This document shows positions 1-45,496 of a stretch of DNA of 45,496 bases, one piece after another. The translations under genes and the position numbers were made by a program. Below the pieces are notes generated by a model that saw only the letters and a program-made list of their open reading frames with translations, was not told the DNA's origin and searched no databases. The stretch spans positions 1 to 45,496 of the forward strand of contig VERN01000002.1 of NCBI GenBank assembly GCA_018882635.1, written 5' to 3'. Origin of the DNA: Beijerinckiaceae bacterium (lineage in GTDB: Bacteria > Pseudomonadota > Alphaproteobacteria > Rhizobiales > Beijerinckiaceae). Position 1 is the stretch's first letter; the number at the start of each line of letters is the position of its first letter.

Positions 1-579
1 CAGCGGCGCGGCAATTGGCGCGACGGCCCTCTGCCGCCTCAGCCCTTACGCGCAAGCGAAAGCCTGATGCGCAGTGCGCTCTTCAGCCGCAATGCCGCCG
101 GCACCATCTCGCCGCGTGAGGCGCTCATTCTCCTTTTGCTGGTGTCGCACCCGAGCCTTTTCGAGCGCCATGTGGAAACGCTCGCCGAATTGGAGTGGAA
201 ACACCGGGATTCTGCAGCCCTTTCAGCCGCTTTGCTGGATCTTGCCGCGATGGGCGGGGCCACGACAGACCTGCCAGAGAGCCTGCGGGCGCAGGGACAT
301 GGGGAATTGCTGGACCGCGTAGAGCAGGCCTTATCGCCCGGCGACCGGTCAGTTCTGCGCGATGGCAAAGCCGGCCTCGCGCCTGATGACCTTTTAAGGC
401 AATCGCTGGCCTTGCATCGGCGCGCTTTGACGCTAAATACGGAACTCCGCTCGGCTGAGCGGGCTTTGGCCGAAGATGCCAGCGACGCCAACCTGGCCTG
501 GGTCCGCGATATCACGGAACAGATTCAGGCGATTGAAGGCATCGAGGCCGATATTGACCGTTTGCGTGCCGGGGGGTGA
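1..579 (+). CDS. dnaG: DNA primase DnaG, C-terminal part (5' truncated by window edge)
   Basis: Frame is open from base 1 to the stop at 579; helical C-terminal primase-like sequence; directly upstream of rpoD, the classic dnaG-rpoD order. Confidence 0.8.
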   Translation, partial: QRRGNWRDGPLPPQPLRASESLMRSALFSRNAAGTISPREALILLLLVSHPSLFERHVETLAELEWKHRDSAALSAALLDLAAMGGATTDLPESLRAQGHGELLDRVEQALSPGDRSVLRDGKAGLAPDDLLRQSLALHRRALTLNTELRSAERALAEDASDANLAWVRDITEQIQAIEGIEADIDRLRAGG

Positions 580-770
580 CGCCGACGGGAAGAAGGAAGC
601 GGGGGGTAACCTAGCCTTGGGATCCGAACGGAACCAAGGCAGGCGCGTCAAGCGGATGATGGTCTCACGGGGCCGGGAAAAGGGCGGCGGAGCACCGGTT
701 CCGGTCCGCCCGCTTATGCGTGAAGAACAACCCTCCCGGACGGGCGGGACGGGTGTGGAGCGATCGGGCG

Positions 771-2753
771 ATGGCCACGAAGACGAATGAGAAGCAGGAA
801 GGCGAGGTCATCGAGGCCCCGCAGACGGACAGTCCCCTTCTGGATCTGACCGATGCTGCCGTCAAAAAGATGATTAAGACCGCCAAGAAGCGCGGCTATG
901 TCACTTATGACGAGTTGAACGAAGTCCTGCCGTCTGACCAGACCACGTCCGACCAGATCGAAGATATTTACGCGATGCTCAATGAGATGGGCATCAACGT
1001 TGTCGAACCCGAAGAAGCTAGCGAAGAAGGCTCAGCTGAAGGCGGCGACGAAGGAGACGAGGAAGAAGGCGGCGATCTCGTTGAAGCATCGCCTCGCACC
1101 GTTGCCATCTCCGAGAAGAAATCCGAACCCGGTGAACGCACGGACGATCCGGTCCGCATGTATTTGCGCGAGATGGGATCGGTCGAACTGTTATCGCGCG
1201 AAGGCGAAATCGCCATCGCCAAGCGCATCGAGGCTGGCCGCGAAGCCATGATCGCCGGGCTCTGCGAAAGCCCGCTGACATTCCAAGCGATCATCATCTG
1301 GCGCGATGAACTCAATGACGGCAAGGTTCTCTTGCGCGACATCATTGATCTAGAAGCGACCTATGCTGGTCCGGAAGGACGGGGCGCGCCCAAGATTGAT
1401 GCCGACGCAGAAGGCGAAGCCGAAGCCGAAGTGAACGAGCCCGAGATCCCGGAAGGTGATCTCGAAGAAGACGACATGGAAAACAATGTGTCGTTGTCGG
1501 CCATGGAAGCGGAATTGAAGCCGAAAGTTCTCGAAACTTTCGACAACATCGCCGATAGCTACAAAAAGCTGCGCCGCCTTCAGGACCAAAAGGTCGAAGC
1601 GAAGCTTCAGAACGACTCTCTCTCCCCAGCTCAAGAGCGTAAATATAAAAAGCTCAAGGAAGAGATCGTCACGCACGTCAAATCCTTGTCGCTCAACCAG
1701 AACCGCATTGATGCGCTGGTCGAGCAACTTTACGACATTAACAAGCGCCTGATTGGCCTTGAAGGTCGGCTGATGCGCTTGGCTGAAAGCCATAAGGTTT
1801 CGCGCGAAGACTTCCTGAAAAACTATCAGGGTTCAGAGCTTGATCCGAAATGGTTGCTGCGCGTCTCGAAGCTTGGCACGAAGGGCTGGAAGCAATTCGT
1901 CGCCGCCGAGAAGGATGGTATCCGTGACATTCGTCAGGACATCCACGCGCTCGCATCAGAGACCGGGCTCGAAATTCAAGAATTCCGCCGTATCGTTCAT
2001 CTCGTCCAGAAGGGCGAGCGTGAAGCCCGTCAGGCGAAGAAGGAAATGGTCGAGGCCAATCTGCGTCTCGTGATCTCGATCGCCAAGAAATACACCAATC
2101 GCGGCCTGCAATTCCTCGATCTCATTCAGGAAGGCAATATCGGCCTGATGAAAGCGGTCGATAAATTCGAATATCGCCGCGGTTATAAATTTTCGACCTA
2201 CGCTACCTGGTGGATTCGTCAGGCGATCACCCGTTCGATTGCTGACCAAGCGCGCACGATCCGTATTCCGGTGCACATGATCGAAACGATCAACAAGATC
2301 GTTCGCACGTCGCGCCAGATGCTGCATGAAATTGGCCGCGAACCGACACCGGAAGAGCTCGCTGAGAAGCTGGCCATGCCGCTTGAGAAAGTGCGCAAGG
2401 TCCTTAAAATCGCCAAAGAACCGATCTCGCTTGAAACACCGATCGGCGACGAGGAAGATTCACACCTCGGCGATTTCATCGAAGACAAGAACGCGATCCT
2501 GCCTATCGACGCCGCGATCCAGTCGAACCTGCGTGAAACGACAACGCGCGTGCTCGCCTCGCTCACCCCACGTGAAGAACGCGTGCTCCGCATGCGCTTT
2601 GGTATCGGCATGAATACCGACCACACGCTTGAAGAAGTGGGACAGCAATTCTCAGTGACGCGCGAACGTATTCGTCAGATTGAAGCGAAAGCCCTTCGCA
2701 AGCTCAAACATCCGAGCCGCTCGCGCAAGCTCCGCAGCTTCCTCGACAATTGA
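771..2753 (+). CDS. rpoD: RNA polymerase primary sigma factor RpoD (sigma-70)
   Basis: Region 2 ([84 protein letters not shown]) and region 4 ([14 protein letters not shown]...[16 protein letters not shown]). Start taken at MATKTNEKQ rather than the ORF-track start at 720. Confidence 0.97.
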
Positions 2754-2777
2754 TCGGTCCATGATCGGTCAAGATAC

Positions 2778-2806
2778 AAAGCCCCGCCAAGGCGGGGCTT
2801 TTTCTT
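2778..2806 (+). terminator. Rho-independent terminator after rpoD
   Basis: AAAGCCCCGCC-AA-GGCGGGGCTTT followed by TTTCTTT. Confidence 0.85.
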
Positions 2807-2833
2807 TGGCGCATATCGTTTTATTTCCCGGTC

Positions 2834-2864
2834 CAACAAAAAGGGCGCCATCGCTGGCGCCCTT
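2834..2864 (-). terminator. Rho-independent terminator of the TorF-like porin gene
   Basis: AAGGGCGCCA-TCGC-TGGCGCCCTT; on the minus strand followed by TTTGTTGG. Confidence 0.7.
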
Positions 2865-2885
2865 GAAGTCTGCGGGAGGAAACGC

Positions 2886-3806
2886 TTACTTCGACGGCGC
2901 GAAGATGCCGGTCTGGCTGGCCGTGATATCAACCGAAAGCGTGGCAATGAATGTCGGTCCGCACCAATTGGACCGGCCGCTACCGCTGAACACGCCTTGT
3001 GGATCAGACGTCAACGTAAAGCACTGGCTCTTTGAAAGGTTGGTGTCGTGATAACGCAGATCAAGCGTCGCGATCTGATAGGTGTAACCAACGCCAATAT
3101 TGCCATAGGTGTAATCGGGCAAACGGACACTCCCAAGCGTCGCATTGGTGGTGCCGAGGAAATAACGGCCCAACTCGCCCGAGACATAACCGCCCTTCAA
3201 GAAGGGCGTATTATACTTCGCAGTGAGTGACGTGTAGGTGCCATAAGCGCCGGTTCCCAGCCAGTTCCATGTGTAGAACACGTTCGCGCCGATTGTGAGA
3301 TCCTCCCACGTATAAGCACCCTTGGCCGCCAATTCGAACATATCCGTGTTCTTCGGCGTCCAGATCACGCCATTGTTAATGAGCTGCGTCTCATTCGGAT
3401 AAATGTAGCCAATGCCGCCAAAATCGAATGTGAAATCACCAAATTTCGGGCGGATACCAAAGGTGAGATCAATTTCAGCGGACGGATTTGTCGCCAAATT
3501 GACCGAGCTCGCCGCAACCCCAGCATAGAAAAAATTATCCATCAGCTGGAGTTCGCCATAGGCCTGAACAGCTGGCTTACGGTCGGATTGGGAAATGCCG
3601 CGGAAATTGTAGTCGGTTAGTCCGCGCGCACCGAATACGAAATCATAAGGAACGCTCTGTGCAGCAGGCGCAGCCGGCTCCGGCTTTTTCTCTGACGGAT
3701 CAGCTGCCAAAACGCTGCTCGACAACAGTACTCCCGCAACGATCGCTGCCATTTTGATGTGCAATTTGCTGTGAAGCAGCACGTCACTTGCCCGGTAATT
3801 GCTCAT
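2886..3806 (-). CDS. TorF-family putative outer-membrane porin
   Basis: Signal-peptide-like N-terminus (MAAIVAGVLLSSSVLAAD), FGARGLTDYNFRGISQSDRKPAVQAYGEL motif, alternating beta-barrel pattern, terminal phenylalanine-free SK end. Start at MSNYRAS with a GGGGGA ribosome-binding site upstream. Confidence 0.75.
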   Translation of the reverse strand: MSNYRASDVLLHSKLHIKMAAIVAGVLLSSSVLAADPSEKKPEPAAPAAQSVPYDFVFGARGLTDYNFRGISQSDRKPAVQAYGELQLMDNFFYAGVAASSVNLATNPSAEIDLTFGIRPKFGDFTFDFGGIGYIYPNETQLINNGVIWTPKNTDMFELAAKGAYTWEDLTIGANVFYTWNWLGTGAYGTYTSLTAKYNTPFLKGGYVSGELGRYFLGTTNATLGSVRLPDYTYGNIGVGYTYQIATLDLRYHDTNLSKSQCFTLTSDPQGVFSGSGRSNWCGPTFIATLSVDITASQTGIFAPSK

Positions 3807-4022
3807 AAATCCCCCAAAATCCGACTCGAACCATGAACTGGGGGGAAGGGTGCAAAAGCGCGGCCAGCGTCGCTCCAGTGAAGCGCAAGCGCCACAGCAC
3901 GCGAGTAACTGTGTCGTTGGTGCATCATCCGGTTTGACGGTCATCGCCCAGAACTTTAGAACCGGAGCGGGTGTTTTTGACCCGCCTGTTCTGTGCAGGC
4001 TTCATTTTTTAGGAGTTGCCCT

Positions 4023-4277
4023 ATGACCGTTCGATATTCGATCGAAATAATTTCGCGTCTGGTGAACCGCCATTTATCGGCCCTCGTTTCTGAAGCGCGC
4101 CTCAACGGTATTGAACTCGAAGATCTGACAATTGAGCTGGCGGCCCATGCAAGCTGTGCAGCCCTTAGCTTCTGGACAGCAGACGATCTTCATGGCCTGC
4201 TGGATGCTGCCGCCGCCGAAATCAACACGCGCGCAGACGCCGATCTGAGCCGCGTTGAAGCGGCAGGGTCGGCCTGA
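4023..4277 (+). CDS. Small conserved-looking hypothetical protein (84 aa)
   Basis: ATG at 4023 preceded by TTAGGAG; helical composition; no family recognised. Confidence 0.55.
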   Translation: MTVRYSIEIISRLVNRHLSALVSEARLNGIELEDLTIELAAHASCAALSFWTADDLHGLLDAAAAEINTRADADLSRVEAAGSA

Positions 4278-4424
4278 GCAAGCGACAGCAAGACGGACAG
4301 TGGCGTTCTAACAGGCCAAAGCTCATTTTAGGGTTTTGCACCTGTATCGAGTCTAAAAGCCGCTTTCTTGCGCAGGGATTCGGTGTTTTGTGGATGTTGC
4401 AATTCTGTGTGTCCCCAAGTCCAA

Positions 4425-4841
4425 ATGACCACTCGATCCAACGACCCTGACCTGCCTTCGGCCACCACTGACGAGCAACTGCCCCTGCTGGTTCGGCTCG
4501 AGCTTGAACTTGTGCGCATGCGGCGTCGCCTAATCGGTGACGAACAAAGCGATCCTGTCTGGGCCATGGTGCTTGAGCTCTGCGCAGCCCGGCTTGAGGG
4601 ACGCGAACTGTCCGTCACGAGCCTCTGCTTGGCCTCAGGCCTGCCCGTGACGACAGCCCTGCGCCGTCTGGATGAGCTGGAACGGGATGGTAAGATCACG
4701 CGCAACCCCGACCGGACCGATCGCCGTCGCGTCTTTGTGGCCCTGGACGCCCAGTTTCATGACCGGATCCTCGTTCAACTCCTCGCCATGAACCGACTGA
4801 GGCAAGACCTGCTCCCCATCGCGACCAATGAAGCGCTTTAA
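4425..4841 (+). CDS. MarR-like winged-helix transcriptional regulator
   Basis: ELSVTSLCLASGLPVTTALRRLDELERDGKITRNPDRTDRRRVFVAL is a typical wHTH plus wing. Start at MTTRSND. Confidence 0.7.
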   Translation: MTTRSNDPDLPSATTDEQLPLLVRLELELVRMRRRLIGDEQSDPVWAMVLELCAARLEGRELSVTSLCLASGLPVTTALRRLDELERDGKITRNPDRTDRRRVFVALDAQFHDRILVQLLAMNRLRQDLLPIATNEAL

Positions 4842-4859
4842 ATGTGAAGTAGCGCTGCA

Positions 4860-5050
4860 AATACTAATGGGCAGGCATGCTGCCATATGCGTTGTTTGCA
4901 GACCTCGTTCGCGACATATTCATGTCGGTTTTCTTGAGAGGCACCTACCCCCTCCCGGTGCCGGGCTCGCGCAAACCGTTCCCCTCTGGAAGTTTTCAGG
5001 CATCGGCCTGATCTGACTTCAAGGCCCGATCTCAAGATCGGGCTTTTTCT
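4860..5050 (+). ncRNA. Candidate structured small RNA or long structured 3' UTR ending in an intrinsic terminator
   Basis: Hairpins GGCAG-GCATG-CTGCC (4870-4884), CGACAT-ATTC-ATGTCG (4912-4927), GGCACC-TACCCCCTCCC-GGTGCC (4940-4962), TCAGGC-ATCG-GCCTGA (4996-5011); long-range GTTTGC (4894-4899)/GCAAAC (4971-4976) and CCTC (4903-4906)/GAGG (4938-4941) pairings; terminator at 5024-5050. Confidence 0.45.
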
Positions 5051-5052
5051 TT
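5024..5052 (+). terminator. Rho-independent terminator
   Basis: GCCCGATCT-CA-AGATCGGGC followed by TTTTTCTTTTTG. Confidence 0.85.
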
Positions 5053-5154
5053 TTGTGGCGCAATCTTTAGCTGCAGCGGGACGATGTTGAGATCAAATCG
5101 TGCCTCAACGATTTGGAACGCAATCAGGCGCCCCTCAAGCGCCAGCGATAGCAC

Positions 5155-5186
5155 CCATAAAAAATGGCCGCTCGAAAGCGGCCATT
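5155..5186 (-). terminator. Rho-independent terminator of the aminotransferase gene
   Basis: AATGGCCGCT-CGAA-AGCGGCCATT; minus strand runs into TTTTTTATG. Confidence 0.75.
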
Positions 5187-5216
5187 CTCTAACGTCCCTG
5201 AAGGGAGCCTCGATAC

Positions 5217-6461
<1,245 letters not shown>

Positions 6462-6665
6462 CTAGTCGCCCGCCACGGCTTGGGCAAGCTGAAAGGCCCA
6501 TCCAGCCCCCTTTATTGGTGAAAAAAGCGCAAGCGAGGGCCGTTCCGATGGTCTGCTGCTTTGATCGCGATAAGGGGATTGAAGGCCTAGGACGGACCTT
6601 AGGTTGATCTGTGCTATGCGCGTTGCGAGGCGGCTGCCCCAACGAGACCAAGCCGCAGCGGCGGA

Positions 6666-7016
6666 TCAGCCCCGGAAAACCAATCCAGCACCGAGAGCGA
6701 TAAGCAAAAAGCCGGCGGCATGATTCCAGCTGAGCGGCTCCTTCAAAACAAACACTGAGAAACCCGCGAAAACCACGAGCGTAATGACTTCCTGAATGGT
6801 TTTGAGTTCAGCCGCCGAATAAACTTCATGCCCGATGCGGTTGGCCGGAACGGCAAGACAATACTCAATAAAAGCAATGCCCCAACTCGCCAAAATCACG
6901 AGCGGCAGCGCCACGCTTTTATATTTGAGATGGCCATACCATGCGATCGTCATGAAGACGTTCGAGGCAATCAGCAGCAGGATTGGCAGAAGGGTCGGCG
7001 AGAGAGGAAGGGTCAT
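6666..7016 (-). CDS. DUF486 / DMT-family small membrane protein
   Basis: Four hydrophobic segments; LLIASNVFMTIAWYGHLKYK and FIEYCLAVPANRIGHEVYSAAELKTIQEVITLVVFAGFSVFVLKE motifs. Confidence 0.85.
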   Translation of the reverse strand: MTLPLSPTLLPILLLIASNVFMTIAWYGHLKYKSVALPLVILASWGIAFIEYCLAVPANRIGHEVYSAAELKTIQEVITLVVFAGFSVFVLKEPLSWNHAAGFLLIALGAGLVFRG

Positions 7017-7088
7017 CGGTCGGCTATCAGGCAGGGTGGCGGAAAGACCGCCATTGTGAACCCTGCCCTGAGACCGGACAACCGAAGA

Positions 7089-7370
7089 TCAGCGACGGCG
7101 CTGAGGGCCACCACGTTGCGGCGGACGCGGACCGGCCGAAGCCGCGCGCTCATCCTTATGGCGGAAAATGAGACGCCCTTTTTCAAGATCGTAAGGCGAC
7201 ATTTCGACCGTCACACGGTCGCCAGCCAGCGTCTTGATGCGGTTCTTTTTCATCTTGCCCGCAGTATAGGCAATGATGGAATGGCCGCTGTCGAGTTCGA
7301 CGCGGTAGCGCGCATCGGGCAGAATTTCCGTCACGCGGCCTTCAAATTCGATGAGCTGTTCTTTAGCCAT
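7089..7370 (-). CDS. infA: Translation initiation factor IF-1
   Basis: [72 protein letters not shown]. Confidence 0.95.
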
Positions 7371-7389
7371 CGGTACTCCGTTCAGATCC

Positions 7390-7422
7390 CAAACAAAAAC
7401 CGCCGTTCGCGGGAACGGCGGT
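7390..7422 (-). terminator. Intrinsic terminator downstream of csp gene
   Basis: ACCGCCGTTC-GCGG-GAACGGCGGT; minus strand followed by TTTTGTTT. Confidence 0.8.
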
Positions 7423-7465
7423 CAGCGTTGAAGGCCCGCTCACGCAGGCCTTCGATACTGCCGAA

Positions 7466-7675
7466 TTAGACGGCGCGAAGATTCGTGGCCGAAGTCTTGC
7501 CCGAACGCTGGTCGGTCTGCAACTCATAGCCGATCTTCTGGCCTTCGCGGAGGCCACGCATGCCAGCGCGCTCAAGCGCGGTCGCATGAACGAACACGTC
7601 CTTGCCACCTTCATCCGGCTGAATGAAGCCGTAACCCTTGGTTTCGTTGTACCACTTAACAGTACCGGTCGACAT
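7466..7675 (-). CDS. cspA: Cold-shock-domain protein
   Basis: MSTGTVKWYNETKGYGFIQPDEGGKDVFVHATALERAGMRGLREGQKIGYEL (RNP1/RNP2 motifs). Start at MSTG. Confidence 0.95.
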   Translation of the reverse strand: MSTGTVKWYNETKGYGFIQPDEGGKDVFVHATALERAGMRGLREGQKIGYELQTDQRSGKTSATNLRAV

Positions 7676-7949
7676 CGTTGCAGTCCTTGTTCCATTTGCA
7701 CGTTCTGGGCAGCTTCCCGCCCGGTTAGTCGAAGATTGGTGAGGAGGCTGAAACGTGCGCCCGGTTTCAGGCGAAGCGGACCAGTTCGTCATGGCCAATT
7801 CGATCCGAAAGAATAAGCGGAAGATTGTGGCTTTTTAGCGGCAAAATTGTGGCAGAGATTTCCCGCAGGTCAGCCGGGGCCGATGAGGCCCGGCCAATCG
7901 GTCAGGCGAGGAAAAACCGGCTACTGTTCATGCCGAGAAGGGCCATGCA

Positions 7950-8120
7950 ATGAGCGAGGATCGTTTCGGGGCCGATTATTATCGCGAAATGACTGACATC
8001 ATTCTCTCCCGCCCAGCTCCTCCTCTCTATGGGACGACGGACGGCCCGCCTTGCCATCGGGCAGATGAATATCCTTACCTAAGGGAATTCCATTGTGCCT
8101 CGCGAGCCCGGCTGTTCTAA
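7950..8120 (+). CDS. Possible small ORF (56 aa), uncharacterised
   Basis: ATGAGCGAGGATCGT... to [59 protein letters not shown]. Below the ORF-track length cutoff. Confidence 0.2.
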
Positions 8121-8194
8121 TTTTGTGTCGATTCTGGTCGGCTTGGATCGGCGCAACCCTTGCCGCATGCCACCCCTACCGCCATGTTCGCCCC

Positions 8195-10762
8195 ATGCCC
8201 AAAACGCCAAAATCATCCGCGCCGCGCTCCAAAGCGTCTAAGCCCGCTCTCAAACCGCTTGAGCCGCATCTCGCACAATTGCTGAGCCCCGGCCTCGCGA
8301 AGGAGCAAGGGTTCGCAGAGGCGCCGCAGAATTTTGAGATCGACATTCCGCTAACGCCCGGCGACCGCCGTCGTGACACCGGGCTCACCCGCGAGAAAAT
8401 GCTCGGCGATACGCCCAAGCGCGTGCGTCAGGGCAATGTGGTGCGCGATCGCGACGAGGCTATCCCGCAGGGCATGACCGGTGCCGGCGCGTCGATGGAT
8501 GCGCTGAAGCAATTGCTTGAAAGCGGCAATCCCTTTCTGAAGGAAGGTATTGTCTGGACACCGCATCGCCCCGAACGACCGGAAAAATCAGAAGGCGGAC
8601 GCCCCTTCCGTCTCGTTTCGCCCTTCGAGCCGCGCGGGGACCAGCCCAATGCCATTGCCGAACTGGTCGAGGGCATTTCTGCGCGCAGTGAGCGCGATCA
8701 GGTCCTCCTCGGCGTGACCGGCTCGGGTAAAACCTTCACCATGGCGCAAGTGATTGAAAAAACGCAGCGCCCGGCTTTGATCCTTGCGCCGAACAAAACT
8801 TTGGCCGCGCAGCTTTACGGCGAATTCAAATCCTTTTTCCCCGACAACGCCGTCGAATATTTCGTGTCCTATTACGATTATTACCAGCCCGAAGCCTATG
8901 TGCCGCGGACAGACACCTATATCGAAAAAGAATCCACCATTAATGAGCAGATTGACCGCATGCGCCATTCGGCAACGCGGGCTTTGCTCGAGCGCGATGA
9001 TGTGATCATCGTCGCTTCCGTCTCCTGCATTTACGGTATTGGCTCAGTCGAGACCTATACCGCCATGACATTCGCCGTGAAGGTAGGCGAAAGGCTCGAC
9101 CAGCGCCAATTGCTCGCCGATCTCGCCGCCCTGCAATACAAGCGCTCAGGCGGCGATTTTCAGCGCGGCGCTTTCCGCGTGCGCGGCGACATTATCGAAA
9201 TCTTCCCAGCTCACTATGAAGATCGCGCGTGGCGCATTTCCTTATTTGGAGATGAAGTCGAAAGCATCGTTGAATTCGATCCGTTGACCGGCTCGAAAAC
9301 CGCCGATCTCGAAAGCGTGAAAATTTACGCCAATTCGCACTATGTCACCCCGCGGCCTACGCTCAATCAGGCCGTCAAAGGCATCAAGGACGAACTCAAA
9401 AAGCGCCTCGACGAATTGATCCGCATGGGCCGCTTGCTTGAGGCACAGCGGCTTGAACAGCGCACTATTTTTGATCTTGAAATGCTCGAAGCGACGGGAT
9501 CCTGCCAAGGTATTGAAAACTATTCGCGCTATCTCACCGGCCGCCAACCCGGCGAGCCGCCGCCGACCCTGTTTGAATATCTTCCCGATAATGCATTGGT
9601 CTTCACCGACGAAAGCCATGTCACCGTGCCGCAAATTGGCGGCATGTATCGCGGCGACTTTCGCCGGAAGGCGACGCTCGCCGAATATGGCTTCCGCCTG
9701 CCCTCCTGCATGGACAACCGCCCGCTACGGTTCGAAGAATGGGAAGCGATGCGGCCGCAGACGGTGCATGTCTCAGCCACACCCGGCAATTGGGAATTGG
9801 AAAAAGCGGGCGGCGTTTTCGTCGAACAGGTCATTCGGCCGACCGGCCTGATCGACCCCAAGGTCGAAATCCGCCCGGCCCGCGCACAAGTCGACGATCT
9901 TCTCGGCGAAGTACGTGAGACATCGGCCAAGGGATATCGCTCGCTCGTCACCGTGCTCACCAAACGCATGGCCGAACAGCTCACCGAATATCTGCATGAG
10001 AATGGCGTGCGCGTGCGCTACATGCATTCTGACATCGACACGATTGAGCGCATCGAGATCATCCGCGATCTGCGGCTGGGCACTTTCGATGTGCTCGTTG
10101 GCATCAACCTTCTGCGCGAAGGCCTCGACATTCCCGAATGCGGCCTCGTCGCCATTCTCGACGCGGACAAGGAAGGCTTTCTGCGCTCTGAAACCTCTCT
10201 TATCCAGACGATTGGCCGCGCCGCGCGTAACGTCGATGGCCGTGTGATCCTTTACGCCGATCATATGACCGGTTCGATGGAGCGCGCGATTGCCGAAACC
10301 AATCGCCGCCGCGAAAAGCAAGAAGCCTGGAACCTCGCCAACGGCATCACGCCTGAAAGCGTCAAGCGGTCGATCGGCGATATTCTCGACAGCGTCTATG
10401 AACGGGACCATGTCCGCGTCGATCTCGGCCTCGCCGACACAAAGAGCGCTGGCCACAATATGAAGGCCACGCTGGCCGATCTTGAAAAACAAATGCGTGA
10501 GGCCGCCGCCGATCTCGAATTCGAAAAGGCTGCGCGCCTGCGCGATGAAATCAAGCGCTTGCAGGCCACTGAGCTCGTGCTGGCTGACGATCCAATGGCG
10601 CGACAATCGGACGTCGAGGGCAAGGCCGGTCGTTATGAGGGCGAACGTGAATATGGCTCGGCTGCCAATCTGCCGAAAACGCGCGCCCGCAAGCCCACCG
10701 ACGACGATATGGGCCCGCATAATTGGGGCGGCGGCGAAGCCAAGCCAAAGAAGAAAAAGTAG
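8195..10762 (+). CDS. uvrB: Excinuclease ABC subunit B with long N-terminal extension
   Basis: [37 protein letters not shown] (Walker A), [59 protein letters not shown]-terminal UVR motif. Start at MPKTPKSS is the probable one. Confidence 0.96.
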
Positions 10763-10794
10763 CGCTTCTCACACGAACGGCTTGTGAGATGCGA

Positions 10795-11271
10795 TCAGGC
10801 CGGTCGTCGCTCCCAAAACACCGTGCCGATAAATTCGAAGACACGTTCACCCTTTTGGTTGACGCCAACATTATGATGTTCGACGAGCCCCCAACGCGGC
10901 TTGGACGCGCTCTCACGCTTGCCGATCACAGTCGATGAATAGGTGATGGTATCACCGGCATAAACCGGCTTCAGCCATTTGAGATCACGAAACCCAGGTG
11001 ATGGCCCAAGCATCGCTGGGCGCCGCCCATCCGCGATTGTCGCTTGGATGTCAGTCTTCATATGATCAACCATCAACCGCATCCAAACACTTGCGGTGTG
11101 CCAGCCCGATGCGCAGAGCGCACCAAAATGGCTATCCTTCGCCGCCTCTTCATCGATGTGAAAACTTTGCGGATCGTAAGCCCGCGCAAAAACCTTGATG
11201 GCTTCGGCCGTGAAATGATGGGCCCCTAACGAGACGGAATGACCCATTTCAATTTCTTCGAAATAGATCAT
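10795..11271 (-). CDS. MaoC-family hotdog dehydratase (second copy in operon)
   Basis: YFEEIEMGHSVSLGAHHFTAEAIKVFARAYDPQSFHIDEEAAKDSHFGALCASGWHT, with the MaoC A-x-x-x-D-x-x-x-x-H segment. Confidence 0.88.
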   Translation of the reverse strand: MIYFEEIEMGHSVSLGAHHFTAEAIKVFARAYDPQSFHIDEEAAKDSHFGALCASGWHTASVWMRLMVDHMKTDIQATIADGRRPAMLGPSPGFRDLKWLKPVYAGDTITYSSTVIGKRESASKPRWGLVEHHNVGVNQKGERVFEFIGTVFWERRPA

Positions 11272-11729
11272 GCACCCCTCCCCCGCCGGGCGAAGATGAT
11301 GGAGTTGATTTGTTCCAGCACCACATCCCCGCGCTGGTTCAGCAATTCAAATTTGAATTTGACGAAGCCGCGATCAGGTTTTGATTGCGACGCGCGCGCC
11401 TCAAGCACTTCATGCCGCACGCTTAACACATCACCCGGACGCACCGGGAGAAGCCATCGCACAGAATCGACACCCGGCGCCCCCATCCCCGCTGAATCGA
11501 GAATGAATTCGGCGGCAATCAACCGCATTAGAAACGCGCAGCTCTGCCATCCAGAAGCGGCAAGCCCACCCAGCAGACTTTGCGCACCCGCCGCTTCATC
11601 AAGATGCATCGGTTGCGGATCATATTGCGCCGCAAAGGCGATCACCTCAGCCCGTTCGACAGGCATCGCGCCATAGCGCGCGATGCTGCCGGGCTTGAAG
11701 TCCTCAAAATAATATTTCGGTGTCGTCAT
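11268..11729 (-). CDS. MaoC-family hotdog dehydratase (first copy in operon)
   Basis: YYFEDFKPGSIARYGAMPVERAEVIAFAAQYDPQPMHLDEAAGAQSLLGGLAASGWQSCAFLMRL; start at MTTPKYY. Confidence 0.88.
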   Translation of the reverse strand: MTTPKYYFEDFKPGSIARYGAMPVERAEVIAFAAQYDPQPMHLDEAAGAQSLLGGLAASGWQSCAFLMRLIAAEFILDSAGMGAPGVDSVRWLLPVRPGDVLSVRHEVLEARASQSKPDRGFVKFKFELLNQRGDVVLEQINSIIFARRGRGA

Positions 11730-12910
11730 TTCTTCTTTTTCGATCCGATCTTTTCGTCCCAAATGCGGAACGCAACGACCATTTTGTCAGGCGTCAAGGG
11801 TAATTCAATCGGATTATTAGTGATCAGGCTCGCATATTCAGGGCGCCCAAACTCTTTGATCACTTGCTGGCTCTTCTCAGGCGCGAGATCGAGCGGCACA
11901 TTCTTCACTGCAGGACCGGGATAGAGATAGCCCTCATCATAGGTAAAAGCCTGAATCTTTGGCGTGAGGATGAACGCCATCAAATCCATCAGCACTGCCA
12001 TTTTGTCATCTGGCAGGCCACGCGGCACGGTCATGAAGAACGCATCCGACACCCAATGAAAGCCTTTGAGCGTTCCGATTTTCGCTTCCTTCGGCACGAT
12101 CCCCAGCGCGCGCGGATTAATGTCCCAACCCGTTGTGGAGATGATGATGTCGCGTGTGCCTTCTCCCAGCTCCTTCATGGTGATGCCCGTGCCGGTCGGA
12201 TAGGCATCAATGTAAGCATTCATCTCTTCGAGATAGGCCCATGTCTTGTCCCAGCCATTGACCGGATCTTTCGGATCCTTGTCACCCAGAATGTAAGGCA
12301 GCCCCATCATGAAGGTGCGCCCCGGTCCAGAATTGGCGGGGCGCGCATACAGAAACTTGCCGGGATTAGCTTTGGCCCAAGCGAGCAATTCCTGCGCTGT
12401 CGTTGGCGGTGTTTTCACGCGGTCAGGCATATACTCGATCAAAGGGCCTGACGGATAATAGGCGCACACAACACCATAGCCCTGCCCCTGCGCCTTGAAG
12501 AGATTGAGCGCCGCCGGTTCATAATTCTGTTCGATGTTTGGAAATGCATCATTATATTTCGGGAAGAGTTGAACCCAGAGATTTTGATCAAGCCCTGCCG
12601 CAAGCCCGTCGCTGCCCGTCAAAACAAGATCGAGATCGGGCTTGCCCGCATCGACTTGCGCTTTGATTTTGGCGGCGAGCTCTGGCGCAGGCGCTTTTAC
12701 AAAATTGAACTTTGAGACGAGCTCCGGCTTGGCGGCGCGATAGGCCTCAAAGCCCGGCTGCAACAACGCCAATGCGCCGCCGACATCAATGATCGATAGT
12801 GTGATAGGCGATTTGGGCAAGGCCGGATGCGCGGCGTGTGCGCTGCTCGCACCAAAGGCAGCCACACCAGCAAGTCCACCCAGAACAGTCCGACGGTTGA
12901 ATTCAGTCAT
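11726..12910 (-). CDS. Extracellular solute-binding protein (ABC-transporter family 1 type)
   Basis: Tat-like signal MTEFNRRTVLGGLAGVAAFGASSAHA; PDLDLVLTGSDGLAAGL; periplasmic binding-protein-like composition. No permease or ATPase gene adjacent. Confidence 0.8.
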   Translation of the reverse strand: MTEFNRRTVLGGLAGVAAFGASSAHAAHPALPKSPITLSIIDVGGALALLQPGFEAYRAAKPELVSKFNFVKAPAPELAAKIKAQVDAGKPDLDLVLTGSDGLAAGLDQNLWVQLFPKYNDAFPNIEQNYEPAALNLFKAQGQGYGVVCAYYPSGPLIEYMPDRVKTPPTTAQELLAWAKANPGKFLYARPANSGPGRTFMMGLPYILGDKDPKDPVNGWDKTWAYLEEMNAYIDAYPTGTGITMKELGEGTRDIIISTTGWDINPRALGIVPKEAKIGTLKGFHWVSDAFFMTVPRGLPDDKMAVLMDLMAFILTPKIQAFTYDEGYLYPGPAVKNVPLDLAPEKSQQVIKEFGRPEYASLITNNPIELPLTPDKMVVAFRIWDEKIGSKKKK

Positions 12911-12928
12911 GTTTCTCCCCCGAGATCA

Positions 12929-13954
12929 TCATGACGCCGTGTAAAGCGTATCTCCCATCAGCGTCGTTTCAATCACACGCAGATCATCAGACCAGCGCAC
13001 TTCCCCTTGTGGCAAGGCAAGGCCATGCCGCGCAGCAGCCTCGACCAAAGCCGCACGCGGATGCGCGGAGGCCATGGCCACCGCATCAGCGAATGAACAC
13101 AAGCCCCACGCCACTACATTGCGGACGGCATCATCAAGCGTCAGCGCTGAGCCTGCGAGATGCCGCGCACCCGGTTCGCGCACGGCGCCATCCGCGCCAC
13201 GTTCAACGCGCATGCCAGCAAAAGGATAAATCCCGGGCTTCGCCGCAGCCCCCGCCACAGCATCGGTCACGAGAATTGAACGCGCCTCTGTTTTCGCACG
13301 CATCATCACACCGAGCGCATGAGGTGCAACGTGAATGCCATCGGCGATGAAACATCCCATCAACCCATCGCTCGCCAATTGCGCAAAAATTGGATTGTCG
13401 AATTTGTGCTGCTGATGCGCGACACCATTGCCAAGATGGGTCGAAAGCGTCGCACCGGCCTCAACAGCGCGCTGAACGTCACGCAAGCGCCCATCGGAAT
13501 GACCCAGCGCCACCGCAATGCCGCGCTCGCGGGCTGCGCGGATGAAAATCTCAGCGCCGCCTAACTCCGGCGCAATCGTCACGAGCAGAATCGGCTTTTT
13601 CAACTGCGCCTGAAGCCGATCCACCATGCCAATATCAGGCGCGATCATCGCGGCGGCCGGATGGCAGCCACGAAAGCCCGGTGCAGGATTGAGAAATGGC
13701 CCTTCCAAATGATAGCCCGGCACCATCAAGCCACCGAGCCGCGTGTGTGCGACCGCCTCATCAAGCGCGGCAAAGCGCGCCTGCAATTGCGCCTCTGTTG
13801 CTGTGATAAGCGTTGGCAAACATTGCACCACGCCCGTCGCGGCCATCGCATTCAACGCGCGCTCAAAGTCTGACGCTGTCAACGCCGCATCATTGAAATC
13901 GATACCGGCGAAACCGTTGACCTGCAGATCAAACAGCCCCGCAGTGATGATCAT
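12929..13954 (-). CDS. nagA: N-acetylglucosamine-6-phosphate deacetylase
   Basis: [88 protein letters not shown]. Confidence 0.92.
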
Positions 13955-14697
13955 GGCTTGCGGCTCAACAAAGAGGCCGCAGCCGGATCAGCAAAAAGGC
14001 GGCAATCACGATGCGTGCGCACAATCGAAGCGGGGCAGAGATTGCTGAGAGGGCCTTCAAGCGCACCCTTCATCGCTTTAGCTTTGCGCGTATCCGATAC
14101 GCTTAAGATCAGCGTGTCTGATTTCATCATCTGCTTGATGGACATGGAAATCGCCCGCGCAGGCACATCAGCCAAGGTTGGGAACCAACCCTCGCCCATT
14201 TGCTGCCGCCGGCACGCATCATCCAGAGTGACAACGAGATAAGGTTCTTCGGTGTCAAAATCCGCTGGCGGATCGTTGAATGCGAGATGCCCATTCTCCC
14301 CGATGCCAGCAAAACACACGGCGATGCGCCGCCCGCGAATGAGCGCGTTCAACCGCGCAATCTCAGCCTGAAGATCAGCCGCATCACCATTCACAGGGAT
14401 GAAGTGTTTGAGCGCCGGGACATGCGCCAAAAAGCGCTCCCGCAGATATTTCCGGAAACTCGCGCCATGGCTCTCGGGTAATCCAACATATTCATCGAGA
14501 TGAAACGCTGTCACCTTCGACCAATCGATCCCGGGCGCGCGGACGAGGGCAGCGAGCATGTCGAACTGGCTCGCCCCTGTCGCAACAATGATGGTCGCCT
14601 CGCCGTCTTTCGCGATGGCAGAACGGATCAAAGCCGCGCCAGCATCGGCGGCGGCCTGACCTAATGAAGCTTTATCGTTGAAAATCTCGATCTGCAT
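13951..14697 (-). CDS. nagB: Glucosamine-6-phosphate deaminase
   Basis: [67 protein letters not shown]; start at MQIEIFND. Confidence 0.92.
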
Positions 14698-14785
14698 ACG
14701 CTGATTGCAGCAGAGCGCGCTATGCGACGCAAGAGCCTGCAACAGCGGCGGGTGCGCGGCCTATGCATGGCCGCGCAGCTAAGGT

Positions 14786-15883
14786 TCAGGTGTTGAAGCG
14801 GAAATGCATCACATCGCCGTCGGCGACGGTGTAATCCTTGCCCTCAAGCCGGAACTTACCGGCATCGCGCGCGCCCGCCTCACCCTTGCACGCCACATAA
14901 TCGTCGAATGCGATCGTCTCAGCGCGGATGAAGCCCTTTTCGAAATCCGTATGGATCACACCTGCTGCCGCTGGCGCTTTGGTGCCCCGCGTAATCGTCC
15001 ATGCGCGCGCCTCTTTCGGGCCCACGGTGAAATAGGTCAGAAGCTGCAATAATTCATAGCCCGCCCGAATGACGCGATTAAGGCCTGGCTCATCAAGACC
15101 AACCGCATCGAGATAGTCCTTCATATCTTCTGGCGGCAGAACAGCGATCTCACTCTCGATCTTGGCCGACACCACAACCGCCTTCGCGCCTTCTTGCTTG
15201 GCCCGCTCAAACACTTTTGCGGAGAAACCATTGCCATCATGCGCGGAGGCTTCCTCGACATTGCAGACATAGAGGACAGGCTTCGCCGTCAGAAGATTGA
15301 GCATCTGAAACGCTTTTTCTTCTTCGATTTTACGTTCAACAAGGCGTGCAGGCTTGCCATCTTGCAACAACGTGAGACAGCGCTGAACGAGATCAAGCGA
15401 TTCCTTCGCTTCCTTGTCACCGCTGCGTGCTTTTTTCTCGAGCGCACCGACACGCTTTTCTAGCGAGTCGAGATCGGCCAGCATCAATTCGGTTTCGATT
15501 GTTTCAATATCCGCAATCGGGTCGACCTTGCCTTCGACATGGGTGATATCGGAATCTTCAAAGCACCGCACCACATGGGCGATCGCATCCACTTCGCGGA
15601 TATTGGCGAGGAATTGGTTGCCAAGCCCTTCGCCCTTCGAGGCGCCGCGCACAATGCCCGCAATATCAACAAAGGTGATCCGGGTCGGAATGATCTGCTG
15701 CGAGCCAGCAATGGCGGCCAAGGAATCGAGCCGCGGATCGGGCACTGCGACATCGCCGACATTCGGCTCAATGGTGCAGAACGGATAATTCGCGGCCTGG
15801 GCGGCGGCGGTCTGCGTCAAAGCGTTGAAAAGGGTCGACTTGCCAACATTCGGCAGGCCGACAATGCCACATTTGAAGCCCAT
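14786..15883 (-). CDS. ychF: Redox-regulated ATPase YchF (Obg-family)
   Basis: [48 protein letters not shown]-domain C-terminus. Confidence 0.96.
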
Positions 15884-16014
15884 GGCCCGTCCATTCGTGG
15901 TTTTATCGGGAGTTGGCGCGACTTATGGAGAGCGAAGGCCGAAAAGGCAAGCGTTTGCGGCCCAAAGCCAGGCCCGCTCTTGCGCCCGCTCGCCCCCTTG
16001 GTTATGCACCGGCC

Positions 16015-16515
16015 ATGGAAAAGACCTGCCCTTGCCGGAAGACGGCCGATAAGCCCCTGTCCTATGCCGCGTGCTGCCAGCCCTATGTTGAGGGCAAGGC
16101 CGTTGCGCCCACAGCAGAAGCGCTGATGCGCTCGCGCTATTCGGCCTTTGCGGTCGGCAATATCGATTATCTGGTTGAGACCGTGGCACCTGAACAGCGT
16201 CACGACATTGATCGCGGCTCGCTGCAGGCGTGGTCGAAAGATTCGACATGGGATGGCCTTGATATCGTCGACACGGTCGATGGCCAAGAAGGCGATAAAA
16301 CCGGCATCGTCGAATTCGTTGCGCATTTCTCGCGCGAGCGGAAGCGCGAAGCGCATCATGAACGCTCAACCTTTCGCCATGAAAACGGGCACTGGTATTT
16401 CGTCGAAGGCGCTAAGCCGAAGGGCAAGCCGGTTGTGAATACGACCAGCGTTGGCCGCAATGATCCCTGCCCCTGCGGTTCGGGCAAGAAATTCAAGAAG
16501 TGCTGCGGCGCGTAA
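16015..16515 (+). CDS. YchJ-family (UPF0225) SEC-C motif protein
   Basis: CPCRK...[12 protein letters not shown]...[13 protein letters not shown]...; C-terminal [23 protein letters not shown]. Start at MEKTCPC. Confidence 0.93.
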
Positions 16516-16534
16516 ACGCGTTTAGCAACGCGCG

Positions 16535-17119
16535 TTAATCCTGCCCCGGCACGCCATCCATCGCCCGATGGATGCGGTTTTGATATTCCGAATCCTGTTT
16601 GTCCGCCAATAGGGCAGCGTTGTCCGCGACGGCGCGACAGAGCGCCTCGACCCATTCGCGCTCATCGCGATCAAAATCCGACAGAACGAAATGGTGCACG
16701 AGCGCCTTGTCGCCGGGATGGCCAATGCCCAGCCGCACACGCCGATAATCATTGCCGCAAAGGGCCGTGATCGAGCGCAAGCCATTATGTCCGGCATTGC
16801 CACCGCCCATCTTGATCCGCATTTTGCCACGCGGCAGATCAAGCTCGTCGTGAAAGACAACAACATCAGCAAGCGGGATTTTGAAGAACCGCATCGCTTC
16901 CGCGACGGCCTTCCCGCTTTCGTTCATATAAGTCTCAGGCTTCAGCAAAATCGCGCGATCGGGCCCAAGCGTGATCTCGGTGATCTCGCCATTGAACTTG
17001 CGCTTCCACGGCGGCGCACGAAACGCGCGCGCGATCGCATCCACCGCCATGAAGCCAATGTTATGGCGGTTGCCTGAATAGCGTGAGCCGGGATTACCGA
17101 GGCCGGTGAGAAGCAGCAT
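16535..17119 (-). CDS. pth: Peptidyl-tRNA hydrolase
   Basis: [68 protein letters not shown]. Confidence 0.97.
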
Positions 17120-17139
17120 GGCGTCAATTTAACATGAAA

Positions 17140-17202
17140 AAGCCCCGCAAATCGCGGGGCTTTAAAATTGAACACAAAGGCCGCGCTCGCACGCGGCCTT
17201 TC
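17140..17202 (-). terminator. Two tandem terminator-like hairpins between rplY and pth
   Basis: AAAGCCCCGC-AAATC-GCGGGGCTTT (17140-17164) and AAAGGCCGCG...CGCGGCCTTT (17178-17202). Confidence 0.6.
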
Positions 17203-17206
17203 AAGA

Positions 17207-17839
17207 TTACTTCTTGGCAGCCGGAGCGGCCGCAGCTTCCGCCGGGGCGGCAGCAGCAGGCTCATCCTTCATGCCCGACGGCGCAACGACCGTCACAAGC
17301 GTGAAGTCCGACTTGTCGAGCGGCACGCAGCCAGCCGGGAGCTTGATCGACTTGATGTGGATCGATGTACCAATGTCGATGCCTGCGAGATCGACATCCA
17401 CCGACGCCGGAATAGCATCGGCCGGAGCGAGCATTTCGACCGCATGGAGCACGATGTTAACCGTGCCGCCGCGCTTCACACCGGGGCAGGTTTCCTGATT
17501 GAGCACATGCACCGGCACTTCGACGCGGATCTTCTGGCCTTCTTTCAGGCGCATGAAGTCGATGTGCAGCGGAATGTCCTTGACCGGATCGAGCTGATAA
17601 TCGCGCGGGATCACCCGGGTCTTCTTGCCATCCACTTCGACGTCAAACAGCGTGGTCAGGAAGTGACCGGCGAAGATCAGCTTCTGCGCTTCATTGTGGT
17701 CGAGGGAAATGCCGAGGGGGGCTTCACCGCCGCCATAAATGACGGCCGGAATGCGATTTTCACGACGCACAGCCCGGGCGGCCCCCTTGCCGCTCTTCGG
17801 ACGCGCGGCAGCTTTAAGCTGCTTCACAGCGTTGGACAT
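17207..17839 (-). CDS. rplY: 50S ribosomal protein L25/general stress protein Ctc
   Basis: KSGKGAARAVRRENRIPAVIYGGGEAPLGISLDHNE, HIDFMRLKEGQKIRVEVPVHVLN; Ctc-type C-terminal domain. Confidence 0.95.
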   Translation of the reverse strand: MSNAVKQLKAAARPKSGKGAARAVRRENRIPAVIYGGGEAPLGISLDHNEAQKLIFAGHFLTTLFDVEVDGKKTRVIPRDYQLDPVKDIPLHIDFMRLKEGQKIRVEVPVHVLNQETCPGVKRGGTVNIVLHAVEMLAPADAIPASVDVDLAGIDIGTSIHIKSIKLPAGCVPLDKSDFTLVTVVAPSGMKDEPAAAAPAEAAAAPAAKK

Positions 17840-18008
17840 GGAATTCTTCCTTTAAGATCAAAGGCCGCCTGAGGGTTGAGCCCGGCGGCCGGTTTCTCGC
17901 CTCCCCGTGCCTCCAGGGGTGTCTGGCGGGGACGCGGGCGGGTCTATAGCCGAAAACCGGGCGAGAGGCAAAGAGGGCTGGTGGGGTTTTGCCCAGAACG
18001 GTCCTATG

Positions 18009-18052
18009 ATATTCTTACAGAAATATGATCGATAAACTTGGAGTAAGAATAT
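18009..18052. promoter_or_regulatory. Perfect inverted repeat overlapping vapB-like start; candidate autoregulatory operator
   Basis: ATATTCTTAC (18009-18018) and GTAAGAATAT (18043-18052), 10/10 complementary, 24-bp spacer. Confidence 0.6.
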
Positions 18053-18263
18053 GGGCGTTACCACAACTTTGTCGAGCAAGTATCAAATTTCGATCCCCAA
18101 ATCCGTCCGCGAGGAACAGGGCTGGGAAGCAGGCCAGCGTTTCGTATTCATACCCGAAGGAAAAGGCGTACTCCTGATGCCTGTACCCGAACTGAAAGAT
18201 CTGATCGGGATAACCGCTGGCGCCGATAAGGAAAATTATCGCGACAGGACCGACCGTTTCTAA
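18051..18263 (+). CDS. vapB: AbrB/SpoVT-fold antitoxin (VapB-like)
   Basis: MGVTTTLSSKYQISIPKSVREEQGWEAGQRFVFIPEGKGVLLMPVP is a swapped-hairpin AbrB motif; overlaps the downstream PIN gene. Confidence 0.88.
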   Translation: MGVTTTLSSKYQISIPKSVREEQGWEAGQRFVFIPEGKGVLLMPVPELKDLIGITAGADKENYRDRTDRF

Positions 18264-18643
18264 TGTTGCTCGTTGATACGTCGGCGTGGATTGAAGTTTT
18301 CAACAATACGGATATTGGCAGCAAAATTCTGCCGATGATCCCAGAGCCTCAGCATTGCCTCGTACCAACTCTGGTCCAATTTGAGCTGATCAAATGGATC
18401 AATCGTGTGCGGGGCCCTTCACAGGCAAAAACGGCTCTCGCCTTTACACAAGTCTGTATTGTCCAGCCGCTTGATACACAAATCGCAGTGACTGCAGCCC
18501 AAATTGCTTCAGAGCATAAACTCTCAACAGCCGATGCCATCATTTACGCGAGCGCCCGCCTGACGGACACGGACCTACTGACCTGCGACGCCCACTTCAA
18601 CGGCCTGCCGGGCGTGATCTACATTCCGAAGAATAACCCTTAA
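18263..18643 (+). CDS. vapC: PIN-domain toxin (VapC-like ribonuclease)
   Basis: [45 protein letters not shown]: conserved acidic residues of the PIN domain. Confidence 0.9.
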
Positions 18644-19584
18644 TCAAACAGACTCGACACGCTCTCTTCGGTCGCGGTGCGCGCGATCGCTTCGCCGAGC
18701 AGATTGGCCACCGACACCACGCGAATGTTCTGCGCCACTTTGACGGCTTCGGTCGGCGAGATCGTGTCTGTCAGAACCAGCTCTTTCAGCTTCGACGATG
18801 AGATGCGTGACACTGCGCCACCCGAGAGCACGCCATGGGTGATGTAGGCGTAAACTTCCTTAGCCCCCTTGGCGAGAAGCGCCTCAGCAGCGTTGCACAG
18901 CGTGCCGCCGGAATCGACAATATCGTCGACGAGGATGCAGGAGCGCCCTTCGACGTCACCGATGATGTTCATGACTTCGCTTTCGCCGGGGCGCTCGCGG
19001 CGCTTATCGACAATGGCGAGCGGCGCATCAATGCGCTTAGCGAGCGCACGCGCACGCACCACACCGCCAACGTCGGGCGAGACCACCATGCAATCCTTAG
19101 TGTCCATATGGTCCATGATGTCGCGTGCCATCAACGGCGCCGAGAACAAATTATCAGTGGGGATATCGAAGAAGCCTTGAATCTGTCCGGCATGCAGATC
19201 AAGCGTGAGGACGCGATCAGCCCCAGCCTGCGTGATCATATTGGCCACGAGCTTCGCCGAAATCGGCGTGCGGCCCGACGCGCGGCGATCCTGCCGCGCA
19301 TAACCGAAATAGGGCATCACCGCGGTGATACGGCGCGCCGAAGAACGACGCAGCGCATCAATGATGATCAGCAATTCCATCAAATGGTCGTTGGCCGGGA
19401 ACGAGGTCGATTGCAGCACGAACACGTCCTGCCCGCGCACATTCTCCTGAATCTCAACGAACACTTCCATATCAGCGAAACGCCGCACGGAGCATTTGGT
19501 CATCGGGATCTTGAGATAGGCGGCCACAGCTTCGGCCAGCGCCCGGTTGGAATTGCCAGCAACCAGTTTGATCGGCGCGCTCAT
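18640..19584 (-). CDS. prs: Ribose-phosphate pyrophosphokinase
   Basis: [78 protein letters not shown]. Start at MSAPIKLV. Confidence 0.97.
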
Positions 19585-19718
19585 CGGGCCACTCCCGTCT
19601 TGAGGAAGCCCGCCGGAATCGCCCGACACTTCCAACTGGCGCGCTCTTAGCAGTCAGCCCCCCGTGCCTTCAAGGCGAAGGGAGGCGTGAATCACATCAA
19701 ATGACAGGCATTACGACC

Positions 19719-20201
19719 TTATTGGGCGCTCGATGACCCAGCCCGCGCCGCCGCGAGAAACTGGGCGACACCATTCATGCTTTTCCCGGCCGCATTGGTG
19801 ATGTCAGCATCGCTGATCGACGCCCATGGCTCCTCGCCCGCTTTGCGCGAGGAAACCGTTGTCGCCGTCACGCGTTGCGCACGGTGACGCGACGCATCAA
19901 ACACATCCCACACAAAGGTCAGTGCCGTTCCGTCATCAGTGGCATAGGCGGTCAGATAACCCCGCAAGCGAAAGCGTGGATCGCTCTCGCGCGGCACAAT
20001 CTCAATGTTGTAAGCGCTCGCTTGTGAGGTCACAGCTTGCTGAACCCGCACAGTCATCTCGGCCGGTGCGCCGTCCAGCGTTTCGACCGCAATCGGCACG
20101 CCAGCACCGCTAAATGACCCGCCCTCGCCTGTCTGACAGGCGGCAAGTCCAAAAGCGAGCGCCATAAAAAGGCCGCCGCGCAGGAGGTGGAAACCGTTCA
20201 T
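19719..20201 (-). CDS. Putative lipoprotein of unknown function
   Basis: MNGFHLLRGGLFMALAFGLAACQTG: lipobox LAAC; start at MNGF. Confidence 0.75.
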   Translation of the reverse strand: MNGFHLLRGGLFMALAFGLAACQTGEGGSFSGAGVPIAVETLDGAPAEMTVRVQQAVTSQASAYNIEIVPRESDPRFRLRGYLTAYATDDGTALTFVWDVFDASRHRAQRVTATTVSSRKAGEEPWASISDADITNAAGKSMNGVAQFLAAARAGSSSAQ

Positions 20202-20242
20202 CCCGCCCTGTCCGAACGTCAATGGAGAACGGCTTCTTAAGT

Positions 20243-21388
20243 TCAGCGCACGAAAAGGTCCAGTGCCGAACCATTCAGGGGCTCTGCCCCGCCTTCCCCT
20301 ACGAGATAGGTGCGGCCAAGGCACATGGCCGTCTCGGTCTCCGAATCCATCAGGATCATATGGGCAAACAGCACCATGCCCGGCAGGATCGGCCAATCAT
20401 TGTCCTGATAGAACATCGGCGGATCCATCCAGCTCGGCGTGAATTTGGCACCCAGTGAATAACCGCACGCGTTCAAACGATGGCTGCCGAGCCCATGCGC
20501 GTCGAGGACGCCTGTATGCGCGGCAAAAATGTCACCTGCCTTGGCACCGGGCTTCATCGCCGCTTGGCAGGCAAGGAGCGCTTCCTTCGCCGCCGCATGA
20601 TAGGTGACATGCAAAGGCCGCGGCTCACCGACAATCACCGTCCGCATCAAGGCGGCGTGATAGTGCCGATAGGCTCCAGCAAATTCGAGTGTGATCTGAT
20701 CCTTCGCCTCAAGCACGCGACGGCCTGATTTGTAACGGCAGAGCAGCGCATCTCGGCCCGACCCGATGATGAACTCATTGCCCGGATAATCGCCGCCATT
20801 GGCAAAAATAACATTGTGCTGCGCCGCCAGAATATCGCCTTCATCCGCGCCCGCTTTAATCGCATCGCGCGCGGCTTCGTCGGCGAGATCAGACAAGCGC
20901 GCCGCTTCGCGCACATAACGAATTTCAGCCGGCGACTTAATCACGCGTAACCGCGGCACTAAATCCGATATATCAATGAGCGTGTTGCCCGCAAACGCGG
21001 CTTCAAGCTCGCGGCCGCGTCGATGGGTCAGCCCATAGGATTCATATTCGCAGCCGATCCGACCCTTAATGCCCATCTCGTCGGCGAGGCGCTTGAGATC
21101 ACCCACGGGATCAGCGTGAAGCCCGTCCTTCCAGATGCGGATGTCCTCAACATTGGAGGTATGCTGGGCCTGCCTGAGATCGGCCGAGCGGGTGAGCAGT
21201 GCCATACGGCCATCCGCCTTCACCACGAGGCATTGGAAGAAGCAGAAGCCAAACGTGTCATAGCCCGTCAGCCAAAACATGCTTTCTTGCGCAAACAGGA
21301 AGGCGGCATCGAGCTTGTCCCGTGCCATCGTCTCCAGCAATTTGCTCTTCCGTTCCGCGAACTCGATCGTATCGAAATGCAGCGCCAT
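20243..21388 (-). CDS. M24-family pita-bread-fold protein (creatinase/ectoine-hydrolase-like)
   Basis: FLFAQESMFWLTGYDTFGFCFFQCLVV, ITLEFAGAYRHYHAALMRTVIVG, MKPGAKAGDIF, PGMVLFAHMILMDSETETAMCLGRTYLVGEGGAEPL. Start at MALHFDT. Confidence 0.85.
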   Translation of the reverse strand: MALHFDTIEFAERKSKLLETMARDKLDAAFLFAQESMFWLTGYDTFGFCFFQCLVVKADGRMALLTRSADLRQAQHTSNVEDIRIWKDGLHADPVGDLKRLADEMGIKGRIGCEYESYGLTHRRGRELEAAFAGNTLIDISDLVPRLRVIKSPAEIRYVREAARLSDLADEAARDAIKAGADEGDILAAQHNVIFANGGDYPGNEFIIGSGRDALLCRYKSGRRVLEAKDQITLEFAGAYRHYHAALMRTVIVGEPRPLHVTYHAAAKEALLACQAAMKPGAKAGDIFAAHTGVLDAHGLGSHRLNACGYSLGAKFTPSWMDPPMFYQDNDWPILPGMVLFAHMILMDSETETAMCLGRTYLVGEGGAEPLNGSALDLFVR

Positions 21389-21480
21389 CGTGGTCTCCCT
21401 TATCAGCAAGGGCACAAGAGCCGAGGACAAGTGCGGGCGCAACCCTTCCCCTTGCCGCAGGAAGCCCCTAAATCGGGCCA

Positions 21481-23490
21481 ATGATCCCGCGCCCGCCCTC
21501 GATCGATGATGACGATCTTCCGCCCGAAGCGGACGAGCCGGACGAGGCTGCCGAAACCACCGAGCCAACCGAAGCCGAAAGCGGCCCTGCGCTGGACCTC
21601 AACGAGCCTGCGCCCGCCTCACGCTATGCCGCCGGCACCGAGGTGATCAAACGCTTTCAAGCGACACTCCCCAACACCCCCGGCGTCTACCGCATGTTCG
21701 ATGCCGAAGGGACCGTGCTGTATGTCGGCAAAGCGAAGAGCCTGAAAAAGCGCGTCGCCTCCTATGTGCGCGGCTTTGGCCACACCAACCGCATCGCCCG
21801 TATGATCGCGGACACAGCAGCAATGGAATTCGTCACCACCGCGACGGAAACCGAAGCGCTCTTGCTTGAAGCCAATCTCATCAAGCAGCTGAAGCCGCGC
21901 TATAATGTGTTGCTGCGCGACGACAAATCATTTCCCTATATTTTACTGTCCCGCGACCATGTTTCGCCACAGCTCGTCAAACATCGCGGCGCCCGCACCA
22001 AAGAAGGGGATTATTTCGGCCCCTTCGCCAGCGTTTGGGCCGTCAACCGCACGATCACAGCGCTGCAACGCGCCTTCCTCATTCGCACTTGCTCAGATTC
22101 CTATTACGAAAACCGCACGCGTCCGTGCTTGCTCTATCAAATCAAGCGCTGCGCCGGACCCTGCACCGGCGAAGTAAGCCATATCGAATATGCGCGACTT
22201 GCCAATCAAGCGCGCGACTTTCTGTCCGGCAAAAGTCGCAAGGTCAAAGAACAACTCGCGGAGGATATGCAGGCCGCCGCTGAAGCGCTCGAATTTGAAA
22301 CAGCGGCGCGCTATCGCGATCGCTTGGCAGCACTCTCGGCTGTGCAAGCCTCCCAAGACATCAATCCGCAAAGCGTCGAAGCAGCGGACGTCTTCGCCTT
22401 GCATGAAGAAGCAGGCCAATTCTGTATCGAGGCGTTTTTCTTTCGCAATTTCCAGAATTGGGGCAATCGCGCCTATTTTCCACGGGCCGATCGCTCCCTA
22501 TCGGATGCAGAAGTTCTCGGCGCGTTTCTCGCACAATTTTATGATGATAAGCCGCCTCCGCGCCTCATCCTGCTGTCGCACGAGATTGAGGACCGCGCGG
22601 TGCTGTCCGATGCACTTTCGGAAAAAGCTGGCGGGCGTGTAGAGATTGCCGTTCCACAACGCGGCGAGAAACGCGATCTCGTCCAACATGCGCTCGACAA
22701 TGCGCGCGAGGCACTCGGCCGTCGCCTATCGGAATCGATCTCGCAGCAGAAATTGCTCGGCGCGCTTGGATTAGCCTTCGGCATTGAGGCCCCGGTGCGC
22801 CGTGTCGAGGTTTACGACAACTCGCACATCATGGGCACCAATGCGGTCGGCGCGATGATCGTCGCGGGAGCGCAGGGTTTTTCCAAAAGCCATTACCGCA
22901 CATTCAACATCCGCTCGACCGAACTGACGCCGGGTGACGATTTCGGCATGATGCGAGAGGTGCTCGGGCGTCGCTTTTCGCGCCTTATGAAAGATGTCCC
23001 GCGCGATCAGCCGCAAGATGATCCCGAGGCCATGCCACTCTGGCCCGATCTTGTGCTGATCGACGGCGGCAAGGGTCAGGTCGAGGCGGCGCGCGGCGTG
23101 CTCGCCGATCTCGGCGTGCCGGATATTCCCGTTGTCGGCATCGCCAAGGGGCAGGATCGCGATGCGGGGCGCGAGACCTTCTTTGTCGAGGGTCGCGATC
23201 CCTTCCGTCTGCCGCCGCGCGACCCGGCCCTCTATTTCGTCCAACGCCTGCGTGACGAAGCCCATCGCTTCGCCATCGGCACCCATCGCGCCAAGCGCAA
23301 AAAAGAATTCGTGAAAAACCCGCTCGACGAAATCCCCGGCATCGGCCCCGCCCGGAAACGGGCTCTGCTCCTCCATTTTGGCACCGCCAAAGCGGTTTCA
23401 CGGGCCTCGCTCGAAGACCTGTCGCATGTGCCTGGGATCAACGCCGCCACGGCCAAGCTTGTGCATGATTTCTTCCGTGGTGGAGACTAA
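21481..23490 (+). CDS. uvrC: Excinuclease ABC subunit C
   Basis: [32 protein letters not shown] (GIY-YIG), UVR motif, [20 protein letters not shown]-terminal HhH. Confidence 0.97.
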
Positions 23491-23539
23491 TCGTCTCACG
23501 CTCTTGCCTTCCGCTGCGTTTCCTCCCAAACCATGCCCC

Positions 23540-24133
23540 ATGCCGATTGCCGCCCGCCGCTCGAATCCATTCACCCTGCCCAACGTCCTGACCTATGGCC
23601 GGGTCGCGGCGGTCCCTGTCGTGGCCGCCCTTCTGTTCTGGCCTGATGACAATTGGATGCGCTGGGCAGCGCTGGGCGTGTTTGCCGCCGCAGCGATCAC
23701 CGATTTCTTCGATGGCTATCTGGCCCGCGTTTGGGAGCAGCAATCGGCTCTTGGCCGTATGCTCGATCCCATTGCCGACAAGCTGTTGGTAGCCGCCTGC
23801 CTGTTGATGCTGGTCAGCAACAAAACGATCACCGGCCTGTCCGTCTGGGCGGCACTGATTATCCTGAGCCGTGAAATCCTTGTCTCAGGCCTGCGCGAAT
23901 TCCTTGCGGAACTGCGCGTCTCGGTCCCGGTGACCCAAGTCGCCAAATGGAAGACGACACTCCAGCTCTTGGCGCTCGGTTTTCTGATCGCAGGGCCCGC
24001 CGGTGAACCGGTGCTGCCCGGCACCATTAAGATTGGCATTGGCCTTCTGTGGGTTGCGGCGATTTTGACGCTCTATACTGGCTGGGATTATTTCCGCGCC
24101 GGCATTCGCCATGTGGTCGATCACGAAGGGTGA
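23540..24133 (+). CDS. pgsA: CDP-diacylglycerol-glycerol-3-phosphate 3-phosphatidyltransferase
   Basis: TLPNVLTYGRVAAVPVV, ITDFFDGYLARVWEQQSALGRMLDPIADKLLV (CDP-alcohol phosphotransferase motif). Start at MPIAARRS. Confidence 0.94.
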   Translation: MPIAARRSNPFTLPNVLTYGRVAAVPVVAALLFWPDDNWMRWAALGVFAAAAITDFFDGYLARVWEQQSALGRMLDPIADKLLVAACLLMLVSNKTITGLSVWAALIILSREILVSGLREFLAELRVSVPVTQVAKWKTTLQLLALGFLIAGPAGEPVLPGTIKIGIGLLWVAAILTLYTGWDYFRAGIRHVVDHEG

Positions 24134-24136
24134 CCT

Positions 24137-24388
24137 ATGAAACTCGTTTATTTCTCGTGGGTGCGCGAGCGGATCGGCGTTCCTGAGGAAGAACGCGACC
24201 TGCCTGATTCCATCCATATTGTTGCCGACTTGATCGAATGGCTGATCGGCCATGGCGAGAATTACGCTTACGCCTTCGAAAATGCGCAGACTGTGCGTGT
24301 TGCCATCGACAAGAAACACGTGCCGCATGACGCACCCATCGGTAACGCCCGCGAGATCGCCTTTTTCCCACCGATGACGGGAGGCTGA
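24137..24388 (+). CDS. moaD: Molybdopterin synthase small subunit
   Basis: VYFSWVRERIGVPEE...; C-terminal FFPPMTGG with the terminal Gly-Gly. Confidence 0.92.
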   Translation: MKLVYFSWVRERIGVPEEERDLPDSIHIVADLIEWLIGHGENYAYAFENAQTVRVAIDKKHVPHDAPIGNAREIAFFPPMTGG

Positions 24389-24391
24389 ACC

Positions 24392-24850
24392 ATGGCCCGC
24401 ATCATCGTGCAGAGCGCGGCCTTCGACATCGCCGCTGAAATCACGCGCATGGCCGACGAAGCGGGAACCGATTGCGGCGCGATTGTTACGTTCACAGGTT
24501 TGTGCCGCTCGGAAAAAGGCGCTCTGACGGCGCTTGAACTTGAGCATTATCCCGGCATGGCCGAGGAGGAGATTGGCCGCATCGCGAAAATAGCGGAAGA
24601 TCGCTGGCCTCTCGACGCCGTGACCATCATCCACCGCTACGGGAAGATCACCCCCGGCGAAGGCATTGTGCTTGTGCTCGTCGCATCCGCCCATCGCGCG
24701 GCGGCGTTCGAGGCCGCAGAATTTATGATGGATTATCTCAAGACGCATGCGCCGTTCTGGAAGAAAGAACATCGCACTGATGGCCAAGAAGGTTCATGGG
24801 TGGAAGCGCATAACCGCGACGATGTCGCGCTGGGACGCTGGCAGGATTAA
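24392..24850 (+). CDS. moaE: Molybdopterin synthase catalytic subunit
   Basis: GAIVTFTGLCRSEKGALTALELEHYPGMAEEEI, IIHRYGKITPGEGIVLVLVASAHRAAAFEAAEFMMDYLKTHAPFWKKE. Confidence 0.95.
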   Translation: MARIIVQSAAFDIAAEITRMADEAGTDCGAIVTFTGLCRSEKGALTALELEHYPGMAEEEIGRIAKIAEDRWPLDAVTIIHRYGKITPGEGIVLVLVASAHRAAAFEAAEFMMDYLKTHAPFWKKEHRTDGQEGSWVEAHNRDDVALGRWQD

Positions 24851-24882
24851 TGCGCCCGCTTCGGTGCGGCGCTCGATAATCT

Positions 24883-24905
24883 CTGTCTTGAACTAAACAA
24901 GACAG
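24883..24905. promoter_or_regulatory. Perfect 8-bp inverted repeat, candidate operator or hairpin
   Basis: CTGTCTTG-AACTAAA-CAAGACAG between moaE and the LysE-type gene. Confidence 0.4.
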
Positions 24906-25016
24906 TCCAAGCCCTACCCGTTGCCGTCGTAAAACCTGTCTTTGCGATCAATCACCGTCTGACCTAAAAAGCATTCCGATCGAAAGAGCGTCAGAGCCGC
25001 CACGCCGGACCCATCA

Positions 25017-25649
25017 ATGCCCAGCACCGCCAATTTGATTGCCTTTGCCCTCGTCGCTCTCGGCATGGTGCTGACACCGGGCCCGAACATGATCTACCTC
25101 GTGTCGCGCTCGATCACGCAAGGCGTTGGCGCTGGGCTTATTTCACTGGGCGGCGTCGCACTTGGTTTTGTGGTTTATATGTTGTGCGCAGCGTTTGGCA
25201 TCACGGCGCTCGTGATGGCTGTGCCCTACGCTTATGACGTGCTCCGCTTAGCAGGAGCGGCCTATCTTCTCTATCTCGCATGGCAGGCGGTGAAGCCGGG
25301 CGGACGCTCGCCATTTCAAGTCAAGGAATTACCGGTCGATAGCCCACGCCAATTATTCGCGATGGGCTTTCTCACCAACCTCCTCAATCCCAAAATCGCG
25401 ATGCTCTATCTGTCCTTGTTGCCGCAATTTATTGATCTGTCGCTCGGCCATGTTTTGACGCAGTCGCTGGTTCTGGGTCTCACGCAGATCATCATTAGCG
25501 TGACTGTCAACGCATGCATTGCCTGCGCCGCAGGCGCGATTGCGGTCTTTCTGACAACGCGCCCGACATGGGCGCTCGTGCAGCGTTGGGTCATGGGTTC
25601 GGTGCTGGCCGGTCTGGCGATCCGTATGGCGCTCGAAACCCGCCGTTGA
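25017..25649 (+). CDS. LysE/RhtB-family translocator
   Basis: ALVALGMVLTPGPNMIYLVSRSITQGVGAGLISLGGVALG..., LYLAWQAVKPG, NLLNPKIAMLYLSLLPQFI. Confidence 0.93.
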   Translation: MPSTANLIAFALVALGMVLTPGPNMIYLVSRSITQGVGAGLISLGGVALGFVVYMLCAAFGITALVMAVPYAYDVLRLAGAAYLLYLAWQAVKPGGRSPFQVKELPVDSPRQLFAMGFLTNLLNPKIAMLYLSLLPQFIDLSLGHVLTQSLVLGLTQIIISVTVNACIACAAGAIAVFLTTRPTWALVQRWVMGSVLAGLAIRMALETRR

Positions 25650-25813
25650 TCAAAACACCGCGGCGATCATCGCGCGCGCCCTTTACGCTTTGTTCACCAC
25701 AATCTTAACACAGGGCCGGTTGTGCCGTTCCGATCACGCCAACGGGTGAAAAACCGCAATTCTGCCATCGCCCATTCGCAAAAGGTTAACCTCGTTCTCG
25801 CCATCGTCGCGCC

Positions 25814-26707
25814 ATGCGAGGGCGTGCGTTCAAATGGTGTATCGCCGCGGTTCTGGTGTTGACCGTGGCGGGGTGCGGACTTTTCCGGTGGGAAAAGCGC
25901 GCGCCTTGGCGTGACGATGCCGAGCGCGAATGCCTCGCCTCCAAACAAGTGAAGATCACCGAATATGTCGAGCCCGCCCGTGGCATTGATGGCCCCGGGG
26001 CTTGCGGCATGATTGCGCCGTTCAAAGTGAGCGCCTTTGCCGAAGGGTCGGTCAATTTGCAGGCGCGCCAGACCTTCGCCTGTCCGATGCTACCGGCGAT
26101 CGACCAATGGATTGCCGAAACAGTCCAACCCTCAGCGCTGTTCTATTATGGACAGCGTGTGGTGGGCCTGAAGGCAGGCTCTTATGCCTGTCGCAATCAG
26201 AACAATGCCTATGGCGGACCACTCTCTGAACACGCCTTCGGCAACGCCCTTGATGTGATGGCTTTCGAACTCGCCGATGGCCGCACCATCACGATCGCAA
26301 AAGGCTGGAAGGGTGATCTGCGCGAGCAGGAATTCCTGCGCGAAGTTTTCGTCGGCTCATGCCGGATCTTCGGCACCGTGCTCGGTCCCGGCGCCGACCC
26401 CTACCATTATGACCATTTTCATCTCGATCTGGCCCGCCATGCTGGCGGCCGGACGATTTGTAAGCCGGTCTTGAAGTTCATGCCGAACCTTGATCCGGCG
26501 AAAATCAGGCCCGTGCGCCCGCTTCCCCCGCCCCATATGTCGCCCGCCATTTCGCAAGCGGCCCCAGCACCGCTCGCGCCGCGTTCGGCACCCCCGGCTC
26601 ATGCGGCACCCCTCGGAGGCGTCAGCGCTGTACCAATGGCCCCAATGGCGGTCCCCCAACCGGGCGGCGGCGCGCCCAGAGCGGTTGACCTCGGCGCTCT
26701 TTATTGA
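25814..26707 (+). CDS. Extensin-like C-terminal domain protein (exported) with Pro/Ala-rich tail
   Basis: GPGACGMIAPFKV, ACPMLPAIDQWIAETVQPSALFYYGQRVVGLKAGSYACRNQNN...LSEHAFGNALDVMAFEL, DPYHYDHFHLDLARH. Confidence 0.9.
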   Translation: MRGRAFKWCIAAVLVLTVAGCGLFRWEKRAPWRDDAERECLASKQVKITEYVEPARGIDGPGACGMIAPFKVSAFAEGSVNLQARQTFACPMLPAIDQWIAETVQPSALFYYGQRVVGLKAGSYACRNQNNAYGGPLSEHAFGNALDVMAFELADGRTITIAKGWKGDLREQEFLREVFVGSCRIFGTVLGPGADPYHYDHFHLDLARHAGGRTICKPVLKFMPNLDPAKIRPVRPLPPPHMSPAISQAAPAPLAPRSAPPAHAAPLGGVSAVPMAPMAVPQPGGGAPRAVDLGALY

Positions 26708-26778
26708 TTGATCCGCTTGACCCGGCCAGCCCTCGCGCGCATGGTCCGGTCGAAAGTTTGACCCTTGGGAATCGGACG

Positions 26779-27228
26779 ATGACTCGCTTTGCAGCCGCCC
26801 TTTTGCTGGCCGCCGCCTTTTTGGCTGGCCCTGCGATCGCGCAGGACAATTCCTACCCTTCGGAAACCTGGACCGTCCCCTATAGCGGCAAATATAACGA
26901 GTTCCCGCCCTGCGAGACGGAATCGATCCGTGCGCGCGTGGCGCAGCGCTTCTCCGCAACGCGGAACGAATATTGGTCAGAGCCGACCGAGATCCTCTCG
27001 ATCACAAATGTCCGCCAGATCGGTTTCCGCCCGGAAGGCCTCTCCTACATTCCGCGCCTCTATTGCGAGGGTGTGGCCACGACGAATGATGGCGTGAAGC
27101 GCCGTGTCGTCTATTCGATCATCGAAGAAGCGGGCATGTCCGGCATCGGCTACGGCGTTGAATATTGCGTCGTCGGGCTCGACCCGAGCAACGCCTACGC
27201 GCCCGCATGCCGCGCCGCCTATCCGTAA
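26779..27228 (+). CDS. Secreted hypothetical protein with four cysteines
   Basis: Signal peptide MTRFAAALLLAAAFLAGPAIAQ; overlaps the RNase T2 gene by 22 bp. Start at MTRF rather than the TTG at 26704. Confidence 0.75.
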   Translation: MTRFAAALLLAAAFLAGPAIAQDNSYPSETWTVPYSGKYNEFPPCETESIRARVAQRFSATRNEYWSEPTEILSITNVRQIGFRPEGLSYIPRLYCEGVATTNDGVKRRVVYSIIEEAGMSGIGYGVEYCVVGLDPSNAYAPACRAAYP

Positions 27229-27866
27229 CGCTGCGCGGCGCACTCTTCGCGCTTCTAGCGTTCGCCGCTCCTTCTCCGGCGGCGGCGCAATCGTCAGATT
27301 TCGATTACTACATTCTCGCCCTGTCATGGTCGCCGACTTGGTGCGCCGACAAGGGTGACAGCCGTGACGCTGACCAATGTGCACCGGGCTCCAATCCGGG
27401 TTTCGTCGTCCACGGCCTATGGCCAGCGCAAGCCAATGGCTATTCACCGACCGATTGCGGACCACAAGGACGCAACCCAACACGCATGGCGTTAGACGTT
27501 GCCGCACAAGTGTTTCCCAGTATCGGCCTCGCCCGTTACCAATGGCGCAAGCACGGCGTCTGCTCGGGGCTTGATCCGGCTGCCTATTATACGGCGGCAA
27601 AAACCGCCCGCGCGATGGTGCAAATTCCAGCCCCGTTGAAAGCGCCCACCGCAGATTTGCGCACAACGCCACAAAGCGTCGAACGCGTATTCAGTGACGC
27701 TAATCCGGGCTTGCGCGCCGACATGATGCAGATCGCTTGCCGTCGCGACACACTTGTTGAAGTGCGCCTCTGCATCGGGCGGGATCTGAAATCCTTCGTG
27801 ACCTGCCCGGCGATTCAGCGCAGCGAATGCCGGGCGCGCGACATCACAATTCCGGCCGGGCGCTGA
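27207..27866 (+). CDS. Ribonuclease T2 family protein, exported
   Basis: Signal-like N-terminus; YYILALSWSPTWC, FVVHGLWPA (CAS I), YQWRKHGVCSG (CAS II). Confidence 0.92.
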   Translation: MPRRLSVTLRGALFALLAFAAPSPAAAQSSDFDYYILALSWSPTWCADKGDSRDADQCAPGSNPGFVVHGLWPAQANGYSPTDCGPQGRNPTRMALDVAAQVFPSIGLARYQWRKHGVCSGLDPAAYYTAAKTARAMVQIPAPLKAPTADLRTTPQSVERVFSDANPGLRADMMQIACRRDTLVEVRLCIGRDLKSFVTCPAIQRSECRARDITIPAGR

Positions 27867-27882
27867 CGCGGAACCTCATCTC

Positions 27883-28737
27883 ATGAATTATCGCCACGCC
27901 TTTCATGCAGGCAATTTTGCCGATGTGCTGAAACATGCCGTGCTCGCGCAATGCCTTGCCGCGCTTAACCACAAAGACACGCCCTATCGCGTCATCGACA
28001 CCCATGCCGGACCGGGCCTTTACGATCTCGCAGGCGCCAAAGCCCAACGCACCGGCGAAGCTGCCGACGGCGTGGCCCGCCTTGCCGGCGATCATGAGGC
28101 CCCTCTCGCCGAACTCTTGGCCCCTTATCTGGCGGCCTTGGCCGAAGCCCGGACCCGCTATGGCGAGACGATCTATCCCGGCTCCCCGGCCATCGCCCGG
28201 CTGATGATGCGCCCGCAGGACCGCGCCATATTTTGCGAGAAACATCCGGAGGACGCGCTCGCGCTTGAGCGTTACGCCCGCAATGATCCGCGCGTGAAGG
28301 TCCTGACGATTGATGGTTGGACAGCCCTCAAAGCCAATCTTCCGCCCAAGGAACGGCGCGGCCTTGTGGTGATCGACCCACCCTATGAAGCAGCCGACGA
28401 AATTGAAAAATTGCCCGGCTTCATCACCACGGCCTGGCGCAAATGGCAGACCGGCCAGTTCCTGATCTGGTATCCCATCAAAGACCTGCGGCGGATCGAC
28501 GCGTTTTATGCGGCCATGACCAATTCTGGCATCAAAAAGGTCCTCCGCGCCGAATTAGCCGTCGACAATCCCACCCGCGCGGAGGGCTTGGTTGCCACGG
28601 GGCTTCTGGTCATTAACCCGCCCTGGACCCTTGAATCGATGTTGAAACAGGGTCTCCCATTGCTGCTGAAGATGTTGCAGCGCAAAGACGATGGTTTTTG
28701 GCGTTGTGACTGGCTCATCCCAGAAGAGCACGACTGA
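27883..28737 (+). CDS. rlmJ: 23S rRNA (adenine(2030)-N6)-methyltransferase
   Basis: MNYRHAFHAGNFADVLKHAVLAQCLAALNHKDTPYRVIDTHAGPGLYDL; VVIDPPYE. Confidence 0.95.
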   Translation: MNYRHAFHAGNFADVLKHAVLAQCLAALNHKDTPYRVIDTHAGPGLYDLAGAKAQRTGEAADGVARLAGDHEAPLAELLAPYLAALAEARTRYGETIYPGSPAIARLMMRPQDRAIFCEKHPEDALALERYARNDPRVKVLTIDGWTALKANLPPKERRGLVVIDPPYEAADEIEKLPGFITTAWRKWQTGQFLIWYPIKDLRRIDAFYAAMTNSGIKKVLRAELAVDNPTRAEGLVATGLLVINPPWTLESMLKQGLPLLLKMLQRKDDGFWRCDWLIPEEHD

Positions 28738-28953
28738 TATATTTCAGCTCACTATTTCTATTCTAGTTGAGCGGAAGCTCAACCAAGGTTCGACGCCAAT
28801 AAAGCTTGCCATCGAGCGCAACCTTCGCTGACAATGCCATTCTGGCTTCGTAATCCTCACCATGGGGAAGCGAAGCGGGCCGTCCTGCCATGCACCTGGG
28901 GCGTTCAATCAAGGGCATGGCAAGAGAGGAGGACGGACTGACTGCAAGAGGGA

Positions 28954-29181
28954 ATGGGAATGACGCAGCAAGGCGTGGTCAAGTTTTTCAACGCGGAAAA
29001 GGGCTACGGATTTATCAAGCCCGATGACGGCGGTGCCGATATTTTTGTGCACGTGACAGCCGTCACGCGGGCTGGACTTCCTGGGCTCGATCAGGGACAG
29101 AAGGTCTCGTTCGAAGTCGAGCCGGATAAGAAAGGCAAGGGTCCCAAAGCGGTGAACCTCGTCATTCTGGCGAACGGCTAA
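28954..29181 (+). CDS. Cold-shock-domain protein
   Basis: QGVVKFFNAEKGYGFIKPDDGGADIFVHVTAVTRAGLPGLDQGQKVSFEVE. The start may be 28954 or 28960. Confidence 0.94.
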   Translation: MGMTQQGVVKFFNAEKGYGFIKPDDGGADIFVHVTAVTRAGLPGLDQGQKVSFEVEPDKKGKGPKAVNLVILANG

Positions 29182-29243
29182 CCGGACACCCTGCGCTCTC
29201 TTTGAAAGGACGCGCTGTCTCAACCGGCGGCGCGACAGGAATC

Positions 29244-29846
29244 ATGATTCTTCGCTCATCACCGCCTTCGCCTTTCGGTCGCAAGGTCAAAATTGCCGCC
29301 GCCATTCTCGGTCTCTCAGACAAGATTGAAATCGTCGCGACCGACACGATCGACCCATCCGATTCCATTCGTCAGCAAAATCCGCTGGGCAAGATTCCAG
29401 CCCTGATCAGCGATGACGGCAAGGTTATCTATGACAGCCGCGTCATCGTCGAATATCTCGACATGGTGGCTGGCGGTGGTCGCATTATCCCGAATGGCAC
29501 CGCACGCCTCGATACGCTCGTTCTGCAAGCGCTCGCCGACGGCATCATGGATGCGGGCATTTTGCAGATGTATGAGCGCCGCTTCCGTGACGAAGACCGG
29601 CGCGAAGCCAAATGGATTGAGCACCAGCAGGGCAAGATTGATCGCGCGCTAAACGCACTCGAAAAGCTGGACGTGCCGCTTCATGCGACGCCGCTGATTG
29701 GTGAAATCGCCCTCGCCTGCGCGCTGGGTTATCTCGATCTGCGTTTTGAAGGAAATTGGCGCACCAAGCATCCGCGCCTTGTGGCTTGGCTTGACCGTTT
29801 CGCCGCTGCGGTGCCCGCCTTTGAGAAGACACGCGTCACGGCGTGA
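29244..29846 (+). CDS. Glutathione S-transferase family protein
   Basis: MILRSSPPSPFGRKVKIAAAILGL, NPLGKIPALISDDGKVIYDSRVIVEYLD. Confidence 0.92.
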   Translation: MILRSSPPSPFGRKVKIAAAILGLSDKIEIVATDTIDPSDSIRQQNPLGKIPALISDDGKVIYDSRVIVEYLDMVAGGGRIIPNGTARLDTLVLQALADGIMDAGILQMYERRFRDEDRREAKWIEHQQGKIDRALNALEKLDVPLHATPLIGEIALACALGYLDLRFEGNWRTKHPRLVAWLDRFAAAVPAFEKTRVTA

Positions 29847-29870
29847 TCCAAAACGAAATAGAAAAGAGGG

Positions 29871-29895
29871 CGGCCCGCTTTGCGGGCCGTTTTCG
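29871..29895 (+). terminator. Intrinsic terminator after GST gene
   Basis: CGGCCCGC-TTT-GCGGGCCG followed by TTTTCGTTTT. Confidence 0.8.
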
Positions 29896-29897
29896 TT

Positions 29898-30515
29898 TTA
29901 GAATTTGTAGTTTGCCCCGACGCGGATGAGATTTGTTGCTGTTGTGGCAAACACAGGACCGCTGAGGCTGACAAACTTCGCCTGTCCGAGCGAGTAATAC
30001 AGATACTCGCCGCGCACTGAGATGTTTTGCGTTACGAACATTTCAGCCCCGGCACCAGCCACCCAGCCCGCAAGGCTGTTTGATTCTGACAGGCCACCGA
30101 AATTGCTGAAGCTCATCGTGGAACCAGCAATGCCGCCGGTGCCGTAAATCATCAGCGAATTCATGACATAGCCCAGACGCAGACGCCCGCTACCGAGCCA
30201 TTTCTGCGTAAAGGTATAGGTGTAGGATTTGGCATTGATGCCGGTCAGCATCACATCGGCTTCGACGCCGAGCACGAGACGGTCGGCCGTAAAGTTGAAG
30301 CCAACCTGCGCACCCGCAAGGAAGCCTTGCGAATTGTTAGGGCCAGCCTCACCGAAACCCAGACCGAGACTGCCGCCCGCATAAAGCCCCTGAAATTGCG
30401 GCGTCGGGCTCGCTGCATAGCCCTGCGAGCGTCCATAGGACGGCAAATCCTGAGCGACGGCCGCGCCCGACAGAAGCGTGGCTGCGGCGGCAAACACAAT
30501 CCTGCAACGCGACAT
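29898..30515 (-). CDS. Outer-membrane beta-barrel protein (Omp25/31-like)
   Basis: Signal peptide MSRCRIVFAAAATLLSGAAVAQ; GLYAGGSLGLGFG, VGFNFTADRLVLGVEADVM, terminal VGANYKF. Confidence 0.88.
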   Translation of the reverse strand: MSRCRIVFAAAATLLSGAAVAQDLPSYGRSQGYAASPTPQFQGLYAGGSLGLGFGEAGPNNSQGFLAGAQVGFNFTADRLVLGVEADVMLTGINAKSYTYTFTQKWLGSGRLRLGYVMNSLMIYGTGGIAGSTMSFSNFGGLSESNSLAGWVAGAGAEMFVTQNISVRGEYLYYSLGQAKFVSLSGPVFATTATNLIRVGANYKF

Positions 30516-30711
30516 GATAATCCTCATACGCTTCACGAAGCGGAAGCCTGCATCTCTGGCTTAGCGCAGGACGCCCGAGGGCCGAAGCGGATCTGCCGCA
30601 CAGGGATAAGATTTGATTAAAAGACAGCGTGACAACGTAAACATGGATTAACCATAGCGAAGGCCCCTTCCCCTTGCGCCGGGCAGGTGCCTGCCTCTAG
30701 GGTCGCCCACC

Positions 30712-31503
30712 ATGACCGCTGCCGTGCCGAACCTTTCGATTTTCATCATCGCCCGCAATGAGGCCGACCGGATCGGTCGCACCATCGATGCTGTGCGCGG
30801 ATTGTCCGATGACATCGTCGTCATCGACTCGCTGTCCACGGACGGCACGCAAAAAGTTGCGCAGGCGCATGGCGCCCATGTGGTTGAACATGCGTTTGAA
30901 GGCTATGGGCGCCAAAAGCGGTTCGGCGAAACGCAATGCCGCAACCCATGGCTTCTCAACATCGATGCTGATGAAGTCATTCCGCCTGATCTCGCGGCCG
31001 AAATTGCCGCACTTTTCGCGCATGGTGAACCCGCGAAAGAAGCCTATCGCATCCGCATTGCCGAAATTTTTCCCGGTGAAGGCGCACCCCATCCCTTCAC
31101 TTACGCCTTAACGCCCGTTCGACTCTGGCGTCGTGACAAGGGAACTTATTCTGAAAGCCCCGTGCATGATCGCGTTGATCTTGTCGCCGGTACCAGCATT
31201 GGCAAACTCAAAGGCACGATCCATCATTTCTCCGTGCGCTCTCTTGGCGCGCAGATCGCCAAGCTGAATGCTTATACAGACGATCAAGTGACGGATCTCG
31301 AAGCCCGCGGCCTGTCGATTTCACCAGCCCGCATGGTGCTGGAATTTCCGCTCAACTTCATCAAGGCCTATGTGCTGCGCCGACACGCTTTGCGTGGCGC
31401 TTATGGTTTCATGACGGCGATGAACTTCGCCTTCTACCGCTATCTGCGCGCCGCAAAATCAATTGAACGCAAACGCTTGCGTGAGCGTGAAAGGCAAAAA
31501 TGA
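30712..31503 (+). CDS. Family 2 glycosyltransferase (WaaE/KdtX-like)
   Basis: LSIFIIARNEADRIGRTIDAVRGLSDDIVVIDSLSTDGT, GYGRQKRFGETQCRNPWLLNIDADEVIPPDL. Confidence 0.9.
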   Translation: MTAAVPNLSIFIIARNEADRIGRTIDAVRGLSDDIVVIDSLSTDGTQKVAQAHGAHVVEHAFEGYGRQKRFGETQCRNPWLLNIDADEVIPPDLAAEIAALFAHGEPAKEAYRIRIAEIFPGEGAPHPFTYALTPVRLWRRDKGTYSESPVHDRVDLVAGTSIGKLKGTIHHFSVRSLGAQIAKLNAYTDDQVTDLEARGLSISPARMVLEFPLNFIKAYVLRRHALRGAYGFMTAMNFAFYRYLRAAKSIERKRLRERERQK

Positions 31504-32249
31504 TCAAGACAGCCTTTATCACCGGCGCTGGTCGCCGTATTGGCCGCACCATCGCCGAACATCTCGCGGCGCATGGTTATGCGATTGCGCTCCACGCTCA
31601 CCACTCGGCCGCCGAAGCCGATGCGCTGGCTAACGCCATTGAAGGCAAGGGCGGTCGCGCCACCGTCATTGAAGGTGACCTCGCCGATATTGAAGGCCTT
31701 TCGTCCATGATTGAGAGCGCCGCGGCCGCACTTGGAAAACTCTCTTTACTCGTTAACAACGCCTCTTTGTTCAAGGACGATAGCGCGCAAGCATTCACAG
31801 CTGATCAGTTTGATGCCCATATGGCGATCAATCTGCGCGCCCCCCTGATTTTGGCTCAGGCCTTTGCTCACCATGTGGCGCAGGGTGATCCGTCGATCAT
31901 CAACATCATCGATCAACGCGTGTTCAAACCGAACCCGCAATATTTCACTTACACCCTGTCGAAAGCAGCGCTCTACACGGCGACGCAGACGATGGCGCAG
32001 GCTTTTGCGCCCCATATTCGTGTGAATGGAATTGGCCCAGGGCCTGTTCTACCGAACATTCATGATGGGCATGATAATTTCATGCGCGAGGCACAGGGCA
32101 CACCCTTGGCCCGCGCGGTGGATCCAATGGAGATTGCGAAGGCTGCACTTTATCTGGCGCAAGCACGCAATGTGACGGGCCAAATGATCGCCGTCGATTC
32201 CGGCCAGCATCTTGGCTGGCAGACGCCGGATATTATTCTGAAATCATGA
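31500..32249 (+). CDS. SDR-family oxidoreductase, pteridine-reductase-like
   Basis: FITGAGRRIGRTIAEHLAAHGYAIALHAHHSAAEADALA, LVNNAS, YTLSKAAL; ATGA overlap with the upstream GT gene. Confidence 0.88.
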   Translation: MIKTAFITGAGRRIGRTIAEHLAAHGYAIALHAHHSAAEADALANAIEGKGGRATVIEGDLADIEGLSSMIESAAAALGKLSLLVNNASLFKDDSAQAFTADQFDAHMAINLRAPLILAQAFAHHVAQGDPSIINIIDQRVFKPNPQYFTYTLSKAALYTATQTMAQAFAPHIRVNGIGPGPVLPNIHDGHDNFMREAQGTPLARAVDPMEIAKAALYLAQARNVTGQMIAVDSGQHLGWQTPDIILKS

Positions 32250-32994
32250 TGGCAGAAATCAGCCGTCCATAATCAGCCTCGCCGCGATGAACCATGCGGC
32301 GATACGAATAAAAGCGCGCCTCATCGGCGTAAGTACACAAGCCAAGATCGGTGAAGGATGCAATCCCGGCCCGCTCTGCACGCTGTCCGATATAGGCGTG
32401 CAAATCGAAGTAAGAATGTCCTTCACGCGCAGACGGTTTGAAAAAACGCCTATTGTCAGATGCCTGCTCATCGAAACGGGCCACAAATTCGGGACCGACC
32501 TCATAGGCTTGCGGCCCGATGCACGCTCCCAGCACGGCAATGATGGCCTCGCGCTGCGCACCAAGTTCGACCATGCGATCAATGGTGGCTTCCACCACTC
32601 CGGTAAACGCGCCTTTCCATCCGGCGTGGCACGCACCGATCACGCGACGCTCAGCATCGGCAAACAAAACAGGGCCGCAATCGGCTGTCGCAATACCGAG
32701 CGCAAGGCCGGGTGTTGCCGTTGCCATCGCATCGGCCTTGGGTCGTTCGCCCGGCCATGGCCGATCAACCGCAAGACAATCGGGCGAATGCACTTGCCAC
32801 ACTGTCACAAGACGATCAGGCACAATGCCAAAATGCGAAGCCATGATGGCGCGGTTTTCACGCACGGCATCAGCTGAATCATTTGAGCCGACGCCACCAT
32901 TCAGGCTCGCATAAATCCCTTCGGAGACACCGCCTTCACGCGTGAAAAATGCATGCTGAATACCGGGCAAGACCAGCGGTTCCGCAATGATCAT
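32233..32994 (-). CDS. pgeF: Peptidoglycan editing factor PgeF (YfiH/multicopper-like)
   Basis: HAFFTREGGVSEGIYASLNGGVGSNDSADAVRENRA, VWQVHSPDCLAV, TADCGPVLFAD, ACHAGWKGAFTGVVE. Confidence 0.94.
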   Translation of the reverse strand: MIIAEPLVLPGIQHAFFTREGGVSEGIYASLNGGVGSNDSADAVRENRAIMASHFGIVPDRLVTVWQVHSPDCLAVDRPWPGERPKADAMATATPGLALGIATADCGPVLFADAERRVIGACHAGWKGAFTGVVEATIDRMVELGAQREAIIAVLGACIGPQAYEVGPEFVARFDEQASDNRRFFKPSAREGHSYFDLHAYIGQRAERAGIASFTDLGLCTYADEARFYSYRRMVHRGEADYGRLISAIMISE

Positions 32995-34067
32995 GAGACC
33001 TCTCCCAAACCAGCGGGCACAGGGCCACCGCGCTGGCCAATACCAAGAACTTTGAACAAGGCGCCCATCCCGCGTGGCGACATATCTGTGAGCCGCGCCA
33101 AAGCGGATTCAACTTCGGCGGCGTCTCGCGCACGCTGCTGCAAACGCTGCGCCCGCGCCTCAATGCCCAATAGGCGCAGAAATTCACCTTGCGTCGCAGG
33201 CCCAAACACGGCCGCATGCGATTGCCGCGCGACACGCGCTAAAGCGGCAAAATCGACATGAGCGGTGAGATCGCAATCGCCCGGCTCATGCAGCACATCG
33301 ACAAAACGATGCGCCCGCACGGCTTGTAGCGTATCGCCCAACCCGGATTCGCTATGCCCGTAATCAATCAAAAGCGCGAGCCCGCCTTGTGACGCGATGC
33401 GCTGCGCCAGAGCCTGCATGAAGACAAGCCCCGCCGTCATGATCTCAAGGACACTCCCAAGCGGCGCATCCTGCGTCAGCGCCGGATCAGGATCTGGCGC
33501 CAAACCGAATGCCAGCGCCCCTGTCTCATCAAGCCCGACGAGGCGCGCGTGCCAGCCTGTCTCTGTCTTCACAAATTGGCGAAGAGGCAGCGCATCAAAA
33601 AATTCATTCGCCACCAACCAGAGCGGACCGTCCGGAACATCGGCGAAAGCGCCAACATGCCAAGCGCGTGCGCCCACCTTGCCAAGCGTCTCCAATTGCT
33701 GTGAGCGCAGCACCGGACTTGTCTCGACAAGAACAATTCGCGCCGCTTCATGAAAGCCGGGCACTATTTTTGTCGCCCGCCAAATATCAGCCATCAATGT
33801 CCCGCGGCCGGGCCCACATTCACACAATACAAAGGCTTTTGGCGCACCGGCACGCATCCAATGATCTGCCAAGCACAGACCAATCATCTCGCCAAACATC
33901 TGCGAGATTTCTGGCACTGTGGTGAAATCACCAGACGCACCAAAAGGATCCTGCTTGATGTAATAACCATGCACCGGATCGCCCAGCGCACGCGCCATAT
34001 AGTCTTCAACGCTTAATGGCCCATGCAGGGCAATATCCGCCTTCAGAAGATCGCCAAGCGTGCTCAT
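32991..34067 (-). CDS. SAM-dependent methyltransferase, MidA/NDUFAF7 family
   Basis: GPLSVEDYMARALGDPVHGYYIKQDPFGASGDFTTVPEISQMFGEMIGLC, ECGPGRGTLMADIWR, NEFFDALPLRQFV. Start at MSTLGD. Confidence 0.93.
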   Translation of the reverse strand: MSTLGDLLKADIALHGPLSVEDYMARALGDPVHGYYIKQDPFGASGDFTTVPEISQMFGEMIGLCLADHWMRAGAPKAFVLCECGPGRGTLMADIWRATKIVPGFHEAARIVLVETSPVLRSQQLETLGKVGARAWHVGAFADVPDGPLWLVANEFFDALPLRQFVKTETGWHARLVGLDETGALAFGLAPDPDPALTQDAPLGSVLEIMTAGLVFMQALAQRIASQGGLALLIDYGHSESGLGDTLQAVRAHRFVDVLHEPGDCDLTAHVDFAALARVARQSHAAVFGPATQGEFLRLLGIEARAQRLQQRARDAAEVESALARLTDMSPRGMGALFKVLGIGQRGGPVPAGLGEVS

Positions 34068-34077
34068 GCAAGGGTGC

Positions 34078-34884
34078 TCATGATCGCCGTGCACGCGCCA
34101 TCAGATAAAGGCCTGCTGCCAATAAGGGGAGAGACAATAGCATGCCCATCGTTGCGCCACCGAACAGGAAACCAAGTTGCGGATCCGGTTCGCGGAAAAA
34201 CTCACTCGCAATCCGTCCCAACGCGTAGAGCACACCGAAGAGTCCCGACACATAGCCCGGCTTTTTCAGCCCGCCGCGCGCAATGACGATTCCCAAAATG
34301 ATGAGAATAGCGAGCCCCTCGAGCACCGCTTCATAAAGCTGGCTTGGATGACGTGGAAAGGGTCCAGCATGGGGGAACACCATCGCCCACCACACATCCG
34401 TGACACGGCCCCACAATTCGCCATTGATGAAATTAGCGATGCGGCCAAAGAACAGGCCGAGCGGCACAACAGCTGAGGCAAGGTCAGCAAAGCTGAGGAT
34501 CGGCAGGTTCTTTTTCTTCGCGAGCACAATGAGCGCCGTCGCGCAGCCGACGAGCCCACCATGGAACGACATGCCGCCGCGCCAGATCGCCGGAATTTCG
34601 GCTGGGTTCGCGAGGAAGAAGTCGAGATTGTAGAACAGCACATAGAAGAGCCGCCCACCGAGGATCACGCCCAGCGCGCAATAGACGAGCATGTCGTCGA
34701 GATCGGTCTCTGTGGGAATGGGCCGGCCACCCCACAGCGCCGGGCGGCGCACCAAAGCGCGCGCATAGAGCCAGCCCAGCAGAAGGCCTGCAATATAGGC
34801 GAGCGCATACCAGCGCACAGCAAACGGCCCGACGGCAAACAGAACGGGATCGACGGCAGGAAACGGGATCGCAAACAACGGCAT
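34078..34884 (-). CDS. lgt: Prolipoprotein diacylglyceryl transferase
   Basis: AIPFPAVDPVLFAVGPFAVRWYALAYIAGLLLGW, GGRLFYVLFYN, GGMSFHGGLVG, GRIANFINGELWGR, HPSQLYEA. Confidence 0.97.
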   Translation of the reverse strand: MPLFAIPFPAVDPVLFAVGPFAVRWYALAYIAGLLLGWLYARALVRRPALWGGRPIPTETDLDDMLVYCALGVILGGRLFYVLFYNLDFFLANPAEIPAIWRGGMSFHGGLVGCATALIVLAKKKNLPILSFADLASAVVPLGLFFGRIANFINGELWGRVTDVWWAMVFPHAGPFPRHPSQLYEAVLEGLAILIILGIVIARGGLKKPGYVSGLFGVLYALGRIASEFFREPDPQLGFLFGGATMGMLLSLPLLAAGLYLMARARRS

Positions 34885-34981
34885 GATGCGGCATTCCTAG
34901 CACAAACCGACCAGATTCGCGCGACTTTCCCGCCAGCCAAGCTCTGTGTTAAAGGGAGCCTGTGACCGAAGGGAGGCCGCT

Positions 34982-35236
34982 ATGGTCGACACGCCAAACC
35001 GCCTAATGGATGAATTCGCCCGTTTGATGACGGATGCGGCGGGCGCTGCGCAGGGCATGCGCCGCGAGGCGGAAAATGTCGTCAAGGCTCAGTTCGAACG
35101 CATGCTGCGCGATATGGATGTCGTCAGCCGTGATGAGTTCGAAGCGGTCAAGGCGATGGCGATCGCCGCGCGTGACGAGAACGAGAAATTGGCCGCACGC
35201 ATCGCTGAACTCGAATCAAAACATCACCGCTCCTGA
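34982..35236 (+). CDS. ubiK: Ubiquinone biosynthesis accessory factor UbiK/BMFP family
   Basis: RLMDEFARLMTDAAGAAQGMRREAENVVKAQFERMLRDMDVVSRDEFEAVKAMAIAARDENEKLAARIAELE. Confidence 0.88.
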   Translation: MVDTPNRLMDEFARLMTDAAGAAQGMRREAENVVKAQFERMLRDMDVVSRDEFEAVKAMAIAARDENEKLAARIAELESKHHRS

Positions 35237-35395
35237 TTCGCTTCCGCTGTGGACAGGCCACGGCGCTGAATTGTCCGACTCAAACGAATCCACGACCGTC
35301 TCGCTTGTTCGTTGTGCGGCGCGTCTCGTCCGCGTTCTGCCGGAATGGTCCGGTAGGCATAGCGGCGGAGAAGCGCGCGGGGCCTTGGAAACGGA

Positions 35396-35899
35396 ATGTC
35401 GATCAGCGAAGCCGAATTGACCGGAAGGTCCGAGCATCCGCTCGACATCATGGAACGCCTCGCTGCTTTGCACGAATGGCCGTTTGATCGCGCCGATGAA
35501 AATGAAATCTCGCTGACCGTTGCTGGCTCCTGGGCCAATTACAACATCGCGCTGACATGGCTCGATGACATGGAATCGCTCCATGTGGCCTGCGCATTCG
35601 ACATTCGCGTCACACCGCGCCAGCGCGCCGGCATTCTTGAACTGATCGCGATGATCAATGAGCAATTATGGATCGGCCATTTCGATCTCTGGTCACGCGA
35701 AGATGTGGCCATGTATCGCCAAGCGCTCTTATTGGCCGGGGGCGCAGAGCCCAATGGTCGCCAATGTGAATTGATGCTGAAGCTGGCCGTGGAAACCTGC
35801 GACCGCTATTTTCAGGCCTTCCAATTCGTCCTCTGGTCGGACAAGAGCCCGGCCGAGGCGCTCGCCGCTGTGATGTTCGAGACCCTCGGCGAAGCCTGA
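35396..35899 (+). CDS. YbjN-domain protein
   Basis: HPLDIMERLAALHEWPFDRADENEISLTVAGSWANYNIALTWLDDMESLHVACAFDIRV. Confidence 0.9.
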   Translation: MSISEAELTGRSEHPLDIMERLAALHEWPFDRADENEISLTVAGSWANYNIALTWLDDMESLHVACAFDIRVTPRQRAGILELIAMINEQLWIGHFDLWSREDVAMYRQALLLAGGAEPNGRQCELMLKLAVETCDRYFQAFQFVLWSDKSPAEALAAVMFETLGEA

Positions 35900-35923
35900 C
35901 GCTTTCAACTTGGGGAAAGATCC

Positions 35924-36736
35924 ATGTCGTTTCCGTCATCGACCCTCTTGTTCGGCGCAGGAAAGATGGGCGGCGCCATGCTGGAAGGGTGGCTTGCTCA
36001 AGGGCTGCCGCCTGCGTCTCTGACCGTAATCGACCCGATGCCGTCGGATGGCTTGAAGGCGCTGGCCGCCCAGCATGGCTTTGCCCTGAACCCAAGCACG
36101 CTCAAGGGACCCTTTGCCGTCATCGTGCTGGCCATCAAGCCGCAGATGCTGGAAGCGGCCGCACCGCAGCTGAACAAGCTCTACACCTCCGCAACGCTTC
36201 TAGTGTCGGTGCTGGCCGGTAAAACCATGACCGACCTCACCAGCCGCTTGCCGGGGCTGACAGCCGTCGTAAGAGCCATGCCCAATTTGCCTGCCTCGGT
36301 GGGCCGCGGCGTGACAGGAGCGGCCGCCAGCGCCGCTGTCTCGAAAGACCAGCGCCAGATCGCCGATACCCTCTTGAAGGGGATTGGCCGGGTGGAATGG
36401 GTCGAGTGCGAAAACCTGATCGATGCCGTCACCGCCGTCTCCGGCTCCGGCCCCGCTTACGTCTTTCATCTGGTTGAGTGCCTGGCCGAGGCTGGGGTGG
36501 CTGAGGGCTTGCCCCGCCCGGTCGCTGAACGCTTAGCCCGCGCCACTATTGAAGGGGCGGGCGAGCTTCTGTTCCGCTCCGACCTGTCGCCCGAGACGCT
36601 GCGCCAGAATGTGACCTCACCGGGCGGCACCACAGCGGCCGCGCTGACTGTTCTCATGGGTGCCGATGGTCTCCAACCCTTGATGACAAAGGCCGTCGCC
36701 GCCGCCCGCCGCCGGGCTGAGGAATTGTCTGGCTGA
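35924..36736 (+). CDS. proC: Pyrroline-5-carboxylate reductase
   Basis: LLFGAGKMGGAMLEGWL, VRAMPNLPASVGRGVTG, DAVTAVSGSGPAYVFHLVECLAEAGVAEGL, NVTSPGGTTAAAL. Confidence 0.97.
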   Translation: MSFPSSTLLFGAGKMGGAMLEGWLAQGLPPASLTVIDPMPSDGLKALAAQHGFALNPSTLKGPFAVIVLAIKPQMLEAAAPQLNKLYTSATLLVSVLAGKTMTDLTSRLPGLTAVVRAMPNLPASVGRGVTGAAASAAVSKDQRQIADTLLKGIGRVEWVECENLIDAVTAVSGSGPAYVFHLVECLAEAGVAEGLPRPVAERLARATIEGAGELLFRSDLSPETLRQNVTSPGGTTAAALTVLMGADGLQPLMTKAVAAARRRAEELSG

Positions 36737-36827
36737 CACCACGCCGCATAGGATCAGTCTTGGAACCGCGCCCGCGACGCCCTATTTTGTCGGCGAGGGG
36801 CTTCCGGTTTCGAGAAGGAACACCGCC

Positions 36828-37547
36828 ATGGCCAAACGCACCAAAGCCGATCTGCAAGACCATACCCCCGCCTCACCGCGGGACCGCATCATTGATGCTC
36901 TGATGGCGCTGGCCAGCGAGATGCATTGGGACGAGATTGATCTACCTGCGATCGCCGCTCGCGCCGATGTGAGCCTTGCCGAATTCCGCGATTATTTCCC
37001 GTCCAAGGGCGCCATTCTCGGCGCTTTCTCAAAACGGATCGACGGTATCGTCTTGCGCGAACCCGCCGACGAGATGGCTGATGAACCAGCTGACCAACGT
37101 GTCTTTGATGTCATGATGCGCCGCCTCGACGCGCTGACGCCTTATCGCGCCGCGATGCGCCGCATTGCACGCGGCCTGATGGCCGATCCGCTTGCGATGG
37201 CTGCTATGAATGGCGTGATGTTGAATTCCATGCGCTTCATGCTCGCCTCCGCTGGCATCGATACGGAAGATCGCCTGGGCATGCTGCGTGTGCAGGGTGC
37301 CGTGTTGATCTTCGCGCGTGTGCAACGCGTGTGGTTCGAAGATGAAGATCCCGGTCTGGCTCGCACCATGGCGAAACTCGATCGCGAATTAAAATCCGCA
37401 GGTCGCGCCATCCGCATGGCCGAAGACGCCGAACGCCTGTCCGCTCCGTTCCGCGGCATGGCCCGCCGTTTGTTGTGCGGCGTGACTGGATTGGGCGCGC
37501 GCCGCCGCGCACGCGAGCGCGATCTTGACGACACTGTGAAAGCTTAA
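36828..37547 (+). CDS. TetR-family regulator or TetR-fold (COQ9-like) protein
   Basis: PRDRIIDALMALASEMHWDEIDLPAIAARADVSLAEFRDYFPSKGAILGAFSKRID. Confidence 0.8.
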   Translation: MAKRTKADLQDHTPASPRDRIIDALMALASEMHWDEIDLPAIAARADVSLAEFRDYFPSKGAILGAFSKRIDGIVLREPADEMADEPADQRVFDVMMRRLDALTPYRAAMRRIARGLMADPLAMAAMNGVMLNSMRFMLASAGIDTEDRLGMLRVQGAVLIFARVQRVWFEDEDPGLARTMAKLDRELKSAGRAIRMAEDAERLSAPFRGMARRLLCGVTGLGARRRARERDLDDTVKA

Positions 37548-37555
37548 GGAACGCC

Positions 37556-37900
37556 ATGCCGTCCGACACGATTACCTATGATGATTTTTTGAAAGTCGAT
37601 ATTCGTGTCGGAACAGTGATTAAAGCCGAAGCGTTCCCGGAAGCCCGCAAGCCCGCAATCAAACTCTTGGTTGATTTCGGCGATGAGATTGGCGTGAAGA
37701 AATCCTCCGCCCAGATCACTGAAAATCATTCGGTCGACACCTTGGTGGGAACACAAGTGATCGCCGTGGTGAATTTCCCGCCGCGCCAGATTGGCCCGTT
37801 CATGTCGGAAGTGTTGACGCTTGGGCTCGCGGACGCAAACGACAAGGTGATGCTCCTGCGTCCTGATCGACCCGTCCCGAATGGCGGGCGGATGTATTAA
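37556..37900 (+). CDS. csaA: tRNA-binding protein CsaA
   Basis: FLKVDIRVGTVIKAEAFPEARKPAIKLLVDFGDEIGVKKSSAQITENH, VVNFPPRQIGPFMSEVL. Confidence 0.94.
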   Translation: MPSDTITYDDFLKVDIRVGTVIKAEAFPEARKPAIKLLVDFGDEIGVKKSSAQITENHSVDTLVGTQVIAVVNFPPRQIGPFMSEVLTLGLADANDKVMLLRPDRPVPNGGRMY

Positions 37901-38034
37901 GACGCAACCCTTGCGCGCACCGCTTTTGGTGGGTGTCCCCTAAAGTCATATGTTTCTCTGGATGAAATGCTAGGCTTGCTGCCGCGTCTTACGCTGAAGC
38001 ATAAGGCCTTCACTTTTTCACAGAGGAATTGGTC

Positions 38035-39486
38035 ATGACAAAATCGCTTTCGCCCCAGCGCTCCGCCGCTTTAGCGCTTTTTCTTGCGCTGACTAACCCA
38101 GCCCATGCGCAACCAATCTCAGCCGATGAGGCGCGCAGCATTGCGAGCGAGGCTTACATCTATTTTTATCCGCTCATCACAATGGATATCACGCGCAAGC
38201 AATTGACGAATGTTGTCAAGCCAGAGGGGCTTGCCGCACCGCCCAACCAACTCGCCAATATCCGCGCCTATCCAACCGCTGAGATGAAATCCGTCGTCCG
38301 GCCGAATTTCGATACGCTCTATTCTTCAGCATGGCTCGATATTGCGAAAGAGCCAATGATTGTGTCGATCCCTGACACCAAAGGGCGCTATTATCTTTTG
38401 CCAATGCTCGATATGTGGACAGACGTGTTTGCCTCGCCAGGCTGGCGAACCACGGGCACAGGCGCGCAAACCTATCTGGTCGCATCACCGACATGGCGAC
38501 CCGAATTGCGCGATAATCTCGAGTCGCTTGGCCTGCCTGCTGGAACGCAACGCATTGATGCGCCGACACCGCTGATCTGGATCATCGGTCGCATCAAGAC
38601 AGACGGCCCTTCAGATTATCCCGCCGTCCATGCGCTACAAGATCAGTTGAAGATCACGCCACTCTCACAATGGGGCAAGGCCACACCACCCGCACCAACG
38701 ATGGTCGATACCTCTGTGGATATGAAAACACCACCAAAGACGCAGGTCGATACGATGCAAGGCGAAAAATATTTCGCCTATGCGGCCGAATTATTGAAAA
38801 CGATCCCGCCCCACATCACCGATCAGCCCATTCTCGCAAGGCTGAAGCGGATCGGCTTCACGGCCGGCCAATCCTACGACACGTCAAAGCTTGATCCCAC
38901 TGTTCGTGCTGCGCTCAATCAGGCCCCGCGCGACGGATTGGGATTAATGCAGCGGCAAGTGCCAACACTCGCACGCGTTGCGAATGGCTGGTCGATGAAC
39001 GTCACCACCATGGGCGTTTATGGCAATTACTACGTCAAGCGCGCTATCATTGCGAATTTTGGATTGGGTGCCAACCTGCCAGAAGACGCTATCTATCCCC
39101 TGAATCTCGGCGACAAGGATGGCCAACCGCTCAATGGCGCTCATGCCTATACGATTCATTTCGATAAGAGTGAATTGCCGCCCGTCAACGCCTTTTGGTC
39201 GATCACGCTTTATGACGGCGATGGTTTTCAAGTCGCCAATCCACTCAATCGGTTCGCCGTCTCAAGCTGGAATCCGTTGATTTATAACGCAGATGGATCA
39301 CTGACATTGTATTTCCAGAACGACGATCCCGGCGAGGCAAAACGTAATAATTGGCTGCCAGCACCCAAAGGTCCGTTCAATCTCACCATGCGGCTTTATG
39401 CACCTGCGCAATCTGTCTTACTGGGCCGATGGGCTCCGCCCGCAGTGGAAAAAGACAGTCCGCTTAAGCCATTGGTCGCGCAATAA
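38035..39486 (+). CDS. DUF1254/DUF1214-domain exported protein
   Basis: Signal peptide; AYIYFYPLITMDITRKQLTNV, RPNFDTLYSSAWLDI, GRYYLLPMLDMWTDVFASPG, FWSITLYDGDGF. ATG at 38035 with AGAGGAATT upstream. Confidence 0.93.
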   Translation: MTKSLSPQRSAALALFLALTNPAHAQPISADEARSIASEAYIYFYPLITMDITRKQLTNVVKPEGLAAPPNQLANIRAYPTAEMKSVVRPNFDTLYSSAWLDIAKEPMIVSIPDTKGRYYLLPMLDMWTDVFASPGWRTTGTGAQTYLVASPTWRPELRDNLESLGLPAGTQRIDAPTPLIWIIGRIKTDGPSDYPAVHALQDQLKITPLSQWGKATPPAPTMVDTSVDMKTPPKTQVDTMQGEKYFAYAAELLKTIPPHITDQPILARLKRIGFTAGQSYDTSKLDPTVRAALNQAPRDGLGLMQRQVPTLARVANGWSMNVTTMGVYGNYYVKRAIIANFGLGANLPEDAIYPLNLGDKDGQPLNGAHAYTIHFDKSELPPVNAFWSITLYDGDGFQVANPLNRFAVSSWNPLIYNADGSLTLYFQNDDPGEAKRNNWLPAPKGPFNLTMRLYAPAQSVLLGRWAPPAVEKDSPLKPLVAQ

Positions 39487-39530
39487 AAGAAAATGCGGTG
39501 CGCGTGTCGCTTACACCGGCACGCGCACCG
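39480..39530 (-). terminator. Intrinsic terminator overlapping the 3' end of the histidine-kinase CDS
   Basis: CGGTGCGCGTG (39496-39506)/CACGCGCACCG (39520-39530) perfect 11-bp stem, 13-nt loop containing the HK stop codon; minus strand then reads CATTTTCTTTTATTG. Confidence 0.65.
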
Positions 39531-40878
39531 TCGCGCGCAGACCGCCCAACGGTGAATCGCTCAGCGTGGCCTCGCCCCCATGCGAACGCGCAATATCACG
39601 CGCAATCGCTAAGCCAAGACCCGTGCCACCATCATCAATGTTGCGTGCATCATCGAGCCGCACGAAAGGCTTGAAGACTTCATCGCGCTGATCAGCCGGA
39701 ACACCCGGCCCATCATCATCAATATGGATCGTCAACCAACGGCCTTCATGCACGCCCGACAGGGCCACACGATCGGCATGACGTCCCGCATTGATAACCA
39801 AATTCCAAAGGCAGCGACGGAACGCATCAGGCCGCACCGTCACGATCGGATCACCCGCAAAATGGGCCGTCGCAGGATGGCCCTGCCTTTCGGCATCGGC
39901 GCGCAATTCATCAAGCATCACCGCAATATCCGCAGGCGCGGCTTGTTCACCCGCATCGCCACGCGCAAACGCCAGATAGGCTTCGAGCATGCGCGACATC
40001 TCATCAACATCTTTGCGCAACGCATCGGTTTCTGCGCCTTCATCCATCAAAGCGAGTGACAATTTGAAGCGCGTGAGAATGGTGCGCAAATCATGGCTGA
40101 CACCATTGAGCATCGCCGTGCGCTGCTCGATAGCGCGCTCGATGCGGCGCTTCATCTCGATAAAAGCAAGCCCCGCCTGGCGCACTTCACGCGCGCCGCG
40201 TGGCCTGAACTCGACGTCACGGCCCTTACCAAACGCGTCCGCCGCATCGGCAAGCCGCATGATCGGACGAATCTGATTGCGCAGAAACAAAACTGCAATA
40301 CCAATCAGCACCAGCGATGTGCCGATCATCCACATCAGGAAAATGTGAGAATTTGACGCATAAGTCTGCGAACGCCGCGTCAAGACGCGCAATACACCCT
40401 TGTCGAGCTGAACACGAATTTCAACGAGGTTCGACCGGCCAACCGTATCGAGCCAAAACGGCCGGCCGATCTGGCGCCGGATCTCATTCGATAAGGAACG
40501 GTCGAGCACCGAAAAAAAGGGCTTGTCGGCCGGAGGCGGTAACGGGCCGGGTGGCAGAATATCAACGTCAAGATTAAGCCGATCCCCAGCAATGCGTGTG
40601 AGCGTCTCATAATCAGGATCTTGCGGATAGGATTCTGCAATATCGATGAGCGCTGCAATATCTTGCGTCACAGCGGCGGATAGACGGCGCGTCACCGTTT
40701 GCCAATGGCGCTCCATAAACGCATAGGCGATCACTGATTGCAGGATCACCATGGGCGCTATGATGATGATGAGCGCCCGCGCGAACAGGCCTTTCGGCAT
40801 CCAACCCGCAATCCAGCGCGCGAGGCGGCGATACAGGATCGAGATCATGCCCAATGGGTGTTCGACGCTGGCCATCAA
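39511..40878 (-). CDS. HAMP-domain sensor histidine kinase (EnvZ-like)
   Basis: Two TM segments, HAMP, GVSHDLRTILTRFKLSLALM (H box), NLVINAGRHAD (N box), IDDDGPGVP, GGTGLGLAIARDIARSHGG. Confidence 0.95.
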   Translation of the reverse strand: MMASVEHPLGMISILYRRLARWIAGWMPKGLFARALIIIIAPMVILQSVIAYAFMERHWQTVTRRLSAAVTQDIAALIDIAESYPQDPDYETLTRIAGDRLNLDVDILPPGPLPPPADKPFFSVLDRSLSNEIRRQIGRPFWLDTVGRSNLVEIRVQLDKGVLRVLTRRSQTYASNSHIFLMWMIGTSLVLIGIAVLFLRNQIRPIMRLADAADAFGKGRDVEFRPRGAREVRQAGLAFIEMKRRIERAIEQRTAMLNGVSHDLRTILTRFKLSLALMDEGAETDALRKDVDEMSRMLEAYLAFARGDAGEQAAPADIAVMLDELRADAERQGHPATAHFAGDPIVTVRPDAFRRCLWNLVINAGRHADRVALSGVHEGRWLTIHIDDDGPGVPADQRDEVFKPFVRLDDARNIDDGGTGLGLAIARDIARSHGGEATLSDSPLGGLRATVRVPV

Positions 40879-41588
40879 TGATCCACCAGCAAACGATAAC
40901 CGACGCCGCGCACCGTCTGGAGATGAAGCGGATTGCCGGGATCATCCTCAATTTTGCGACGCAGACGATTGATCTGCACATCCACTGTGCGCTCATTCAG
41001 ATCCGAACCGCCCGACAATTCTTCGCGCGGAACCGTCTCACCCGCGCGTGCCGCAAGCATCGTTAAAATCTCACGCTCGCGATCAGTAATACGTACGACT
41101 TCGTCATCACGGCGCAATTCACCCCGGTCAGCCCGGAAGCGGAAGGGTCCGAACCGCACGCTTTCAGGCTCCGCAGCTGTATCGACAACAAGCACGCGTT
41201 TCTGAATATTATTGAGCCGCAGCAATAATTCGCGCGGCTCAAAGGGTTTGGCGAGATAATCATCCGCCCCAATCTCAAGTCCACGCACGCGGTCGCTTGC
41301 ATCGGTGCGCGCTGTCAGCATCAAGATCGGCACAGTTGAATCGGTGCGCACCGCGCGCGCGAGGTCAAACCCGTTTTCGCCTGGCATCATCACATCAAGG
41401 ATGAGGCAATCGAAAACAAAACCTTCGATTTTGCGACGGGCCTGCACAGCATCGGCCGCCGTTGTAACCCGGTAGCCATGCTCACCAAGAAAGCGCGATA
41501 AAAGATCGCGCAAACGCCGGTCGTCATCGACGACGAGAACATGAGGCGCATCGTCGCCCGGAACGATCCGCGCCCGCTCTGCGCTCAC
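40875..41588 (-). CDS. OmpR-family response regulator
   Basis: HVLVVDDDRRLRDLLSRFL, DCLILDVMMPGENGFDLAR, GADDYLAKPFEPRELLLR, C-terminal wHTH. Confidence 0.96.
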   Translation of the reverse strand: MSAERARIVPGDDAPHVLVVDDDRRLRDLLSRFLGEHGYRVTTAADAVQARRKIEGFVFDCLILDVMMPGENGFDLARAVRTDSTVPILMLTARTDASDRVRGLEIGADDYLAKPFEPRELLLRLNNIQKRVLVVDTAAEPESVRFGPFRFRADRGELRRDDEVVRITDREREILTMLAARAGETVPREELSGGSDLNERTVDVQINRLRRKIEDDPGNPLHLQTVRGVGYRLLVDH

Positions 41589-42082
41589 GCCGCCCCCCGC
41601 CCACGCTGGCCACCCATCGTGGCGTCGATCATCGCTGTCAGATAGCGAAACGCCGCATCGCGATCAGCATGGCTGGTCTGCGCCGTGGCACGCGCAATCC
41701 TCTCCGCTTGAGGGCGCGCGAGTGCGAGCGCCAATTCTTCGCCCTTTTTGGTGGGGAACAGCAGACGCTGGCGCCGGTCAGCCTCGCCTGCGCGGCTTTC
41801 AACGTAACCCTGCTCGAGCAATTCTTTCAGCACGCGATTGAGGCTCTGTTTCGTGATCTGCAGAATATCCAGCAATTCGGCGATGGTGAGGCCGGGATTG
41901 CGGTTCACGAAGTGAAGCACACGATGATGCGCCCGGCCAAAATTATACCGCGTGAGAATGCGGTCGGGATCGCCCACGAAATCTCGGTAAGCAAAGAAGA
42001 GCGTCTCGATCAGATCATAGGGCAGCGCGGCCTCCGGCTCCGTCACAGCAGGGGCGGGCTCACGCGATAGGGCTTGCGGCAT
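41585..42082 (-). CDS. MarR-family transcriptional regulator
   Basis: HHRVLHFVNRNPGLTIAELLDILQITKQSLNRVLKELLEQGYVESRAGEADRRQRLLFPTKKGEEL. Start at MPQALS or 42136. Confidence 0.92.
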   Translation of the reverse strand: MPQALSREPAPAVTEPEAALPYDLIETLFFAYRDFVGDPDRILTRYNFGRAHHRVLHFVNRNPGLTIAELLDILQITKQSLNRVLKELLEQGYVESRAGEADRRQRLLFPTKKGEELALALARPQAERIARATAQTSHADRDAAFRYLTAMIDATMGGQRGRGAA

Positions 42083-42260
42083 GCGGCGCTCCAGATGGGC
42101 CGGGAAACATACGTCAGTCTTATTGACATATTTCATCCCGATTGTTACTCGTCAAGGGCGGATGACGAAAGGATCGTGCTGAGACACCCCTGACGTGGCC
42201 CGTACAGTCTTCCGGCGCCGGCCGGATGGCATGCCCCCTCTTCCCGTTCAGGAGCCCTTC

Positions 42261-43136
42261 ATGTCCGTCATTCCTTTCGATATGCGCGATGGCGTTATCT
42301 GGTTCAATGGTGAGCTGGTCGACTGGAAGGATGCCAAGATTCATATATTGAGCCACGGCCTCCATTACGGCTCCTGCGTCTTTGAAGGTGAACGCGCCTA
42401 TGGCGGCAACATCTTCAAATGCACTGAACATTCTGAACGCTTCCGCAAGAGCGCAGAATTGCTCGATTTCGAAATCCCCTATTCGGTGGCGCAGATCGAC
42501 GCGGCGAAAAAGCTCGTGCTTGAAAAGAACGGCATGAAGGACGCTTATCTGCGTCCTGTCGCTTGGCGCGGTTCAGAAATGATGGGCGTTTCGGCGCAGC
42601 ACAACACCATCAATGTCGCGGTCGCCGCATGGGAGTGGCCGTCCTATTTCGATCCGGCCCAGCGCATGAAGGGCATTCGTATCGATATGGCAGAATATCG
42701 CCGTCCTGATCCGATGACCGCGCCGTCGACCTCAAAGGCCGCGGGCCTTTATATGATCTGCACAATCTCCAAGCACCGCGCTGAGCGCAAAGGCTTCGCT
42801 GATGCGCTGATGCTTGATTGGCAGGGCCGCGTCGCTGAATGCACGGGTGCTAACGTGTTCTTCACCCGCGACGGTGCCATCCACACACCACAGGCGGATT
42901 GCTTCTTGAACGGCATCACCCGCCAGACCGTTATCGATCTTGCAAAGAAGCGCGGGATCGAAGTCATCGAACGTCGTATTATGCCTGATGAACTCAGCTC
43001 GTTTAACGAGTGCTTCATCACTGGCACCGCCGCAGAAGTGACGCCGGTGGGCGAAATCGCCGGCATTCATTACACGCCCGGCAACATCACGATGTCGCTC
43101 ATCGACGATTATACCAACGCCGTGAACGGCAAATAA
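42261..43136 (+). CDS. ilvE: Branched-chain-amino-acid aminotransferase
   Basis: IWFNGELVDWKDAKIHILSHGLHYGSCVFEGERAY, KAAGLYMICTISKHRAERKGFADALMLD, ECTGANVFF. Start at MSVIPFD. Confidence 0.95.
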   Translation: MSVIPFDMRDGVIWFNGELVDWKDAKIHILSHGLHYGSCVFEGERAYGGNIFKCTEHSERFRKSAELLDFEIPYSVAQIDAAKKLVLEKNGMKDAYLRPVAWRGSEMMGVSAQHNTINVAVAAWEWPSYFDPAQRMKGIRIDMAEYRRPDPMTAPSTSKAAGLYMICTISKHRAERKGFADALMLDWQGRVAECTGANVFFTRDGAIHTPQADCFLNGITRQTVIDLAKKRGIEVIERRIMPDELSSFNECFITGTAAEVTPVGEIAGIHYTPGNITMSLIDDYTNAVNGK

Positions 43137-43157
43137 TCGTTCTGATCTAATTGAATA

Positions 43158-43187
43158 AAAAAGCGGGCCATGCGCCCGCTTTTTTAT
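43158..43187 (+). terminator. Intrinsic terminator between convergent ilvE and mtnP
   Basis: AAAAAGCGGGC-CATGC-GCCCGCTTTTTTA; A/T-rich on both sides, so may act bidirectionally. Confidence 0.85.
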
Positions 43188-43192
43188 TGGGC

Positions 43193-44065
43193 CTATCCCA
43201 AGATACGCCCAGCCACCGCATCAAGCTTTGCCAGCAGAGCAGGGTCACGGGCGGATGGCGCAGTCATAATCGCGAAATCAAGCGCCCTATCAGCCCCAAC
43301 ACGACAGGCTTCGCGCTCACGCGGGAATTCTTGCGCAACACGCGCCACGATCCGCCGCGCCTTACCAATATTGTCCTGCATGACTTGGATAACGGAAGCC
43401 ACATCAACGGCATCATGCTCCGGATGCCAGCAATCATAATCTGTCACCATCGCGAGCATGGCATAAGACATCTCAGCCTCGCGCGCGAGCTTAGCTTCCG
43501 GCATGGCCGTCATTCCAATCACGTCAAAGCCCTGCGCTTTGTAGAGGATCGATTCCGCATAGGACGAGAATTGCGGCCCCTGCATGCAGACATAAATGCC
43601 GCCGCGAGTGAAACGAACTCCTTCAACCTCGGCCGCATAAGCAAGCCGATCCATCAAATGCGGTGAGACGGGATGCGCCATGGAGACATGCGCCACACAG
43701 CCGGTGCCGAAAAACGAAGAGGCACGCCCCCATGTGCGATCAACAAATTGATCAACCAGAACGAAATGTCCGGGCGATAAATCCGGCTTGAACGATCCAC
43801 AGGCAGACAGCGAGATCAGATCAGTGACGCCCGCACGTTTCAACGCGTCTATATTCGCACGATAATTAATGGCATCGGGCGGTATGCGGTGCCCCCGCCC
43901 ATGGCGCGACAGAAACACAATGTCCGTTTCACCAATCCGCCCACGCATCAATGCGTCGGACGGCTCACCCCACGGTGTTGCAATCGGCTCCTCGCGCTTA
44001 TCTTCCAAACCGGGCAAATCATAAATGCCCGAGCCGCCAATAATTCCCAAAATCGCTTTCGTCAT
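43193..44065 (-). CDS. mtnP: S-methyl-5'-thioadenosine phosphorylase
   Basis: ILGIIGGSGIYDLPGLEDKREEPIATPWGEPSD, FLSRHGRGHRIPPDAINYRANIDALK, GMTAMPEAKLAREAEMSYAMLAMVTDYDCW. Confidence 0.96.
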   Translation of the reverse strand: MTKAILGIIGGSGIYDLPGLEDKREEPIATPWGEPSDALMRGRIGETDIVFLSRHGRGHRIPPDAINYRANIDALKRAGVTDLISLSACGSFKPDLSPGHFVLVDQFVDRTWGRASSFFGTGCVAHVSMAHPVSPHLMDRLAYAAEVEGVRFTRGGIYVCMQGPQFSSYAESILYKAQGFDVIGMTAMPEAKLAREAEMSYAMLAMVTDYDCWHPEHDAVDVASVIQVMQDNIGKARRIVARVAQEFPREREACRVGADRALDFAIMTAPSARDPALLAKLDAVAGRILG

Positions 44066-44122
44066 GAGAGGCTCCTCAAGAAAGAGCCATCCTGCCGCAA
44101 ACAGCGCCGTGTTTCAGCTCAA

Positions 44123-44150
44123 AAAAAAGCCCCGCCGAAGCGGGGCTTTT
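44123..44150 (-). terminator. Intrinsic terminator downstream of cytochrome c1 gene
   Basis: AAAAAAGCCCCGC-CGAA-GCGGGGCTTTT; minus strand followed by TTTTTT. Confidence 0.85.
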
Positions 44151-44167
44151 CAATTCCGTTGATGGGC

Positions 44168-45040
44168 TTAGAAAGCCGGGCCTTGCGCGTGGCCTGCCAC
44201 CTTCGACCAGATCTTCTTCTTCGTGAAATAGAGAAGACCAGCGAATACGAGCAGGAACACCATAACCTTGAAGCCGAGCTCTTTGCGCTGCTCAAGCTTC
44301 GGCTCCGCCATCCACATCAGGAACGCAGTGACGTCCTTGGCATATTGTTCGACCGTTTCCGGCGCCTGCGGACGACCATCGGCACCCTTCGGATATTCGA
44401 TAGCACCCGCATTCAAGGGCGGCGGCATCGCGATCACATGACCCGGGAAATAGGTGTTGTAATATTTGCCCGCTGGAACCGCGAAATCCTTCGGCGCATC
44501 CGTATAGCCCGTCAGCAAAGCAGCGAGATAATCCGGGCCCTGCTCCTGGAACTGCGTGAAAATATCAAACACGAACCAAGGGAAGCCGCGCTCATAAGTG
44601 CGCGCCTTGGCGATCACCGAGAAATCCGGCGGATAAGCACCACCATTGGCCGCTTCCGCCGCTTGGCGGTTCGGGAACGGCGACGGCCAATAATCAGCCG
44701 GACGCGCTGGGCGCTCATACATTTCGCCCTGATCATTCGGACCAGCCTTGACCTTATATTCGGCCGCAAGGGCTTTCACCTGAGCGGTTGAGAATTCCGG
44801 ACCGCCGGGCTGCGAGAGCGTACGGAACGCGAAATATTCAGCCGAATGGCATGCCGCGCAAACTTCGCGGAACACTTTGAAACCGCGCTGCAGCTGCGTC
44901 GCGTCATACTGGCCGAAGGGGCCAGAGAACGACCATTTCAGGCTCGGTGGAACCGGGCCAGTGCCAGCAGCGAAGGCTGCGGGCGCGGTGGCGAGGGCAA
45001 CGGCAGCGAAGGCCGCGCGGATGAAGGTGAGGCGTTTCAT
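44168..45040 (-). CDS. petC: Cytochrome c1 of the bc1 complex
   Basis: Signal peptide, haem motif VCAACHSAEYFAFRTL, C-terminal TM anchor VMVFLLVFAGLLYFTKKKIW. Confidence 0.94.
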   Translation of the reverse strand: MKRLTFIRAAFAAVALATAPAAFAAGTGPVPPSLKWSFSGPFGQYDATQLQRGFKVFREVCAACHSAEYFAFRTLSQPGGPEFSTAQVKALAAEYKVKAGPNDQGEMYERPARPADYWPSPFPNRQAAEAANGGAYPPDFSVIAKARTYERGFPWFVFDIFTQFQEQGPDYLAALLTGYTDAPKDFAVPAGKYYNTYFPGHVIAMPPPLNAGAIEYPKGADGRPQAPETVEQYAKDVTAFLMWMAEPKLEQRKELGFKVMVFLLVFAGLLYFTKKKIWSKVAGHAQGPAF

Positions 45041-45061
45041 TGTCTATCCGTCCTTCGCCAA

Positions 45062-45496
45062 TCAGCCTTTGGTGTTCGGTTCGGCACTTGCGCCGGCCGC
45101 CATGGCATTTGCCGAGCCACCCTTGCCGAGAACGGCTTCCGCAATCGAGGCGGGCAGCTTTTTCGGTGTCTCAAAGAGACCCAGAAGCGGCAGGATGATC
45201 AGGAAATGCGCGAAGTAGTAAGCGGTCAGCACACGGGCGAGCAGGATGTAGCCACCCTCAGCCGGCTTCGCACCAACCCAGCCGAGCAGAACGCACACGA
45301 TTGCGAACACCCAGAAGAACTGGCGATAGAGCGGACGATAGGCAGCCGACTTCACCTTCGACGTGTCGAGCCACGGCAAGAAGACGAGAACTGCGATCGC
45401 GCCGAACATCAGGAGCACGCCGCCGAGCTTATCCGGCACAGCGCGCAGGATCGCGTAGAACGGCAGGAAATACCATTCCGGCACGATGTGCGCAGG
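45062..45496 (-). CDS. petB: Cytochrome b of the bc1 complex, C-terminal part (5' end beyond window)
   Basis: Frame remains open to the window edge: [47 protein letters not shown]. Confidence 0.94.

Follow-up and report, generated by a model that had tools for sequence, protein, structure and literature searches.

Locus and neighbouring genes

The analysed window comprises 45,496 nt of contig VERN01000002.1 (Beijerinckiaceae bacterium, assembly GCA_018882635.1). Within it, a gene for a MarR-like winged-helix protein and a convergent aatA-type aminotransferase gene (the latter outside the system described here) flank an intergenic region (Table 1) in which an initial annotation had placed a 190-nt RNA with four hairpins and its own terminator. 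A small-RNA gene is indeed present, yet it is shorter than first described: the predicted transcript spans ~124 nt, most likely from position 4927 to about 5050. Orthologues of the MarR-like gene (68-78% identical) lie upstream of the sRNA in the two other genomes of the genus (G001, strain TNE-4, and G002), and all three members of the genus retain, together with these two genes, a small gene that lacks a Pfam match (4023-4277; 63-69% identity). At 5160-5190, on the minus strand, a hairpin with a T-run (AATGGCCGCTCGAAAGCGGCCATT) faces the sRNA terminator and is probably the terminator of aatA.

Table 1. Coordinates of the features at the sRNA locus (window positions)
Feature	Position	Strand	Evidence or remark
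MarR-like winged-helix gene, upstream of sRNA	4425-4841	+	MarR_2 E 2.6e-5, just under Pfam cut-off
Promoter/operator block TAATGGGCAGGCATGCTGCCATATGCGTTG	4865-4894	+	Near-identical in three genus members, flanks diverged; contains hairpin 1 of the initial annotation as DNA dyad
-35 element TTGTTT	4892-4897	+	17-nt spacing kept in own genome (G000), G001, G002 and Alsobacter
-10 element CATATT	4915-4920	+	Aligns with CATAGT/CATATA/GATATC in relatives; 17 nt from TTGTTT
AbcR/ar15-type sRNA, predicted transcript	4927-5050	+	ar15 27.8 bits; R1 111 bits (R1 training set includes this very sequence); covariation
Stem-loop 1	4927-4977	+	Minimum-energy fold; compensatory pairs in alignment A3
Anti-Shine-Dalgarno motif 1, CUCCCG	4952-4957	+	Loop 1 and first stem base; CUCCCG in 59/68 homologues downstream of lsrB
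Anti-Shine-Dalgarno motif 2, GUUCCCCUCUGG	4978-4989	+	Single-stranded between stem-loops 1 and 2; GUUCCC in 61/68 lsrB-downstream homologues
Stem-loop 2	4989-5020	+	Minimum-energy fold; double compensatory changes in 4/6 inner pairs
Intrinsic terminator hairpin and T-tract	5021-5054	+	Stem 5021-5031/5036-5046; double compensatory changes in 6/10 counted pairs
aatA-type aminotransferase, convergent neighbour	5217-6419	-	Aminotran_1_2 E 2e-81; outside the system

Assignment to the AbcR family

The AbcR (alpha-r15) family turns off nutrient-uptake genes in alphaproteobacteria. We consider it very probable that the sRNA of the window is a divergent orthologue of this family (RF02345), equipped with its own promoter and terminator and acting in an AbcR-like manner. 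While RNAs of the AbcR kind are already known, this locus adds a divergent member that scores below the Rfam cut-off and is positioned away from the usual activator gene.

The search of the whole window against Rfam, a check that the initial annotation had proposed, recovered no family at its gathering score (hence 6S, SRP and tmRNA were rejected) and returned sub-threshold matches to suhB/MmgR and ar15; those to CC0196, anti-hemB, BjrC68 and CcsR1 were weak or terminator-driven and were set aside. When the ar15 model was run against the entire own genome (E up to 10), the predicted transcript was the single match (27.8 bits, E 0.0014), short of the gathering score of 40. The permissive threshold alone means little, since a match at E up to 10 was likewise obtained in 12 of the 14 unrelated genomes used as controls (in none at E up to 0.01). 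Among 298 genomes of the window's family, 64 matched ar15 at E up to 0.01 and only two passed gathering; as most of the matching loci that were fetched adjoin lsrB, we conclude that this branch escapes the curated cut-off.

In a DNA search covering 100 related genomes, the region was recovered from both same-genus genomes at 75-79% identity, and its core from several family members; plasmid records contained no match to it. From nine window-clade and Chelatococcus-type sequences (the window's included) we built a covariance model, R1, which at E up to 0.01 matched 102 of the 298 family genomes, against the two retrieved by ar15 at gathering, and thereby extends the range of AbcR to a branch below the Rfam cut-off. 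R1 also matched, at the coordinates of ar15 and with E-values of 1e-7 to 1e-5, tandem loci of another family; these were absent from its training set, reach up to 127 bits with ar15 and adjoin lsrB, and are judged from this tandem arrangement and score to be AbcR of the Rhizobiaceae type. Homology to AbcR/ar15 was thus recovered by reciprocal model search. A second R1 match in the window (40512-40580, 15.9 bits) fell within an ORF resembling a histidine kinase gene and was discounted as noise; a locus picked up through a 29-bp BLAST match (L009) gave no R1 match, and another (L032; 26.6 bits, lsrB absent) is a probable false positive. Two tandem copies of the RNA adjoin lsrB in Chelatococcus composti (G019; L004:1472-1601 and 1722-1850), as do AbcR1/AbcR2 in Rhizobiaceae, and likewise in C. 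sambhunathii (L097). A literature search, carried out in a limited collection in which absence is not proof, did not find AbcR mentioned together with Methylobacterium or Beijerinckiaceae.

Membership in the sister family suhB/MmgR (alpha-r8, RF00519), which shares clan CL00108 with ar15, has to be weighed here, as the suhB model scored higher than ar15 (32.9 bits, E 5e-5, on 4974-5059). That score is nonetheless below the required 41 bits and covers only the similar, terminator-bearing 3' half, leaving unexplained stem-loop 1, which suhB/MmgR RNAs do not have. Moreover, the alpha-r8 core UUUCCUCCCU (PMC12559287) was not found in 4927-5050, and both the full-length ar15 match and the lsrB linkage of the relatives favour AbcR, so that a suhB/MmgR identity appears highly improbable.

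The AbcR assignment agrees with the dimensions of the RNA, given that AbcR1 and AbcR2 have published lengths of 121 and 114 nt and three stem-loops (PMC8844928, PMC7143759). With AbcR1/AbcR2 of Sinorhizobium, Agrobacterium and Brucella, the window RNA shares its predicted length, the stem-loop number, the terminator, an anti-Shine-Dalgarno motif in loop 1, GUUCCC between stems 1 and 2, the reciprocal model matches and (in its relatives) the linkage to lsrB. It differs from them in scoring below the Rfam cut-off, in carrying CUCCCG instead of CUCCCA as motif 1, in being a single copy in its genome and, within its genus, in not adjoining lsrB and in having the strict LsrB/VtlR box replaced. Of the two models that had been invoked for an independent sRNA with a terminator and a C-rich anti-Shine-Dalgarno-like loop, the homology tests single out AbcR; the CcsR1 (RF02791)/cuckoo RNAs have such a loop as well, but they differ in architecture, and with 12.7 bits the CcsR1 match stayed far below its cut-off of 65.3.

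Structure and covariation

The region folds more stably than its dinucleotide shuffles (z -4.4), as does 4927-5050 alone (z -4.0). The RNA consists of a stem-loop with a C-rich loop (CUCCCG), the single-stranded GUUCCCCUCUGG, a second stem and the terminator. In the minimum-energy fold, the outer stem of stem-loop 1 (GGUUU 4927-4931 with AAACC 4973-4977) encloses the C-loop hairpin only, followed inwards by the pairing of UGAG (4935-4938) with CUCG (4966-4969) and by the inner stem GGCACC/GGUGCC. This inner stem (4940-4945 with 4957-4962, around the 11-nt loop TACCCCCTCCC at 4946-4956) corresponds to the third of the hairpins described initially; the other listed motifs (GGCAG/CTGCC 4870-4884, CGACAT/ATGTCG 4912-4927, TCAGGC/GCCTGA 4996-5011 and the terminator with its T-tract) are likewise present as sequence. 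By contrast, the closed multi-branch fold that had been proposed (4894 with 4971, 4903 with 4938) is missing from the transcript's minimum-energy fold.

Because the RNAalifold consensus on one MAFFT alignment (A2) mispaired stem-loop 1 and was rejected, the structure that we counted was taken from individual folds of the aligned sequences. The fold of the transcript, for which compensatory changes had been suggested as a check, was supported in a plain MAFFT alignment of nine homologues (A3): double changes were present in 14 of 31 pairs, a result that none of 500 shuffles equalled, and slid versions of the structure failed. The three-stem structure had 95.7% of its cells paired, a figure favoured by the derivation of the structure from folds of these same sequences. 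A larger alignment (A4), fitted to the model and containing four fragmentary or off-target matches, displayed double changes in 26 of 31 pairs and is for these reasons only supporting. Near-invariant in the homologue alignments are CUCCCGG and CCGUUCCCCUCUGGA. The notion that the hairpins have clustered by chance near the end of aatA or of the MarR-like gene, with which the missing Rfam match above gathering would agree, is contradicted by these covariation counts, by the sequence conservation across the family and by the matches in 102 of its 298 genomes, and we give it a negligible probability.

Promoter and operator

Among same-genus sequences the promoter block and the RNA are kept, while the 3' end of the MarR-like gene and the sequence past the terminator have diverged. 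The start of the transcript was placed by analogy: in several relatives, an LsrB/VtlR box (GCAT-N3-TG-N3-T) starts exactly 61 nt before the first GG of the RNA, and the abcR1 promoter of S. meliloti carries its box at -61 to -49 (PMC8844928). Since 4865-4926 would thus be promoter, neither hairpins 1 and 2 of the initial annotation nor its GTTTGC/GCAAAC closure are supported as RNA structure: relative to the predicted start, hairpin 1 occupies -57 to -43 of the operator region, and hairpin 2 overlaps the -10 element and is absent in the two same-genus relatives.

An origin of the RNA by processing from the 3' UTR of the MarR-like mRNA, which had been left open beside an independent gene, would fit with its beginning 86 nt past the MarR-like stop codon, with no terminator seen in between, and with the pairing of the two being kept in the genus. 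As the intervening promoter-like block is conserved in position with its fixed 17-nt spacing, and homologues elsewhere are located downstream of lsrB and not of a MarR-like gene, we hold this origin to be very unlikely and favour an independent sRNA gene. Some read-through from the MarR-like gene may also occur.

Relatives from Alsobacter and Chelatococcus carry the strict LsrB/VtlR box, which is missing in the window's genus, where it is degenerate and another conserved dyad stands in its place; the -61 to -49 segment of the window (4866-4878) holds AATGGGCAGGCAT, which does not conform to the strict box. It is conceivable, if rather doubtful, that AbcR has been rewired in this genus, unlinked from both lsrB and the LsrB box and controlled by another regulator (possibly the adjacent MarR-like protein) through the dyad ATGGGCAG-GCATG-CTGCCAT.

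Linkage to lsrB and its loss

A location beside lsrB/vtlR is common among AbcR RNAs but not required. In four family relatives (L004, L005, L007, L008) a LysR gene of the LsrB/VtlR type immediately precedes the RNA. Thirty ar15 loci of the family were fetched, one of them from the window's genus, and an lsrB orthologue adjoins 27 of the 29 others. When the search started from the LsrB protein, an R1 match lay downstream of lsrB on the same strand in 66 of the 80 loci from named organisms (e.g., Chelatococcus, Bosea, Microvirga, Salinarimonas, Alsobacter), at 94-581 nt (median 187 nt); one of these matches was weak (L078, E 0.0024).

The own genome encodes lsrB (73% identical) on a different contig than the RNA, and the R1 search of that lsrB locus (L011) gave no match; in TNE-4 the two are about 17 kb apart. 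In two genomes of genus g5 (G006, G047), lsrB, aatA, the RNA and uvrB occur within about 12 kb, and likewise within 7 kb in G121, while in Alsobacter metallidurans the RNA is about 1.3 kb from aatA. From these arrangements, it seems that the RNA was parted from lsrB by local rearrangement. In the window's genus the RNA is separated from lsrB, although its surroundings are conserved, and the operator of the RNA has diverged.

At 14 lsrB loci (L075-L077, L079, L080, L082-L084, L086, L087, L089, L090, L092, L094) the RNA is not alongside, and most of the lsrB genes closest to that of the own genome are among them. As R1 at E up to 0.01 found no copy in seven genomes with such RNA-less loci and only a weak one in two, the RNA may have been lost or have strongly diverged there. 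A genome series in which regulator gene and sRNA come apart makes the evolution of LsrB-AbcR control testable.

Anti-Shine-Dalgarno motifs and candidate targets

In Brucella, AbcR RNAs pair with target mRNAs through M1 (CUCCCA in hairpin 1, published also as CUCCCC) and M2 (GUUCCC, between hairpins 1 and 2; PMC5461406), and in S. meliloti two anti-Shine-Dalgarno motifs repress transporter and metabolic mRNAs, the RNAs binding Hfq (PMC8844928). The window RNA has CUCCCG and GUUCCC at the same positions: the former matches M1 in five of six bases and is the usual form in lsrB-linked relatives, and the latter is an exact M2 (4978-4983). The most conserved element, overlooked initially, is the whole of motif 2, which also occurs in high-scoring ar15 loci of another family.

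By analogy with these systems, the RNA most likely acts in trans, repressing transporter and metabolic mRNAs through anti-Shine-Dalgarno pairing. It would be transcribed from its own promoter, starting near 4927 and ending at the terminator near 5050; the CUCCCG loop and the single-stranded motif 2 would pair with Shine-Dalgarno regions, chiefly in mRNAs of ABC-transporter binding proteins and metabolic enzymes, and, together with Hfq, would block translation and promote mRNA decay.

Pairing predicted at the starts of 26 genes for substrate-binding proteins, set against 43 other genes from the window, gave a weak, marginal preference (p 0.046 for motif 1, 0.22 for motif 2; start codons chosen automatically), and owing to its weakness this comparison was kept out of the evidence. 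Two livK-type substrate-binding-protein genes (L204, L207; Peripla_BP_6) can pair with motif 2 over an extended stretch, which makes them reasonable first candidates for targets.
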